Shown here piece by piece: positions 1-64,000 of a DNA stretch of 64,000 nt. Numbering within the stretch: the first letter of the stretch is position 1; each line of letters starts with the position of its first letter. Below the pieces are notes generated by a model. The model was given only the letters and a program-made list of their open reading frames with translations. It made no database searches and was not told the origin of the DNA. The stretch is from the NCBI GenBank assembly GCA_007694945.1, contig REER01000093.1:1-64000 (forward strand). Reading direction: 5' to 3'. Source of the stretch: Paracoccaceae bacterium (GTDB lineage Bacteria > Pseudomonadota > Alphaproteobacteria > Rhodobacterales > Rhodobacteraceae). The position numbers and the translations under genes are program-made.

Positions 1-850
1 AGGTCATCAGGTTCGCGGTGAAGGCGAAGATGTGATAGAGCGGCAGCGCGGTCAGCACGCAATCCTCGCCATTCATATGCTGTCCGCCCATGGCCTTGAC
101 CTGTTCGAGATTGGCCAGAATATTGCCATGGGTCAGCATCGCGCCCTTGGCGACACCGGTAGTGCCGCCAGTGTATTGCAGCAACGCCAGATCATCGGGG
201 CCAGTCTGCTCCCAGTCAGTGACCTTGGGCAGCTTGCGCCCGATGCGCAACGTCTCGCGGATGCGCATCACCGGCACATCAAGTTTCGGAACCGGCGGCA
301 GCGAGCGTGTCCAGACCTTCTGCACCCCGCGCACGATGGTCTCAGGAATACGCGGGAAGAACTCTGGCACACCGGCCAGCACGACATGCTTGATGCCCGT
401 CTGCGGGATCACCTCGGCGAGCTTGTCCGCGAACATGTCGCAGATCACAAGCACCTCGGCACCGGAGTCGTTGAACTGGTGGATCATCTCGGAAGGGGTG
501 TAGAGCGGGTTGGTGTTGACCAGAACACCACTGGCCTTGAACACTCCAAAAGCCGCAACGGGATAGGCGAGGCCGTTAGGCATCTGCACCGCGACCCGCG
601 CGCCAGGTTCCAACCCGCAATGGTGGCGTAAGAAGGACGCGAAGGCGCCTGACATGGCGGCCACCTGCGCAAATCGCAAGGTGCCGTTCATTCCATTGGG
701 CACGACACAGGTGAAGGCGCGACGTTTGGCGAATGTGGTGCAGGTCTCATCTACCAGCGTAGCCAGCGAGCGATGTTCAGGCGCAGGCAGTTCGGGCGAA
801 ATATCTTGTCCGTAGGCGGCCAGCCAGGGCCGAGGTGCAGCGTAGTTCAC
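1..850 (-). CDS. fadD: Long-chain acyl-CoA synthetase (AMP-binding), 5' part
   Basis: The reverse strand reads as the first ~283 residues of an adenylate-forming acyl-CoA ligase, which activates fatty acids to acyl-CoA through an acyl-AMP. The start is a GTG at 850-848 with AGGGAGG a few bases upstream; the protein begins VNYAAPRPWL. The AMP-binding P-loop-like motif YTGGTTGVAKGAMLTHGN is seen near residue 215, followed by ALPLYHIFAFT, both typical of FadD-type ligases. The gene runs off the left edge, so the adenylation hinge and C-terminal domain are not visible. It diverges from the polyamine operon across ~240 bp. The family call is firm; chain-length preference cannot be told. Confidence 0.85.
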   Translation of the reverse strand, partial: MNYAAPRPWLAAYGQDISPELPAPEHRSLATLVDETCTTFAKRRAFTCVVPNGMNGTLRFAQVAAMSGAFASFLRHHCGLEPGARVAVQMPNGLAYPVAAFGVFKASGVLVNTNPLYTPSEMIHQFNDSGAEVLVICDMFADKLAEVIPQTGIKHVVLAGVPEFFPRIPETIVRGVQKVWTRSLPPVPKLDVPVMRIRETLRIGRKLPKVTDWEQTGPDDLALLQYTGGTTGVAKGAMLTHGNILANLEQVKAMGGQHMNGEDCVLTALPLYHIFAFTANLMT

Positions 851-958
851 GATTCAGGCCTCCCTTCCCGAACTGAGCCGGGTCTCCAACGCTACCAAAG
901 CCCAGCGCGCGCGCTCATACAAGTCCTGACGTGAGGGCGGAGCTTGTTGAAACCTTGC

Positions 959-999
959 GTCACTTGGTCAAAACCACCTTTTGCTTGGGTGCAAGTGAC
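959..999. repeat. 8-bp inverted repeat upstream of speA
   Basis: GTCACTTG at 959-966 is mirrored exactly by CAAGTGAC at 992-999, with 25 bases between. It lies in the divergent fadD-speA spacer, ~95 bp ahead of the speA start. It could be an operator for a dimeric regulator or a 5'-leader hairpin. Only the symmetry is seen; the role is inference. Confidence 0.4.
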
Positions 1000-1062
1000 C
1001 GGCAGGCTCCGCATTCGGTCAGGGCTTTCTTGCTTTTGTCACACGTCTTCCCTATCTCGGCC

Positions 1063-1082
1063 CTTCACGACGCTTCACGACG
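1063..1082. repeat. Perfect 10-bp tandem repeat before the speA ribosome binding site
   Basis: CTTCACGACG occurs twice head to tail, directly followed by the speA Shine-Dalgarno AGGAG (1084-1088) and the ATG at 1095. A repeat so close to the ribosome binding site could alter leader structure or be a slippage product. No function is established. Confidence 0.5.
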
Positions 1083-1094
1083 CAGGAGTCGCCA

Positions 1095-2999
1095 ATGCCC
1101 GACCACATCATCCGAACCTATGGCCTCGACCGCTGGTCAAAGGGCATGTTCGCGCCGCTGGAGAATGGCGATCTCGGGCTCGTCAATCCGGCTTGGCCCG
1201 ATGCGCCGCCGGCGAGCCTGCCCGCTTTGCTGCATGCCTTGGATGCGCGCGGCATTCACTCGCCGGTTCTGGTGCGCGTCGGTGCCTTTCTGAAGCGCGA
1301 ACTCGAGCGGCTGAACAATTCCTTCGCTCGGGCCATCGCAGTGAATGAATACAATGCCCCTTATCGCGGGGTGTTTCCGATCAAGGTCAATCAGCAGGCC
1401 GAGGTAATTGACCGCATTGTTGAGTATGGCCGCCCGTTCAGGTTCGGACTGGAGGCCGGGTCAAAACCCGAGCTGATCCTCGCGCTGTCACGCGATTTGC
1501 CGAAAGACGCACTGCTGATCTGCAACGGGATCAAGGATGCCGAGTTCATCCGGCTGGGGATCCTCGCGCGCAAGACCAGGATCAACTGTGTGCTGGTGAT
1601 CGAGAGCCCGGGTGAGGCGGATACTGTCATTGCCGAAGCCAAGCGGTTGGGCGAGAAGCCCGCGCTGGGCGTGCGCATCAAGCTGACGCGGCGGGTGACT
1701 GGGAATTGGGCGGATAGTTCCGGCGACCGTTCGACCTTTGGGCTGACAACGAAAGAGGTCGTCGATCTGGTCGAGAAACTGCGTGCCGCGGATATGCTCG
1801 ACTGCCTTGTGCTGCAGCACGCGCATCTGGGCAGCCAAGTGCCGAACATGCGCGATATCCGGCAGGCGGTGGATGAGGCCTGCCGCTTCTATACGGAATT
1901 GCGCAGGCTGGGCGCGCCCCTGACCTATCTCGATCTGGGCGGCGGTCTGGGTGTGGATTACACGGGCGAAGCCCGTGCCTCTGAAAACTCGATCAATTAC
2001 ACCATGGACGAATACTGCGCCAATGTGGTCGAGACCGTGAAATACAGCATGGACGAGGCCGAACAGCCGCACCCGATCCTCATCACCGAATCGGGGCGTG
2101 CGATTGTGGCCTATTCCTCGATGCTGCTCTCGGACATTCTGGAGGCGAGCTATTTCGACCGCGCTGCCCCCATCGCGCCGGAAGAGGATGACCACCACAT
2201 GCTCTCGGACATGGCGGCGATTGTTGAATACCTCTCGCCGCGCCGTTTGCAGGAATCGCTCAATGACGCGGAATATTACCGCGAGGAATTGCGCGCCTTG
2301 TTTCGCCGCGGGGTGATCGACATCGAACAGGTGGCACGGGCCGAGCAGATCTTTCTGCATGTCGTGCACCGCATCAAGGATATGGTCGCTCAGATCGAAG
2401 ACCCGCCGCAAGAGGTGCTGGAGGAGCTCTCCGCCCATCGCGACATCTACCGCGCCAATTTCTCGCTCTTCCAGTCACTGCCCGATGTCTGGGCGATTGA
2501 CCAGTTGGTGCCCATCGCGCCCCTGCAGCGGCTGAACGAAATTCCCCAACGCCGTGCGGTGCTTTCGGATATCACCTGCGACAGTGACGGCAAGATCGAC
2601 CATTTCGTTTTGGGCGAAGGCGTGGGCAATGCGCTGCCGATTCATGAGCTGCAAGAGGGCGAGCGCTATTTCATCGGCATCTTTCTGGTCGGGGCCTATC
2701 AGGAGACACTCGGCGATCTGCACAACCTGTTTGGCGACACAAATGTCGTGACGGTCGATTTCAACGAGGATGGTGTGCTGGAATTGCAGCATGAGGTCGA
2801 GGGCGATACTGTGGCCGAAGTCATGGCCTATGTCGAATATGAGCCCAAGCAATGCCTGGATGCGTTCAAGCGGATTGTCGAGCGCGGTGTGCGAGACGGT
2901 ACGCTGAACCCGTCGCAACGCCGGATGCTGATGCAGACCTATCGCGACGCGCTCGGCGGCTACACCTATTATGAACACGAGGAACACGCGAATGGCTAA
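1095..2999 (+). CDS. speA: Biosynthetic arginine decarboxylase
   Basis: PLP enzyme converting L-arginine to agmatine and CO2, the first step of this polyamine operon. The 634-residue length and alanine-racemase-like fold III order match SpeA. The PLP lysine motif FPIKVNQQ is near residue 95, HAHLGSQV near 245 and the glycine-rich phosphate loop LGGGLGVDY near 280; the long C-terminal helical and barrel region specific to SpeA is present. The start is supported by AGGAG six bases upstream. The product feeds SpeB, encoded at the other end of the same operon. The next gene begins inside or right at its 3' end, implying translational coupling. Confidence 0.95.
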   Translation: MPDHIIRTYGLDRWSKGMFAPLENGDLGLVNPAWPDAPPASLPALLHALDARGIHSPVLVRVGAFLKRELERLNNSFARAIAVNEYNAPYRGVFPIKVNQQAEVIDRIVEYGRPFRFGLEAGSKPELILALSRDLPKDALLICNGIKDAEFIRLGILARKTRINCVLVIESPGEADTVIAEAKRLGEKPALGVRIKLTRRVTGNWADSSGDRSTFGLTTKEVVDLVEKLRAADMLDCLVLQHAHLGSQVPNMRDIRQAVDEACRFYTELRRLGAPLTYLDLGGGLGVDYTGEARASENSINYTMDEYCANVVETVKYSMDEAEQPHPILITESGRAIVAYSSMLLSDILEASYFDRAAPIAPEEDDHHMLSDMAAIVEYLSPRRLQESLNDAEYYREELRALFRRGVIDIEQVARAEQIFLHVVHRIKDMVAQIEDPPQEVLEELSAHRDIYRANFSLFQSLPDVWAIDQLVPIAPLQRLNEIPQRRAVLSDITCDSDGKIDHFVLGEGVGNALPIHELQEGERYFIGIFLVGAYQETLGDLHNLFGDTNVVTVDFNEDGVLELQHEVEGDTVAEVMAYVEYEPKQCLDAFKRIVERGVRDGTLNPSQRRMLMQTYRDALGGYTYYEHEEHANG

Positions 3000-4212
3000 C
3001 AAGGACGTTCTGGTGATCGGTGCCGGGGGCGTGGCCTCGGTCACGCTGCACAAGATGGCGATGAATCGCGACCTGTTTCCGGGCCGGATTTGCGTGGCCA
3101 GCCGCACATTGTCGAAATGCGAGGCGATTGCCGCCGAAGTCAAATCCCGCACAGGCGTCGAGATCGAGACCTATGAAGTGGATGCCAATGACGTCGAGAT
3201 GACCGTGGCGCTGATCGAGGCCGCGAAGCCCGCGCTGCTGGTCAATCTGGCACTGCCCTATCAGGACCTCGACCTGATGGAGGCCTGCCTGCGCACGGGT
3301 GTGCATTACCTCGACACCGCGAATTACGAGCCGCCCGATGAGGCGAAATTTGAGTATTCGCACCAGTGGAAACTGCATGACCGCTTCAAGGAGGCCGGGC
3401 TCATGGCCGCGCTGGGCGTAGGCTTTGACCCCGGCGTAACCTCGATCTTCGCGGCCTATGTGCGCAAGCACTATCTGAATGGCATCCGGCTGATCGATAT
3501 CCTGGACTGCAATGGTGGCGACCACGGCCACCCCTTTGCGACCAATTTCAACCCGGAAATCAACATCCGCGAAGTGACCGCCGAAGTGCGTCATTGGGAA
3601 AATGGCGGCTGGGTGACAAGCCCCGCCATGTCCACCCAAGTCGAATTCGATTTCGATCAGGTCGGCCCGAAGAACATGTATCTGATGTATCATGAGGAGC
3701 TGGAGTCGCTGGTCACCCATTTCCCCGAGATCGAGCGCGCGCGGTTCTGGATGACCTTCGGCGACGCCTATATCCAGCATGTCACGGTCCTGCAGAATGT
3801 GGGCATGACCTCGATCGATCCCGTGGAGTATGAAGGCCGCCAGATCATCCCGCTGCAATTCCTGAAGGCCGTGCTGCCCAACCCCGGCGATCTTGGCGAA
3901 CGCACCAAGGGCAAGACCAATATCGGCGATATCATCACCGGCCCCGCGCAAGACGGGTCGGGCGAGAAGACCTACTACATCAACAATATCTGCGACCACG
4001 AGGAATGCTACCGCGAGGTCGGCAGCCAGGCTGTCAGCTACACGACCGGCGTTCCGGCCTTCATCGGGGCTGCGCTGATGCTGAACGGCAAATGGTCCGG
4101 CGCGGGCGTGTTCAACACCGAACAGCTCGACCCTGACCCGTTCATGGAGATGCTGAACAAGCACGGCCTGCCCTGGCAGATTGTCGAACTCTCGGCCCCG
4201 GTTGATTTCTGA
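2992..4212 (+). CDS. Carboxynorspermidine/carboxyspermidine dehydrogenase (saccharopine dehydrogenase family)
   Basis: NADPH-dependent Schiff-base reductase that joins a diamine to aspartate semialdehyde, giving carboxy(nor)spermidine. The protein opens with a Rossmann motif VIGAGGVASVTLHKMA at residues ~7-22 and has the length (406 aa) and C-terminal region of the LYS9/CASDH family. I prefer the ATG at 2992 (MANKDVL) over an in-frame ATG at 2971 because the family normally starts right before the Rossmann strand. It overlaps the end of speA by 8 bases and the next start by one base (TGATG). Sitting between SpeA and NspC, its likely substrate is putrescine, giving carboxyspermidine. Confidence 0.9.
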   Translation: MANKDVLVIGAGGVASVTLHKMAMNRDLFPGRICVASRTLSKCEAIAAEVKSRTGVEIETYEVDANDVEMTVALIEAAKPALLVNLALPYQDLDLMEACLRTGVHYLDTANYEPPDEAKFEYSHQWKLHDRFKEAGLMAALGVGFDPGVTSIFAAYVRKHYLNGIRLIDILDCNGGDHGHPFATNFNPEINIREVTAEVRHWENGGWVTSPAMSTQVEFDFDQVGPKNMYLMYHEELESLVTHFPEIERARFWMTFGDAYIQHVTVLQNVGMTSIDPVEYEGRQIIPLQFLKAVLPNPGDLGERTKGKTNIGDIITGPAQDGSGEKTYYINNICDHEECYREVGSQAVSYTTGVPAFIGAALMLNGKWSGAGVFNTEQLDPDPFMEMLNKHGLPWQIVELSAPVDF

Positions 4213-5378
4213 TGGCGATGCAGACCCATGCGGGCGATCCGGGCGCTTTTGCCCGGTTCGACCTCTCGCGCGTGCCTTCGCCCTGTTTCGTGGTGGATGA
4301 GGCGCGGCTTGAGGCAAACCTGAAGTCTCTCGCCGATATTCAGGAACGGTCCGGCGCGACCGTGCTCTGCGCGTTGAAAGCCTTTTCCATGTGGGAACTA
4401 GCTCCGCTGGTAAGCCGCTATCTCTCGGGCGTCTGCGCCTCTGGACTGTGGGAGGCAAGGCTGGGGCATGAGCATTATGGCGGGATCATCGAGACGTTTT
4501 CGGCGGGCTACAAACCCGATGAGATGAGCGAGATCATCCGCCTGTCGGATCATATCGTGTTCAACACACCCGCCGCCAAGGACCGTTTCCTGCCCATGAT
4601 CCGCGAGTGCGGCAAGGAGGTTCATGTCGGCCTGCGCTTCAACCCCGGTCTGCCGATGGGGGAGGATACGAAATATGACCCCGCGGCACCGGGTTCACGC
4701 CTTGGCACACCACTGGAGCAGATTGATGCGACAGCGCTGGAGGGCGTCGACGGGCTGCACATGCACACGCTCTGCGAACAGGACCTTGGCCCCCTGCTGG
4801 CGATCTGGAACCATATCGCACCGCGTATTCGCGAACTTGCCCATGACTTGCAATGGATCAATTTCGGCGGCGGCCATCATATCACGCGGGCCGATTACGA
4901 CCGCGAGGGGCTGATTGATTTTCTCAATCGGGTAACCGCAGAAACCGGGTTGCACTGTTATCTCGAACCCGGCGAGGCGGTTGCACTGGATGCGGGCATC
5001 CTTGTCGGTGAAGTCCTCGATGTGGTGGAAAATGACGGACCGAACGCCATCCTCGATATCTCGGCAACCTGCCACATGCCCGATGTGATCGAGGCCCCCT
5101 ATCGCCCCGCCCTGCTGGGCGAGGGCGGCGCGGTGCAAGTGCGGCTGGGCGGCCCCTCCTGCCTCGCGGGTGACGTGATCGGGCGCTATGCCTTCACGCA
5201 GACGCCAGAGATTGGCAGCCGCGTGGCCTTCCTCGATCAGGCGCATTACTCGATGGTCAAGACGACGACCTTCAACGGCGTCCGCCTGCCCGCGCTCGCA
5301 GTTTGGAACAGCGATACGGACGCGCTGCGCGTGATCCGGCAATTCGACTATCAGGATTTCAAGGGGCGGCTGTCGTGA
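4212..5378 (+). CDS. nspC: Carboxynorspermidine/carboxyspermidine decarboxylase
   Basis: PLP fold-III decarboxylase that removes the carboxyl group from carboxy(nor)spermidine, producing (nor)spermidine. The PLP lysine is in CALKAFSMWE near residue 55, with FGGGHHITR near 220 and the C-terminal catalytic region PSCLAGDVIG near 310. Length is 388 aa, as usual for NspC. The start codon overlaps the stop of the dehydrogenase by one base, and its own stop overlaps the SpeB start (GTGA), so all four genes are coupled. This dehydrogenase-decarboxylase pair replaces the S-adenosylmethionine decarboxylase and spermidine synthase route. Confidence 0.93.
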   Translation: MAMQTHAGDPGAFARFDLSRVPSPCFVVDEARLEANLKSLADIQERSGATVLCALKAFSMWELAPLVSRYLSGVCASGLWEARLGHEHYGGIIETFSAGYKPDEMSEIIRLSDHIVFNTPAAKDRFLPMIRECGKEVHVGLRFNPGLPMGEDTKYDPAAPGSRLGTPLEQIDATALEGVDGLHMHTLCEQDLGPLLAIWNHIAPRIRELAHDLQWINFGGGHHITRADYDREGLIDFLNRVTAETGLHCYLEPGEAVALDAGILVGEVLDVVENDGPNAILDISATCHMPDVIEAPYRPALLGEGGAVQVRLGGPSCLAGDVIGRYAFTQTPEIGSRVAFLDQAHYSMVKTTTFNGVRLPALAVWNSDTDALRVIRQFDYQDFKGRLS

Positions 5379-6238
5379 TCTTTCTCAATTCCGAACTCAC
5401 CCTCGATGAACGCGCACCCGACGCGCGCTTTCATGTCGTCCCGATGCCGCTGGAAAAGACCGTCTCCTATGGCTCCGGCACAGCGGACGGCCCGGCCGCG
5501 CTGATCGCGGCCTCGGACCAGCTCGAGCGGCTCTGGCAAGGTTTTGAGCCCTGCGCCGACGGCATCTGCACCTCTCCACCGATTGATTGTGCGCAACCAC
5601 TCGAAGACGCGCTCAACGCGCTTTCCACCCGCGTCGAGGGGATCGTGCTGGCGGGCAAGACACCTGTCACGCTCGGCGGGGAACACAGCCTTACATGGGG
5701 CGCGGTCACAGGGGTGCAGCGCGCGCTGGGGCGTCCCGTCGGGATCATTCAGATCGACGCCCATGCCGATCTGCGCCGCGCCTATCAGGGGTTTCGGCAC
5801 AGCCATGCGTCGGTCATGCAGCTTCTGGTCGAGGAAGAGGGCGCGCATCTGGCGCAATACGGCGTGCGCGCGCTCAGCACCGAGGAAGCCGAGTGCCGCG
5901 CGCGCAACGATGTCGTCTTCATCGATGCTGAGGAACTGGTGACCGGCGGCATCTTCGAGGTCAGCCTGCCGGAAGATTTCCCCGAGGATGTCTACATCAG
6001 CTTCGATGTCGATGGGCTGGATGCCGCGATCATGCCCGCGACCGGCACGCCTGTGCCGGGTGGGCTGGGCTATTATCAGGCGCTCTCCATTGTGCGCTCC
6101 GCTCTGCGCGAGCGGCGCTGCGTGGGCCTCGATGTGGTCGAACTCGCCCCGATCGAAGACTGGGAGGTCTGGGATTTCACCGCTGCGCAACTCACCTACG
6201 CGCTGATGGGCATCGTGCTGGAGAATGAGCGGGGCTGA
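5375..6238 (+). CDS. speB: Agmatinase (ureohydrolase family)
   Basis: Mn-dependent hydrolase making putrescine and urea from agmatine, completing arginine to putrescine within the operon. Family metal-ligand motifs are all present: GGEHSLTWG near residue 107, QIDAHADLR near 128 and SFDVDGLDAA near 210. The start is a GTG at 5375 (VIFLNSELTL) with a GGGGCGG-type site upstream; the reading frame is open further upstream but would overlap nspC by 76 bases. With this start the protein is 287 aa. Agmatinase rather than arginase is inferred from the arginine decarboxylase in the same operon. Confidence 0.9.
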   Translation: MIFLNSELTLDERAPDARFHVVPMPLEKTVSYGSGTADGPAALIAASDQLERLWQGFEPCADGICTSPPIDCAQPLEDALNALSTRVEGIVLAGKTPVTLGGEHSLTWGAVTGVQRALGRPVGIIQIDAHADLRRAYQGFRHSHASVMQLLVEEEGAHLAQYGVRALSTEEAECRARNDVVFIDAEELVTGGIFEVSLPEDFPEDVYISFDVDGLDAAIMPATGTPVPGGLGYYQALSIVRSALRERRCVGLDVVELAPIEDWEVWDFTAAQLTYALMGIVLENERG

Positions 6239-6384
6239 CCCTGCGGCACAGACGCGCCTGCATGGCCCGAATTAGCCTCGAATTCCGGCCAGAGACGTCA
6301 AAACCCAGAGTGCAGTGATAGGGGTTCCACACGCCCCCAAATATTGTGTCTGGGACGTGACAATCCTGCTGGAAATGCCTATAA

Positions 6385-8832
<2,448 letters not shown>

Positions 8833-8887
8833 GCGACACGACTCTGCATTCTGCCAAAATACTTGACTCCCGTCTCCGCGGTGTCGC

Positions 8888-8909
8888 GCATTTTGTGCAG
8901 CACAAATGC
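8888..8909. terminator. Inverted repeat downstream of gyrB
   Basis: GCATTTTGTGC and GCACAAATGC flank a one-base centre, so the hairpin would have an inner loop of ~5 nt and one bulged T. It lies ~55 bp after the gyrB stop. There is no clear T-run after it, so it may stabilise the mRNA end or act as a weak terminator. Confidence 0.3.
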
Positions 8910-8970
8910 AAGTTCCTAAGCGATCCACATTTCCCTTGCTCGAATAAGCAAAATCTCTAACACTTGAGAA

Positions 8971-8988
8971 ACCCGCCTCAACGCGGGT
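8971..8988. promoter_or_regulatory. Hairpin in the leader of peptide importer operon 1
   Basis: ACCCGC (8971-8976) pairs perfectly with GCGGGT (8983-8988) around a six-base loop. It ends 26 bases before the start codon of the first ABC gene, whose ribosome site is the G-run just upstream of 9015. A leader hairpin so close to the start could affect translation; no regulator is known from the sequence. Confidence 0.3.
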
Positions 8989-9014
8989 CAATAACATAAG
9001 CCCAGGGGGGGTGC

Positions 9015-10019
9015 ATGCCGTCGAACGGCCAAGCTGTCTTGCGTGTGCAAGACCTCAAGACAGTATTCTCCACTCGCGCGGGAGATATTCACGCTGTCAA
9101 CTCGGTGAGTTTCGCCCTCGAGCCAGGCGAACTGCTTGGGGTTGTTGGCGAATCCGGCTCCGGCAAATCAGTCACCATGATGTCGCTTATCGGCCTCTTG
9201 CCCTCGCCCCCGGCGGAAGTGCGTGCGGGCAGTGTCGAGTTCGGGGGACGGGATATCCTGAAACTTGGCAAGAAAGACCTTCAAGCCCTGCGCGGACGTG
9301 ACATCGGTTTCGTATTCCAAGATCCGATGACCTCGCTGAACCCGGTCTTTACCGTGGGCTTTCAAATCATGGAGCCCTTGCGCAGACACATGGGTATGGA
9401 CAAGGCCGCCGCGCGCAAGCGTGCAAAGGAATTGCTCGAGCTTGTCGGAATCCCGGATGCGGAGCGGCGGTTGCGTGATTTCCCGCACCAGTTCTCGGGC
9501 GGGATGCGCCAGCGCGTGATGATCGCGATCGCGCTGGCCTGCGACCCCAAGGTGCTGATTGCGGATGAGCCGACCACGGCACTCGACGTGACGATCCAGG
9601 CGCAAATCCTCGAATTGGTCAAGGAGTTGCGCCAGAAACTGGGAATGGCGATCATCTGGATCACCCATGATCTTGGCGTGATCGCGGGCATCGCCGACAA
9701 GGTGATGGTCATGTATGGCGGGCAGGTGGTCGAATACGGCTCAGTGCGCGAGGTCTTCGCGAACCCGGCCCATCCTTACACGCGGGCCTTGATGACCACA
9801 GTGCCCTCCGTGCGGGGGGACCGTGCGCCAAAACTCAACGTCATCGAGGGTCAGCCGCCCATGCTTGCTCAGCACCCGACGGCCTGCCCATTCCGGGCCC
9901 GCTGCCCCGAGGCGTTCGACCGGTGCTCGCGCGCGAACCCACCACGCTACACGGTCGCACAAGGCCATGATGCCGCCTGTTTCTGGGACCATCGAACCGG
10001 AGCGCCACGCAATGACTGA
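9015..10019 (+). CDS. Oligopeptide/dipeptide ABC transporter ATP-binding protein (OppD/DppD type), importer 1
   Basis: First ATPase of a complete Opp/Dpp importer. Walker A GESGSGKS is near residue 43, the ABC signature FSGGMRQRV near 160 and Walker B VLIADEPTTALD near 180. The C-terminal oligopeptide-family extension with cysteines (ACPFRARCPEAFDRC) is present, as in OppD proteins that carry a regulatory C-terminal region. Length 334 aa is normal. A strong G-rich ribosome site precedes the ATG. The stop overlaps the next ATPase start by eight bases. Substrate is unknown; the operon ends with an M20 amidohydrolase, suggesting peptides or acylated amino acids. Confidence 0.93.
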   Translation: MPSNGQAVLRVQDLKTVFSTRAGDIHAVNSVSFALEPGELLGVVGESGSGKSVTMMSLIGLLPSPPAEVRAGSVEFGGRDILKLGKKDLQALRGRDIGFVFQDPMTSLNPVFTVGFQIMEPLRRHMGMDKAAARKRAKELLELVGIPDAERRLRDFPHQFSGGMRQRVMIAIALACDPKVLIADEPTTALDVTIQAQILELVKELRQKLGMAIIWITHDLGVIAGIADKVMVMYGGQVVEYGSVREVFANPAHPYTRALMTTVPSVRGDRAPKLNVIEGQPPMLAQHPTACPFRARCPEAFDRCSRANPPRYTVAQGHDAACFWDHRTGAPRND

Positions 10020-11049
10020 GCGCAAGAAGCTGGTCGAAGTGCGCGACCTCAAGATGTATTTCCCAATAAACACCGGTATCTTGCGCCGCCACACAGGCGA
10101 TGTGAAGGCGGTGGACGGCGTCAGCTTCGATATTTATGAGGGCGAGACGCTGGGTGTGGTCGGTGAATCCGGCTGTGGCAAATCCACCTGCGGGCGCGCG
10201 GTCCTGCGGCTCTATGATATCACTTCGGGCAGCATCAAGATCGACGGGGTCGAGATCGGCGCACGCAGCCAGCATGGGCTGCGCAAGATGCGCCCCACCA
10301 TGCAGATGGTGTTTCAGGACCCCCAAGCCTGCCTCAACCCGCGCATGACGGTTGCCGGCATCATCGGTGAACCTCTCGACGAACACACGAACTGGTCGAA
10401 GAAGAAGAAGCTCGAGCGAATATATGAGTTGATGGATGCCGTGGGGCTGAACCGCAGTTTCGCCAATCGCTATCCGCATGCCTTTTCCGGCGGGCAGCGC
10501 CAGCGCATCGGGATAGCCCGGGCGCTAGCGCTGAATCCGAAGTTCATCATCTGCGACGAGCCAATCGCGGCGCTCGATGTCTCGATTCAGGCGCAGGTTG
10601 TAAACCTGCTTGAGGAATTGCAGGATGAATTCGGTCTGACCTACATGTTCATCAGCCATGATCTGTCGATGGTGCGCCATATCGCTGATCGCGTGGCGGT
10701 GATGTATCTGGGCAAGATCATCGAACTCGCTCGACGTGACGCACTCTATAACAATCCCCGCCACCCTTATACCGAGGCGCTGCTCTCAGCAGTGCCGGAC
10801 CCCGATCCCGCGGTAGAGAAGCGAGTCGAGCGGATTATCCTGAAAGGGGACGTGCCTTCGCCCTCGAACCCGCCCAAAGGGTGCAATTTCTGCACGCGCT
10901 GCCCGAAAGTGATGGATATCTGCCGCGAGATCGACCCTGAATTCCGCGAACTTTCGCCGGGCCATTTCGTGGCCTGCCACCTTCATAACACAGCCGGGGC
11001 AACCGGCGACCCGAGGAGCGAGCATAACCAACAAGGAGAAGACGCATGA
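10012..11049 (+). CDS. Oligopeptide/dipeptide ABC transporter ATP-binding protein (OppF/DppF type), importer 1
   Basis: Second ATPase of the heterodimeric motor. Walker A GESGCGKST (~57), signature FSGGQRQRI (~160), Walker B FIICDEPIAALD (~180) and the C-terminal cysteine cluster CNFCTRCPKVMDIC typical of OppF are visible. The start is taken at the ATG of MTERKKLVEV (345 aa), eight bases inside oppD; the frame is open further upstream but only antisense to plausible family length. Its stop overlaps the ATG of the binding-protein gene (ATGA), showing tight coupling. Confidence 0.93.
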   Translation: MTERKKLVEVRDLKMYFPINTGILRRHTGDVKAVDGVSFDIYEGETLGVVGESGCGKSTCGRAVLRLYDITSGSIKIDGVEIGARSQHGLRKMRPTMQMVFQDPQACLNPRMTVAGIIGEPLDEHTNWSKKKKLERIYELMDAVGLNRSFANRYPHAFSGGQRQRIGIARALALNPKFIICDEPIAALDVSIQAQVVNLLEELQDEFGLTYMFISHDLSMVRHIADRVAVMYLGKIIELARRDALYNNPRHPYTEALLSAVPDPDPAVEKRVERIILKGDVPSPSNPPKGCNFCTRCPKVMDICREIDPEFRELSPGHFVACHLHNTAGATGDPRSEHNQQGEDA

Positions 11050-12758
11050 GAACCAGAATAGCCCTACTGGGCACTGCCGCCGCCATCGTGCTGGCGCCAG
11101 CCGCAGCGATGGCCGAGCGCGAGCGCGGATCGTCGGGCCACCTGAATGTCATCTACTGGCAGGCCGTATCTACCATGAACCCGTTCCTGTCGGGCGGCAC
11201 CAAGGAGATGAACGCCGCCTCTGTCGTGCTGGAGCCGTTGGCGCGCTTCGACAATGAGGGTGAGCTGGCGCCCTGGCTTGTGGACGAGATCCCGACGCTG
11301 GACAATGGCGGTGTGTCCGAGGATCTGAAAAGCATCACATGGCGCCTGAGCGAGGGGTTGCTGTGGTCCGACGGGTCCGATGTCACCTCTGATGATGTGA
11401 TATTCACCTATGAATACTGCACCCACCCCGAGGGGGGCTGTTCCTATCGTGACCGTTTCGCCGGGATCGAGAGTGTCGAGGCCGAGGACGAGCTGACCAT
11501 CAAGATCACTTTCGAGGATGCGACGCCCAATCCCTATCTGCCCTTTGTCGGCGCGGGCTCTCCCATCTTCCAGAAAGCGCAGTTCGAGGATTGCATGGGC
11601 GCGCGCGCCCCCGAATGCACCGAGCAGAACTTTGCGCCCATCGGAACCGGCCCCTATGTGGTCACGGATTTCCGTCCCAATGACGTGATCCAGTTCGAAG
11701 CGAACCCGAACTATCGCGTGCCCACCCAGCCCTATTTCCAGACGATCACCTGGGCTGGTGGCGGCGATGCGACGGGCGCGGCGCGTGCCGTGTTCCAGAC
11801 TGGCGAGATGGATTACGCCTGGAACCTGCAACTGTCGCCCGAAGTGATCGAGCAGATGGAAGCGGGCGGGCAAGGCGAATTGCTGGTCGATTTCGGCCCG
11901 CTGATGGAGCGGATCGAGATCAACTTTACCGACCCCTCGCCCGATCTGCCCGAAGGTGAGCGCGCGACCCGGATGCACCCGCACCCGATCCTGTCGGATA
12001 TCCGCGTACGCGAGGCGCTGAGCCTGGCCATCGACCGCGAATTGCTGACCGAGATCGGCTTTGGCCCCATGGGCATGCCGACCTGTAACTTCATCGTCGC
12101 CCCGCCCGCCATGGCCTCGACCAACAATGATGGCTGTCTGGTGCAGGATATCGACCGCGCCAATGAACTGCTGGATGAGGCCGGCTGGGAAATGGGCGGT
12201 GACGGCGTCCGCACCAGGGATGGCGAGCGGCTGGAACTGCTGTTCCAGACCTCGACCAATGCAGTTCGGCAGGACTTTCAGGCGCTGATCCAGTCATGGT
12301 GGAACGAAATCGGTGTGGAGACGCGCCTGCGCAACGTGGATGCGGGCGTGTTCTTTGGCTCGGACCCGGGCAGCCCCGACACCTATCTGAAATTCTATGC
12401 CGATGTGCAGATGTATGCCTCGCTGTTCGAGGGGACAGACCCGACCCCGCATCTGGAGCAGCGTCGCTGCGGACGTGAACCGCAGCCTGACACCCAGTGG
12501 CAGGGCCAGAACATCAACCGCTACTGCAACGAAGAGTACGACGCGCTCTGGGCCGAACTGAACCGCGAGCCCGACCCGGATCGGCGTGTCGAACTGGTGA
12601 TCGCGCTGAACGACATGTTCGTGCAGGACTTCGCGCATATTCCGCTGGTAGCCCGTGGCCGGGTTTCTGCAGCAGCGAATACGGTCGGCGGCATCATCCT
12701 GAACGTCTGGGATTCCGAGCACTGGAACCAGGCCGAATGGTACCGCATCGAGGAGTGA
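11046..12758 (+). CDS. Peptide ABC transporter substrate-binding protein (SBP family 5), importer 1
   Basis: Periplasmic binding protein that captures the substrate and delivers it to the permeases. A signal peptide is clear: MRTRIALL, a hydrophobic alanine stretch and a likely cleavage after AAAMA at ~residue 23. The mature part shows the family-5 pattern (ITWRLSEGLLWSDGSDVTSDDVIFTYE in two blocks near residues 98-125; IRVREALSLAIDRE near 320). At 570 residues it is a little longer than the usual 500-550. Gene order DFABC, with ATPases first, is less usual than ABCDF but is found in Alphaproteobacteria. Confidence 0.92.
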   Translation: MRTRIALLGTAAAIVLAPAAAMAERERGSSGHLNVIYWQAVSTMNPFLSGGTKEMNAASVVLEPLARFDNEGELAPWLVDEIPTLDNGGVSEDLKSITWRLSEGLLWSDGSDVTSDDVIFTYEYCTHPEGGCSYRDRFAGIESVEAEDELTIKITFEDATPNPYLPFVGAGSPIFQKAQFEDCMGARAPECTEQNFAPIGTGPYVVTDFRPNDVIQFEANPNYRVPTQPYFQTITWAGGGDATGAARAVFQTGEMDYAWNLQLSPEVIEQMEAGGQGELLVDFGPLMERIEINFTDPSPDLPEGERATRMHPHPILSDIRVREALSLAIDRELLTEIGFGPMGMPTCNFIVAPPAMASTNNDGCLVQDIDRANELLDEAGWEMGGDGVRTRDGERLELLFQTSTNAVRQDFQALIQSWWNEIGVETRLRNVDAGVFFGSDPGSPDTYLKFYADVQMYASLFEGTDPTPHLEQRRCGREPQPDTQWQGQNINRYCNEEYDALWAELNREPDPDRRVELVIALNDMFVQDFAHIPLVARGRVSAAANTVGGIILNVWDSEHWNQAEWYRIEE

Positions 12759-12826
12759 TCCTCAGCTGACACTGCTTTGTCCCGCCAATGCGGGGCAGAG
12801 CGCCCTCCCGACCAGAGGCAAACCCC

Positions 12827-13834
12827 ATGCTCTCCTACACGCTCCGCCGTCTGGCCTTCGCTGTGCCGACCGTGCTCGTCATCAGCTTGCTCGTGTTCCT
12901 GATGCTCGACATGGCGCCCGGAGACCCCACCGCGAGTCTGCCGCTGACCATCCCGCTGGAAGTGCGCGAACAGATCCGCATTTCACTGGGGCTGGGTGAA
13001 CCAGTGCTGGTGCGGTATTTCAAATGGCTGCAGATGACGCTGGTGACAGAGCCTCTGCATATTCTGGCGGGTTTGACAGGCTGGGACATTGCGCCCGACG
13101 GCCCGCGCATCCTGTCATGGCAGACCCGCTCTCCTGTGGGAGACATCATCGTTCAGCGGGTGCCGCAGACACTTTGGGTCGTCGGCATGGGCTACCTCTT
13201 CGGCATCCTGATAGCGCTGCCCATTGGTGTCATCTCGGCCTATCGCCAGTATAGCTGGTTCGATCAGGTCGGCACCTTCGTGTCGATGGTCGGTTTCTCG
13301 GTGCCAACCTTTTTCACCGGCGTCGTCTTCATCCTCGTTTTCTCCGTCTGGCTGGGCTGGTTCCCCTCGATGTATGACACCACCCATGTCGTGCGCGACT
13401 GGGAGACTTTCTGGTTTCAAGTCAGGCAGATTGCTATGCCCGTGGCTGTGCTGGCGCTGTTCAATGCCAGCCAGATCAGCCGCTTCATGCGCGCCTCAAT
13501 GCTGGATAATCTCAATCAGGACTATGTCCGCACGGCCCGCGCCAAAGGACTTGGAGAGCAAACGGTTGTGCTGATCCACGTGCTGCGCAACTCCATGATC
13601 CCGGTGGTGACCGTCATCGCCATTGGCATTCCAACTGTGTTCACGGGCGCCATCATCACCGAACAGATTTTCCGGGTGAATGGCTTGGGCGATGCGCTGA
13701 TCCGGGCGATTTATGTCAGCGACTGGCCCATGGTGCAGACCATCACCTTCATCTTTGCCATCCTGATCGTCTTATTCAATCTGATCGCCGATGTCCTGTA
13801 TGGCATCCTTGACCCGAGGATCCGCTATGACTGA
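12827..13834 (+). CDS. Peptide ABC transporter permease (DppB type), importer 1
   Basis: Inner-membrane permease with six predicted membrane segments. The first spans residues ~9-30 (VPTVLVISLLVFLMLDM), followed by the APGDP motif found in nearly all DppB/OppB proteins. The EAA-type loop contact with the ATPase is near YVRTARAKGLGEQTVVL (~240). The start MLSYTLRRL has AGAGG nine bases upstream; a longer reading from 12788 would add a non-hydrophobic leader and is rejected. It overlaps the next permease by eight bases. Confidence 0.92.
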   Translation: MLSYTLRRLAFAVPTVLVISLLVFLMLDMAPGDPTASLPLTIPLEVREQIRISLGLGEPVLVRYFKWLQMTLVTEPLHILAGLTGWDIAPDGPRILSWQTRSPVGDIIVQRVPQTLWVVGMGYLFGILIALPIGVISAYRQYSWFDQVGTFVSMVGFSVPTFFTGVVFILVFSVWLGWFPSMYDTTHVVRDWETFWFQVRQIAMPVAVLALFNASQISRFMRASMLDNLNQDYVRTARAKGLGEQTVVLIHVLRNSMIPVVTVIAIGIPTVFTGAIITEQIFRVNGLGDALIRAIYVSDWPMVQTITFIFAILIVLFNLIADVLYGILDPRIRYD

Positions 13835-14750
13835 CGCCGCAAAACCCTTCTCCCCCGACGAAGCCTTCCGTCCGCCGCGGAATCAGTGGTGGGACGTCTG
13901 GGACCAGTTCAAGACCCATCGCGGCGCGCTTGCCGGGCTGGCCGTGTTTGTGACCATCGTTCTATTTGTCGTGGTCGGGCCGTGGGTCTGGCACGTAGAC
14001 CCCGGTCAGATCAATATCCGGATGCGCAATCAGGGTTCGAGCTGGGCGCACCCGCTCGGCACCGACCAGCTTGGCCGCGATCTGCTGGCGCGGCTGATGT
14101 ATGGCGGGCGAATTTCGGTGGCGGTGGGGTTAACCGCGATGTTTCTGGGCCTCGTTATCGGCACGCTGATCGGCGTTCTGGCAGGTTATTTCAAACTGCT
14201 CGACGCCCCTTTGATGCGCACTACCGATTTGTTCCTTGCGCTCCCATTGCTGCCGCTTTTGCTGATCCTCGTGACGCTGTTCCGCGACACATTGGCCAAA
14301 ACCTTTGGCGAAGGGATGGGTGTGTTCCTGCTTATCTGCTTTGCCATTGCCATCACCAGTTGGATGCAGACTGCGCGCATTGTGCGCGGCGATGTGCTCG
14401 CGCTGAAGGAGCGCGAATTTGTCCTCGCTGCCCGCTCAATCGGCACACCTTCAACGCGGATCAATACGCGACATATCCTGCCGAATGTCCTGTCACCGAT
14501 CATGGTCTCGGCGACACTCGGGATCGCCAGTGCAATCATCACCGAATCCGCACTCTCATTCCTCGGCCTTGGCTTTCCACCCGATTTCCCGACCTGGGGC
14601 CGCATCCTGTTTGATGGCCGAGACTGGATCGAGCAATTCCCGGCGCGCGTGGTCTGGCCCGGTGTCATGATCTCGCTCACTGTGCTGAGCGTGAATTATA
14701 TCGGCGATGGTCTGCGCGATGCGCTTGACCCGCGCATTCGTGGCCGCTGA
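13827..14750 (+). CDS. Peptide ABC transporter permease (DppC type), importer 1
   Basis: Second permease. The DppC N-terminal membrane segment (residues ~37-58), the motif HPLGTDQLGRDLLARLMYGG (~75-94) and the EAA loop FVLAARSIGTPSTRI (~205) are visible. Start MTDAAKPF at 13827 overlaps the DppB stop by eight bases; length is 307 aa. It is followed by a hairpin and then by the amidohydrolase gene, so the core importer genes 9015-14750 may be expressed at a different level from the hydrolase. Confidence 0.92.
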   Translation: MTDAAKPFSPDEAFRPPRNQWWDVWDQFKTHRGALAGLAVFVTIVLFVVVGPWVWHVDPGQINIRMRNQGSSWAHPLGTDQLGRDLLARLMYGGRISVAVGLTAMFLGLVIGTLIGVLAGYFKLLDAPLMRTTDLFLALPLLPLLLILVTLFRDTLAKTFGEGMGVFLLICFAIAITSWMQTARIVRGDVLALKEREFVLAARSIGTPSTRINTRHILPNVLSPIMVSATLGIASAIITESALSFLGLGFPPDFPTWGRILFDGRDWIEQFPARVVWPGVMISLTVLSVNYIGDGLRDALDPRIRGR

Positions 14751-14780
14751 TTAACGACACATCTTTTGATAACGTGTAGC

Positions 14781-14803
14781 AGCAGGGTGCCTGGCACTCT
14801 GCT
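14781..14803. terminator. Strong hairpin between importer 1 and its amidohydrolase
   Basis: AGCAGGGTGCC and GGCACTCTGCT form two 11-base arms around a single T, with one G-U pair; realistically the inner bases open to give a ~5-nt loop. GTTT follows. It sits between the permease stop and the hydrolase start, so it may cause partial termination or protect mRNA inside the operon. Structure is seen; function is inference. Confidence 0.45.
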
Positions 14804-14829
14804 GTTTGCCCATCAAACACGGAGCGCAG

Positions 14830-15969
14830 ATGCGCCTGAGATCAGAAACCGAACTCGTCAGCCTGCGCCACCGGCTGCATGCCGCCCCCGAATTGTCCGG
14901 CACCGAAGAGAACACCGCGCGCATGTTGCGCGACACGCTGCAAGCGACCGCGCCGGATCGGATTGTCGAAGGGCTCGGCGGCCATGGTTTGGCATTGGTC
15001 TATGACAGCGGCGCCCCCGGTCCCAGCGTCCTGTTCCGCGCCGAACTCGATGCTTTGCCGATTGCGGAAGAAAGCCACGCGCCCCATGCCTCAACCCGAC
15101 CGGGCATCGGCCATTTGTGTGGGCATGACGGGCACATGGCCATTCTGTCCGGCCTGGCGCATTTTCTGGGGCTGGAGCGCCCGAAGCACGGGCGCGTCAT
15201 CCTGTTGTTCCAACCGGCCGAAGAAACCGGCGCGGGTGCCCGAGCGGTGCTCGCTGACCCGCGTTTCGAAACGCTGCGCCCAGACTGGGCCTTCGCGCTC
15301 CACAACATGCCTGGGCTTGCGTTTGGACAGATCGCAGTGGCTCCGGGGCCTGCGAGTTGCGCCTCGGTCGGGCTACATCTCCGTTGGCAGGGGCGTGAGG
15401 CCCATGCTGGTAGCCCCGAAAGCGGCATCTCGCCTGCCCCGGCGCTGGCATCCCTCATGGCAAGGCTTGCGCCTTTCACAACCCCCGCGCCCATAACCGA
15501 AAAGTTTCGCCTCGCGACGCTGTGCCATCTGTCAATGGGTGCGCGCGCCTTCGGCATCGCGCCCGGTCAGGCGGAGGCCTTCGTCACGTTGCGCGCTGTA
15601 ACTGATGCCCAACTCACCGCTTTTGAAAGTGAGGTCGTGCAACACCTTCACACCGATGCGGGTGCGCTGCATCTCGAGATCACCCGGCACGACCATTTCA
15701 ACGCCACCATCAACGCATCCGAAGCCAGCGTGCTTGTCTCTCGGGCCGCGCAAACGCTGGGTGTCACCGAAGGTAGCTTTGCGCTGCCAATGCGTGCCTC
15801 TGAGGATTTCGGTGCCTTCAGCGCCGGAACACGCTGTGCTCTGTTTTTCCTCGGTGCCGGAGAGCGCCACCCGTCGCTGCATGACCCGACATATGACTTT
15901 CCCGATGCGCTGATTGCACCCGGCGTCGCGCTCTTTCGCCAGATATTGGCTGAGGCAATGGCAGGCTGA
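14830..15969 (+). CDS. M20-family amidohydrolase (hippurate hydrolase/N-acyl amino acid deacylase type)
   Basis: Zinc-dependent amidohydrolase of the M20D group, which cleaves N-acyl amino acids, indole conjugates or small peptides. Metal-binding motifs: GHLCGHDGHMA near residue 95-105, QPAEETGAGA near 130 with the catalytic Glu pair, and LHNMPG near 155. The dimerisation lid and the C-terminal histidine region (GERHPSLHDPTYDFPD) are complete. The ATG at 14830 has GGAG six bases upstream; an in-frame TTG at 14806 lacks one. No signal peptide, so it acts in the cytoplasm, probably on the importer's substrate. Confidence 0.88.
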   Translation: MRLRSETELVSLRHRLHAAPELSGTEENTARMLRDTLQATAPDRIVEGLGGHGLALVYDSGAPGPSVLFRAELDALPIAEESHAPHASTRPGIGHLCGHDGHMAILSGLAHFLGLERPKHGRVILLFQPAEETGAGARAVLADPRFETLRPDWAFALHNMPGLAFGQIAVAPGPASCASVGLHLRWQGREAHAGSPESGISPAPALASLMARLAPFTTPAPITEKFRLATLCHLSMGARAFGIAPGQAEAFVTLRAVTDAQLTAFESEVVQHLHTDAGALHLEITRHDHFNATINASEASVLVSRAAQTLGVTEGSFALPMRASEDFGAFSAGTRCALFFLGAGERHPSLHDPTYDFPDALIAPGVALFRQILAEAMAG

Positions 15970-16179
15970 GCAACACCTGTCAGACGCACAACTCGGTTTA
16001 CGCGCGCTAACCATCTGTAAAGAATCCACTTTATGAAAGGCAGCCGCTATGTATCCTGTGCGGTAACAAGCTGAACGGCGCCTGTAGCGTACCCGGCTCC
16101 CGCAGAATGCGCAGTCATTGCGAGCAGGTCTTTTTTGACCCTTGCCCAGCCGCTGCAGCCTTTCTCTGGAGTTTTCGTT

Positions 16180-18735
16180 GTGACGAACCCGAACGATCCA
16201 CTTTTCGCGCAACAATGGCATTTTGGGCTGATCGGAGCCATCACCGCTGTCTGGGAAGACTATACAGGCAAGGGCGTCACAGTCGGGGTTTATGATGACG
16301 GCATCGCATATGACCATCCCGACATAGCCGCGAACTACCGCAGCGACCTGCATTTCACTTGGGGGGGTACCACCTACGACCCCTACCCACTTTCATCTCT
16401 CGACAGTCACGGGACAGCCGTTGCCGGGCTGATCGGCATGGTGGGCAGCAATGGTATAGGCGGCACAGGCGTTGCGCCGGAGGTAAGCCTGACCGGGGTG
16501 AATTTTCTGGAGGATATCCAGCATCGAGGGTTGTCCACGCTACTGGGATCTATCCAGCATGCGGGCAGCTTTGACATCAAGAACAATAGCTGGGGTGTGA
16601 GCCCAGAATATCAGATCTGGCAGTCCCCGGTCTCGCCTTTCAACAGTCAGTTCCTGATTGCTGAGCTCTTTGAAGAAATTTCGGGCAACGGGCGCGATGG
16701 GCTTGGTACGCTGATCGTTCAGGCCTCGGGAAATGATACGCTCAACGCGCAGGGCGATGCGCTCAACGTTGCGCGGCACACCATCTCGATTGCCGCCGCG
16801 GGACCGAGCGGCGCGCCGGCCTGGTACTCCAATTTTGGTTCGAACATCCTGATCACCGCGCCCGCAGGCAGTGTCACCACCATCCTGCCGGGCACGGGCA
16901 ATGGCTATACCAACAGCTTTGGCGGAACTTCGGCCGCGGCTCCCGTCACCTCCGGTGTCATCGCGCTGATTCTCGAGGCCAATCCTGATCTGGGCTGGCG
17001 CGATGTGCATCAGATCCTCGCGCTCTCGGCCAGTCACACGGGCTCTGACTTCGGCGCCGCGCCCGGTGCGCATGAGCAAGGGACGTGGATGCGCAACGGC
17101 GCCGAGAACTGGAACGGTGGTGGGCTCAGCTATCATCTTTCGCATGGCTTCGGCATGGTCGATGCTCATGCCAGTGTCCGCATGGCCGAAGCCTGGGCCG
17201 TGCTGATGCCGGAAACACAGACCAGCGACAATGAAACCAGCCTCTCGCTCGAGTATTCAGGACCAGCGCTTGCCATACCTGATGCGACCGTGACAGGTCC
17301 CATCGCGACCACCATTTCCTTCGAGGTCAGTGAAAGCTTGCGCCTCGACACGGTAGAGGTCGCGATCAGCCTCACCCATGCCCGCGCCGAGGATCTGAGT
17401 ATCCATATCGAAGACCCCCACGGCAACCGCTTCATGCTGATGTCCCGCGAAGGGGGCGGGACGCTGATGTCGAACGGGTTCGATTGGCTGTTCACAATTG
17501 TCGGCGTGAAGGGCACAAATGCCCAAGGGGTCTGGCAGCTTGTGATCGAGGACGAAACCCCCGGTGCCACAGGCAGCTTGACGGCGGCAGAACTGACCCT
17601 GCATGGCACGACAAATCCGGTCAATGTGCATCACATCACGGATGAGCTTACGCGGATAGTTTCCACATCCGGCACTGTCGCCGGGCTTGCCGCGCAGGCG
17701 CCCGGCGAATGGCTGAACCTTGCAGCGGTCACAGGCGATGTCGAGCTGAGTCTCGCGATCGGAGGCAGTTTTGAGATCGACGGGCTGCATCTGGCCGAGC
17801 TGCAAACCCCCTTCCACCGGCTCTATCTCGGTGACGGGAATAACATGGTCACAGGCACGGCCGGGCGTGACACGATCCATGGCGGGCGCGGCGACAACTA
17901 CATCGACGGCGGGGCCGGGAATGATCTTATCCATGGCGGGCCGGGCAATGACTCATTGCTGGGTGGACCGGGTCACGACACCATATTTGGTGGAGATGGT
18001 GATGACCTGATCTATGGCGGTCCCGGAAATGACCGGCTCTGGGGCGGCGAAGGCAATGACACGATTTACGGCGATATGGGTAATAACCGCATCGGCGGCG
18101 GGCCGGGTGATGATCTGCTGGTCGGCGGGCCGGGCCATGACACGATCTATGGTGGTCTGGGAGATGACACGATCCATGGGACAGCGGGCGACAATGCACT
18201 CTGGGGCATGGATGGGGACGACATCATCTATGGTGGCTCGGGCGATGACCGGATCGGCGGCGGACGCGGCAATGACACGATCTATGGCGGTGGCGGTAAT
18301 AACACCCTCTACGGCGGCATGGGCGAGGATGTGCTCTATGGCGGGCCGGGCGATGATGTGCTCTGGGGCATGGACGGGAATGACACGCTCTTCGGCGGTG
18401 CGGGGAATGATTACCTCCATGGCGGGCCGGGCGATGACGTGCTGCATGGTGGCCCCGGCGATGACACCATGTTCGGTGGGAGCGGCGCGGATATCTTCAT
18501 CTTCATGGCCGGAGACGAGACCGCACTGATCCTTGATTTCACTTTCAGCGACGATGACCGGCTGGAGCTTGATCAGGATCTCTGGGGCGGGGGCCTCACA
18601 GAGGCGGAGGTGCTTAACAGCTTTGCGAATATGCAGGGCGGACAGACCGTGATGAATTTCGGCGGCGGCGATGTGCTGACGCTGGCCGGGGTCACTGATC
18701 TGGCCACGCTTGGCAGCCATATCGACCTGATCTGA
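16180..18735 (+). CDS. Secreted subtilisin-like serine protease with P-domain and RTX repeats
   Basis: Multidomain exoprotease. The S8 domain carries all three catalytic motifs: Asp in [13 protein letters not shown] (~40), His in [10 protein letters not shown] (~88) and Ser in [12 protein letters not shown] (~250). A proprotein-convertase P-domain follows (~360-500, with IEDPHGNR). Then come ~24 glycine/aspartate nonapeptides of the GGxGxDxUx calcium-binding type (~560-775) and a C-terminal type-I-secretion-like region ([24 protein letters not shown]). There is no N-terminal signal peptide, consistent with ABC-type secretion; no secretion genes lie nearby. I chose GTG at 16180 because GGAG lies eight bases upstream and the protein then starts MTNPNDPLF; a TTG at 16135 is the alternative. 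Confidence 0.9.
17854..18507 (+). repeat. RTX calcium-binding nonapeptide repeat array within the protease gene
   Basis: About 24 consecutive 27-bp units encode GGxGxDxUx-type repeats. A 162-bp higher-order copy is visible: 18088-18249 and 18250-18411 each encode six nonapeptides in matching order, both running from RIGGG through a shared LWGMDG motif. This indicates internal tandem duplication of a six-repeat block. The family function (calcium-induced folding outside the cell) is established. Confidence 0.85.
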
Positions 18736-18750
18736 CTGTGCGCGCCGCCA

Positions 18751-19665
18751 TTATCCGCTCTCACCGGTCTGCACCAGCGCGGACCGGCAGGCGCGCACCA
18801 TGAAATCGGCGAAGAGCCGGATCTTGGGGTCTTGCTGGCGACGATGGGGATAGAGACAGGCCAGCACGGCGGGCACAGGCGGTGTCTCGGGCAGAAGCTC
18901 GACCAACTCCCCTGAAGCCAGCGCCTGCGCCAGTTCGAACCGCGGGCGGTTCACAATCCCGCCGCCCGCCAGCGCCCAATCGACCAGTACTCCCGCATCA
19001 TCGCAATCGAGCGGGCCACTCAGGTCGAGCCGCAGATTGCCCTCCGACGTCTGGAGCGTCCAGGAATATTCCGGCGAACGCGGGTAGCGCAGCAACAGGC
19101 AGTCATGCACCTTCAGGTCCTCGGGACTTCGCGGCACACCGCGCTGCGCCAGATAGTCCGGGCTCGCTGCCAGAACGCGCGGCGCATCCATGATCTTGCG
19201 TTGCTTAAGGCTCGATTCGGGCAGCACACCCAACATAAATGCCATGTCGATCTGGTCTTCGAGAATATCCACCTTCCGGTCCGACAGGCGTAGATTGATC
19301 GAGATCTCGGGATAGTCGCGCTGGAATTGCTGCGACAGCGGCGCTATCACCCGCCGCCCCACGCCCAGCGGTGCCGTCACCCGGATCGTGCCGCGTGGCC
19401 GCCCCGAGAGCCCCGCCACGGCGGCCTCGGCATCTTCCAGCGCCGCAATGACCCGCCGCGCATGCTCGTAGAAATCGCGCCCGATCTCGGTCGGGGTCAG
19501 CTTGCGCGTGGTGCGATTGAAGAGCCGCACTCCGAGCCGCGCTTCCAGCTCCTTGATCCGCTTGCTGGCCACAGCAGGCGTCAGTCTTAGATCGCGCCCG
19601 CCCGAGGTGATCGAGCCCAACTCGCTGACCCGCACAAAGACCCGCAATGATTCGAGATGGGACAT
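18751..19665 (-). CDS. LysR-family transcriptional regulator
   Basis: DNA-binding regulator of 304 aa with the LysR winged helix in the first 60 residues (SELGSITSGGRDLRLTPAVASKRIKELEARLG, seen as two blocks) and a type-2 periplasmic-binding-like effector domain (RVTAPLGVGRRVIAPL onward). The start MSHLESLRV has GGAGGAGACC directly upstream; the frame is open for another 53 codons but without family similarity. It is divergent from xdhA with a ~150-bp spacer, the classic LysR arrangement, so it probably controls the purine genes. The subfamily (CrgA/DsdA-like, acting with VRVSELGS) does not reveal the effector. Confidence 0.9.
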   Translation of the reverse strand: MSHLESLRVFVRVSELGSITSGGRDLRLTPAVASKRIKELEARLGVRLFNRTTRKLTPTEIGRDFYEHARRVIAALEDAEAAVAGLSGRPRGTIRVTAPLGVGRRVIAPLSQQFQRDYPEISINLRLSDRKVDILEDQIDMAFMLGVLPESSLKQRKIMDAPRVLAASPDYLAQRGVPRSPEDLKVHDCLLLRYPRSPEYSWTLQTSEGNLRLDLSGPLDCDDAGVLVDWALAGGGIVNRPRFELAQALASGELVELLPETPPVPAVLACLYPHRRQQDPKIRLFADFMVRACRSALVQTGESG

Positions 19666-19814
19666 GGTCTCCTCCAACACACCAATATTGCACAGCTTTG
19701 CAGCAGGATTACCAACGCTGCGTTGAAACACTCTGCCGGTTACGCCTCTTCTGTTGAAAGTGTTTTGGAGTATGTTTCTGCTATATTCAGTGTATATCCA
19801 TCTGGTGAGGCCCC

Positions 19815-20405
19815 ATGACACCACGCCGCGAAATCCGCTTTCTGCTCAATGACCGCCCTGTGCATCTGACGCAGCTTGCGGCCACGGATATGCTGCTTGA
19901 CCATCTGCGCCTCGATCAACGCCTGCGCGGCACCAAGGAAGGCTGCGCCGAGGGCGATTGCGGGGCCTGCACGGTACTGGTGGGGCGGCTGGGGGCTCAG
20001 GGGCTGGAATACGCGCCGGTGAATGCCTGCATCCGCGCGCTCGCCTCCTGCGATGGCTGCCATGTAGTGACGGTCGAGCATCTGCGCGGCACTGACGGGG
20101 GCCTGCACCCGGTGCAGCACGCCATGGTCGAGCATCACGCCAGCCAGTGCGGCTTCTGCACGCCGGGTTTCGTGATGGCGCTCTATGCGCTCTGGATGGA
20201 AAACCCGCACCCGACCGAGGCGCAGATCGAGACCGCGCTGCAAGGCAATCTCTGCCGCTGCACCGGATATGCGCCCATCATCCGCGCGGGGCTTGCGATG
20301 GGCGATTACGGTACCACCGACCCGCTCATGGAGGAACGCGCGCAGGTGGCCGCACAACTGAATGCGTGGCAGGACGGCGCTCGGGTTGAGGTGGCGCGCG
20401 GCTAA
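19815..20405 (+). CDS. xdhA: Xanthine dehydrogenase small subunit, 2Fe-2S half (split by an in-frame stop)
   Basis: N-terminal part of XdhA, which carries the two 2Fe-2S clusters passing electrons from the molybdenum centre to FAD. The plant-type cluster motif GCAEGDCGACTV (~38-50), CIRALASC (~75) and the second cluster QCGFCTPGF (~112) with LCRCTGYAP (~147) are complete. The frame ends at TAA 20403-20405 after 196 residues, while the same frame continues with typical XdhA linker and FAD-domain sequence (SRAILPGSVDDLADV). A normal alphaproteobacterial XdhA is one chain of ~480-490 residues, so this is a nonsense-split gene or a sequence error, not a normal domain boundary. Confidence 0.85.
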   Translation: MTPRREIRFLLNDRPVHLTQLAATDMLLDHLRLDQRLRGTKEGCAEGDCGACTVLVGRLGAQGLEYAPVNACIRALASCDGCHVVTVEHLRGTDGGLHPVQHAMVEHHASQCGFCTPGFVMALYALWMENPHPTEAQIETALQGNLCRCTGYAPIIRAGLAMGDYGTTDPLMEERAQVAAQLNAWQDGARVEVARG

Positions 20406-20447
20406 AGCCGCGCGATCCTGCCGGGTTCGGTCGATGATCTCGCCGAT

Positions 20448-21266
20448 GTGCTCACGGCCCATCCCGACGCGAGAATCGTCGCAGGAGCGACCGACGTTGG
20501 GCTTTGGGTCACGAAATTCCTGCGCGACATGCCGCTCGCGGTCTTCATCAACCATCTGGACGGGCTGCGGCAGGTGCGCGAGACCGAAGACGCCCTGCAT
20601 CTGGGCGCCATGGTCAGCTATGAGGAAGCCCGCGCGCCGCTTGTGGCGCATTTCCCGCATCTCGCCCGTTACTGGGACCGCATCGCCGGATGGCAGGTCC
20701 GCGCCATGGGCACACTGGGCGGCAATATCGCCAATGGCTCGCCCATCGGGGACACGCCGCCTCCCTTCATCGCACTCGGCGCGCGGCTGGTGCTGCGCAA
20801 GGGGGCGGCGCGGCGCGAGATCCCGCTGGCGGATTTCTTCCTAGACTACGGCAAACAGGACTGCACGCCTGGTGAATTCGTCGAAGAGATCATCCTGCCC
20901 AAACCCCGTCCCGACACGCTCCATGCAGCTTACAAGCTCTCCAAGCGCCGGGATGAGGATATTTCCGCTGTGGCCCTCGGCATCGCGCTCACAATCGAGG
21001 ACGGCATCATCACCACTGCCCGGCTCGCCTTCGGCGGCATGGCGGCGACACCGAAGCGGGCCGCGCTTGCCGAGGCAGCACTTACCGGCCAGCCCTATAC
21101 CGAGGGTACGCTGGAAGCCGCCGTTGAGGCCCTCCGGCAGGATTTCAAGCCACTCTCGGACATGCGCGCCTCGGCCGATTACCGCATGCGCGCAAGCCAG
21201 AACCTGCTCCGCCGCTTCTGGTTTGAGACTCAAGGCGAAACCGCCACATTGGAGGACGCGCTATGA
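20448..21266 (+). CDS. xdhA: Xanthine dehydrogenase small subunit, FAD-binding half (after the in-frame stop)
   Basis: Continuation of XdhA in exactly the same reading frame (offset 633 bases from the first start). It has the PCMH-type FAD-binding motif IVAGATDVGLWVTKF, then TLGGNIANGSPIGDTPP and the CO-dehydrogenase flavoprotein C-terminal domain (~170-270). The first possible start codon is a GTG at 20448, which drops ~14 residues of the FAD domain's first strand and has no good ribosome site. Separate translation could still give a working two-chain subunit if reinitiation occurs. The stop overlaps xdhB (ATGA). Confidence 0.75.
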   Translation: MLTAHPDARIVAGATDVGLWVTKFLRDMPLAVFINHLDGLRQVRETEDALHLGAMVSYEEARAPLVAHFPHLARYWDRIAGWQVRAMGTLGGNIANGSPIGDTPPPFIALGARLVLRKGAARREIPLADFFLDYGKQDCTPGEFVEEIILPKPRPDTLHAAYKLSKRRDEDISAVALGIALTIEDGIITTARLAFGGMAATPKRAALAEAALTGQPYTEGTLEAAVEALRQDFKPLSDMRASADYRMRASQNLLRRFWFETQGETATLEDAL

Positions 21267-23572
21267 AGGACGATCCGCGCATCCGGGGCGCGGCCAATGA
21301 CAGTTTGATACATGACAGCGCCATCAAGCATGTCACGGGACGCGCCGAATATACCGATGACATCACCGAGCCCGCAGGCACGCTTCACGCCTATATCGGT
21401 GGCGCGAGCATAGCCCATGGTCACATTACCGCGCTCGATCTGGCAGAAGTGCGCGCCGCACCCGGTGTGTTCACTGTCCTGACCGCCGCCGATATCCCCG
21501 GGAATAATGACGTCTCGCCCACGGGCCTCGATGACGAGCCGATCTTCACTGATGATCTGGTGCAATATTATGGCCAGCCCATTTTTGCCGTCGTCGCCGA
21601 GACCCGGGACCTCGCACGCCGCGCCTGCGGGCTGGCGAAAATTGACTACGCGATGCTGGAGCCAGCCACCGATATCGACGCCGCCGATGCCGCAGGCTAC
21701 CCCGATGTGACCGCCCCCCTCACCCTCCAACGCGGTGACCCCGCCCCTGCGCTCGCCAGCGCTCCTCACCGGATCAAGGGCCGTATGCGCGTGGGCGGGC
21801 AGGATCACATGTATCTCGAAGGCCAGATCGCGATGGCCATTCCGGGGGAGGATGACGAGGTGACCGTCTTCGCCTCAACCCAGCACCCTTCCGAGGTGCA
21901 GCACATGGTCGCTCATGCACTCGGCGTGCCCTCGAATGCCGTTGTGGTGAATGTGCGTCGGATGGGGGGCGGCTTCGGCGGCAAGGAAACGCAGATGAAC
22001 CTTTTCTGCGTGGTGTCGGCGCTCGCGGCGAAACGGCTGGGTCGCGCGGTAAAGCTGCGCCCTGACCGCGATCAGGACATGGAAATCACCGGCAAGCGGC
22101 ATGATTTCCGCATCGATTATGATCTGGGATTTGACGATCAGGGCCGGATCCTGGCCGTCGATGGGGTGTTCGCCGCGCGCTGTGGATGGTCGGCAGACCT
22201 CTCCGGCCCAGTGACGGACCGCGCGCTCTTCCATGCCGACAACGCCTATTTCTACCCCAATGTTCGGCTACGCTCACGCCCGCTCAAGACCAATACCGTC
22301 AGCAACACAGCTTTTCGCGGCTTCGGCGGGCCGCAAGGCGTGATCGCTGCTGAGCGCATGATCGAGGAAATCGCCTATGCGCTGGGCCGCGACCCGCTGG
22401 AGATCCGCCGCGCGAATTACTACGGTGAGGTGGGTGACGTGACGCCCTATCACCAGACAGTCGAGGACAATATCCTGGGCCGACTGGTCGATGAGCTGGA
22501 AACCTCCTCCGACTATCAGGCCCGCCGCGCGCGCGTGCTGGAGTTCAACGCGAAAGGCGGTGTCATCCGCAAGGGCATCGCGCTGACACCGGTCAAGTTC
22601 GGGATTAGCTTCACCGCGACCTGGTACAATCAAGCCGGCGCGCTGGTACATGTCTATAATGACGGCTCGATCCATCTGAACCATGGCGGCACCGAGATGG
22701 GACAAGGGCTCTATACCAAGGTGGCGCAGGTGGTGGCCGATGCGTTCCAATGCGATATCGAGCGGATCAAGATCACCAAGACGACTACCGAGAAGGTGCC
22801 GAACACTTCGGCCACGGCGGCAAGTTCTGGCAGCGACCTCAATGGGATGGCGGCCCTTGACGCCTGTAACCAGATCAAGGCGCGGCTCGTGGCCTTCGCT
22901 TCCGAGCACTGGAATGTCGCTCCTGAGTCGGTGCAATTTCTGCCCGGTCGCGTAGCCGTGGGCACACAGATCATGCCCTTCGCGGCCTTCATCCGTGCGG
23001 CCTATATGGCCCGCGTGCAACTCTCTGCAGCAGGCTTCTACAAGACACCCGAGATCCACTGGGACCGCGCGACCGGGCGCGGCCAACCCTTCTATTACTT
23101 CGCCTATGGCGCCGCCTGCGCCGAAGTCAGCATCGACACGCTGACCGGTGAAACCCGTGTGGACCGCGCCGATGTGCTGCATGATGTGGGTCGTTCGTTG
23201 AACCCCTCGATCGATCTGGGGCAGGTCGAAGGGGCCTTCGTGCAGGGGATGGGCTGGCTCACCTCCGAGGAATTGTGGTGGGATGACAAGGGGCGGCTGC
23301 GCACACATGCGCCCTCGACCTACAAGATCCCGCTCGCCTCGGACCGCCCGCGGATCTTCAATGTCCGGCTGGCCGACTGGTCGGAGAATGCGAAACCCAC
23401 GATCAAACGCTCCAAGGCGGTGGGCGAGCCGCCCTTCATGCTGCCGATCTCGGTGTTCGAGGCCATCGGCATGGCTGTCGCCTCGGTCGCCGACTATCGC
23501 GAATGCCCGAGGCTGGATGCCCCCGCCACGCCCGAGCGCGTGTTGATGGCCGTGGAGCGGCTGCGGGGATGA
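21263..23572 (+). CDS. xdhB: Xanthine dehydrogenase large (molybdopterin-binding) subunit
   Basis: Molybdenum subunit oxidising hypoxanthine and xanthine to uric acid. Family motifs are intact: GGGFGGKETQMN (~234-245, Q/E Moco contacts), FRGFGGPQG (~352) and the catalytic Glu in VGEPPFMLPISVF near residue 720. Length 769 aa matches bacterial XdhB. It starts four bases inside the xdhA end and its stop overlaps xdhC, so its translation normally depends on ribosomes finishing xdhA; the stop inside xdhA may therefore reduce XdhB by polarity. Confidence 0.94.
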   Translation: MKDDPRIRGAANDSLIHDSAIKHVTGRAEYTDDITEPAGTLHAYIGGASIAHGHITALDLAEVRAAPGVFTVLTAADIPGNNDVSPTGLDDEPIFTDDLVQYYGQPIFAVVAETRDLARRACGLAKIDYAMLEPATDIDAADAAGYPDVTAPLTLQRGDPAPALASAPHRIKGRMRVGGQDHMYLEGQIAMAIPGEDDEVTVFASTQHPSEVQHMVAHALGVPSNAVVVNVRRMGGGFGGKETQMNLFCVVSALAAKRLGRAVKLRPDRDQDMEITGKRHDFRIDYDLGFDDQGRILAVDGVFAARCGWSADLSGPVTDRALFHADNAYFYPNVRLRSRPLKTNTVSNTAFRGFGGPQGVIAAERMIEEIAYALGRDPLEIRRANYYGEVGDVTPYHQTVEDNILGRLVDELETSSDYQARRARVLEFNAKGGVIRKGIALTPVKFGISFTATWYNQAGALVHVYNDGSIHLNHGGTEMGQGLYTKVAQVVADAFQCDIERIKITKTTTEKVPNTSATAASSGSDLNGMAALDACNQIKARLVAFASEHWNVAPESVQFLPGRVAVGTQIMPFAAFIRAAYMARVQLSAAGFYKTPEIHWDRATGRGQPFYYFAYGAACAEVSIDTLTGETRVDRADVLHDVGRSLNPSIDLGQVEGAFVQGMGWLTSEELWWDDKGRLRTHAPSTYKIPLASDRPRIFNVRLADWSENAKPTIKRSKAVGEPPFMLPISVFEAIGMAVASVADYRECPRLDAPATPERVLMAVERLRG

Positions 23573-24405
23573 GGGGCGCGCGCGAGATACTGACCGGCGA
23601 GGCTGCGGTCATTCATGCGCAGATCACCCGCGTGCAGGGATCGTCGCCGCGGGAAGCGGGGGCCGAGATGTTCATCACCGCGACAGGCTGCGCGGGCACG
23701 ATCGGCGGCGGGCAGGTCGAATTCCGCGTGATCGAGCGCGCCCGCGAAGTACTGATCGCGGGCATGATGCACGACCAGATGAACCTCTCGCTCGGGCCCG
23801 CCATCGGGCAATGCTGCGGCGGACAGGTGCGCGTCACGCTGACCAGGCTGAGCGCGGCGCAGCGTGCGGCGTATCTGGCGCGGATCGAGGCCCCCCGCCC
23901 GCAAGTGCTGATCCTCGGTGCGGGCCATGTGGGCCGGGCGCTGGCCGAGGTAATGGCTCCCCTACCCTGGCGCGTGCTGCTGGTCGATCCGCGTGCAGGG
24001 GAATTGGCGAAGAACATCGCGCCGGTGGAGACCCGGCTCACCCCGCTGCCCGAGGCCGAGATTGCCGCTACACCCCCGCAAAGTGCCTATATCGTGACGA
24101 CGCATGACCATGGGCTGGATTTCCTGCTGACACTGGCCGCCCTGCGCCGCGGTGATGCTGCCTATGTGGGTCTGATCGGCTCCAGGACCAAGCGCGCGCG
24201 TTTCGAGCGCTTTGCGCGGGAGACCGACCCGGCGGCGGAAACACGCCGTCTGATCTGCCCGATTGGCGCGGCTGGGTTGGGCGACAAGCACCCTGGCGTG
24301 ATCTCACTCGCAACGGCGCAAGAGGTGCATCTGGCCCTCTCGGATGCTTGCACAAACGCGATATCTTGCACAAATCAAACATCGGGCGCTGCTGCTCGCA
24401 TTTGA
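23569..24405 (+). CDS. xdhC: Xanthine dehydrogenase accessory protein
   Basis: Moco-binding chaperone that protects sulfurated molybdenum cofactor and inserts it into XdhB. It has the N-terminal XdhC/CoxI motif (GSSPREAGAEMFIT, GTIGGGQVE near residues 24-55), the IGQCCGGQVRVT motif (~80) and a Rossmann-like C-terminal half (VLILGAGHVGRALAEV, ~117). The start MRGAREILTG overlaps the xdhB stop (ATGA). The last ~18 residues (CTNAISCTNQTSGAAARI) look unconserved. Length 278 aa is normal. Expected to act in the cytoplasm. Confidence 0.92.
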   Translation: MRGAREILTGEAAVIHAQITRVQGSSPREAGAEMFITATGCAGTIGGGQVEFRVIERAREVLIAGMMHDQMNLSLGPAIGQCCGGQVRVTLTRLSAAQRAAYLARIEAPRPQVLILGAGHVGRALAEVMAPLPWRVLLVDPRAGELAKNIAPVETRLTPLPEAEIAATPPQSAYIVTTHDHGLDFLLTLAALRRGDAAYVGLIGSRTKRARFERFARETDPAAETRRLICPIGAAGLGDKHPGVISLATAQEVHLALSDACTNAISCTNQTSGAAARI

Positions 24406-24417
24406 AAGCGTTTTTTC

Positions 24418-25704
24418 ATGTCTCGAAAAATCATCCGTGCGCGGCTGCTCTCCTTCCTGCGCGAACCCCAGAGCCCCGACGATACGGACAGTTTTCGCTA
24501 TATCGAGGATGGCGGGCTCGTGATCGAGGGGGGCATGATCCGCGCAATGACGGATTTCGCGACGCTCGATTCGTCGGGGGCCGAGGTGATCGACCACCGC
24601 CCGAATCTGGTCATGCCGGGCTTCATCGACACGCATCTGCATTTCCCTCAGACGCAGGTGATCGCCTCATGGGCGGCGGAGCTGCTCGACTGGCTGAACG
24701 ACTATACTTTCCCCGAGGAAACCCGCTACCAAGACCACGCCCTCTGCTCCACTATGGCCGCGCGCTTTCTCGACCGGCTGACGGATCACGGCACGACAAC
24801 AGCGGTCGCCTATGTCTCGGTCCATGCCGCCTCTGCCGAGGCGCTCTTTGCCGAGGCGCTCAAGCGCAACATGCGGCTGATCGCCGGCAAGGTAATGATG
24901 GACCGCAACGCGCCCGAGGGGCTGCTGGACACGGCGCAGTCGGGCTACGATGACAGCAAGCAGCTTATCGCGCGCTGGCATGGAAAGGGGCGGCTCGGTT
25001 ATGCGATTACGCCGCGTTTCGCCATCACCTCGACGCCCGCGCAGATGGAGGCGGCACAGGCGCTGGCGCACGAGCACCCCGACTGCCACATCCAGACCCA
25101 TCTGAGCGAAAACCATGCCGAGATCGCCCTGGCCTGCGAGCTTTACCCCGAGGCAGCGGATTACACCGATATCTATGCTCGCTACGGGCTCTTGCGCGGG
25201 AATTCCCTCCTAGGTCACGCCATCCACCTGAGCGAACGGGAGATCGGCGCGCTGGCGGAGGCAGAAGCGAAGCCGGTCTTCTGCCCGACCTCGAATCTGT
25301 TTCTGGGCTCGGGGCTTTTTGACGACGCCCGCCTGCGCGCGGCGGGACTCACCAATGCGATTGCCACCGACATTGGCGGCGGCACCAGCTATTCCATGCT
25401 CCAGACACTGGCCGAGGGCTTCAAGGTGCTGCAACTCCAGCGCCAGCGCCTGCACCCGTTCCGCGCCTTTCACTGGATCACCCGCGGCAATGCCGAGGCA
25501 CTCGGGAAGACCGACCGCATCGGCACGCTGGAGCCGGGCACCGAGGCCGACTTCGTCGTGCTTGATGCGCGCGCGACCTCGGCCATGGCGCAACGGATGG
25601 AACGGGCGCGGGGGCTGATGGATGAACTCTTCACACTGCAGGTGATGGGCGATGACCGGGCTGTGGTGCAGACCTATGTGGCAGGGGTCGCGTGCAAGGG
25701 ATAA
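24418..25704 (+). CDS. guaD: Guanine deaminase
   Basis: Zinc amidohydrolase turning guanine into xanthine, the substrate of the preceding XDH. Metal ligands: GFIDTHLHFPQ (~72), HLSEN (~237), GHAIHLS (~270) and ATDIGGGTSYSML (~320), all characteristic of GuaD. Length 428 aa fits. It follows xdhC by 12 bp, completing a guanine/xanthine catabolic operon xdhABC-guaD. No uricase or allantoin genes are in the window, so further degradation must be encoded elsewhere. Confidence 0.94.
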   Translation: MSRKIIRARLLSFLREPQSPDDTDSFRYIEDGGLVIEGGMIRAMTDFATLDSSGAEVIDHRPNLVMPGFIDTHLHFPQTQVIASWAAELLDWLNDYTFPEETRYQDHALCSTMAARFLDRLTDHGTTTAVAYVSVHAASAEALFAEALKRNMRLIAGKVMMDRNAPEGLLDTAQSGYDDSKQLIARWHGKGRLGYAITPRFAITSTPAQMEAAQALAHEHPDCHIQTHLSENHAEIALACELYPEAADYTDIYARYGLLRGNSLLGHAIHLSEREIGALAEAEAKPVFCPTSNLFLGSGLFDDARLRAAGLTNAIATDIGGGTSYSMLQTLAEGFKVLQLQRQRLHPFRAFHWITRGNAEALGKTDRIGTLEPGTEADFVVLDARATSAMAQRMERARGLMDELFTLQVMGDDRAVVQTYVAGVACKG

Positions 25705-25873
25705 TGGATAACCTATTCAGGCTGCCGGAATGGGCGTGAATGTCTTGCGTCAGCCTGATGCGGTTACTTGCAGACCGCCTGAAAACAACCAGCAAACAGC
25801 GCTGTTTTGATCAGCGAGCGGTGCGAGCAGAGAGGCCTGCCAAACATCAGTGTATCGCGGCAGATACCGAATT

Positions 25874-25887
25874 TTGATGCATGTCAA
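25874..25887. promoter_or_regulatory. FnrL/FNR-type box upstream of hemN
   Basis: TTGAT-GCAT-GTCAA matches the FNR consensus TTGAT-N4-ATCAA at nine of ten defined positions. It lies ~105 bp before the hemN start. FnrL control of oxygen-independent coproporphyrinogen oxidase is established in Rhodobacter, so this is a likely activation site under low oxygen. Confidence 0.7.
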
Positions 25888-25992
25888 TGAAACTGGACAG
25901 ATCGTTCGTTAGCCTGACCCTCACTGCGGTTGTGTCTTCTCTGGCCAGTACCACGCCGGTCGCCAACCGCACCCAGTTTGAAAGGCCCGCAG

Positions 25993-27342
25993 ATGGACCC
26001 TGTGATCGACCGCTACGCCCGCCGCGCCTCCCCGCGCTATACCAGCTATCCGACCGCGCCGCATTTCGGCAAGGAGGTCGATGAAGCCTGTTATCGGGGT
26101 TGGCTCGCAGAGTTGGACCCTTCTGCACCGGTCTCGCTCTATCTGCATGTGCCCTTCTGTCGGCAGATGTGCTGGTATTGCGGCTGCAACATGAAACTGG
26201 CCTCACGCTATGACCCCGTTGCGGATTATGTGCGCACTCTGCGCAAGGAGGTCGCACTGACCGCCGATGCGCTGCCCGATCGCATGGCGGTCTCGCATCT
26301 GCACTGGGGCGGCGGCACGCCCACAGCGCTCTCTCCCGATGATCTGGCCACCGTGATGGGTGATGTCCGCGCGCGCTGGGATTTCACCGAAAATGCAGAG
26401 ATCGCGATCGAGAGCGACCCGCGCACGCTGACGCCCGAGATGGCCGCGTGCATAGGCGCGCTGGGCTTCACGCGCGCGAGCTTTGGCGTGCAGGAATTTG
26501 ACGTGAAGGTGCAGAAAGCCATCAATCGGGTGCAGCCACCTGCGATGGTGGGCGACTCGGTCGAACAACTACGTGCGGGTGGCGTGTCGGGGATTAATTT
26601 CGACCTGATCTATGGCCTGCCCTATCAGACGGTCGAGAGCCTGATCGAGACCGTGAAGCTCAGCGCCGGAATGCGCCCTGACCGGGTGGCGCTGTTCGGC
26701 TATGCGCATGTGCCCTGGATGGCCAAGAACCAGCGCATGATCCCGGAGGACGCCCTGCCCGGGGCCGAGGAACGCGCCGCGCAGGCCAGCGCAGCAGCCG
26801 AAGCGCTGGCCGCCGAGGGCTATGTTGCCATCGGCCTCGATCATTTCGCCCTGCCGGAAGACGATCTGGCGATCGCCGCGCGCGACGGCTGGTTACGGCG
26901 CAATTTCCAAGGCTACACCACTGATCAGGCCGAGACGCTGATCGGCATCGGCGCCACCTCGATCGGGCGCACCCCTGCGGGCTATCTGCAGAACATCGCC
27001 GAGACCGGCGCCTGGGCGCGCGCGGTCGAAGGCGGGCATCTGCCCGTCGGCAAGGGGCGCGCTTTCATCGGCGAAGACCGTCTGCGAGGCGAGGTGATCG
27101 AACGGCTGATGTGCGACGGTCATGTGGATGCCGATGCCATAGGCGCGAAACATGGTGCGTCTGCGGGCTGGTGGCGCGATGCGGCCGACGCCTTGGCCGA
27201 GATGCAGCGCGATGGGCTTGTCGCGGTCAACGCGGGCCGGGTGTCCGTGACAGATCGGGGCCGCCCGCTGGTGCGCCTCGCAGCAGCGGCGTTTGACACC
27301 TATCTCGCGGAGAGCACGGCCCGGCATTCCGTGGCGGTCTGA
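25993..27342 (+). CDS. hemN: Oxygen-independent coproporphyrinogen III oxidase
   Basis: Radical-SAM enzyme decarboxylating coproporphyrinogen III to protoporphyrinogen IX without oxygen, in haem and bacteriochlorophyll synthesis. The SAM-cluster motif CRQMCWYCGC (~58-67) with HVPF before it, GGGTPTALSP (~110) and the HemN C-terminal domain (~370-440) are present; 449 aa is normal for true HemN rather than HemW. The start MDPVIDRYARR is preceded by AAGG. It is a single gene with the FNR box upstream, and converges on mogA with only 25 bp between stops. Confidence 0.93.
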   Translation: MDPVIDRYARRASPRYTSYPTAPHFGKEVDEACYRGWLAELDPSAPVSLYLHVPFCRQMCWYCGCNMKLASRYDPVADYVRTLRKEVALTADALPDRMAVSHLHWGGGTPTALSPDDLATVMGDVRARWDFTENAEIAIESDPRTLTPEMAACIGALGFTRASFGVQEFDVKVQKAINRVQPPAMVGDSVEQLRAGGVSGINFDLIYGLPYQTVESLIETVKLSAGMRPDRVALFGYAHVPWMAKNQRMIPEDALPGAEERAAQASAAAEALAAEGYVAIGLDHFALPEDDLAIAARDGWLRRNFQGYTTDQAETLIGIGATSIGRTPAGYLQNIAETGAWARAVEGGHLPVGKGRAFIGEDRLRGEVIERLMCDGHVDADAIGAKHGASAGWWRDAADALAEMQRDGLVAVNAGRVSVTDRGRPLVRLAAAAFDTYLAESTARHSVAV

Positions 27343-27367
27343 ACAATGGGCCCGGCGCTGTTCTGCC

Positions 27368-27904
27368 TCAGCCAGATTTCGGTCGAAACGCCACGCAGCG
27401 CGCGGAGTCCGTCTCGATCCGGCGAGCCCCGATCAGGTCGAGGCAATAGGGCACAGCAGCGAAGACCGCATTCAGGCAAGTCGCAATCGCGGCGGGCTTG
27501 CCGGGCAACGTGATGAACAGGGTCTCGCCCCGCACGCCCGCGCTCTGGCGTGACAGAATCGCTGTGGGCACCTCGGCCAGCGAGGCGCGGCGCATCGCCT
27601 CGCCGAAACCGGGCAAATCGAAATCGATGATATCGGCCAGCGCCTCGGGGGTGCGGTCGCGCGGAGCAGGGCCGGTACCGCCCGTGACCAGCACCAGATC
27701 GGCGCCACCATCGGCGAGCGCACGCATGGCCTCGGCCACAGGCTCGCGCCCGTCAGCGACAATCTGGCGGGTCACATCCAGCGGTGAGGTGATCGTCGCG
27801 CGCAGCCATTCTTCTGCCGCAGGGCCGCCGCGATCGGCATAGTCCCCACGCGCGGCCCGGTCCGAGACAATCAGAACCGCAATGCGCGCCACTTCAGGCG
27901 ACAT
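27368..27904 (-). CDS. mogA: Molybdopterin adenylyltransferase
   Basis: MogA activates molybdopterin by adenylation before molybdenum insertion. The MoCF-biosynthesis motif LVTGGTGPAPRDRTPEA (~77-93), DLPGFGEAMR (~105) and the C-terminal ASVPYC/AFRPKS-like signature (AAVPYCLDL, CVAFRPKS) closely follow E. coli MogA. Start MSPEVARIAV at 27904; 178 aa. It overlaps the end of the DUF2478 gene by 11 bases, so the two are co-transcribed from the promoter with the FNR-like box at 28468. Its retention fits continued need for Moco enzymes such as xanthine dehydrogenase. Confidence 0.9.
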   Translation of the reverse strand: MSPEVARIAVLIVSDRAARGDYADRGGPAAEEWLRATITSPLDVTRQIVADGREPVAEAMRALADGGADLVLVTGGTGPAPRDRTPEALADIIDFDLPGFGEAMRRASLAEVPTAILSRQSAGVRGETLFITLPGKPAAIATCLNAVFAAVPYCLDLIGARRIETDSARCVAFRPKSG

Positions 27905-28406
27905 GGCGCAGCCCTGCGCGCAGGCACCAATCGGTGACATGGGATACATCCGCGGGCAGAGCCTCGGCCAATCCGTCAGTGAAGGCCTCGAAAGCCGGCA
28001 GGTTCAGCGCATTGACGCCCACGAGCACCGGTACGTCCAAGCAGATGGCCTCACCGATGACAGGCGCAAAACCGCCACCCGCTTCGGCCTCGGTCTTGCC
28101 GAATTTGTTGACGATCAGCAGGTCCGCCCCGGGCAGTGCGGCCTCGGTCGCGACCACGGCCTGCGCCAGCACGCTGGTGTCGAGCGTGCAGCCGCGCGCG
28201 AGCGCACCGCGATCCTCACTTATGCGCAGCACTTCGCCCGTGGAGAGGAGCCGCAGATCCATGTCACATTTACGCCGGTCGGCGCGGGCAGTATTGGTCT
28301 GCACCGTGCCGCAGAGACGCAATCGGCCTGCCAGTCCGTCGACGACCTGCGCCAGAAACCGATCACTCGCGCCGCGTCCGGGCAGGCTGATATATCCCAA
28401 TTTCAT
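27894..28406 (-). CDS. DUF2478-family protein, molybdenum/nitrate-locus associated
   Basis: A 170-residue protein of the DUF2478 family, small predicted P-loop-like proteins usually met beside molybdenum-enzyme or nitrate respiration genes; biochemical function is not established. Visible features: KLGYISLPGRGASDRFLAQ at the start, CGTVQTN, CDMDLRLLSTG and LLIVNKFGKTEAEAGGG (~95-110), the last resembling a nucleotide-binding protein's NKxE-type strand. Start MKLGYISLPG has AAGGA eight bases upstream. It leads the two-gene unit with mogA and has a candidate anaerobic regulator box ~60 bp upstream. Confidence 0.75.
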   Translation of the reverse strand: MKLGYISLPGRGASDRFLAQVVDGLAGRLRLCGTVQTNTARADRRKCDMDLRLLSTGEVLRISEDRGALARGCTLDTSVLAQAVVATEAALPGADLLIVNKFGKTEAEAGGGFAPVIGEAICLDVPVLVGVNALNLPAFEAFTDGLAEALPADVSHVTDWCLRAGLRHVA

Positions 28407-28467
28407 CAGATGTATCCTTTTCAAAAACAGCGTTGCCCATGCTTACCGATGAAACCTCATACCGTCC

Positions 28468-28481
28468 CTGATATAAGTCAA
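28468..28481. promoter_or_regulatory. FNR/Dnr-like box upstream of the DUF2478-mogA unit
   Basis: CTGAT-ATAA-GTCAA (reverse TTGAC-TTAT-ATCAG) matches the FNR/NNR consensus at eight of ten positions and lies ~62 bp before the start codon at 28406, compatible with an activator site near -41. A truncated Crp/Fnr-family gene lies 2.3 kb away. Inference from the motif only. Confidence 0.45.
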
Positions 28482-28635
28482 TCAATCGGCCAAGGGCTCG
28501 AAATTTTTCCTTTGTTATCTTGTGTTTCTGCACAGGTACGCGGGGTAAATTCTTCCAGCTGCTGCGCGCGAGCGTCCCTGCGCAACGCCGCGTTCGACCC
28601 GAATGAGTCCGAAAGCCGCGTCGTCTGTGGCAGAC

Positions 28636-29277
28636 TCATGTCTGCTCTCCAATCGCCGCATACTCAATCTTCGCCAAGGCACGCGCGCAGGCGCTGTCCA
28701 TCCGAGGCGATTGCTCTCGCCTTGCGCACATTTCGGCTAGAAGCGCGCGCTTGTCTTCTGGCGTCAGATGCATCCGCGCCAATGGCGGCAGGATGGCATT
28801 CTCGACAATCAGATGGCGACTCTCGGCGGCGGAGAGCCTCCACAGCGCATCGCGATCGTCCTGCATAGGCGGGGCACCATCGACCATGCATGCCAACGCC
28901 GGATTTAGAAGCGCAAAGGCGGATTTCGCGATCTCATGTTCGCGTTCCAACCTTGTGAGGATTTTCTCCAGCTCATCCTCGGGCAAAGCCCGCGCGCGCA
29001 GGGTGGGGAACAGAGCTTGTTCCTCATCCTCGAAATGTGCGGGCAGGTCGCGAGAGAGATTCACCAATATCCGCCGCGCCAGGTCCGGTCTGGGCTGGGC
29101 TGTTGCTGCCAGCGCATCCATGTCAGCGCAAAGCTCTCGCTGATTGAAATGCTTTTCATACATCCCCTCAATCGGGCACTCGGCCGCGCTGAGCTGCGGC
29201 AAGGTGGCGCGCGTACCCTGGATCATGCCGGTGTCGTGGTCAAGATGCCAGTCGGGATTGGTATTCGTGCCGGACAT
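28636..29277 (-). CDS. Hemerythrin HHE domain protein
   Basis: A 213-residue protein with the spaced histidines and carboxylates of a di-iron hemerythrin four-helix bundle: ECPIEGMYEKHFNQRELC (~34-51), LPAHFEDEEQALFP (~78-91), EREHEIAKSAF (~110) and ESRHLIVENAILPPL (~150-165). Such proteins bind O2 or NO, or help repair nitrosylated iron, and are common beside denitrification genes. The first ~15 residues and last 45 are outside the domain. It lies 18 bp downstream of the broken narK, in the same direction, and was probably part of the nitrate/NO locus; it may now lack its original promoter. Confidence 0.82.
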   Translation of the reverse strand: MSGTNTNPDWHLDHDTGMIQGTRATLPQLSAAECPIEGMYEKHFNQRELCADMDALAATAQPRPDLARRILVNLSRDLPAHFEDEEQALFPTLRARALPEDELEKILTRLEREHEIAKSAFALLNPALACMVDGAPPMQDDRDALWRLSAAESRHLIVENAILPPLARMHLTPEDKRALLAEMCARREQSPRMDSACARALAKIEYAAIGEQT

Positions 29278-29295
29278 GGCGGACCCCTTTTATGC

Positions 29296-30737
29296 TTACG
29301 CAGTCTGAAGCCGGACACCCTGCACCCAGGCCCGCGCGACAAGCTCTGAGGTAAATCTCGCCACCGCCTGTACCCAGGCCGCCTTGGCATATGCTTCGCG
29401 CAGGTGCGGCAGGACCGTCTCAAAGCGCAACACCTCGCCCTGCGCGCGGGCAACGAGCCGGATCAGATGCAGCCCGATCTGCCCTGTCACACGCCATTTG
29501 ATCGACGGGACAATCCCGAAAGCCGCGCCCTCTGCACCCTGCACGAAGAACGAGCAAATGATGGTGATCGCAATCGCGATGATCAGCGGCCAGTTGCTGT
29601 CCAACAGCCCCATCATCACGAAGCCGATGGCGATGCCAAGCATATAAGACATCATCACGAAACGGCGGTTGCCGAAACGGTCAGAGACCAACCCGCCAAT
29701 AGGCCGCGCGAACAGGTTGACGAAGGCAAAGCTTGCCGCGATTTGTCCGGCTGCCACTGCTGTGAGCCCCCAGGTTTCCTGGAAGAACATCGGCAGCATC
29801 GAGACCACAGCCAATTCCGCATCGAAATTGGCGCAGTAAGTCACATTCAGTGCAACGACCGACGAGAACGGATATTTGTCGTCTTCTGGCACGCCTTTTT
29901 TCAGGATCGGCAGATTGACGCAGACCGCCTGCCAGACCTGCCGGCCACGATGACGGCAAAGGCGAAGTAGCAAAAGGCCGCCGTGATGCCATCGATATAG
30001 CCCATCAATTGCACGCGATAGACCAGGATCGACAGGATACCGACCATGGGAACCGTTAAGATGCACAGCATCACCAGATCGCGCCAGCTCGACACTTCCA
30101 GCGCCGAGGCCTTGCGCGGCTTCTTGTGCGTGTCCCTGGTCGGGCCGTCGGTGATGGCAAACCAATAGAACAAACCATAAGCGGCAATTACCGCACCCGA
30201 CGTGGCCATGGCCCAGCGCCAGCCTTCTTCGCCGCCATACATGTGCAGCGCAATCGTGGGCAGGGTCATCGCTGCAGCGGCCGAGCCGAAATTGCCCCAG
30301 CCCGCGCCAAACCCTTCGGCAAAGCCGATCGAGCGCGCCGGGAACCAGAGTGCAATCATGTGGATGGTGACAACGAAGCTTGCACCGATGGACGAGAGCA
30401 CCAGGCGCGACATGAACAGCACTTCGCGCGAGTCGCCAAAGGCAAACACCCAGGTCGAATTTGCCATCAGCATCATCAGCACCGAGAACACCCGGCGCGG
30501 CCCGTAACGGTCCAGCGCCATGCCGACAATGATACGAGCCGGAATGGTCAGGGCGACATTGGCGATGGCAAAGAGGCGGATATCGTCACGGGTCAGCCAG
30601 TCCACCGAGGCGAGCATGGAAATCGCCAGCGGGGCCATGTTGAACCAGACATAGAAGCTCATGAAAGAGGCAATCCACGTGAGATGGAGCGCCTTGATTT
30701 CGGCATTCTTGAAGCGGAATAGATCGCTGACTTGCAT
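29296..30737 (-). pseudogene. narK: Nitrate/nitrite transporter NarK remnant, frameshifted and fused to a PpiC/NifM tail
   Basis: Major-facilitator nitrate/nitrite transporter in ruins. From 30737 the frame reads a NarK2-like N-terminal half (MQVSDLFRFKNAEIKALHLTW; membrane segments; GEDSR-free MFS motif ALDRYGPRR). Near 29940 the frame breaks: NarK sequence continues in another frame (VWQAVCVNLPILKKGVPEDDKYPF, shown in two pieces) to SIKWRVTGQI near 29480. There, instead of the last ~70 NarK residues, the frame enters GLHLIRLVARAQGEVL and ends EGVRL-like (VQGVRLQTA). That tail matches the C-terminus of the parvulin-type isomerase encoded at the end of narGHJI operons. So narGHJI and parts of both flanking genes seem deleted. 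Non-functional as a transporter. Confidence 0.8.
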
Positions 30738-31044
30738 GTCAGACCCTGAATATCAGGTGTGGGTCGCCTCCTACCTGCTGCGACAGTCTTTGCTGGCCAG
30801 TGGTGCGGCGTCCTATATCCTGCCTGTCGAGAAACGTTTGCTGGCATCCTATCTCGGGATGACCCCGCAAAACCTGTCACGCGCCTTGCGAACCTTTGAG
30901 AACTATGGCGTCAAGCTCGACCTGCCCCGCGTCATCATCATCAATCGCGAAAAACTCACTGCCCTCGCCCAGCCTGACCGCCTCATCGACGGACCAGATG
31001 ACATCGCAGATGCAAGCGGATCCGCACTGCCCAAGATATCCTAG
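30736..31044 (+). pseudogene. C-terminal fragment of a Crp/Fnr-family regulator (Dnr/NnrR-like)
   Basis: About 100 residues match only the dimerisation-helix end and winged-helix DNA-binding domain of a Crp/Fnr regulator: WVASYLLRQSL, then LPVEKRLLASYLGMTPQNLS with the recognition helix, and RALRTFENYGV. The ~140-residue sensor domain is missing. The fragment starts at the very base where narK starts on the other strand, leaving no intergenic promoter, so one deletion probably removed the regulator's 5' half, the divergent promoters and perhaps the narK 5' end. The family suggests a nitrate or NO regulator. Any product would lack a sensor. Confidence 0.75.
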
Positions 31045-31336
31045 CGCGCATGGCCGAAAGAAGGCCTGCTGACGCCTTTACTACCCCACATCGCGGTTGA
31101 CCGGATGCGCGTGGCATGCACGGCGCCAGGTTTGCTGGGGGCTGATTTGGTTTGTCTGAGCCGCGGCCGGGCGTTCTCCGGGGTGCTTCCGGCGCTTGGT
31201 CTCACTATTGAATTGCCAGCACCATGCAGCGCAGGACGCGTCGATTCGCGTCAGCCTCTGGCCGATGGCGCAATTGTGCCTTGCATCTGGCCATGTCGGT
31301 ATATTGCAACAATGCCTGCGTTGAGGGAGCCGCCAA
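31045..31336. other. Gene-free spacer before the CocE-type hydrolase
   Basis: About 290 bp between the regulator fragment and the hydrolase. I see no convincing coding sequence, RNA or repeat; short open frames here lack ribosome sites and family similarity. It should contain the promoter of the hydrolase gene. Confidence 0.5.
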
Positions 31337-33358
31337 ATGAGGGATCGCGTCCACCCGCCCGAGATCTCCGATCGCGATGTGTATGAGGTCCGCGACCCAG
31401 AATGGATCGAGATGCGTGACGGCACCCGTCTTGCCGCGCGCATCTGGCTGCCTCAAGATGCAGCGGCACAGCCGGTGCCCGCGATCCTCGAATACCTGCC
31501 CTATCGCCGGCGCGATGGCACGCTGGCGCGCGACGAACTGCATCACGCCTGGTTGGCGCGCAATGGCTATGCCGGGGTGCGCGTGGACATTCGGGGCAAT
31601 GGCGATTCCGAAGGCGTCATGGAGGACGAATACTCCGAGGAGGAGCTCGACGACGGCGTCCAGATCATTGAATGGTTGGCGCAACAACCCTGGTGCTCGG
31701 GTGCGGTCGGGATGATCGGTATCTCCTGGGGTGGGTTCAACGGGCTGCAGCTTGCCGCGCGGGCGCCCGAAGCGCTGAAGGCCGCAGTGACGATCTGCTA
31801 TACCGACGACCGCTACGCTGACGATATCCACTACATGGGCGGCTGCCTGCTTACCGAGAATATCGGCTGGTCGTCGCAGATGCTGGCCTATTCCTCGCGC
31901 CCGCCCGACCCCGATGTGGTGGGCGAGGGATGGCGCGAGATGTGGCGCGCGCGGCTGGAGCGGCAGCCACTGCTGCTGGAGACCTGGCTGCGCCACCAGC
32001 GACGCGACGCTTATTGGCGGCGCGGATCGGTGTGCGAGGACTGGGGCTCGGTCCGTGCTGCGGTCCTGGCGGTCGGTGGCTGGGCCGATGCGTATTCCAA
32101 CGCGGTGCCGCGCACGCTGGCGGGCAGCCCGGCCCCGGTGAAGGGGATCGTCGGCCCTTGGGCGCACAAGTATCCCAACGTCGCATACCCCGAGCCGCGC
32201 ATCGGCTTTCTGGCGGAGTGCCGGCAGTGGTTCGACCACTGGCTCAAAGGCGCCGAAAACGGTGCCAAGGCGCTGCCCGCCTATCGTGCGTTCGTGATGG
32301 ATTCGATGCCGCCCGCACGGCGCATCGACTGCCGCCCTGGCCGCTGGGTGGCGGAGCCGGAGTGGCCGTCGCCGCGGATCGAGCACTGGAACCTGGCGCT
32401 TTCGGACGACACGCTCGGTGCACAGGCTGGCAGTGCACCGATATCAGTCGGCGGACCGCAGACGCTGGGCGCTGCCGGTCAGCGGTTCTGCCCCGGGCTG
32501 CGTGATCTTTACGAGATGGCGGCGGATCAGACCCCTGACGACGCTGAGGCCACGAGCTTGGACACCGCGCCTCTGGAGCGGGACGTAGACATCCTCGGCG
32601 CAGCCGAACTGCGCCTGCGGGTGACGCCCGATGCGCCCACCGGTTTCGTCGTTGCGCGGCTATGCGACCTGCGCCCGGACGGCACCAGCGCCTTCATAAC
32701 CATGGGTGTGCTGAACCTCACCCATCGCAACGGGCACGACAGGGTGGAGCGGATGACACCCGGCGTGCCGGTCGACGTGACCGTGGCCCTCAACGACATT
32801 GCCTATCGGCTGCCTGCGGGGCATCGGCTGCGGTTGTCACTGTCCACGAGTTATTGGCCGATGCTTTGGCCCGCGGCGGCACCGCTAAAGCTGCAGATTG
32901 ACCCTGCGGCAAGCATGCTCGGCGTGCCGCTGCGCCCGGCGCTGGACGAGCCCGAACCGGAATTCGGCCCGCCCGAGGATCAGCGCGAGGGGCAGTCCGA
33001 AACCCTGCGGCCTGAGACCTCGGAGCGCCGCGAGGAAGTGCTGGCCGACGGCACGCGCCGGCTGCGCATCGTCACCGATGGCGGGCGCGAACGGCACCGG
33101 TCCACCGGAACGGAATCGGGCCGGCGTATCGAGGAGACCTGGGACATCCACCCCGACGACCCCCTCTCCGCGCGCATGGAGACGCGCTGGAGCTACGAGA
33201 TCGGTCGCGGCGACTGGCAAACGCGCACCGATTCGCGCACCGAGGTGACCTCTGATACGACGCATTTTCAGATTCGCGCGGAGCTGCGCAGCTATGAGGG
33301 TGGACGCCCCTTCGTGAACCGCGAATGGCATCTGAGGATCCCGCGCGACGGCGTGTAA
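31337..33358 (+). CDS. CocE/NonD-family hydrolase (S15-like acyl hydrolase)
   Basis: Alpha/beta-hydrolase of the cocaine-esterase / X-Pro dipeptidyl-peptidase group (673 aa). The nucleophile elbow GISWGG places Ser at residue 130; the Asp lies in VGGWADAYSN (~250) and the His in VGPWAHKYPN (~280). A C-terminal jelly-roll domain (~390-560) follows, then an extra ~100-residue tail (from ~570, rich in Arg/Glu) beyond the usual CocE length. No signal peptide, so cytoplasmic. It precedes a regulator and a peptide importer, suggesting it cleaves an imported ester, amide or proline peptide. Confidence 0.85.
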   Translation: MRDRVHPPEISDRDVYEVRDPEWIEMRDGTRLAARIWLPQDAAAQPVPAILEYLPYRRRDGTLARDELHHAWLARNGYAGVRVDIRGNGDSEGVMEDEYSEEELDDGVQIIEWLAQQPWCSGAVGMIGISWGGFNGLQLAARAPEALKAAVTICYTDDRYADDIHYMGGCLLTENIGWSSQMLAYSSRPPDPDVVGEGWREMWRARLERQPLLLETWLRHQRRDAYWRRGSVCEDWGSVRAAVLAVGGWADAYSNAVPRTLAGSPAPVKGIVGPWAHKYPNVAYPEPRIGFLAECRQWFDHWLKGAENGAKALPAYRAFVMDSMPPARRIDCRPGRWVAEPEWPSPRIEHWNLALSDDTLGAQAGSAPISVGGPQTLGAAGQRFCPGLRDLYEMAADQTPDDAEATSLDTAPLERDVDILGAAELRLRVTPDAPTGFVVARLCDLRPDGTSAFITMGVLNLTHRNGHDRVERMTPGVPVDVTVALNDIAYRLPAGHRLRLSLSTSYWPMLWPAAAPLKLQIDPAASMLGVPLRPALDEPEPEFGPPEDQREGQSETLRPETSERREEVLADGTRRLRIVTDGGRERHRSTGTESGRRIEETWDIHPDDPLSARMETRWSYEIGRGDWQTRTDSRTEVTSDTTHFQIRAELRSYEGGRPFVNREWHLRIPRDGV

Positions 33359-33439
33359 GCACAGCGCGCCGCCCGCCTGACGCAAAGTGACGCGGTATTT
33401 TCTTGCACTTTGGCGCCGCTGAATTAGGCTGCTCGCGTC

Positions 33440-34267
33440 ATGGATCAGCCCAACCTCGCCCGCAACCTTCGCCTGCTGTGCAGCTATGCGCCGTCGATCT
33501 CGGCGGTATGTCGTAGCATCGGCATCAACCGGCAGCAGTTCACCAAGTATCTCAACGGTGCCTCGCGCCCCTCGGCGCGGAACATACGCCGGATCTGTGA
33601 TCATTTCGGTGTCGAGGAGGATGAACTTCTCGCACCGCATGGACGCTTCGCCGAGATGATCTCGCTGCGTCCGCGCGCGCGTCACCTGATCCGGGCGCTC
33701 GGCCCGGCGGCCACGCATATTGACGCGATGTTCACCCGCTCGGCCGAAAACCTGAAACCGTACTGCGGCTATTATTTCTATTACTACTACACCCCCTCGC
33801 GCCCAGGAATGATCCGCCGGTCGCTACTTCGCCTCAACGAATACAAGGGCGTTTACTACACGCGGCTGACCGAACGTATCCAGCCCTCGGAGAGCCCGCT
33901 CGGGCGCTCGCATGTCGTGCGTTATGTCGGAGTTGCGGTGCTGCTGGGGGGACGGATCTTCATTATCGACCACAATGCGCGCGACCGGCGTTCGGTCTCG
34001 CAGACAGTGCTCTTCACCACGCAGTCGGGCGAGGTGGAGTTCCTCACCGGCATGACACTGGGCGTGCAGGGGCGCACCGCGCGCGCGCCCTTCGCTGCGC
34101 GGGTGTTCCTGGAATTTCTGGGCCGACAGACCGATCTGCACGCGGCCGTCCGCCGCACAGGCATCTTCGATGCAGACGGCGCCGACCTGCCACGCCACAT
34201 AGCACGAATGCTCGCCTCAAGCGGCAGCGAGCCGCAGATGCTCACGGCGCTGGAACTACCTATCTGA
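33440..34267 (+). CDS. XRE-type helix-turn-helix regulator with a large C-terminal domain
   Basis: The first ~65 residues are a Cro/C1-type HTH (ISAVCRSIGINRQQFTKYL, then NGASRPSARNIRRICDHFGV). The remaining ~210 residues have no domain I recognise; a tyrosine-rich stretch YCGYYFYYYYTPSRP lies at ~112-126 and the rest looks alpha/beta. It lies between the hydrolase (81 bp upstream) and the importer operon (~125 bp downstream), same strand, so it is a good candidate local regulator. The large tail may sense a ligand. The start at 33440 is the only ATG giving a complete HTH. Confidence 0.8.
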   Translation: MDQPNLARNLRLLCSYAPSISAVCRSIGINRQQFTKYLNGASRPSARNIRRICDHFGVEEDELLAPHGRFAEMISLRPRARHLIRALGPAATHIDAMFTRSAENLKPYCGYYFYYYYTPSRPGMIRRSLLRLNEYKGVYYTRLTERIQPSESPLGRSHVVRYVGVAVLLGGRIFIIDHNARDRRSVSQTVLFTTQSGEVEFLTGMTLGVQGRTARAPFAARVFLEFLGRQTDLHAAVRRTGIFDADGADLPRHIARMLASSGSEPQMLTALELPI

Positions 34268-34391
34268 CGCGTTATGACGCATCCTTAGCGCAAATTACCT
34301 GCGCGTTTGAGCCTGCTGCGCAATTGTCTGACGACGGCATGGCCCGCACGCTTTCGCGAAAGAAAAATACCACATGACCGGGAGACTGAAG

Positions 34392-35972
34392 ATGCCTAAA
34401 ACTGCAATGCACCGCGCCTTTCCCGTGCTGAACCGCCGCCAGTTGCTGGCTGGGGCCGCCGGGGTTTCTGCCGCCGCCATGCTGCCCGTGAAGGCCTGGG
34501 CGCAGGAAGGCCGACTCAATATCCGCGTTTACACCGAGCCAGATGATTTCGACCCCGTCGATGCCTCGGGCTTCGGCGAGGCGCTACTCTACGGCGCAAT
34601 CTACCGCAACCTGATCCAGTACGAATCCGGTGACGAATGGAGCTATCGCCTCGATCTTGCGGAGTCCATCGAGCAGACCAGCGACACCACTATCGAGTTC
34701 ACCCTGAAGGAAGGGCAGATGTGGTCTGACGGCTATGGCGAGATCACCGCCGAGGATGTGGCCTTCACCTTCGAACGCATCCTCGACCCCGAAATGAATT
34801 CGCGCATACTGCCCGATGTTGGCACACTCAGCCGCGTCGAGGTGACGGGGCGCTATTCAGGCGTGTTCCACTTTGATGAGGCATTCGCGCCGTTCTGGTG
34901 GATCGCACTGCCCTATCTGGCCGGGACAATCGTGTGCAAGGCGGCCATCGAGGACGCCGGCGGGCGCATCACCACCGAAGTGCCGCCCACCGTTTCCGGC
35001 CCCTATCGCGTGCGCGAGTTGCGCCCCGGTGAGCGCTGGGTGCTGGAGCGGAACGAAGACTACACCGGCGACATCCCGGCCGAGTACGAGCGCCTCGACA
35101 TCGTCTATATCGGCGACGAAGCTTCGGCCGAAATCGCGCTGGAAGCGGGTGATCTGGACTTCACCGAGGTCAGCCCCGGATCGGTCACGCGGCTCCAGAG
35201 CAACCCGCCCGCGGGCACCGCGATGTCGATGCACCCGTCGCTGTTCTATGTCTGGGTCGGCATGAACATGGAACACCCCAAGTTGCAGGACATCCGGGTG
35301 CGCCAGGCGCTGCAATACGCCATCAACGTCAACGCGATCATCGAGGCTGCGTGGTATGGCGTTGCCGAGCCCTCGACCGGGATCATCGCGCCAGGGTTGA
35401 TCGGCAACCGTCCCGAATCACTCATCCCGCCGCAGGGCGATCCGCAGCGCGCGCGCGAATTGCTTGCGGAAGCCGGTGTCGAGAACCTTCAGGTCACGCT
35501 CAACGTGCTTAACGATGTGACCTTCACCACCGCCGCGCAGGTGATGCAGGCGACAATGGCGCAGGCCGGGATCCAGTTGAACATCGAAGTGCATGAATCG
35601 GGCTCGTTCTGGACGCTTGGGGTGGAGGCCGATGGCGACCGCTGGCGGGATCTGGAAATGATCATGAACCGTTTCTCGATGCTGCCCGACCCCTCCTATG
35701 CGACCGCCTGGTTCGTCACCGAACAGATCGGCGACTGGAACTGGGAGCGTTTCTCGGATGAGGAGTTCGACCGCCTGCACCGCGAGGCAGGCACCGAGAC
35801 CGACGACGCGCGCCGCGATGAGATGTATCGCCGCGCTCAGGACATCATGGAGGAATCGGGCGCCTATCGCTTCATCACCCATGGCGTGACGCCGAACCTG
35901 TTTTACAACAACACGGTGCCGGGGACGCGCCCGGACGGGCTGCCGCTGGCGCAATACTTCCGCCGCGCCTGA
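34392..35972 (+). CDS. Peptide ABC transporter substrate-binding protein (SBP family 5), importer 2
   Basis: Periplasmic binding protein, 526 aa from the ATG with GGGAG seven bases upstream. It has a Tat-like signal (NRRQLLAGAAGVSAAAML, ~13-30) ending in KAWAQ; Tat export is unusual but known for this family. Family-5 features: EFTLKEGQMWSDG (~105), EDVAFTFERIL (~125) and VRQALQYAINVNAIIEAA (~305). It leads an SBP-B-C-D-F operon coupled to a C69-like hydrolase. Different gene order and signal type from importer 1 argue that the two systems are not recent duplicates. Confidence 0.92.
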   Translation: MPKTAMHRAFPVLNRRQLLAGAAGVSAAAMLPVKAWAQEGRLNIRVYTEPDDFDPVDASGFGEALLYGAIYRNLIQYESGDEWSYRLDLAESIEQTSDTTIEFTLKEGQMWSDGYGEITAEDVAFTFERILDPEMNSRILPDVGTLSRVEVTGRYSGVFHFDEAFAPFWWIALPYLAGTIVCKAAIEDAGGRITTEVPPTVSGPYRVRELRPGERWVLERNEDYTGDIPAEYERLDIVYIGDEASAEIALEAGDLDFTEVSPGSVTRLQSNPPAGTAMSMHPSLFYVWVGMNMEHPKLQDIRVRQALQYAINVNAIIEAAWYGVAEPSTGIIAPGLIGNRPESLIPPQGDPQRARELLAEAGVENLQVTLNVLNDVTFTTAAQVMQATMAQAGIQLNIEVHESGSFWTLGVEADGDRWRDLEMIMNRFSMLPDPSYATAWFVTEQIGDWNWERFSDEEFDRLHREAGTETDDARRDEMYRRAQDIMEESGAYRFITHGVTPNLFYNNTVPGTRPDGLPLAQYFRRA

Positions 35973-36046
35973 ATTATGCGGCAGGCGGCCCATGAGCGGT
36001 GCGGGCGCGCGATAAGCGCCCGCGCCGGTGCAGCCGGGGAGACGGG

Positions 36047-36991
36047 ATGATCCAGTACACCATTCAACGCGTTGCGCTGGCGCTGGGTATCGTCTTTGTG
36101 GCGATCTCGGCGCTTTACGGGGTGATGATCGCGCTGCCGGGCGATCCGACATCAGTGCTGCTGGGGCCACGCGCCACGCCCGACATGCGCGCGCTGTTCC
36201 GCGAGCAGATGGGCCTGGACGACCCGCTGGCGGTGCAGATCCTTAACTTCTGGGGGCGGGTTCTAAGCGGCGATCTGGGCACTGATTTCTTCCGCAACCG
36301 CCCTGTCGCGGTGGCGGTGATGAGCGCGCTGCCGCATACGGTCGCGCTGGTGTTCGGGGCAATCTTCTGGTCGGCCACCCTCGGGATCCTGCTGGGTGCG
36401 TTTTCGGCCGACCGGCGCAACAGTCTGCTCGACCGCGTCACCGGGGTGATCTCGGTGGCCTTCATCGCGGCGCCGTCCTTCGTTGTCGCGCTCTACAGCC
36501 TGTTGCTGTTTTCGGTCACGCTGCGCTGGTTTCCGTCCATCGGCGCGGGCGAGCCGGGCGACCTGCTCAGCCGCATCCAGCATCTCGTGCTGCCCTCACT
36601 GGCGATCGGGCTGGCCTGGGTCGGCTATGTCGCGCGCATCGTGCGCGCCTCGATGCTCGAGGCGATGGGCGAAAGCTACATCCGCACCGCGCGCGCCTTC
36701 GGCCTGCCGCGCCGGCGGGTGGTCTACAACTACGCGCTGCGTGTGGCGATCCTGCCAGCGGTGCAGGTTCTGGGGGTGGGCATCGGTGGCATGCTCTCCA
36801 GCGCGGTTTTCGCCGAGATCGTCTTCTCCCGCCCTGGAATCGGCACGCTGATCTACACTTCCGTGTCAGACCGAAACTACCCGGTGGTGATGGGCGCGAT
36901 GCTGGTGGCCATCGGCTTCTTCGTCACCTGCGCGTTGATCGCCGACCTGATCAACGCCGCCCTCGACCCACGCCACAGGAAGACGCAATGA
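36047..36991 (+). CDS. Peptide ABC transporter permease (DppB type), importer 2
   Basis: Inner-membrane permease (314 aa) with six membrane segments. The N-terminal segment VALALGIVFVAISALYG is followed by the DppB motif LPGDPT. The EAA-loop motif YIRTARAFGLPRRRVV (~215) contacts the ATPase. The start MIQYTIQRV has GGGGAGACGG upstream; reading from 35999 adds an arginine-rich stretch foreign to the family. The end overlaps the next permease (ATGA). Confidence 0.92.
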   Translation: MIQYTIQRVALALGIVFVAISALYGVMIALPGDPTSVLLGPRATPDMRALFREQMGLDDPLAVQILNFWGRVLSGDLGTDFFRNRPVAVAVMSALPHTVALVFGAIFWSATLGILLGAFSADRRNSLLDRVTGVISVAFIAAPSFVVALYSLLLFSVTLRWFPSIGAGEPGDLLSRIQHLVLPSLAIGLAWVGYVARIVRASMLEAMGESYIRTARAFGLPRRRVVYNYALRVAILPAVQVLGVGIGGMLSSAVFAEIVFSRPGIGTLIYTSVSDRNYPVVMGAMLVAIGFFVTCALIADLINAALDPRHRKTQ

Positions 36992-37836
36992 GCCGCTTCA
37001 GGCATACGCTGATCGGGCGGCTGGCCCGCGACCCGCTGGCTGTGATGGCCATCGTGATCATCGCGGCGCTGGTGGTGATGGCGGTCTTTGCAGACCTCAT
37101 CGCCCCCTACGACTACACCGCCATGCACATGACCGACCGCTTCGCCGCACCATCGGCGGAGTTCTGGCTGGGCACCGACAATCTGGGGCGCGATACGTTC
37201 TCGCGACTGCTGCAAGGCGGGCGCATCGCGCTGACGGTCGGGCTGACGGCGGTGATCATCTCGGGGCTGATCGGTCTGGTGCTGGGGATGATCGCGGGCT
37301 TTGGGCCGCGCTGGCTGGACAATGCGCTGCTGTTCTTCTTCGACACGCTGCGCGCCTATCCGACCATCATCCTCGCACTGGCACTGGCGGCTCTCATGCC
37401 GCGCGGGCTGACCACGGTTATAGTGGTGGTGGTGATCACCTCGTTTGCCGAATACGGCCGCGTAGTGCGCACGCAGACGCTGTCGCTCAAGCATTCCGAG
37501 TTCATTCTGGCCGAGCGCGCAATGGGCGCTTCCTTCGGCCGGATCGTGTTCCACCACATCCTTCCCAATGTGTTGGGGCCATTCTTCATCCTTGCGGCGA
37601 TGAACCTGCCGGTGGTGATCACAATCGAGGCGGGAATGAGCTTTCTGGGTGTGGGCGTGCCGCCGGGCACGCCAAGCTGGGGCTCGACGCTCAAGGACGG
37701 GTTCGACCATATCCGCCAGACACCGTGGTTGATCCTTGCGGGCGGGTTGCCGCTGATCCTGGTGACGCTGGGCTTCACCTTTCTGGGCGAAGCGCTGCGC
37801 GATCAACTCGACCCCAAGCTCAGGAGTGGGCGATGA
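36988..37836 (+). CDS. Peptide ABC transporter permease (DppC type), importer 2
   Basis: Second permease (282 aa). It has the first membrane segment at ~15-37, the DppC motif FWLGTDNLGRDTFSRLLQGG (~58-77), and the EAA loop FILAERAMGASFGRIVFHH (~170). The substrate path is formed with the DppB partner. Starts and ends overlap neighbours by four bases each, so the whole operon is translated as a coupled unit. Confidence 0.92.
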   Translation: MSRFRHTLIGRLARDPLAVMAIVIIAALVVMAVFADLIAPYDYTAMHMTDRFAAPSAEFWLGTDNLGRDTFSRLLQGGRIALTVGLTAVIISGLIGLVLGMIAGFGPRWLDNALLFFFDTLRAYPTIILALALAALMPRGLTTVIVVVVITSFAEYGRVVRTQTLSLKHSEFILAERAMGASFGRIVFHHILPNVLGPFFILAAMNLPVVITIEAGMSFLGVGVPPGTPSWGSTLKDGFDHIRQTPWLILAGGLPLILVTLGFTFLGEALRDQLDPKLRSGR

Positions 37837-38807
37837 CGAACACGCTGACAGTCAAGGATCTTTCGGTGAGCTACGATACCCGCACCGGCGCGCTGCAGGC
37901 GCTGCGCAACGTCTCGATTGATGTGCCTGCAGGCGAGATCGTGGGCGTGGTGGGCGAATCGGGCTGCGGAAAGTCCACGCTGATCGGCGCGCTGCTGAGC
38001 CTCCTGTCGGAGAACGCACACGTGGTCGGCGGCGAGATCCGCCTTGCTGGTGAGGACATCCTGCGCGCCTCGCCCCGCCGGCTGCAGGCGATACGCGGGA
38101 ACGAGATGTCGGTGGTGTTCCAGGATCCGATGACCTCGCTCAACCCTGTGCTCTCAATCGGACGGCAGATGCGCGACATCCAGTATCGCGAGCGTATCTC
38201 CGATGCCGAAAAATCCCGCCGCGCTGCCGCGATGCTGGGCCGGGTCGGCCTGCCGGACCCCGAGGCGAAGCTGCACGCCTATCCGCACGAACTGTCGGGT
38301 GGGATGCGCCAGCGCGTGGCCATCGCCATGGCGGCGCTGATGGAGCCGAAACTTTTGATAGCGGACGAGCCGACCACCGCGCTGGATGCCACGCTAGAGG
38401 TACAGATCATCGAACTGCTCAAGGAAATCCAGCGCGAGATCGGCTGCGCGATCCTGTTCATTTCGCACCATCTGGGGGTGATCGCCGAGCTTTGCGACCG
38501 CATGGTGGTGATGTACGCCGGCGAGGCGGTCGAGGAAGGCCCCGTTGCGGAGGTGTTCCAGCGCCCGGCGCATCCCTACACTGCCAAGCTGATCGAATGC
38601 GACCCCGGGCGGCTGCACGAACGGGTCGAAGCGCTGCCCGCCATCCCCGGCAGCCTGCCCGACCTGACCGACCCGCCCGCGGGCTGCATCTTTCGTGACC
38701 GCTGCGACATGGCGACCGAAATCTGCGCCCGCGAAGCGCCGCCGCGCGTCACGGTGACGCCCGGGCGCTGGTCCGCCTGCCACCATGCAAAGGCGGTGAG
38801 ACCATGA
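37833..38807 (+). CDS. Peptide ABC transporter ATP-binding protein (DppD type), importer 2
   Basis: ATPase, 324 aa from MTNTLTVKDL. Walker A GESGCGKST (~40), signature LSGGMRQRVAIA (~155), Walker B LLIADEPTTALD (~175) and a C-terminal CIFRDRCDMATEIC cysteine cluster. The frame is open 36 codons further upstream, inside the permease gene, but the ATG at 37833 gives the family start and an ATGA overlap. It pairs with the next gene to form the motor. Confidence 0.92.
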   Translation: MTNTLTVKDLSVSYDTRTGALQALRNVSIDVPAGEIVGVVGESGCGKSTLIGALLSLLSENAHVVGGEIRLAGEDILRASPRRLQAIRGNEMSVVFQDPMTSLNPVLSIGRQMRDIQYRERISDAEKSRRAAAMLGRVGLPDPEAKLHAYPHELSGGMRQRVAIAMAALMEPKLLIADEPTTALDATLEVQIIELLKEIQREIGCAILFISHHLGVIAELCDRMVVMYAGEAVEEGPVAEVFQRPAHPYTAKLIECDPGRLHERVEALPAIPGSLPDLTDPPAGCIFRDRCDMATEICAREAPPRVTVTPGRWSACHHAKAVRP

Positions 38808-39802
38808 CGTCCGACGCGCTGCTGGAACTCAAGGATGTGACCGTGGAGTTTCCCGGGGTGCGCGGGCTGCGCGCGCTGACGGCCCCGCCCGAGGCCCGCC
38901 GCGTGCAAGCGGTCAGCGGCATCTCGCTGCGCGTCGAACACGGCGAGACGCTTGCGTTGGTCGGCGAATCTGGCTCTGGCAAGACGACGCTGGCACGCGC
39001 GATCAATGGGCTGGTGCCACTGGCGCGCGGCGAGGTTTGGTTCGACGGCCAGCCCCTGCACGCGCGCCCCGATTGGCACGCGGTACGCCGCCGCGTGGCG
39101 ATGATGTTTCAGGACCCGGTCGGATCGCTCAGCCCGCGCAAGACGGTGCGCGAGTTGATCCTGGAACCATTCGCGATCCACGGCGTGCGGGTGAAGGACC
39201 GCAAGACGCGTGCGCGCGATCTGCTGGCCGCGGCGGGGCTGGGCCCCGATTTCCTCGACCGGTATCCGCATCAGCTTTCGGGTGGGCAGGCGCGGCGCGT
39301 GGGCGTGGCGCGCGCGCTGGCGCTCGACCCGGCGCTTGTGCTGGCCGACGAGCCCACGGCCGGGCTGGACGTGTCCATCCAGGGCGAGATCCTGAACCTG
39401 ATGAACCGCGTCAAGCGCGAGCACGGGCTGACCACGCTGATCATCACCCACAACCTGAACATCCTGCGCCACATCGCCGACCGGGTGGCGGTGATGTATC
39501 TGGGCCGGATCGTCGAAATTGGCCCGGTGGAGCAACTGCTCAGCACCCCCGCGCACCCCTACACCCGCGCGCTGATGGCCGCCAACCCAGAGCCCGACCC
39601 TACCGCGCGGCGCGAACGGATCGTGCTGGGCGGCGAAACACCGGCGCTGAGCGCCCGCCCGCCGGGCTGCGAGTTTCACCCCCGCTGCCCGGTCGCGCGC
39701 CCCGATTGCGCAACGTGCCCGCCCGCCCTCGCCCCCGCCCGCACAGGTGGCGAGGTTTCGTGCCACTACCCGCTTGGCTCAGATGAAAGGATCGGCGCAT
39801 GA
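38804..39802 (+). CDS. Peptide ABC transporter ATP-binding protein (DppF type), importer 2
   Basis: Second ATPase (332 aa): Walker A GESGSGKTT (~51), signature LSGGQARRVGVA (~162; the usual Gln-Arg is Ala-Arg here), Walker B LVLADEPTAGLD (~182) and the OppF-type C-terminal cysteines (CEFHPRCPVARPDC). An insertion of about ten residues before the Walker A (RALTAPPEARR) is longer than in most DppF proteins. Its stop overlaps the start of the C69-like gene by four bases. Confidence 0.9.
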   Translation: MTSDALLELKDVTVEFPGVRGLRALTAPPEARRVQAVSGISLRVEHGETLALVGESGSGKTTLARAINGLVPLARGEVWFDGQPLHARPDWHAVRRRVAMMFQDPVGSLSPRKTVRELILEPFAIHGVRVKDRKTRARDLLAAAGLGPDFLDRYPHQLSGGQARRVGVARALALDPALVLADEPTAGLDVSIQGEILNLMNRVKREHGLTTLIITHNLNILRHIADRVAVMYLGRIVEIGPVEQLLSTPAHPYTRALMAANPEPDPTARRERIVLGGETPALSARPPGCEFHPRCPVARPDCATCPPALAPARTGGEVSCHYPLGSDERIGA

Positions 39803-41226
39803 GCTACGGTCTTTACATCGGGCGGCGTCATACCGCCGACGGCATCGCCTATCTGGCTGGCTATGGCGACGAGCCCTCGGGTCACTGGCTGGAAGTGGCC
39901 CCGCGCCAGCGCCATGCGCCGGGCAGCACCATCACCGTCGGCGTGACCCCGCAGGCCGACCTGCCCGGAGAGTTGAGCGAAATTCCCCAGGCGCCCGAGA
40001 CGGCGCGGCTGATGCGCGTCAACTACAGCTACTACCTAGGGGTCCCCGCGCCGCTCACCAATGGCGGGCTGAATGAACACGGCGTGGCGGTGCGCGATAT
40101 CTGGGCGCCTTCGCGCGCGGAGCTGGTGAAGATGACCCCGCGCGATCAGTGCGGGCCGAACTATTCCGATCTGGCGCGCATCGTCGTCGAACGCGCCCGC
40201 ACCGCGCGCGAGGGGGTGGAACTGATCGGCACGCTGATCGCGGAGCACGGCTATTCCAGCTATGGCGGCAATTCGCACATGATCGCCGACCCCGAGGAAT
40301 GCTGGGTGGTGCAGGAGTTCGCAGGCGGGTGTGGGCTGTGGGTGGCCGAACGGCTGGGCGCGGATGCGATCCGCGCCTCGCGCCCCGGGTATATCCCTGA
40401 AATCCCGCCCGAGCCGAATGCGGATTACCGCTTTCCGCCGCATTTCATCGCAACCGCAATCGAACTGGGCTGGTATGACCCCGCAGATGGCACGTTCAAC
40501 GTCAACCGGATCTACGGCGATGGCAAGGGCCGCTGGGAGGGTGTCGCCTGGATCGAGGATGAGATGCGCAGGCGTGCCGCGCGCCCAGGCGGCATCACCC
40601 TTCAAGATGTGTTCTGGGCCATCCAGACCGAGGTTCTGACCGGGGACACTGCGGGCTACGGCCAGGTCGTGCCGCTCGAGCACCCCGCCCATCCCGCGCT
40701 GCGGATGCTATGGCATGCCCCGGTCGGGCCAGTGACGGCGCCGCTGGTGCCGCTCTTTCTCGGCATGACCGAGGTGCCCCCCGAGTATCGGCGCCATCGC
40801 TACCTTGAACGCGGCGAAAGCGCGCGTTTCCTCGACACCCGCAAGGCTGGCGAGGACCCCGACACCGTTTCGTATGTGCCGCAGGGGGTCGAAGTGACGC
40901 GTTCTGCCGTGCAGGTCTTCAAGCGGCTGATGCATCTGGCGTTTCAGGCGCCCGAGCCGCAGTTCCGCGAGGTCTGGGACCACTGGCGCGCACATGAGGC
41001 CGCGCTGATCGCGGATACGCCGCAGTTGCGGCGCAGCGCGAAGATCCTGCTCGATGCGGGCGAGGCGACTCTTGCGGCGCGGCTGCTGACGGATTTCGGC
41101 CGCACCCGGTTGCTGGCCGCTCTAGACGAGGCAGAGGCGCTCGCCGATGCGTTGGAGGTCCGGTTGCGCTGCGCGGGTCGGCTGAACATGGAGTTGACAC
41201 CCGTCACGCCAAAGCAGATTTGGTGA
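39799..41226 (+). CDS. Peptidase C69-family (PepD-like) Ntn hydrolase with Ser in place of the N-terminal Cys
   Basis: A 475-residue protein resembling the C69 dipeptidase family of N-terminal-nucleophile amidohydrolases. The N-terminus MSYGLYIGRRHTADG aligns with the C69 start pattern (Met-Cys-Thr-Thr..., then a 'ADGS' turn), but residue 2 is Ser, not Cys. Conserved C69-like blocks include NYSYYLGV, LTNGGLNEHGVAV (~80-92) and YSSYGGNSHMIADPEECWVVQE (in pieces, ~150-172). After Met removal Ser2 could serve as nucleophile. Coupling to importer 2 suggests it cleaves the imported peptide or amide. No signal peptide. Confidence 0.78.
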   Translation: MSYGLYIGRRHTADGIAYLAGYGDEPSGHWLEVAPRQRHAPGSTITVGVTPQADLPGELSEIPQAPETARLMRVNYSYYLGVPAPLTNGGLNEHGVAVRDIWAPSRAELVKMTPRDQCGPNYSDLARIVVERARTAREGVELIGTLIAEHGYSSYGGNSHMIADPEECWVVQEFAGGCGLWVAERLGADAIRASRPGYIPEIPPEPNADYRFPPHFIATAIELGWYDPADGTFNVNRIYGDGKGRWEGVAWIEDEMRRRAARPGGITLQDVFWAIQTEVLTGDTAGYGQVVPLEHPAHPALRMLWHAPVGPVTAPLVPLFLGMTEVPPEYRRHRYLERGESARFLDTRKAGEDPDTVSYVPQGVEVTRSAVQVFKRLMHLAFQAPEPQFREVWDHWRAHEAALIADTPQLRRSAKILLDAGEATLAARLLTDFGRTRLLAALDEAEALADALEVRLRCAGRLNMELTPVTPKQIW

Positions 41227-41403
41227 GCTTGTCCTGTTTCGGGCCATCCTCGGGCTGGCTGCAAACTGCCTCGGTGGCTGACAGTGCGTCACATGAGAGC
41301 GGAGGCCGACGCATAGGTCGATTGTGTTGACGACTTGGTGCCCATGCGGCCCGGCGAGGGAAATGGGACAACGTTCGCGCTCGGTGACTATTTCGGCCGG
41401 GTG

Positions 41404-42651
41404 CTAGATAATTAGCGGCAGATAGGCGATGAGCACCAGCACCAACACCAGCACGGCCAGGTAAGGCAGAACCGCCCGCGCGATCCGCTCCAGCCCCAGC
41501 CCGGTTACCGAGGACGCCACATAGAGGTTGATTGCAACTGGTGGCGTGATCATCCCGATGGCCAGCCCGACCACGATGATGATGCCGAAATGCACGGGGT
41601 CTATTCCCAGTTGCACTGCCAGCGGCAAGAGGATCGGGGTCAGGATGATAAGCGCCGAGGCCGTCTCGATGAAGATACCTGTGAGCAGGATCAGAAGCAG
41701 GATCAGCGCCAGCAGCATCCATGTGTTGGTTGACAGGCCCAGAACGGAATTAGCGATGGCAGAAGGCACCTGCCAGCTTGACAGCGCCCAGCTCAGCGCC
41801 GCCGAGGCAGAGATCACGATCATGATCACCGCCGTGGTGACGGCAGATCGTATCAGCACATGGTAGAGATCGCGTAACGACAAGTCGCGATAGATGAAGA
41901 GCGCGACGAGTATTGCATAGTTGACGGCGATCACAGCTGCTTCCGATGGCGTGAAATAGCCCGAAAAGATGCCGCCCAAGATAATCACAGGCGTCATCAG
42001 CCCCCAGAACGCGGCGCGGAAGCTACGCCAGATGGTGCGCAGAGAGAAGGCGGCACCGCGCGGATAGGCCCTCCGATAGCCCTGCACCAGCGCAACCGCC
42101 ATCAGCCCCACCCCCATGGCGATGCCCGGAATAATTCCCGCCAGAAACAGCCGCGCCACTGACTCCTGCGCGATAACGGCATAGATAATGATTGGCACCG
42201 AAGGCGGGATAACCACGCCGATGGTGCCGCTGGCCGCGATTAGGCTGGCCGCTGAGGCCGGGTCGTAGCCCTTGCGCTTGAGTTCGGGGATCAGGGTCGA
42301 GCCGACCGCCGCCGTGGTGGCCGCGCCCGAGCCTGATATTGCCGCAAAGAACATCCCCGCCAGCACCGAGACGATGGACAGCCCACCGCGCAGGAATCCG
42401 AGCAGCGCCTCGGCCAGCGCCACCAGCCGCTCGCTGACCTGCCCCTTCGACATGATATCGCCGGCAAGGATGAACATCGGAATCGCCACAAGCGCGAAGG
42501 AGTTGATGCCCTGGAACATCTGCTGTGGCATAACCAGAAGCGGCGTGCCGGCTTGGTCGAGCGCGATCATCGTGCCTGCACCGATAGCCACGGCAATCGG
42601 CACCCCCATGGCAAGAAACAGCAGGAAGAGCGCGAAGAGAAGCAGGCTCAT
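41404..42651 (-). CDS. TRAP transporter large permease (DctM type)
   Basis: Twelve-helix TRAP permease (415 aa) importing an organic acid with a sodium gradient. It begins MSLLLFALFLLFLAMGVPIA, has FFAAISGSGAATTAAVGS (~88-105), the motif GIVIPPS-like GVVIPPSVPIIIYAV (~130) and MITPPVAINLYVASS (~370), all classic DctM signatures. The ATG at 42651 overlaps the DctQ gene by four bases; a longer frame to 42723 lies inside dctQ. It is the last gene of the P-Q-M operon. Substrate is not evident from sequence. Confidence 0.93.
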   Translation of the reverse strand: MSLLLFALFLLFLAMGVPIAVAIGAGTMIALDQAGTPLLVMPQQMFQGINSFALVAIPMFILAGDIMSKGQVSERLVALAEALLGFLRGGLSIVSVLAGMFFAAISGSGAATTAAVGSTLIPELKRKGYDPASAASLIAASGTIGVVIPPSVPIIIYAVIAQESVARLFLAGIIPGIAMGVGLMAVALVQGYRRAYPRGAAFSLRTIWRSFRAAFWGLMTPVIILGGIFSGYFTPSEAAVIAVNYAILVALFIYRDLSLRDLYHVLIRSAVTTAVIMIVISASAALSWALSSWQVPSAIANSVLGLSTNTWMLLALILLLILLTGIFIETASALIILTPILLPLAVQLGIDPVHFGIIIVVGLAIGMITPPVAINLYVASSVTGLGLERIARAVLPYLAVLVLVLVLIAYLPLII

Positions 42652-43151
42652 TGCCCTGCGCCCCCTTGCATCGGCACCTTGCCGCCCACAAGCAGGCGCA
42701 GCAGGTCCGATAGCGCGAACCACGCCATTAGCGCCGCGCTGAGCGGGATCACGGTATAAACACGCCCCATCGACAAGCGCAGCGCCGCCGAGCGCTGCCT
42801 GCCCTGTGTGCCCATGTAGTCAAGCCCCACCTTGACCAGCGCCACCATGAAGCCGATCACCACGACACAGGCAGCGATGCGCACCAGCCGCGCGTAGCCT
42901 ATGGGCAGGGCATCGACCAGCGCGCCCACAGCGATGTGACGATGCTGATGCCAGGCCAGTGAGGCGCCGAGAAAGGTGATCCAGATCACCAGAAAGCGTG
43001 ACACTTCTTCGGTCCATCCCAGCGCCCGAAAGAACAGGCGCGACCCCACTTGCAGCGAGATCGCCACAATCAGCGCCGCCATGAGAAAAAAGAGAACGGG
43101 GCGTAACACCGCCCCGATCCCCTTGTCGATCAGGTCAAGCGCGCGCAGCAC
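42648..43151 (-). CDS. TRAP transporter small permease (DctQ type)
   Basis: A 167-residue four-helix membrane protein with the DctQ pattern: hydrophobic segment at ~16-35, LGWTEEVSRFLVIWITFLGA (~43-62) with the conserved WTEE and Arg, then H-rich AWHQHRHIAV, and two further helices. It stabilises the DctM subunit and helps docking of the binding protein. The start is one base after the binding-protein stop codon, and the end overlaps dctM. Confidence 0.9.
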   Translation of the reverse strand: MLRALDLIDKGIGAVLRPVLFFLMAALIVAISLQVGSRLFFRALGWTEEVSRFLVIWITFLGASLAWHQHRHIAVGALVDALPIGYARLVRIAACVVVIGFMVALVKVGLDYMGTQGRQRSAALRLSMGRVYTVIPLSAALMAWFALSDLLRLLVGGKVPMQGGAGQ

Positions 43152-44150
43152 TTACTCGAGCGCCGAAAGGATCCGGCCGAGATACTCGCCATAGGCGTCG
43201 CCATAGCGTTCATATATCGGCTGAACAGCCGCCTGAAACGCGGCGAGATCGGCGTCATCGACAATCTCCATGCCACGCTCGCGCAGCTCTTCAAGTTGGC
43301 CTTCCTCCATTTCCATGTTGACCTGGCGGACATGGGCCGAAGCCTCACGCGCCGCCTCGACCAGCACGTCCTGCGCGGCCTCAGGCATCCCATCCCAGAC
43401 ACCTTGCCCCATCACGAAGATCGCCGGCGAATAGGTATGGCGCGAGAGGGTCATGTAGGTCTGCGTCTCGTCGAGGTTGAAGGAGTGGATCACCCCGACG
43501 GGGTTTTCCTGCCCGTCGATGGTGCCCTGCTGCATGGCTGTCAGCGCCTCGGTCCAGGCCATGGGCTCGGCATTGGCGCCAAGCTCACGGAAGGTATCCA
43601 CATAGACGGGGTTCTCCATCACGCGGATGCGCATCCCGTCGATATCACCTGGCTCGCGCACAGGGCGCTGGCTGTTGGTGAGGTTGCGAAAGCCGCGCTC
43701 GGCATAGGCCAGTCCCTTGAGATTGACCTCGCTCAGCCGGTCCAGCAGTTCTTTGCCGATCTCGCCATCAAGAATGCTGTAGGCCTCTTCAGCGCTGGCG
43801 AAGAGGAAGGGCAGCTCGAACACTGCAATCTCTTCGAGAAAATTCGCGACCGGTCCATTGGTGATCACGCCCATATCCACAGTGCCGATCTGCATGCCTT
43901 CCAGCAAGGTCCGCTCGTCGCCGAGTTCGGCATTGGGATAGATTTCGATGGTGACAGCGCCCTCGGTGCGTTCTGCGACCAGTTCCTGAAACCGCGTTGC
44001 GGCGATGTGGAATGCATCCTGCTCGTTCACGACATGGGCCAAACGCAGCGTGGTGGGGTCCATCTCGGAAAAATCAGCCATTGCCCAGCCTGCAGTGGTC
44101 ATGGCCATGACTGCGCCAAGTGTCGTCGCTCTCGTCAGTGTATTAATCAT
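43152..44150 (-). CDS. TRAP transporter solute-binding protein (DctP type)
   Basis: Periplasmic receptor of 332 aa. A signal peptide (MINTLTRATTLGAVMAMT...AMA, ~25 residues) is followed by LRLAHVVNEQDAFHIAATRF. The DctP specificity helix motif with its carboxylate-binding Arg is present in GMRIRVMENPVYVDTFRELG (~165-184), and QGTIDGQENPVG (~205) is the usual contact loop. The ATG at 44150 has GGGAGG upstream. Arg in RVMENP predicts a carboxylate ligand; its identity is unknown. Confidence 0.92.
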   Translation of the reverse strand: MINTLTRATTLGAVMAMTTAGWAMADFSEMDPTTLRLAHVVNEQDAFHIAATRFQELVAERTEGAVTIEIYPNAELGDERTLLEGMQIGTVDMGVITNGPVANFLEEIAVFELPFLFASAEEAYSILDGEIGKELLDRLSEVNLKGLAYAERGFRNLTNSQRPVREPGDIDGMRIRVMENPVYVDTFRELGANAEPMAWTEALTAMQQGTIDGQENPVGVIHSFNLDETQTYMTLSRHTYSPAIFVMGQGVWDGMPEAAQDVLVEAAREASAHVRQVNMEMEEGQLEELRERGMEIVDDADLAAFQAAVQPIYERYGDAYGEYLGRILSALE

Positions 44151-44638
44151 GATCCCAATTTCCTCCCATATTCCGGCACTTCGGATTTGCATCGTTAGCA
44201 AAGCGCTGGTCGAGGTCAACCCGACATTCTTCAACCGGCTTGTCGCGGGATGGCATGCATGCCGGTGCAGATTGTGGATTGGGGGTGCGGACAAAATCGA
44301 TCTGGTGGCGAGCTTGCTCGGGTGTTGGTTGGCGACGAAGAGAACGCCGGTTTGGTGAGTGACGCAGAGTGGCAAAATTCGGCGGCTATTCCGGTCGGTC
44401 GTGGATGCAGGCGGGGCGAGACTATGCGGCGATGACGAGGCGTTTGGTCAATTTGGGCATGGTCGGCTGCCATCCGATTCTCTTGTCCCCGCAGTACGGA
44501 AGGCGCCATGATAGTCAACGAACACCCTGATATTGAGCAGAAAAATGAAAGACGCTTGTCGCTGTGCTGACCAATTACCTTCAAAAGGTTGTCTAGGGTC
44601 TTTCAGGCGAGTCGGATTCATGGCTGCTGCCGCTTCCC
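44151..44638. other. 488-bp stretch without an intact gene, holding a possible integrase vestige
   Basis: Upstream of the TRAP operon. It should hold the TRAP promoter near 44160-44230. No intact coding sequence is recognised; open frames on both strands are short and lack similarity. At 44460-44422 on the minus strand the start of a tyrosine-integrase-like gene is visible (listed separately). The sequence is less G+C-rich around 44500-44600 than its neighbours, consistent with acquired DNA. Confidence 0.5.
44422..44460 (-). pseudogene. Possible vestige of a DUF4102-type tyrosine integrase start
   Basis: The minus strand reads MPKLTKRLVIAA followed by a stop. MPKLTKR(L/V)V is the usual opening of P4-type integrases with a DUF4102 N-terminal domain. 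Nothing after the 12th residue matches, so at most a scrap remains. Short matches can arise by chance. Confidence 0.3.
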
Positions 44639-45289
44639 TTATGTGACGCGGCAGAGGGTGTGGATTGCCCGAATTTCATCCGCGAACTCTTCGTTTCCGG
44701 GCAAGTATGGCATCGGTTCGCTGACCTTCTCACGCTGCCAGACACTTTCAGCCTCCATTTCCATGATCATTTGGTCGAAGCCACGTTCGTCCCAGAGATC
44801 GGTGCGCTGGGTGAAAGCAATCACACCGCCTTTACGAACAGTGCGACACATATCGCGCAGCAACGTTTCGGCATCGCCAATGTAGGTCAGCACGCCAACC
44901 GTCGCGGCAATATCATAAATGTTGACATCTACCGGTAGCGGCGCCTTCTGCAAGTCGTGCTGCAGCAGTGAGCCATAGATGCCGCGTCTTTTCGCCTGTT
45001 GCAGCGAAGCCGACGAGATATCTATACCGTCCAACGCAATTTCGGCATGTTTGCACAAGGCTTGGCCCAGCTGGCCTGTGCCGCAGCCTACGTCCAAGAC
45101 GCGCATTCCAGCCTTTAGCTGTGGTGATAGAAGATTGGCGGCGTCGTCGGGTGCGCGATAATGCCAAGACTGCAGCATGGCATCGTAGCACTCCGCCCAA
45201 TCGTCATAATACGCCTGCACGGCACGCGCGTTGGTCGTGCCCTGCTTTAGCGAGATGAGTGGTTCGTCATCATCCGAATGTTCGGCCAC
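44639..45289 (-). CDS. Class I SAM-dependent methyltransferase
   Basis: A 216-residue methyltransferase with a Rossmann SAM-binding fold: motif I VLDVGCGTGQLGQAL (~64-78), motif II GIDISSASLQQAK (~88) and motif post-II near VGVLTYIGDAETLL (~132). YYDDWAECYDAMLQ (~27-40) before the fold is typical of the WBSCR27/UbiE-like group with unknown substrates. It is transcribed alone between repeat-poor spacers that contain mobile-element debris. The target could be a small molecule; nothing in the neighbourhood settles it. Confidence 0.82.
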   Translation of the reverse strand: MAEHSDDDEPLISLKQGTTNARAVQAYYDDWAECYDAMLQSWHYRAPDDAANLLSPQLKAGMRVLDVGCGTGQLGQALCKHAEIALDGIDISSASLQQAKRRGIYGSLLQHDLQKAPLPVDVNIYDIAATVGVLTYIGDAETLLRDMCRTVRKGGVIAFTQRTDLWDERGFDQMIMEMEAESVWQREKVSEPMPYLPGNEEFADEIRAIHTLCRVT

Positions 45290-46119
45290 CGTGCCTCCAA
45301 TGCCTGATTATGGTGCGTTCACGATAGCAGCGATAGTCATAGCGGCACCCATATGCCTACTGGCGAAGGCAGCGAATTGCAATCTCAGCACCCGGTCGGC
45401 GGGTTGGCAGCGCATATCATTGCTACCGTGACCATTACCCGGCGCGCACTTGGAAGCATAGTGGAAGCAAGAGCGTGCGAAGCGCTGCCAGTTTCCGCGC
45501 AATCGCGCGGTCACGCGCGTAGGGCAAGGGGCTCCAACAGGCGAGAATGTCGCCAGTGTATGCAAACGGCGCGATCAGCTATATGAGTATGCGACGGGAG
45601 GGTTGGGGAAACACCAAAGACCGTGCCTGAACCATCATCAATCTGAAGACCCTGCATGCGAAGATCGAAGAGTTGACGCCGAAGAACAACGCTGCGCCAG
45701 ACTTTCGCAGACCCACTAGGGCCACGGTCGCCCTGACTCTTGCCCTTGCTGGCAACCCCCCGCGAATTTCGCCTTGAAGGCCCGGCTATTGTCCCGGTTT
45801 TGTCTTGCCATGGTGTTTTTCTTGCTCGCAGCATTATGCTGCCATTGCAGAGAAACCCACTAATCCGAACTGTTCATGTTTCCGGAACCACCTCTCGATG
45901 ATCACCGACACACTGAGTGGTGCAAAATCCTGGCAGAATCGCAAAGTCGCGCGGCATCTGGCAGACTGTAAGGTCAGCGGAGAGTGAAAAAGGGATTTGT
46001 GAGCATAGCCAATGCATGACCAGTTCGTCGAAACCTTCCGACAACGGCATGATCGGAAATCCGGTTCTTGGTCGCTGGTCAGTGGATAGATGCGACCTGC
46101 AAAGCAGCGAGGTACTACT
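45290..46119. other. 830-bp gene-poor stretch with transposase debris
   Basis: No intact gene is seen. The middle (45631-45811) carries two short pieces resembling IS3-family OrfA in opposite orientations (listed separately). The remainder (45300-45600 and 45820-46110) holds only short open frames on both strands without recognisable family similarity. The stretch separates two unrelated methyltransferase genes and looks like a former insertion site that has eroded. Confidence 0.5.
45631..45811. mobile_element. Degenerate IS3-like transposase OrfA fragments in inverted arrangement
   Basis: On the plus strand 45631-45708 encodes INLKTLHAKIEELTPKN, close to the (V)KTLHAKIGELTLEND motif near the C-terminus of IS3-group OrfA. 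On the minus strand from 45811 the frame reads MARQNRDNSRAFKAKF, resembling the OrfA start (HSPAFKAKVA). The two pieces face each other, so the element was rearranged or two copies decayed. Both are too short for certainty. Confidence 0.4.
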
Positions 46120-46770
46120 ATGATTGACCCGCTCGATGACCCTGTCGCGACCGTGGTGCGCTTCGCGCTACTCAAGCACGCCCCTGCGACAGCGCGCAAC
46201 CGCGCTCCGATCGCTGCGGTCTTGTCGGAGGTGCTGCCAGCCGCGCCCTGCGCGGTGCTGGAGATTGCCTCGGGCACAGGCGAGCATGCGCTCTGGATGG
46301 CGCGCAACCTGCCGCAGGTGAGATGGAGACCCAGCGAGACCACGCTCGCGGGGCTGGCCGCCATCGAGGACTGGCGCGAGCTGTGTCCCGATCTGGACGA
46401 CCGGGTGCATCCGCCTGTGCTGATCGATGTTGCCCGCCCGCCGTGGCCAGGCGAGAAAGTCGATGCCGTCTACACCGCGAACCTGACCCATATCGCCCCA
46501 TGGGCGGCAACCAAGGGCCTGATCGCAGGGGCCGCCGCGCGGCTAGGGCAGGACGGTTTGTTGCTCATTTACGGTCCATTCAATGAACGCGGTTATTACA
46601 CCGGTGCCGGTAATACCGCTTTTGATGTTGATCTGCGCAGGCGAAACCCCGACTGGGGCCTGCGCGACCGCGAATCTGTCGAAGAACTGGCGCTGGCCCA
46701 TGGCTTCACCATCGAACGTCCCCGAACAATGCCTGCCGATAACCGTCTGTTGGTCAATCGCCGTATGTGA
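46120..46770 (+). CDS. DUF938-family SAM-dependent methyltransferase-like protein
   Basis: A 216-residue member of the DUF938 family, predicted SAM-dependent methyltransferases conserved in Proteobacteria with unknown substrate. The SAM motif VLEIASGTGEHALWMARNLP is at ~46-65, YTANLTHIAPW at ~112 and YGPFNERGYYTGAGN (~145-159) are diagnostic for the family. The start MIDPLDDP has GAGG eight bases upstream, preferred over the ATG at 46090. It converges with the DUF4149-like pseudogene, 57 bp between the ends. Confidence 0.85.
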   Translation: MIDPLDDPVATVVRFALLKHAPATARNRAPIAAVLSEVLPAAPCAVLEIASGTGEHALWMARNLPQVRWRPSETTLAGLAAIEDWRELCPDLDDRVHPPVLIDVARPPWPGEKVDAVYTANLTHIAPWAATKGLIAGAAARLGQDGLLLIYGPFNERGYYTGAGNTAFDVDLRRRNPDWGLRDRESVEELALAHGFTIERPRTMPADNRLLVNRRM

Positions 46771-46827
46771 AGCTGCACCGCGCATCGTCCGTTATACTCC
46801 GCATCCCGAAGGCCTTGTCCCTGCAGC

Positions 46828-47217
46828 TTACAAGAACAGCACCGGCAAGAACCCTACCACTGCGATATGGGCCAATGTCACAACGACCGACAGCACATGC
46901 AGCCATTTGAACCGCGACATCGGCCCCTGATCCTTGGCCCGATTGATCGCGGGCATGAGGAACTGGCCCGCTGGCGGTGTTATGCCTTCAATTGCTGCAA
47001 GGATAATCGCGCTGATGCCGTTGGAAGGTTAGATCAGCAACGCCGCGACAACAGCTGTCGAAATACCGTACAGATAGAAATGTGCGAAAGCGCGGCGGAT
47101 TGTCGGCTCGGTCACTGTCGCCGGAAGCGGCGTCAACAGAACCGCCGCAGAACTGAAAGACGAAAGCACCATGCCGCCGAAAAGAAGCGCCGTGGTCGCT
47201 GATGCCGCTACAGTCAT
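46828..47217 (-). pseudogene. DUF4149-like membrane protein interrupted by an in-frame TAA
   Basis: From 47217 the minus strand encodes a small membrane protein, MTVAASATTALLFGGMV..., with hydrophobic segments at ~5-28 and ~48-62. The frame hits TAA at 47031-47029 after 62 residues, then continues in the same frame with NGISAIILAAIEG, QFLMPAINRAKDQG and FKWLHVLSVVVTLAHIAVV, typical of the DUF4149/TMEM205-like second half, ending at 46830. The complete gene would give ~129 residues. Its start overlaps the ubiG stop (ATGA). A single nucleotide change or a sequencing error explains the interruption. Function of the family is unknown. Confidence 0.65.
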
Positions 47218-47921
47218 GCGGTTTCACCTGCCTTGCGGGCACTGCCCATATACAGGATCGTCGTCAGGGGCACGCGGCCAAATGTCAGATCACCGCGCCG
47301 GGTGATCCCGCGCGGGCCCAAGCCTACAAATGGCCCCGGGGTCAGACCAACCTGATGCAGCCCTGCGCGCAGTTCCTGCGGTGTGATGAACATGGCCGGG
47401 TCATGCGTGCCGCGTGGCAGCAGGCGCAGGATATCCTCAGCCATTGTGATAGTGGCCAGCCGCGCCAGCCAATTGCGGTTAATTGTGTCGAACAGGAAAA
47501 GTCCACCGGGGCGCAGGACGCGCGCTGTCTCGGCCAGCACGCGCGTCAGGTCCTGCACATGTTCGAGCACATCAACACAGACCACGGCGTCGAATGCGGC
47601 GTCGCCGTAGGGCAGCGCCTCACCTTGGCCAACGTCGTAGCGGATGGTGCGATCCTCTTGTGCTGCATGGGCGCGCGCGGCTTCTATCGCCTGTGAGGCG
47701 GGATCAATGCCGGTAACGCGCGCACCGCGCATGTCCAGAGCCTCGGCCATGAAGCCACCGGCACAGCCCAGATCCAGCACATCCTTGCCGGCCCAGCCGA
47801 TCTGTCTGTCCATCCAGGACAACCGCCCCGGAACGAGGTTTTTCAAAGTCCGCACCCAGCGTATATCATCCGACCACCAGTGATCGGCCACGCTGTCATA
47901 GATCGTCAGGTCATTGCGCAT
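47214..47921 (-). CDS. ubiG: Ubiquinone biosynthesis O-methyltransferase UbiG
   Basis: SAM-dependent enzyme that methylates hydroxyl groups at two steps of ubiquinone synthesis. The 235-residue protein has the UbiG N-terminus ADHWWSDDIRWVRTLKNLVPGR-like block (in pieces), motif I VLDLGCAGGFMAEAL (~48-62), GIDPASQAIEAAR (~72) and CVDVLEHVQD (~117), with FDTINRNWLARL (~147) characteristic of UbiG. Slightly shorter than most alphaproteobacterial UbiG (~245). It overlaps its upstream neighbour by 11 bases and downstream DUF4149-like gene by four. I cannot exclude a UbiG paralogue with another quinone substrate. Confidence 0.8.
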   Translation of the reverse strand: MRNDLTIYDSVADHWWSDDIRWVRTLKNLVPGRLSWMDRQIGWAGKDVLDLGCAGGFMAEALDMRGARVTGIDPASQAIEAARAHAAQEDRTIRYDVGQGEALPYGDAAFDAVVCVDVLEHVQDLTRVLAETARVLRPGGLFLFDTINRNWLARLATITMAEDILRLLPRGTHDPAMFITPQELRAGLHQVGLTPGPFVGLGPRGITRRGDLTFGRVPLTTILYMGSARKAGETA

Positions 47922-48765
47922 CTGGCGGTCTCCGACGGAATTTGGGGATCATATAGGGCACCGCGGCACGGTAGCGCGCGAAGTGGTCGCTATAGCGCGT
48001 TTCAAAGCGGCGCTCTTTCAGGCGCGGGGCGAGCAGGCAATAGGCCGTGAAGACGATGGCAAGCACCAGTTGGTCAGGTGTCCAGACCGGGACTGTCCAG
48101 AGCGTCAGCGCGAACGCCAGATAGATCGGATGACGGATCACACGGAACAGGCCGAGCGTCGGCATGTCGGGAAAGCGTGGCGCGATCCGGCCCATCAGCG
48201 ACATCCAGCCAAGCGCACCCGATTGCACCTCGACCCCGGCATCGAAACTGGCCTTCAAGAGCAACAGCCATGCGCCGGCATAGGCCATGCAGATCATCCA
48301 GAACAGCGCGCCTTCGGCGCGCCACCACACGATGCCCGAGGGCGTCCAGAGCGCAAACAGCATCAGCAATTGTGTTGACGCGATCAGCGCATAGGTCGTC
48401 GTAGCCAGCGTCGCGCCATGCGGCCCCGGAAGCAAGCGCGCGAGTGCGCGGTTACCTCGTGGCGTCAGAAGGAGCGAATGCATCAGCGGGAATTGCAGGA
48501 TCAGGATAGCATTTGTAGCAAAACTCCAGGGCGCAGGCGCGCGGCCCAGGCTTTCGCTCATCCCGAAGAACATCGCCACGATCATGGCAACCACACCAGC
48601 AGCGAAGACCAGATGCGTGAGTAGCCCCACCCCCAGCGCGAGCATGATCCGGCCTGCGCCAGCGGGCGGGTTGGCGGCGGCTTGAACCAGCGACACAAGT
48701 CCCGCCGCCCGCGGGTCGGCGAGCAGTCGGTGTGTTCGGGCATGCGTGGTCGTCCGGTCGAGCAT
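47911..48765 (-). CDS. Membrane methyltransferase (isoprenylcysteine methyltransferase/MddA-like)
   Basis: A 284-residue integral membrane protein with about six hydrophobic segments (from ~38 onward) and the C-terminal ICMT/PEMT signature: RVIRHPIYLAFAL (~205-217) and a distal ERRFETRYSDHFARYRAAVPYMIP (in pieces, ~250-275). This pattern is shared by isoprenylcysteine methyltransferases and the methanethiol methyltransferase MddA; the length and layout are closer to MddA, but the substrate is not proved. The start at 48765 has AGGA ten bases upstream. It is coupled to ubiG. Confidence 0.75.
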   Translation of the reverse strand: MLDRTTTHARTHRLLADPRAAGLVSLVQAAANPPAGAGRIMLALGVGLLTHLVFAAGVVAMIVAMFFGMSESLGRAPAPWSFATNAILILQFPLMHSLLLTPRGNRALARLLPGPHGATLATTTYALIASTQLLMLFALWTPSGIVWWRAEGALFWMICMAYAGAWLLLLKASFDAGVEVQSGALGWMSLMGRIAPRFPDMPTLGLFRVIRHPIYLAFALTLWTVPVWTPDQLVLAIVFTAYCLLAPRLKERRFETRYSDHFARYRAAVPYMIPKFRRRPPDAQ

Positions 48766-48885
48766 CAGCGGGAAATCCTGATTTCGGTCAGCCTTGTGAG
48801 ATATGCCGGTCGCCACGCGGTTCAATTGACTTCGCCCCTCTCTGCAACAGTTCGCCGCAGCATGAGCGCGCTGCCGGAGATGCAC

Positions 48886-49455
48886 ATGACCCATGACCCC
48901 CGCCCTTGGGCCACCACTTTGCCTTCACTGCTTGATGAGGTCTGGAGCCGCCTTGCCCGCGGTGTGCATGACCGTCGCGCCGCGGCGCGCCATCCGACAC
49001 TGGCGACAGTCTCACAAAGCGGCGCACCGCAGGCCCGTACGGTCGTCTTGCGCGACGCTGACCGGTCTGGCGCATGCCTGCGCATCTATACTGACCTTTA
49101 TTCTGCCAAGGTGGCCGAGTTACGGGCGCGACCGCAGGCGGCCTTGCATGTCTGGGATCGCGGGGCGCATCTGCAAATGCGGTTTTCGGCGAGCGTTACC
49201 ATCCTGACAGGTGCTGAGGTCGCAAATCTCTGGGCGCAGTTGCCGCAAGGCGCGCGGCTGTCCTATGGTGGCGCGCCAAGAACGGGCCAGCCGCTGTCCG
49301 ACGCTTTGGCCTATCAGAAATCACCGGACCAGGCTGCATTCGCCGTATTGCATCTGGACTTGCAAGAGATGGATATCCTTCACCTCAGGTCGCAGCACCG
49401 CCGCGCCCGATTTGCGCGCACTCACGGGTGGGCAGGGATGTGGTGCACGCCTTGA
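48886..49455 (+). CDS. Pyridoxamine 5'-phosphate oxidase-like flavoprotein
   Basis: A 189-residue FMN-binding split-barrel protein of the PNPOx-like group. The motif PQARTVVLRDADRSG (~45-60) followed by IYTDLYSAKVAELRARPQ (~65-82) is the standard FMN site. True PdxH proteins are longer and have a C-terminal PLP-binding segment that is absent here, so the substrate is probably not PNP. The ATG at 48886 has GGAG six bases upstream; an upstream ATG at 48862 lacks a site. It is divergent from the membrane methyltransferase. Confidence 0.82.
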   Translation: MTHDPRPWATTLPSLLDEVWSRLARGVHDRRAAARHPTLATVSQSGAPQARTVVLRDADRSGACLRIYTDLYSAKVAELRARPQAALHVWDRGAHLQMRFSASVTILTGAEVANLWAQLPQGARLSYGGAPRTGQPLSDALAYQKSPDQAAFAVLHLDLQEMDILHLRSQHRRARFARTHGWAGMWCTP

Positions 49456-49464
49456 AGGTCCGGT

Positions 49465-49887
49465 TCAATCTGGCCTTGCACGATGCTGTGCCAATGCCTC
49501 TGGCCCCAGTTGCAGCCGAACCCCAAGCGTGCCAGTGCCACCGCGCACTGGGCGTTTGTGCAAGTATATATCCAGCGCGATGATCTGCGGATAGGCCGCG
49601 CAAGCATCGACAATCCGCGACATCAGGTATTCCTGTGTCTCATAATGATGTTCTTGTGCGATCCAGTCGATATCGGCGATCAGCGGATCATAGTCGAAGA
49701 CCAGCGCCATCGCATCGTTGTTCACCCAGACATGGTCCGGTGAAATCTCCAATGTCAGGTCCAGAATATGCGCCTCTGGAACCACATCGCCAGATCCATA
49801 AGTGCCGATCAATGTCGTGATCTGCAGGTCGCGCAATTCGACAGTAGCATTGGACTGTTTCCTGGCAGAGATGGGGCGGTCGCTCAT
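49465..49887 (-). CDS. FolB-like (dihydroneopterin aldolase family) protein
   Basis: A 140-residue T-fold protein of the FolB family. VELRDLQITTLIGTY (~16-30), VPEAHILDLTLEI (~36-48, with the pterin-anchoring Glu), FDYDPLIADIDW (~63) and LDIYLHKR (~105) followed by GTGTLGVRL resemble dihydroneopterin aldolase. The usual KPxP near the catalytic Lys reads HKRPVRGGTG, so catalysis is plausible but unproved. No other folate genes are nearby; it may be a paralogue. It overlaps a small upstream gene (ATGA) and converges tightly (9 bp) on the flavoprotein gene. Confidence 0.72.
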   Translation of the reverse strand: MSDRPISARKQSNATVELRDLQITTLIGTYGSGDVVPEAHILDLTLEISPDHVWVNNDAMALVFDYDPLIADIDWIAQEHHYETQEYLMSRIVDACAAYPQIIALDIYLHKRPVRGGTGTLGVRLQLGPEALAQHRARPD

Positions 49888-50081
49888 GACAGGACATCCC
49901 CTTCAATATCCGGCCCTTGGCTGACAAGCTGCCGTGTCAGAAGGTTCTTGTAGCGGCGCTGCCGGCGTCGGGCTCGGGCACCATCAGCGCGCCAGACGGC
50001 GCGCTTGTCTTCGACGAGGTACTCCAAGTCCTCCGCCTCTTCGATGAGCTTGGCATCTTTGGGTGTCGTGCGTTTTCTCAT
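49884..50081 (-). CDS. Small basic hypothetical protein upstream of the FolB-like gene
   Basis: A 65-residue charged protein: MRKRTTPKDAKLIEEAEDLE, then an arginine-rich block (RARRRQRRYKNLL, ~35-50) and an acidic end. I do not recognise a family. Support for a real gene: ATG start, a codon pattern like its neighbours and a four-base overlap with the FolB-like start, typical of operons here. The basic middle and helical pattern might bind nucleic acid. A longer frame to 50198 has no better start. Confidence 0.5.
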   Translation of the reverse strand: MRKRTTPKDAKLIEEAEDLEYLVEDKRAVWRADGARARRRQRRYKNLLTRQLVSQGPDIEGDVLS

Positions 50082-50237
50082 GAGGTCTGAGCTTGCGTAA
50101 CAGATGGTCAGGCCATTTGATCTGGTGCACTTTTGCGCCAAGCCAAGCCCCAACTTGTCGCATGACTTCCTGCCAACCGCACAGTTACTCCCTTGCACCT
50201 GTGAAGTTGAGTCAGTTCAAGTTGCAAAAGGTGAGAG

Positions 50238-50498
50238 TCAGGGATGCATCACCAAACCCAGAAGCATCAGCACAATGCCTGCCATCAGGCTTGCCACAAG
50301 TGTAAAGTGCCCATTCCACGCCGTGCCCACGCGCCACGCGCTTTCGCCGACGACACGCCCGATGCTCATGGTCGCCGCCGCCGCCGAGCAAGACCCGACC
50401 GCAAGTCCCCAACCAACCACAAGCGCAAGCCCCATCAGCGTCGGGTCAATCCCGATACTGGCCCGACGCGACAGGATCGAGGCCAGCGCCGCAAGCAC
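50238..50498 (-). pseudogene. C-terminal fragment of an integral membrane protein
   Basis: About 85 residues with two clear membrane segments (MGLALVVGWGLAVGSCSAAA and LVASLMAGIVLMLLGLVM) around GRVVGESAWRVGTAWNG. It reads like the end of a polytopic transporter-type membrane protein; I cannot name the family. It is directly joined, in another frame, to the truncated acyl-CoA ligase remnant, so a deletion brought the two together. No start codon context; regarded as a relic. Confidence 0.5.
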
Positions 50499-51102
50499 CG
50501 ACAGCCCAGTAATTCACCCCGATCCGACGCGCCCGCGCGAGTTCCAGCAGATGCGTTCCGTAGGCCCCGGATTGCGTAACCAACCCGACCCGGCCCGGCA
50601 GAGGCATACCGTTCCGCAGCGCGCTACTGAAGGTTGGGCAATGGCCCATGGCGGCGTGGAACATGCCAAGGCAATTCGGCCCCAACAGGCGTACCCCGAC
50701 CTTCCGCGCCCGCGTGCTCAGCGCATCTTGCAGCGCCGCGCCTTCTGCCCCGATATCGGCAAAGCCCGCGGTGAAGATCACGGCCGCTTGCGCGCCCTTA
50801 TCGGCCACTGCGTCAAGCGCCGAGAAGGTGTTGCGCAGGCACTGCCAGAAGCGCACGGTCAATTGGCCCGGGCAGGTCGGCGACGCTTGGATAGGCGCGA
50901 TAGCCCTGGATTTCGGCCCGGTTGGGGTCTACCGGATACAACGCGCCAGTAAAGCCTGCGCGACGGTAGTAATCCACCGGGCGCCCCCAATGCGGGCGGG
51001 GTCCGCCGACGTGCCAACAATCGCCACGGCATCGGGCGCCATCAGCCCGTCAAGCGTGGGGCGCGCGAGACCTTGGTCCAGCGCGCGTGCACTAATGCTC
51101 AT
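50499..51102 (-). pseudogene. ADP-forming acyl-CoA/acetyl-CoA synthetase, N-terminal remnant with two frameshifts
   Basis: Starting at ATG 51102 with GGGAGGAGTGAG upstream, the sequence reads MSISARALDQGLARP and the CoA-binding Rossmann motif VAIVGTSADPARIGG. The frame then shifts near 50975 (VDYYRRAGFTGALYPVDPNR in the next frame), and again near 50850 (ALDAVADKGAQAAVIFTAGF, LLGPNCLGMFHA, GLVTQSGAYGTHLL). At ~50505 it joins the membrane-protein fragment. A complete NDP-forming ligase has ~700 residues, so about 500 are missing. It follows the IclR gene by three bases and was probably the activating enzyme of this catabolic locus. Confidence 0.75.
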
Positions 51103-51105
51103 CTC

Positions 51106-51894
51106 TCACTCCTCCCAGTGTAACGGCGCGCGGAACAAGGCCCGCCCGATACGTTGGCCGACAGTGGCCAATTCAACCCCCAATTGATGCAGCGCCGCTT
51201 CCTCGATCTGGCCCTGGATCGATACCGCACTCAGCCCATAGCGCGGCTGGCCCTGGGCGTCGGGTACAATCGCGGCGACACTCTCAACACCTGCGTACAG
51301 CACGCCCGGGTCGCGTCCGTAGCCGTGCTGCTCTGCCGACCGTACGCTGTCCAGATAGGTCTCGAAACTCAGCGGCCTCTGCCAGCGCAGTTTTGCGAAA
51401 CGCCGGCGCAACTCGTCATCGCTGAGCTTGCGCGCGGCCATGATCGCGCGTCCGATTGCGCCCACCGAGCTGGGCAGCCGCTTTCCCACTGGCAAATCAA
51501 CCCGCACCGAACCCGGGTTCCAGGCCCTGTCCAGAAGCACCACGCGCTCGGTATCGGTGATCTGCCAGAGGCAGATCAGCGCCGGGGCATTGAGCGCCAG
51601 CCGTTCCAATTCCGGGCGAATCAGATCGCCATGGTTGGTGCCCATGAGCCCGACAGCGAGTTCCAGAACGCCCATACCCAATCGGTATTGTTTGGCCTCC
51701 GCGTCGAAAACCACCAGCCCCTCGGCGGCCAGCGTGCGCAGGATATTGAAACAGGTCGAGGTATTGGTCTGAGTGGCACGCGCGATCGCGCTTACCCCCT
51801 CGGCTTCGCCCGAGGCAGCCACATGGCGCAGAATACGCAACGCCTGAACAACAGCGCCGACCGCGCGGGTGCCATTCTGCACCACCTCGCTCAT
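51106..51894 (-). CDS. IclR-family transcriptional regulator
   Basis: A 262-residue regulator: N-terminal winged helix (ALRILRHVAASGEAEGVSAI, then RATQTNTSTCFNILRTL with the recognition helix, ~15-60) and a C-terminal IclR effector domain (GSVRVDLPVGKRLPSSVGAIG, in pieces, ~130-150; GLSAVSIQG near 225). The start MSEVVQNG is coupled to the enoyl-CoA hydratase stop (ATGA). It probably regulates this CoA-thioester catabolic locus; a symmetric site in the divergent spacer at 54302 is a candidate operator. Confidence 0.9.
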   Translation of the reverse strand: MSEVVQNGTRAVGAVVQALRILRHVAASGEAEGVSAIARATQTNTSTCFNILRTLAAEGLVVFDAEAKQYRLGMGVLELAVGLMGTNHGDLIRPELERLALNAPALICLWQITDTERVVLLDRAWNPGSVRVDLPVGKRLPSSVGAIGRAIMAARKLSDDELRRRFAKLRWQRPLSFETYLDSVRSAEQHGYGRDPGVLYAGVESVAAIVPDAQGQPRYGLSAVSIQGQIEEAALHQLGVELATVGQRIGRALFRAPLHWEE

Positions 51895-52667
51895 CTTTCC
51901 GAGAACTCCGGCGGGCGCTTGTCGCGAAACGCGGCCAGACCTTCTGCAAAATCCTCTGAGGCGAAGAGAAGCGGCTGACCGTCGCGCTCCATCGCAAGGA
52001 CGTCCTCGAGCGAGGGTGTGCCGCGCGCAAAGGCGGCCTTGATCTGCGCAACGGCCAGCGGCCCACCTGCGGCCAGCACTTGCGCCTGTTTGATGGCGCT
52101 GGCCAACAGGTCGACGAGCGGGCAAACCGCATCCGCAAGCCCCATCCCCTGTGCCTGATCCGCGTCCAGCACCTGCCCGCTCAGCATCAGGCCGCGCGCC
52201 CGCGCGGCGCCCACGCGCTGCGGCAGCGACCACAAAAGCCCCGCATCCGGCATCAAGCCCAGCCGCACGAAAGACGCCGAGAAGCGCGCTGTTGTTTCGG
52301 CCGCGATAACGTGATCCGCAGCAGCGGCAAGCGCCATACCCGCGCCGAAGGCGGGGCCATCGACTGCGGCCACGACCGGGCGCGGCCCGGCAGCGACGGC
52401 GCGGATGATATCCTGCACGATCCCCAACCGGTGGCGTGCGCCTGCCGGGTCGTCGCGGCGCATGGCGGCCAGATCGCCGCCTGCGCAGAATGCCCCGCCT
52501 GCTCCCGTCAGCACGATGGCGCGGCAGTCTGCGTCCTGCCCCAGTGCTTGCAACCGGTCACGCAGCGTGGTGCGCAACTCCATACTCAGTGCATTGCGTC
52601 GGTTGGGGTCGTTCAGCGTCAGGATTGTAACAGCGCCCTGCCGCTCCTCGATAAGACATGTGCTCAT
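51891..52667 (-). CDS. Enoyl-CoA hydratase/isomerase (crotonase family)
   Basis: A 258-residue crotonase. Oxyanion-hole motifs are intact: GAGGAFCAGGDLAAM (~62-76) and DGPAFGAGMALAAAADHVIA (~105-124). Catalytic Glu positions vary in the family: after RLGLMPDAG (~140) the residue equivalent to the second hydratase Glu is Asp, so isomerase or hydratase activity is undecided. It sits between a thiolase gene and an IclR gene with four-base overlaps on both sides, consistent with beta-oxidation of a CoA-activated acid. Confidence 0.9.
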   Translation of the reverse strand: MSTCLIEERQGAVTILTLNDPNRRNALSMELRTTLRDRLQALGQDADCRAIVLTGAGGAFCAGGDLAAMRRDDPAGARHRLGIVQDIIRAVAAGPRPVVAAVDGPAFGAGMALAAAADHVIAAETTARFSASFVRLGLMPDAGLLWSLPQRVGAARARGLMLSGQVLDADQAQGMGLADAVCPLVDLLASAIKQAQVLAAGGPLAVAQIKAAFARGTPSLEDVLAMERDGQPLLFASEDFAEGLAAFRDKRPPEFSER

Positions 52668-53812
52668 AGCGTTGCTTCGCTCCCAAGAAGGGCGGTGACC
52701 TGCGTCGAGAAGGCCCCGCAATTGCCATGCACAAGCGCCACATCGGCCCCCTCGATCTGCCGCGCGCCGCAAGAGCCGCGCAACTGGGGCACGGCCTCAA
52801 TGATCAGGAATATTCCATACATTCCCGGATGCACGCAGGACAGACCGCCGCCGTTGGTATTCACGGCCAGCCGTCCACCCAGCGCGATACCCCCGCCCTG
52901 CACGAAACGCCCGCCCTCGCCCTTGGGGCAGAAGCCCAGATCTTCCAGAAACAGGAGCGTGTTGATAGTGAAGGCGTCATAGAGCGCCAGAACATCCACA
53001 TCCTGCGGCGTCATTCCGGCCATTGCATAAGCGGCCTCGCCCGATTGCACTTCGGCGGTCGTGGTCATGACCGCCATCTGCGCGATGGAGCGATGCGACA
53101 GCGCTGTCGCTCCGCCCAGAAAAAACGCTGGCTTTTGCGGAATATCAAGCGCGCGGTCGACCCGCACCATGATCACCGCACCGCCGGCATCGGTGACAAG
53201 GCAGAAATCCAGCACGCTCAACGGGTCCGAAATCATGCGCGCAGACAGGACATCCTCGCGGCTCAGGGGATCACGCTTCCAGGCTTCGGGATTGAGTTGC
53301 GCCCATTGCCGGGCGGCCACGGCAATCTCTGCCAGGTCCTCACGTGTGGTGCCATATTCGTGCATGTGCCGCGCCGCGACCAGCGCATAGGCGTCGCTCG
53401 GATAGCGCAAGCCGTGGGGGCGCTCATAGGGTTGGGGTTCGGTCATACTCACCAGCTTGCCGCCCGCGCTTCGCTGGTTTGACCCGTAACAGATCAGCGC
53501 AACCTCGCATTGGCCGGTAATCAGCGCCATGGTGGCAAGCTGCAGATGCGCCACAAAGGACGACCCACCGACCATGCTGCCATCGGGAAAGCGTGGTGCA
53601 ATGCCCAGATATTCCGCGACCGAGACGGAGGGCATAGAATGAAACGACGATTCGGTGAACAGCCCGTCCACATCGGCCAGTGTCAGGCCCGCATCCTCCA
53701 GCGCAGCGCTTATCGACAGACCGAGGATATCCAGCGCTGAATGGCCCGGCATCTCGCCCAGACCGACCTGCCCGACCCCGATGATCGCCGCTGCCCCGCG
53801 CAACCCGCTCAT
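52664..53812 (-). CDS. Thiolase-like acetyl-CoA acetyltransferase (SCP-x/lipid-transfer type)
   Basis: A 382-residue thiolase-superfamily protein: AAIIGVGQVGLGEMPG at the start, LYDAFTINTLLFLEDLG (~290) and the C-terminal active-site loop VNTNGGGLSCVHPGMYG (~330-346), with Cys and His typical of SCP-x-like thiolases. The first nucleophile Cys of classical thiolases is not evident (LFTESSFHSM region), as in other DUF35-dependent members. Such proteins normally work with a DUF35 OB-fold partner encoded directly upstream; here that gene is frameshifted, so activity is doubtful. Start MSGLRGAAA overlaps the DUF35 gene. Confidence 0.88.
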   Translation of the reverse strand: MSGLRGAAAIIGVGQVGLGEMPGHSALDILGLSISAALEDAGLTLADVDGLFTESSFHSMPSVSVAEYLGIAPRFPDGSMVGGSSFVAHLQLATMALITGQCEVALICYGSNQRSAGGKLVSMTEPQPYERPHGLRYPSDAYALVAARHMHEYGTTREDLAEIAVAARQWAQLNPEAWKRDPLSREDVLSARMISDPLSVLDFCLVTDAGGAVIMVRVDRALDIPQKPAFFLGGATALSHRSIAQMAVMTTTAEVQSGEAAYAMAGMTPQDVDVLALYDAFTINTLLFLEDLGFCPKGEGGRFVQGGGIALGGRLAVNTNGGGLSCVHPGMYGIFLIIEAVPQLRGSCGARQIEGADVALVHGNCGAFSTQVTALLGSEATL

Positions 53813-54203
53813 GCCGCACCCTCCGCCGGGGCGAAGCGCAGAACCGGGCCGTCCCCCGAGTGCTCGATGCGGGCGTGTACGGACATGCCAATCTTTGCCT
53901 CTTCTGGATCGATTCCCGTTACTTGCGACATCGGCGCGGCCCCTCGACCATCTCGATGATGGCGATATTGCGATTCCCCCCCTGTTCCGGCCTGCGGCGG
54001 CTGACAGTCGTCGAATAGACGATGCCCGCGCCGCTGACCTCGACCCAATCCGGTGTGCCAACCCCGCGCCCCGGGATGGTTGCGCGCGGAAAGAAGAACA
54101 ACGTGCCGCTATGCGGGTCGCGTTGCAGCAGCACGCGGCCTTCGTCGAGGGCTGCTCGAAATATCTGGTCAGGACCGCGCAGGTCCGGTGCTTCTGACGT
54201 CAT
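53809..54203 (-). pseudogene. DUF35 OB-fold protein, frameshifted
   Basis: From ATG 54203 (GGGAGGAAC upstream) the frame reads MTSEAPDLRGPDQIFRAALD and the OB-fold part TPDWVEVSGAGIVYSTTVSR with NRNIAIIEMVEG. At ~53940 the frame changes; the natural continuation PMSQVTGIDPEEAKIGMSVHARIE is in another frame and ends at 53809, overlapping the thiolase start by four bases as expected for the intact gene. One base is missing or extra. The zinc-ribbon cysteines that often precede the OB fold are absent. The partner thiolase looks intact. Confidence 0.75.
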
Positions 54204-54301
54204 TGTTCCTCCCTGAATGCCCACAGCCCGGTCATGGCACATAAACTCTCGCCTCGCACTATGCCGAAAAGCCCGACCAGAATTCAAGTATATTATTTTT
54301 T

Positions 54302-54315
54302 ATACAGAATTGTAT
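54302..54315. promoter_or_regulatory. Palindrome in the AT-rich divergent spacer (candidate operator)
   Basis: ATACA (54302-54306) and TGTAT (54311-54315) form a perfect inverted repeat with a GAAT centre, inside an unusually AT-rich 50 bp (54275-54330) between the divergent DUF35-thiolase and TAXI-FadB units. A dimeric repressor such as the local IclR protein could bind here. Inference from symmetry and position. Confidence 0.45.
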
Positions 54316-54403
54316 TTTCTTTAAAGAAAGGCTGCGCTGCAAGAGGGTGGAGCCTGGCAGCAGAATGTCGCATCACGTGACTGGCATTCAGGGAGGAAAA
54401 AAT

Positions 54404-54802
54404 ATGACCTGCAAATTTACCGGCGCGGCCCTGCTGGGCGCGTCGCGTGTTGTAGCCAGTGCCGCACAGGCAGGCGATCTGCCGCGCTCGATGGTTTGGA
54501 GTTCCTCTGACGTTGGTAGTTCCGGCTATGTCGAGGCAAGCGCCATCGCCGAGACGGCGGCCATCGTGCAGGCTGTCGGCACAGCGTTGGTCGCGATCTG
54601 GATGCTGTCATCCGGGCTGGAGCGCTATGCCTATTTCGCAGACGTACTAGATCGCAAGATCGCCGCGCTGATCTTTGTTGGTGGCCTTGCGCTGATCGTG
54701 CCGGAATGGCGCAGCGACCTTGCAGGGCTGACCCTGCTGGCGCTTGGCTACGCGTTGCGCCTTGTGTTTCCGCCTGTCCCTCAACCTACCGAGAATGTCT
54801 GA
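54404..54802 (+). pseudogene. Chimeric remnant: TAXI solute-binding protein start fused to a TRAP permease tail
   Basis: A 132-codon open frame with a good GGGAGG site. Residues 1-50 are the start of a TAXI-type TRAP binding protein: a signal-like segment, then LPRSMVWSSSDVGSSGYVEA, a family hallmark. From about residue 52 (ETAAIVQAVGTALVAIWML) the sequence is the membrane C-terminus of the fused TRAP (DctQM-type) permease, ending PPVPQPTENV. About 270 residues of receptor and nearly the whole permease are missing. The join is in frame, so a chimeric membrane peptide could be made, but it cannot transport. The FadB-like remnant starts three bases downstream of its stop. Confidence 0.7.
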
Positions 54803-54805
54803 CGC

Positions 54806-55743
54806 ATGACCGCTCCTGTCACTTATAGCCGCGACGGCGATATCACCGCCATCTGTATCGACAACCCGCCCGTCAACGCGATGGGGGCGGATGTGCGCGC
54901 GGCTCTTGTCTCGGCTTTCATGGACATCAAGCGCGAGGTGTTCCGCGTGCTGGATCAGCATTGCAAGCGCGGTACCGTGCTGGCAACCAACACCTCTTAT
55001 CTGGATATCCCGCAGATCGAGGCTGCGACCTCGCACCCCGCCGATGTGCTGGGGCTGCATTTCTTCTCGCCCGCGCATGTCATGCGGCTTCTGGAAATCG
55101 TTGTCCCTGACGGGACGGCGCCAGATGCCGTCGCGACCGGCTTCGCGCTTGGCAATAAACTGCGCAAGGTGTCGGTGCGGGCCGGTGTGTGTGACGGGTT
55201 CATCGGCAATCGGATCCTTCAGGTCTATCGCGCCGCTGCCGATCACATGGTGCTGGCCGGGGCCAGCCCGTATCAGGTCGATCAGGCTGTCACCGGTTTC
55301 GGCTTTCCGATGCTGCCCTATGCAGTGCAGGATCTGGCCGGGCTCGACATCGGCTACATGACCCGCCAACGCAAAGCCACTGCCCGCGATCCGCGTGAGT
55401 TCGTCCCGCGCTGGGGCGATGTGATGCATGAGCGCGGCTGGTACGGGCGCAAGACGCAGCGGGGTTATTACGGTTACGGCCCTGACCACCCACGTGGTGC
55501 CCCCTCTGCAGAAGTCGAGGCGATCATAGCCGCCGAGCTTGCTGAACGCGGCGTCACGCCCGCAGCTTTACCCACGGGGAGATCATCGCGCGTTATATGG
55601 CCGCCATGGTGAACGAGGCTGCGAAAGTCGTGGGAGAGGGCATTGCCGTGCGCCCGCTGGACGTAGATGTGACACTTCTGCATGGCTACGGCTTTCCCCG
55701 CTGGCGCGGCGGGCCTATCCGCCTGTACGGATCGGATACCTGA
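54806..55743 (+). pseudogene. FadB-like enoyl-CoA hydratase/3-hydroxyacyl-CoA dehydrogenase, internally deleted and frameshifted
   Basis: The first ~37 residues (MTAPVTYSRDGDITAICIDN, then PPVNAMGADVRAALVSAF) are a crotonase N-terminus. The frame then enters, without a break, the 3-hydroxyacyl-CoA dehydrogenase region (MDIKREVFRVLDQHC, ATNTSYLDI, HFFSPAHVMRLLEIV, FIGNRIL). About 340 residues holding the crotonase core and the NAD-binding loop are missing. Near 55567 a frameshift occurs; the C-terminal helix bundle continues in another frame (EIIARYMAAMVNEA, LHGYGFPRWRGGP) to a stop at 55743. A normal multifunctional protein has ~700 residues. Catalytic His-Glu of the dehydrogenase remains (HFFSPA) but NAD binding cannot. 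Confidence 0.75.
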
Positions 55744-56199
55744 TGGCGTCGCGCGTGGCAAATGCCCCAGTTCTCGACACTGCAACAGTTCGACGGCATT
55801 GCCAAATGGTCTGGCTTTGATCGGAATGGCTCGGAGCCGGAAAGTGCTCATCCCGGTTTGAGTTGCGCAGTCGTCCTATCCCCAGCACGCATTTGCACAG
55901 CATTGCGGTATGAGATGGAGGCGAGGTGAACGAAGGCTTTGTTTCGATAATGCCGGCCCCGATGCGTCGATACCGGCTACGGCCATCGTATCTGCCGTGA
56001 GGTTATTCACGCCGCATGAATGAGCGCGATATTCCCGGGACGCAGAAGATGCATCAAACTGAAAGGAAATGACCCTGACGCGCTTCGCACTCGCGCACCT
56101 TGCGGGAATGCCTGTTCATGGCTTTGCTCGTGTTGCTCCCTGCTATTCAATAGTTGGAACGGCCAGCAATCCGGCGCGGTTCTACCATCATGGGAAGCG
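55744..56199. other. 456-bp stretch with no intact gene
   Basis: Between the FadB-like relic and the creatininase-family gene. The first ~100 bp still carries short pieces of the FadB tail in other frames (for example FDGIAKWSGF near 55790). On the minus strand around 55880-55960 a short stretch (RNKAFVHLASISYRNA) faintly recalls the end of IS5-type transposases, but it is too short to claim. No promoter, RNA or repeat stands out. Confidence 0.4.
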
Positions 56200-56967
56200 T
56201 CAGCCCGGCAGAGCACGCGCTGCAACCGTCTGCAGCAGACCAATGAACCCAGAAACGTAATGATCCGCTGTGGCATGACCTTTTTGCGCCGTCGCCGCTC
56301 CCGCGTTGCCGACAGTGCCTGCGGTATTAAGATCGCTGGAAATCCAGCCATAAGTAACCGGGCCGATGGGTGACAGGCTGTCAGTTTCAGCTGAGGATAC
56401 GAAATTCTGCGCTGCCGCCATGTCGACCAGTTCTGGCCGGAACGCCAGCATCAGCGAGGTTTCAACATCCCCGCCATGGATACCGAAGACAAGTTCCTGC
56501 GCCGGATACAGGCCCTCGGGCTGGCCGAAACTTCCCCATTGGCATTTGACCGCCAGCATCCCGGCCTGCACCCGCAATTCGCGCGACAGGATCGAGATGA
56601 GGTCCAGATTGCCGCCGTGGCTGTTCACGATCACGATCTTGCGGACACCTGCACGCGCGACCGACAGGCCAATCTCGGTCCAGATGCGCAGCGCGTTTTC
56701 AGCGCTCAAGTTCAGCGTGCCGGGCGCGTGCAGATGCTCGTTGGATTTGCCGACGGCCTGCACGGGCAGGATGCGTATATCCAGATCCTCGGGGCAGCGC
56801 GCGCGCAGCAGGTCCAGCAGGCCCTCCGCGATCATCGTATCCACGCCCACCGGCAGATGCGGGCCATGCTGCTCGATCGCTGCTGTAGGCAGGATGGCGA
56901 TCGTGCGCACCGGGTCAATATCAGCATATTCGGTGGTGCGATACTCTGCCCAGTCCAGTCGTCGCAT
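56200..56967 (-). CDS. Creatininase-family amidohydrolase
   Basis: A 255-residue metal-dependent hydrolase of the creatininase family. Conserved metal and active-site blocks: AAIEQHGPHLPVGVDT (~29-44), VNSHGGNLDL (~114-123) and GIHGGDVETSLML (~162-174). Family members hydrolyse cyclic amides (creatinine, FAPy-type formamides, MftE peptide), so ring opening or amide cleavage is the expected role. It is the last gene of the nine-gene unit, seven bases after the oxygenase. No creatinase or sarcosine oxidase is present, which speaks against creatinine itself. Confidence 0.88.
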   Translation of the reverse strand: MRRLDWAEYRTTEYADIDPVRTIAILPTAAIEQHGPHLPVGVDTMIAEGLLDLLRARCPEDLDIRILPVQAVGKSNEHLHAPGTLNLSAENALRIWTEIGLSVARAGVRKIVIVNSHGGNLDLISILSRELRVQAGMLAVKCQWGSFGQPEGLYPAQELVFGIHGGDVETSLMLAFRPELVDMAAAQNFVSSAETDSLSPIGPVTYGWISSDLNTAGTVGNAGAATAQKGHATADHYVSGFIGLLQTVAARALPG

Positions 56968-56974
56968 CAGTCCC

Positions 56975-57889
56975 TCATGTGTTGTAAGTCGCCGACAGGC
57001 GCGATTGCAGATAGTCCGCCCCGGTCAGCGGCGGATATTTCGCAGCGCCTGTACCGGGCAGAGCGGCCACGACGGCATCCGGGTTCGGATCAAGGAAGAA
57101 CGCTATGGACTGGCGCGCGCGAGTCGGCGGCAATACGCGATGCGGCGTCGAAACATAGATATCATTCGTCCAGCGCATCAGGCAATCGCCGATGTTGACG
57201 ATGAAGGCACCGGGCACATGCGGCACATCCTGCCAGTCACGTTCCCTGCGTGGCCGCACCTGCAATCCAGGCGTGCCATCAGTCAGCAGAAGCGTCAGCG
57301 CGCCATAATCCGTATGTGCGCCGGCGCCGATCTCGCCCTCGGCGCCACTCGTCGCTGGGTAGGAGAGCAAGCGCAGCGTGGCCATCGGGGCAGTAAAATA
57401 CGGCGCGAAATGATCCGGCGGCAGGCCGAGGTCGCGCGCGACAGGTTGCAGCAGGTCCATCCCCAAAGCCCAGACCGCGTTGAAATACTCCAGCATGGTG
57501 CCGCGAAAACCGGGCAGGTTGGGCCATAGATTGACGCCGCGAAACGGCTCGCCGCGCAGCACGCGCAGATCATCGGCGGGCAGGTCCAGTCCGATATTGA
57601 ACGCTTCCTTGCGGTCGGTCTGGCCGGAACTGTCATCGAGTGACTCCGATCCGAGATAGGCCCAGCCCCGGTTATGCGGGTTGCTGGCAATCGAGAGCGG
57701 TCGTTTGTCCGCTTCGCTCAGCGCAAAAAATCGTGTCGTCTGATCGAAGACCTGCGAAATCAACGCATCCGGAGCGCCATGGTTTTTCAGCAGGAAGAAC
57801 CCGGTTTCGCGACAGGCGCGGCCAAGATCGCGGGCAAACCCCTCAGGGTCGGTGCCATGCTGCGACCAATCCAGCGCGGGGATCGTCAT
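56975..57889 (-). CDS. Isopenicillin-N-synthase-like 2-oxoglutarate/Fe(II) oxygenase
   Basis: A 304-residue non-haem iron oxygenase. The DIOX_N half begins MTIPALDWSQ and shows GFFLLKNHGAPDALI (~33-47). The iron site is HTDYGAL (~190) with distal His in VSTPHRVLPPTRARQS (~245), and the Arg binding 2-oxoglutarate in TRARQSIAFF. Likely reaction: hydroxylation or oxidative demethylation of a small molecule. The start at 57889 overlaps the quinone-reductase stop by four bases. Homologues in Proteobacteria often sit near purine/pyrimidine-type catabolic genes, but no substrate is assigned. Confidence 0.88.
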   Translation of the reverse strand: MTIPALDWSQHGTDPEGFARDLGRACRETGFFLLKNHGAPDALISQVFDQTTRFFALSEADKRPLSIASNPHNRGWAYLGSESLDDSSGQTDRKEAFNIGLDLPADDLRVLRGEPFRGVNLWPNLPGFRGTMLEYFNAVWALGMDLLQPVARDLGLPPDHFAPYFTAPMATLRLLSYPATSGAEGEIGAGAHTDYGALTLLLTDGTPGLQVRPRRERDWQDVPHVPGAFIVNIGDCLMRWTNDIYVSTPHRVLPPTRARQSIAFFLDPNPDAVVAALPGTGAAKYPPLTGADYLQSRLSATYNT

Positions 57890-58512
57890 GCCGTGGCCTC
57901 CATGCGTTTTGCACCACGCCCGATAAGTCGGTCCATTGCCCTGCCCACCCGATTGAGATGCGCTGCGCGGCTTTCGGGAGTGGAACTGTCCATCAGATAA
58001 TGCGCAGCAAAGGCGGTCCTGCAACCCCTCGCGCATATCAGCCGCACGCCGCGCAACAGCGTGCGCTTGCCGGGCGCGCCCACGAAAAAGGTCAACCAGC
58101 GGCTGGCCCCGCAGGTCGTAAACACTCCCATCCGGGTGATCCGTGCCAGACCCGGCCGAATGTTCTTGTTCACGCCATCGGGCATCAGGAAGGCGATATC
58201 AGGGAGCAACACGCGGTCGAGCCAACCTTTGAGCATGGCGGGCAGCCCATACCACCAGGTCGGATAGACGAAAATGAGCGTGTCGCACCATACAAGATCG
58301 GCCGCGGCATCCGCCACAGGGGCGCGATTGGCCGGGCTATCCAGATAGCCGCGCCATTCGGACTGGCTCAGGCAGGGCTGAAACCCCAACGCATAGAGAT
58401 CATGCAACCGTATTTCCGCGCCGGCGGCCCGCAGATGCTCCAGCACGCGGTCGCGCACGGCGGCGCTGAAACTGGCCGGATCGGGGTGGCAATAGACGAC
58501 CAGCGCACGCAT
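57886..58512 (-). CDS. NAD(P)H dehydrogenase (quinone), flavodoxin-like fold, copy 1
   Basis: A 208-residue flavodoxin_2-family reductase: MRALVVYCHPDPASFSAAVR (FMN phosphate loop, ~1-20), FVYPTWWYGLPAMLKGWLDR (~81-100) and GVFTTCGASRW (~128). Such enzymes reduce quinones or flavins with NAD(P)H. It shares its strand and a one-base junction with a second member (58512-59096), to which it is only distantly similar, so the pair may form a heterodimer or act on successive substrates. Confidence 0.88.
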   Translation of the reverse strand: MRALVVYCHPDPASFSAAVRDRVLEHLRAAGAEIRLHDLYALGFQPCLSQSEWRGYLDSPANRAPVADAAADLVWCDTLIFVYPTWWYGLPAMLKGWLDRVLLPDIAFLMPDGVNKNIRPGLARITRMGVFTTCGASRWLTFFVGAPGKRTLLRGVRLICARGCRTAFAAHYLMDSSTPESRAAHLNRVGRAMDRLIGRGAKRMEATA

Positions 58513-59096
58513 CAGAGCACCGCCATTTCGCGGCCCACATGGGCGAGAAAGCCGGCGCGGGTCGTGTCCGTCGCGCGGTTCATGTCATAGAGCGCCAGAT
58601 AGCGCAGTTTTTCCGGCCGGGTCACATGCCAGAGCGCGCGCTTGACCACATGGCGCGGCGGGTCGCCCGCCAGAAGCGCGCGGATCCTTGTTCCGCCATA
58701 GGTGGTGACAGCAGCAAGCTTGCGGATGTGCGTGAGGTTCGGGCGCACCTTGCCTGCCTCGAGCCGGAACGAGACGCCGGGCAAAAAAACCCTGTCGAAA
58801 AACCCCTTCAGGATGGCGGGATAGCCGAAATTCCAGACTGGAAATACCAGAACCAGCGCCTGCGCGGCCAGCAGGCGGTCAACATAGGGCTGCACCGGGG
58901 CGAGGTTCAGGCCGACTGTGTGATAGCCGCGCCGTTCCGTCTCTGTCAGCACCGGTGAGAAACCCTCGGCGTTCAGGTCGCAATCATCCACCTCCCAGCC
59001 GCGCGCGCTAAGCGTTTCGACCACGCAGCTATGCAATGCGGCAGAAAAGCTTTCGGGGCAGGGATGGGCAAAGAGGACAAGCACACGCGTCATCAC
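58512..59096 (-). CDS. NAD(P)H dehydrogenase (quinone), flavodoxin-like fold, copy 2
   Basis: A 194-residue flavodoxin_2-family protein: VLVLFAHPCPESFSAALHS (~5-23), VLVFPVWNFGYPAILKGFFD (~82-101) and AAVTTYGGTRIR (~127). The start is MMTRVLV at 59096, with the second ATG at 59093 equally possible. It overlaps the FAD oxidase stop by four bases (or one). Having two paralogous reductases in one operon suggests that the FAD oxidase or oxygenase step needs reduced flavin or produces a quinone-like intermediate. Confidence 0.87.
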   Translation of the reverse strand: MMTRVLVLFAHPCPESFSAALHSCVVETLSARGWEVDDCDLNAEGFSPVLTETERRGYHTVGLNLAPVQPYVDRLLAAQALVLVFPVWNFGYPAILKGFFDRVFLPGVSFRLEAGKVRPNLTHIRKLAAVTTYGGTRIRALLAGDPPRHVVKRALWHVTRPEKLRYLALYDMNRATDTTRAGFLAHVGREMAVL

Positions 59097-60493
59097 TCGG
59101 CAGCCTTGATGCCAGGATATTCGTAGATGCGGTCGAATTTCCAGGCTGGATCATCCCAGGCGATCATCTTGCCGGGGTTGAGTAGCCCCTTTGGATCAGC
59201 TTCACGCTTGAAGTTCAACTGGCGGTCATCGACCGTCTGTCGCCCGCCTTCTTCCAGCGTGAAACGGTGAGGGTTGAAGATCATGCAGCCTGCGTCCTCG
59301 TGTATTCGTACGATCTCGTCCAGCCGCTCTTCGGTGGTGAACTTCACTAGCGAAAGGCCCCCGAACATGACCTTGCCATTCTCACGGATCACTTCCAGAT
59401 GCTGCAGGACTTCGGGTGAGAGAGCTTCCCGCATCGCTTGTACCTTGGCGATGTGGTCCGGGTAGCCATAGCGCACCTGCAGATAGGTGATGCTCGGGTC
59501 CACCTTAAGCGCGCGCAGGGTCGTGTGGTTCCAGCCGTATTCAAAAACATGGCCGGGGTCTCGCGGCCATTCCGTCACACCGGACTGGTAGATGACGCTG
59601 GCCGCAGGGCAGCGCGCAGTGAAGGTGTTGAACCCGTCCATTGACTGCGGCGCGACCATGAGACCCACCAGATGGGTCCCTTCGCTGACATGTGGTTTCA
59701 CGCGCTGGAAATAGGCATGAGCGGTGGGGGCCTCATAGAGGCTGGCGATCTTGATCAGGATGCCGTCCTGATTGGCCAGTTCCTCGGTATAACGGATAGC
59801 TTCGTCGAAATCGTCAAAGGCCACGAACAGGCCCACCCAGTCATAGGCAGGCGCAAGCGGCATTTCGAGTTCCGTGATGATCCCGTTCGTGCCATAGGCA
59901 TGGCTCACGCGGGCCAATTCCTCGCCGCGAAATTCCAGGATGCGCGGCTCTTCCTCCATCGTGACGACGCGCAGACGAATGATATTGCCAAGGTCGCGCA
60001 GCGAACCCCATGTGCAGGACCCGATCCCGCCCGAGCCGCCGGCGACAAAGCCGCCGATGGTGGCTGTGGCCCATGTTGAGGAGAACATGCGCAATTCCTG
60101 CCCTGAATGGTCCTTGCAGACCGCGTCGACATCTTTCAGCAGGCAGCCCGGCTCCACGATAACGCGGCCCGGATGCACTTCCTTGACGTCTGCCATATTC
60201 TTCAGATGCAGGATGCAGCCACCCGCCATCGGCATAGCCTGGCCGTAGTTGCCGGTCCCCGCGCCGCGCGTCGTCACCGGCACGTCATGCGCGTAGCAGA
60301 CGCGAAGCACCTCGATCACCTCGGCTTCATTCTTGGGTGCGACGACGAAATCACCCTCCAGATGGTCCATCCGGGCCTTGAGCACTGGCGAATACCAGAA
60401 GAAATCGCGCGACTTGGCACGGATCGAGACCGGGTTCTCGTCGATTTCCAGATATGACAGGGCGGCTTTGGCAGCCGAGATATTCGGTTTCAT
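59093..60493 (-). CDS. FAD-linked oxidase (GlcD/vanillyl-alcohol-oxidase family)
   Basis: A 466-residue PCMH-type flavoprotein. The FAD-binding block is clear: VTTRGAGTGNYGQAMPMAGG (~75-94), PGCLLKDVDAVC (~118) and GGFVAGGSGGIGSCTWGSLR (~146-165). The C-terminal FAD-oxidase domain ends with DPKGLLNPGKMI, as in glycolate and lactate dehydrogenase subunits. The substrate is likely an alpha-hydroxy acid, hydroxyl or imine group of a pathway intermediate. It overlaps the amidohydrolase stop and the reductase start by four bases each. Confidence 0.88.
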   Translation of the reverse strand: MKPNISAAKAALSYLEIDENPVSIRAKSRDFFWYSPVLKARMDHLEGDFVVAPKNEAEVIEVLRVCYAHDVPVTTRGAGTGNYGQAMPMAGGCILHLKNMADVKEVHPGRVIVEPGCLLKDVDAVCKDHSGQELRMFSSTWATATIGGFVAGGSGGIGSCTWGSLRDLGNIIRLRVVTMEEEPRILEFRGEELARVSHAYGTNGIITELEMPLAPAYDWVGLFVAFDDFDEAIRYTEELANQDGILIKIASLYEAPTAHAYFQRVKPHVSEGTHLVGLMVAPQSMDGFNTFTARCPAASVIYQSGVTEWPRDPGHVFEYGWNHTTLRALKVDPSITYLQVRYGYPDHIAKVQAMREALSPEVLQHLEVIRENGKVMFGGLSLVKFTTEERLDEIVRIHEDAGCMIFNPHRFTLEEGGRQTVDDRQLNFKREADPKGLLNPGKMIAWDDPAWKFDRIYEYPGIKAAE

Positions 60494-61761
60494 GGCGTCC
60501 TCATCAGATGGTCCAGTTCGGCATAATCCGGCAGGGTTCGGTCAATTGCGCGACCCGCGCGCAGGACGATTCGGTCGGATTGCGGGCGCGCCAGCGCCTC
60601 GGTCCAGTTGCGCGCGCGCAGGATCACCAGATCGGCGGGCGCACCCGGCGCGAGGCTTGGGGCATCAAACCCACAAGCGCGGGCAGGGTTGGTCAGATAG
60701 GCGCTAATCCAGTCCGGGTCGGAATGGTCTAGTTGGGCGATGCGCGTGGCTTCGCGCCAGATCTCGATCATGTCGAGATCGCCGTAGGCATAGAACGGAT
60801 CTCGGGTGTTGTCAGAGGCGAAACTGACATTGATGCCGCGCGCCTTCATCTCATGGACAAGTGTTATGCCGCGCCAGCGGGGTGTCCGACCGGGAGCACG
60901 GTCCTGCAAATACATGTTGCACATGGGCAGCGACACGATGTTGATCCCTGCGCGCGCGACCAGATCGACCGTTTCCAGCGCCTCGGCTTCGGGCTGGACG
61001 GCGAGCGAGCAGCAATGGCCGACCGTTATGGGGCGCGCGAAGCCGCGCTCCAGTGCGACCTCGGCAATAACGCGCAGCGTGGCGGCGGACGGATCGCTGG
61101 TCTCATCGGCGTGAAAATCCAATTCCAGATCGCGCGCTTCGGCCAGTGCAAACAGCTCGTGCAGCTTGGCGCGCAGTCCCTCGACCGGATATGTGACCAT
61201 GCCCAGCACACCACCATGCTCGGCGACCATATCGGCAGTGCGGGCATAGTCGCCCGCCAGATCGACCTTGTCGATGCCGGCAAGCGCTGCACCCTGCAGC
61301 GCAACCCGACCAGCCCATTCCTCGCGCAATTCGGCAAAGACGGGCCAGGAGATACTGTCTTGAGGTGAGATGGAGTCGATATGAGTACGGACCGCGCTGG
61401 TGCCATATGCCCATGCACAGCGGAGCGCGAAATCCATGCGCGTGCGCACATCCTCGGCGCTCCAGTTGGTCGCACGGTCGCCCGCAACAGTGCTAAGAGC
61501 CCCCATGAAACTACCGTCCGGGTTGGGGCTGCGCGGCCAGATATGGCCCTTGTCGAGATGCGTGTGCATGTCGATCAGGCAGGGCAGCACCATCGCCCCA
61601 CCCATGTCGATAACGGGCCCCTCGGTCATTTCGGACAATTTGCCACTGTCAACCGTCAGTGCATGTCGGGTCAATCCGCCCTCCCGCCCCAGAAGGCAGG
61701 CGGGCACAGTAATATTGTCCAGCCGGAACGGGCCAGAGGCAGGCAGCGTCTTGAAATCCAT
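60490..61761 (-). CDS. Cytosine-deaminase-like amidohydrolase
   Basis: A 423-residue zinc/iron amidohydrolase of the CodA/D-aminoacylase-like group. Metal and catalytic motifs: IDMHTHLDKGHIW (~75), THIDSISPQD (~137), DFHADETSD (~225), VGHCCSL (~255) and FASDNTRDPFYAYG (~325). These match bacterial cytosine deaminase, which removes the exocyclic amine of an amino-pyrimidine; related members act on other amino-heterocycles such as creatinine and isocytosine. Start MDFKTLPASG touches the permease stop (TGATG). Directly downstream of the importer, it is the most likely first enzyme of the pathway. Confidence 0.87.
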   Translation of the reverse strand: MDFKTLPASGPFRLDNITVPACLLGREGGLTRHALTVDSGKLSEMTEGPVIDMGGAMVLPCLIDMHTHLDKGHIWPRSPNPDGSFMGALSTVAGDRATNWSAEDVRTRMDFALRCAWAYGTSAVRTHIDSISPQDSISWPVFAELREEWAGRVALQGAALAGIDKVDLAGDYARTADMVAEHGGVLGMVTYPVEGLRAKLHELFALAEARDLELDFHADETSDPSAATLRVIAEVALERGFARPITVGHCCSLAVQPEAEALETVDLVARAGINIVSLPMCNMYLQDRAPGRTPRWRGITLVHEMKARGINVSFASDNTRDPFYAYGDLDMIEIWREATRIAQLDHSDPDWISAYLTNPARACGFDAPSLAPGAPADLVILRARNWTEALARPQSDRIVLRAGRAIDRTLPDYAELDHLMRTP

Positions 61762-62609
61762 CAGGTCTCTCGCTTCACGGCGCTTTCGTGCCATTTACGC
61801 AAAAGCATATGGCTGAGGAAGGAGAGACCCGCGAAGATGACAACGCCAGTAACAGCAATCAGGATCAGCGCCGCGAACATGCGCGGGATGTTCAGTCTGT
61901 AGCCCGCCTCGAGGATTCGGAAGGCAAGACCGGAGCCGATGCCGCCCGTGCCAGCAACATATTCCGCAACTACCGCCCCGATCAACGCCAGCCCGCCCGC
62001 GATCCGCAAGCCTCCGAGAAAATAGGGCAGCGCCGCGGGCAGTCGCAGATAGCGCAGAGTCTGCCACCGACTCGCCCCATAGATGCGAAACAGATCGCGC
62101 AGATTGTGATCCGCCGAATTCAGCCCCAATGTGGTATTGGCCAACACCGGAAAGAAGGCGACCAGCCAGGCGCAGATCAACAGTCCCGCCGTACGGCTGT
62201 CGACATAGATGAAGATGAGGGGCGCGATAGCGACGACAGGTGTGACCTGCATGATCACCGCATAGGGGTAGAAAGACATCTCGATCAAGCGCGATTGCGT
62301 GAACAGTACCGCCAGACCGACACCGCCAATCACAGCCACCGCCAGTGCCAACAGAGTGATCTGCAACGTCACCAGCAGCGCGTTGAAAAGCATCGGCCAG
62401 TCTTTGATCAAGGTCTCCAGAACCAGCCCCGGTCGCGGCAGGATGAAATGCGGGATCTCGTTCCAGACCACGATGCGGTCCCAGAGCCAGATCATCGCGA
62501 TCAGCACTGCAACAGGCAGGAGCCATTTGCCGAAGCGCTCGAAACGTTCAGCGCGAAAGCGTTTCAGGTCATCGGCATCATAGAGCGGCTGGTTCTCGGC
62601 AATGCTCAT
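61761..62609 (-). CDS. ABC transporter permease (SsuC/TauC/ThiX type)
   Basis: A 282-residue permease with six membrane segments, first at ~28-45. The EAA loop motif is FRIYGASRWQTLRYLRLPAA (~185-204). PRPGLVLETLI after the first helix and AVVAEYVAGTGGIG (~230) are typical of the nitrate/taurine/HMP-precursor family. Overlaps the ATPase stop by four bases and the deaminase start by one base. Confidence 0.92.
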   Translation of the reverse strand: MSIAENQPLYDADDLKRFRAERFERFGKWLLPVAVLIAMIWLWDRIVVWNEIPHFILPRPGLVLETLIKDWPMLFNALLVTLQITLLALAVAVIGGVGLAVLFTQSRLIEMSFYPYAVIMQVTPVVAIAPLIFIYVDSRTAGLLICAWLVAFFPVLANTTLGLNSADHNLRDLFRIYGASRWQTLRYLRLPAALPYFLGGLRIAGGLALIGAVVAEYVAGTGGIGSGLAFRILEAGYRLNIPRMFAALILIAVTGVVIFAGLSFLSHMLLRKWHESAVKRET

Positions 62610-63388
62610 GCGTGCTCTCCCATCGCTTCATGCAAAGCTTCCGACGCCTGGCGGCACAGCGCCGCATAATCAGCAGAAGTGCGGAACGCCTCATCGCGCG
62701 GGTAGGGTGCATCGACAGTCACTTCGCGGATCACCCGGCCCGGACGCGCGGCCATGATCACGATACGGTCAGACAGAAAGACCGATTCGAACACCGAATG
62801 GGTGACGAAAATCACAGTGCAGCCAATCTTCGCCTTGAGTCGCAAGAGGTCATCATTCAACCGAAATCGCGTGATCTCATCCAGTGCGGCGAAAGGTTCA
62901 TCCATCAGGATAAGGCGCGGTTTCGTCACCATCGCGCGGGCAATCGACACGCGCATCTTCATCCCGCCAGACAATTCGCGCGGATAGGCCTCGAGGAACT
63001 TTTCCAGCCCCACAAGGCGAAGCGCATCAAGGATCTCATCCTTGACCGAGGCATAGCTTTGCCCTTTCAGCCGAAAGGGCAGCCAGACATTCTGCGCAAC
63101 TGTCGCCCATGGCATGAGCGTGGGTTCCTGGAACACCACACCGAGATCATTCTCGGACTGCCCCCCCGCCCATGTGATGCGCCCTGCACTTGGGGTGGAC
63201 AGCCCTGCGATCAGACGCAGGGCTGTCGATTTGCCACAGCCCGACGGCCCCAACAGCGAGATGAAGTCGCCGCTGTTAACGCCAAGGTTCATGTCACGCA
63301 ACGCCACAACATCACCGTTGAAGGTTTTGGTAACGTTGCTCATGTCCAGCACGGGCGGCCGGTGGCCGAGCGGAGGAGTCGTCATCAT
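62606..63388 (-). CDS. ABC transporter ATP-binding protein (SsuB/TauB/ThiZ type)
   Basis: A 260-residue ATPase: Walker A GPSGCGKST (~47), signature LSGGMKMRVSIARA (~140; Lys-Met in place of the usual Arg-Gln), Walker B LILMDEPFAALDE (~160) and VTHSVFESVFLSDRI (~192). Family members energise import of sulfonates, nitrate or pyrimidine precursors. It follows the binding-protein gene by 26 bp and is coupled to the permease. Confidence 0.92.
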   Translation of the reverse strand: MMTTPPLGHRPPVLDMSNVTKTFNGDVVALRDMNLGVNSGDFISLLGPSGCGKSTALRLIAGLSTPSAGRITWAGGQSENDLGVVFQEPTLMPWATVAQNVWLPFRLKGQSYASVKDEILDALRLVGLEKFLEAYPRELSGGMKMRVSIARAMVTKPRLILMDEPFAALDEITRFRLNDDLLRLKAKIGCTVIFVTHSVFESVFLSDRIVIMAARPGRVIREVTVDAPYPRDEAFRTSADYAALCRQASEALHEAMGEHA

Positions 63389-63414
63389 GACATTCCCTTG
63401 TGATGGCAGGGCGC

Positions 63415-64000
63415 TTATTCGGGGCGCAGCTCCAGACCCAGACCCTGATTGACGAAATCGAAATTGACCGCGGTACTCCAGTCCAGTCCGGCCTCGACGA
63501 CGGCGGCCTCCACCATGGAGGTGTAGAACTCTGCGACCGCCTCGGGTGTCATCGCACCGATGCCAAGCTCAAGCGATGGCCCGCTGTCGACAATGCCGTT
63601 GTCGATCATCATCTCGATAGCGAAATCGACCTTGTCACGGGTCATGTCGGGATTGGCTTCAAGGATCATCGCGATAGCGTCTTCATTGTCGCCATACAGG
63701 AAGTTGTACCAGCCAAGGATCGAGCCATTGACGAAACACTCAACCACTTCGGGGCTGTTATCGATGGTGGACTGCATCACCTCGACCGTGGTCGCATAGG
63801 TGGAATAGCCCGCATCTGCGATCAGGAAGACATTGGGCATGAAGCCCGCTTCGGTCAGGATCGCATAGGGTTCAGAGGACAGGAAACCCTGCATGCCCGT
63901 GCGCTTGTCAGCCAAGAAAGGTGCGGGATTGAATGTGTAGGGCTGGCGTTGTTCGGCGGTGAAGCCATGCGCTGCGATCATCCACTGATAATAGGACGTA
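63415..64000 (-). CDS. ABC transporter substrate-binding protein (NMT1/THI5-like), C-terminal part
   Basis: The visible ~195 residues match the C-terminal lobe of NMT1/THI5-like periplasmic receptors: TGMQGFLSSEPYAILTEAG, TVEVMQSTIDNSPEVVECFV and WYNFLYGDNEDAI. Such receptors bind thiamine-pyrimidine precursors (ThiY), nitrate, taurine or riboflavin. The gene continues beyond the right edge, so the N-terminus and signal peptide are not seen. It leads the nine-gene operon and will hold the best clue to the imported compound. Confidence 0.88.
   Translation of the reverse strand, partial: TSYYQWMIAAHGFTAEQRQPYTFNPAPFLADKRTGMQGFLSSEPYAILTEAGFMPNVFLIADAGYSTYATTVEVMQSTIDNSPEVVECFVNGSILGWYNFLYGDNEDAIAMILEANPDMTRDKVDFAIEMMIDNGIVDSGPSLELGIGAMTPEAVAEFYTSMVEAAVVEAGLDWSTAVNFDFVNQGLGLELRPE

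Follow-up and report, generated by a model that had tools for sequence, protein, structure and literature searches.

A parvulin gene after narI is already known, judging from the part of the published account available to us, from Methylophaga nitratireducenticrescens JAM1, where a parvulin-like ppi gene follows nar2GHJI and narK1narK2 precede nar1GHJI (PMC4689864). The arrangement nar2GHJI-ppi-narK12f resembles the clusters of the genus treated here in having the isomerase gene directly 3' of narI, and narK1narK2-nar1GHJI resembles them in having a narK1-narK2 pair ahead of narGHJI; as far as the same part of the account goes, JAM1 differs in being intact and in carrying the two features in separate operons (PMC4689864). 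Denitrification genes that decay naturally within one genus, as at the present locus, are described in the available part of a paper on Thermus caliditerrae, in which nirS and norB are pseudogenes (PMC9270275). That case differs in affecting other genes, by C-terminal truncation, and no fused deletion scar appears in that part of the paper (PMC9270275).

The locus analysed here is very probably what is left of a cluster for respiratory nitrate reductase, a deletion scar made up of decaying pseudogenes. It lies in a window of 64,000 nucleotides (the whole stretch of DNA that was analysed) from a draft genome, G000, of 3,180,227 bases in 145 contigs, 95.4% complete with 2% contamination, whose host we take to be a soda-lake bacterium. 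Intact orthologues, joined ends, an inactivating lesion and relaxed constraint, which together define a deletion-scar pseudogene, were all found. Both joints and the frameshift are present in this assembly and the ancestral order is present in relatives; the scar itself is known from one genome. No paper describing this locus was found in the nar and genus literature, of which the titles and the beginnings of abstracts were covered.

The intact cluster in relatives

The records used for comparison include Natronohydrobacter thiooxidans AH01, Roseinatronobacter thiooxidans ALG1, Roseinatronobacter sp. HJB301, Rhabdonatronobacter sediminivivens IM2376 and soda-lake MAGs, and their source sites are presumably soda lakes. 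In G021 (locus L038) a divergent FtrB-like Crp/Fnr regulator gene is followed by usp, narK1, narK2, narG, narH, narJ, narI, ppiC, a hemerythrin gene and moeA, all co-directional, the last being what we take from its sequence to be moeA. The core order is the same in the other single-contig clusters, with the intact ppiC directly after narI, and the hemerythrin gene is present in some of them only. The narK1-narK2-narGHJI-ppiC clusters of Roseinatronobacter, Natronohydrobacter and Rhabdonatronobacter thus share order, orientation and flanking regulator with the window locus, which in contrast retains only the end of the regulator, 421 codons of narK1, 59 codons of ppiC and the hemerythrin gene. 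The earlier note had given narK-narGHJI-ppiC as the order in Pseudomonas-type loci, and an intact order of this kind does exist in relatives, except that two narK genes rather than one precede narG. The interval between narK1 and narG is a single open stretch of 474-567 codons in all eight clusters examined; that of G021, the only one scanned, is NarK-like with 281.9 bits, below the cut-off of 311.7. The deletion does not spare this second transporter, as it starts in narK1 and so narK2 was lost too.

Judged by its flanks the nearest relative is the MAG G004, with 93.9% identity along 8.8 kb of the right flank and, in a search of eight genomes, 92% along 8.3 kb of the left flank, whereas by the narK1 protein alone G023 is nearer than G004 (94% versus 91%). 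The narK1 gene of G004 is cut off at codon 443 by the start of one contig, a second contig carries narK1 from codon 482 together with narG, narH, narJ and part of narI, and a third contig has the left flank from its base 1 onward; the two flanks of the window therefore converge on the nar cluster there, and the ppiC and hemerythrin genes of G004 are hidden by the assembly gap. The nearest named isolate (L073), which was checked for the scar, is intact from narK1 to codon 189 of ppiC, where the stretch ends. The NarI proteins of L041 (11397-12155) and L042 (11490-12251) show only 51-56% identity to that of L038, and the NarH proteins of the same two clusters show 95-96%, which might reflect replacement or separate divergence of narI in these species.

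Lesions in the window

The earlier note described an open frame of 289 amino acids, at 29296-30165 on the minus strand, as a chimera of narK and an isomerase gene, and the frame is indeed present. Residues 76-230, ending TGQI, are narK1, with 83-91% identity to 17 relatives in the genus. Residues 1-75 also come from narK1 DNA, to which relatives match only in a frame that is not that of narK1. The true start of narK1 is at 30737 (minus strand), placed as in relatives, and from there narK1 reads correctly for 265 codons and then runs out of frame to a stop at 29901. The frameshift that had been proposed near 29940 in the narK part is real: one base fewer is present after 29943 (at 29942-29943, minus strand) than in each of 13 aligned relatives. 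The remnant upstream of it, codons 1-265 by frame comparison with relatives, occupies 29943-30737, and that downstream, matching relatives as far as codon 421 of 548, occupies 29476-29942, both on the minus strand. Codons 1-266 show 84-94% amino-acid identity to narK1 in 17 genus genomes. The single uninterrupted frame of about 548 codons expected of NarK is therefore lacking, and in its place are two pieces in different frames that end at codon 421; among relatives, 16 of 19 narK1 frames reach a stop at 548-553 codons and the other three run off a contig. The TIGR00886 model gives 151.1 and 115.5 bits for the two pieces and 301.1 bits for the intact NarK1 of G021, all below its cut-off of 311.7, and since the intact protein falls below it too the cut-off was dropped as a sign of a broken narK1. 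At L047, in another MAG of the genus (G032:C14, 4681-4782 and from 4752 onward), narK1 also changes frame, near codon 23 and by one base fewer in the alignment, with unbroken narG and narH matches; either a sequencing error or another instance of early narK1 decay may explain this.

The last 59 residues of the chimeric frame had been assigned to a PpiC/NifM-type isomerase, and they match codons 201-259 of the PpiC encoded in relatives' nar clusters. The remnant of this parvulin-like gene, including its stop, lies at 29296-29475 (minus strand), and it is a homologous tail placed, as expected of a nar-cluster ppiC, before the hemerythrin gene. Identity is 61-76% in 12 close relatives (76% for G016, 73% for G006, 69% for G021), 45-46% in two further members of the genus (G029 and G060) and 39-63% in more distant bacteria. 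Searching this genome with the full PpiC of G006 found the tail (E = 3.1e-20, 69% identity) and, as the only other PpiC-like match, one distant parvulin on another contig at 30%. Scans with Pfam and NCBIfam gave no usable PPIase match in the tail, and the PF00639 rotamase domain that would mark a parvulin isomerase is absent from both the tail and the whole 289-aa frame. The PpiC of G021, which resembles NifM with a score under the cut-off of the NifM model, has this domain at 119-208 of 259 residues (E = 3.2e-22); generic models miss the tail because it lies mostly past the rotamase domain, and its identity was established by comparison with the clusters of relatives.

Junction A, at 29475-29476, is the point where narK1 is joined to ppiC. 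The DNA of relatives matches continuously up to 29476 in narK1, the match picks up in ppiC at 29475, and narK2-narGHJI separate these two points in relatives, so that the end of narK1, narK2, narGHJI and most of ppiC have been removed. The missing length is 9140-9493 bases in ten distinct single-contig clusters (of 14 loci listed, three duplicate contigs already counted and one lacks a tail match). The suggestion that a single deletion from narK to ppiC removed the nitrate reductase is supported by the match of the tail, by the intact order in relatives and by the lack of any recognised narG or narH. That the join is in frame was a one-in-three chance, which by itself carries no weight. The joint bases TC are common to the narK1 side and the ppiC side in six of nine relatives' ppiC and absent in three, and one recombination step would use them. 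Two steps, namely recombination between GGGCAGATC in narK1 and its copy in ppiC followed by a trim of 24 bases, seem unlikely by comparison. It is true that narK1 ends at the joint with GGGCAGATC, that ppiC of L039 and L041 has the identical nine bases 24 upstream of the joint, that six more of the nine relatives' ppiC have it there with one mismatch, and that a match of this length occurs at no more than 0.3% of other narK1 positions. However, the exact match is only 6 bases long in six of the nine (fractions 0.04-0.05) and only 2 in L038, and one step is simpler than two.

A second deletion, of about 1.2 kb and lying upstream, was missed by the earlier note. Its joint, junction B, falls within a 6-base identity (CGACCC, by comparison with G004) shared by the regulator side and the narK1 side at 30761-30766. 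Lost here are usp, the region upstream of usp and the 5' part, about 60%, of the regulator gene. As usp lies only 33 bases before narK1 on the same strand in G004, the promoter of the operon was presumably upstream of usp, and the deleted region presumably held it. What remains of the FtrB-like Crp/Fnr regulator, at 30767-31044 on the plus strand by model match and comparison with relatives, is the HTH end alone, which still scores as HTH_Crp_2; regulators of the FtrB type (PRK09392) combine this with a cNMP-binding sensor. The remnant has an open frame that starts with an ATG at 30739, within the leader of narK1, and 30739-31044 would encode a DNA-binding domain of 101 amino acids on its own. 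The remnant is altered in the stretch TPENLSRTL, common to the regulators of G004 and G021, which we take to be the recognition helix of this family. G004 (L075, 9948-9982) has two copies of the 15-base ATCCCGACCCACACC, one at the end of usp and the other immediately beyond it, and the pair adjoins the site corresponding to junction B in the window.

Decay of the remnants and loss of nitrate reductase

Of the 363 narK1 positions that do not vary among seven close relatives (our own choice from 13), the remnant departs at 17, where those relatives themselves depart at 0, 0, 1, 1, 1, 2 and 10; because L076 has the 10 unique departures, the excess is clear only against the other six. Against all 13 relatives the window departs at 13 of 318 positions and each relative at 0-6. 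In the ppiC tail 4 of 29 positions have changed, compared with 0-2 in 12 relatives. Compared with G004, the regulator remnant has 9 nonsynonymous and 6 synonymous differences, against 87 and 358 in seven neighbouring genes pooled (two of them in part), giving a one-sided Fisher p of 0.0009 for differences that are pairwise and carry no outgroup assignment to a lineage. Pairwise dN/dS of the narK1 remnant is 0.07-0.13, compared with 0.02-0.10 in 15 pairs of intact relatives, and the narK1 changes therefore mostly look older than the loss. We infer that nitrate reductase was lost fairly recently.

Neither another nitrate reductase (narG, narH or NapA) nor, as judged by narG and narH, an intact narGHJI locus elsewhere was recognised in this draft genome. 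Only weak matches to narG were found, the best with 19.9 bits against a cut-off of 1084, and none to narH at E <= 1e-20. The window locus has no match to narG, narH, narJ or narI, all of which a functional Nar locus would carry; the genome-wide search covered narG and narH. NapA was absent from all 37 genus genomes at E <= 1e-100 with a model that matched one control, E. coli. Three proteins with a Molybdopterin domain occur in this genome, with best scores to NuoG, formate dehydrogenase alpha and a PhsA-like enzyme. Since the genome is an incomplete draft in many contigs, failure to find narG and narH elsewhere does not prove that they are lacking, and G006, 99% complete, likewise shows no narG though narHJI is present. 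The cell probably cannot respire nitrate.

Rival readings and the state of the genus

The remnants are best accounted for as follows. An ancestor would have had an FtrB-like regulator gene facing away from usp-narK1-narK2-narGHJI-ppiC-hemerythrin. A deletion of about 9.2 kb would have joined codon 421 of narK1 to codon 201 of ppiC, and another of about 1.2 kb would have taken usp, the region upstream of it and the first part of the regulator gene. Both were probably made by illegitimate recombination at short identities. One base would also have been lost from narK1, and the remnants would since have begun drifting. The chain of events had been thought readable from this one locus, but the order of the lesions cannot be read there. 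The event is an ordinary kind of pathway loss in a clear form, and the locus is more damaged than previously reported.

It might be supposed that misassembly or a mixture of strains in the draft produced the joints and that the living cell has an intact cluster. This draft is in 145 contigs, and contigs of G004, G006, G016 and G023 break inside the nar cluster; because they do so in several relatives, the cluster appears hard to assemble. Yet all three lesions fall within 1.3 kb, and an assembler would not be expected to produce two clean deletions together with the loss of one base in a single locus; the stumps have extra amino-acid changes at conserved positions, which a mis-join does not cause, and no recognisable piece of narG or narH is present on another contig. 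An artefact is accordingly improbable. Still harder to credit is a new, functional fusion protein encoded by the narK1-ppiC frame, although this frame is open for 289 codons and continues across junction A. Such a fusion would begin with 75 residues read from narK1 DNA in the wrong frame, codons 1-265 of narK1 stand in another frame than the fusion, the isomerase domain is missing, and conserved residues are changing in the parts that were fused. The upstream region with the presumed promoter is deleted. With isomerase domain, upstream region and downstream genes gone and the start in the wrong frame, a functional fusion was rejected; on its sequence, the 289-aa frame arose by accident when the ends were joined and would give no working protein, and we take it as a by-product of junction A and not as a gene. 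The deletion scar preferred here is a sequence-level record of the loss of a respiratory module in an apparently free-living bacterium, with the deletion of the module, the truncation of a regulator and a frameshift within about 1.3 kb; a relative at about 93% flank DNA identity is available for comparison. If the 289-aa or 278-aa frame were labelled 'NarK' in an annotation, this would falsely imply nitrate transport.

A wider reading, that this soda-lake genus loses nitrate respiration repeatedly and usefully, and that one such loss is seen here at an early stage, with transporter, upstream region and adjoining regulator disabled together in one stretch and not the enzyme alone, seems doubtful. 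narG was found in 17 of 37 genus genomes at E <= 1e-20, 14 of them over the cut-off, two partial (G030 and G026) and the last G005, whose match of 111 bits suggests another enzyme; narH was found in 15 of 37. With G005 left out, at least 17 of 37 genomes have narG (whole or partial) or narH. This is a lower bound from draft genomes, as G001, G003 and G027 have narK1 and G016 has ppiC without narG or narH, the contig in each case ending close to the cluster or within it, and the reading of repeated loss is weakened by these four. G006 and G016, which have the hemerythrin gene without narG, were rejected as further nar losses: G006 has narHJI-ppiC on a contig starting in narH and G016 has ppiC at a contig end, and the missing genes therefore look like assembly gaps. 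No nirS (PF02239) was found in the 37 genomes, but the model matched no control genome and this absence means little. No nirK was found in any of the 37 at E <= 1e-20, with a model that matched 3 of 14 controls. nosZ was found in 5 of 37 genomes, this one not among them, with a model that matched none of the 14 controls but did match those five.

On the left the hemerythrin-domain gene (28636-29277, minus strand), which follows ppiC in some relatives, is still a whole open frame, and a mog-type molybdopterin adenylyltransferase gene and a DUF2478 gene are retained at 27368-28424 (minus strand), as they are near the hemerythrin gene in G016, G023, G024 and G033. Of 76 invariant positions in the hemerythrin gene, 8 have changed here, and 0-7 have changed in each of eight relatives (8 of the 11 matches outside this genome; G060, G029 and G017 were omitted as distant or broken). 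At L062 (G017:C217:3836-4003), on a contig that also has narH, a hemerythrin remnant carries an in-frame TAG, and the nar clusters L039 and L041 have no hemerythrin match; the gene thus seems easily lost. Elsewhere in the window, 16135-18735 encodes a large protein with subtilase, P-domain and RTX calcium-binding repeats.
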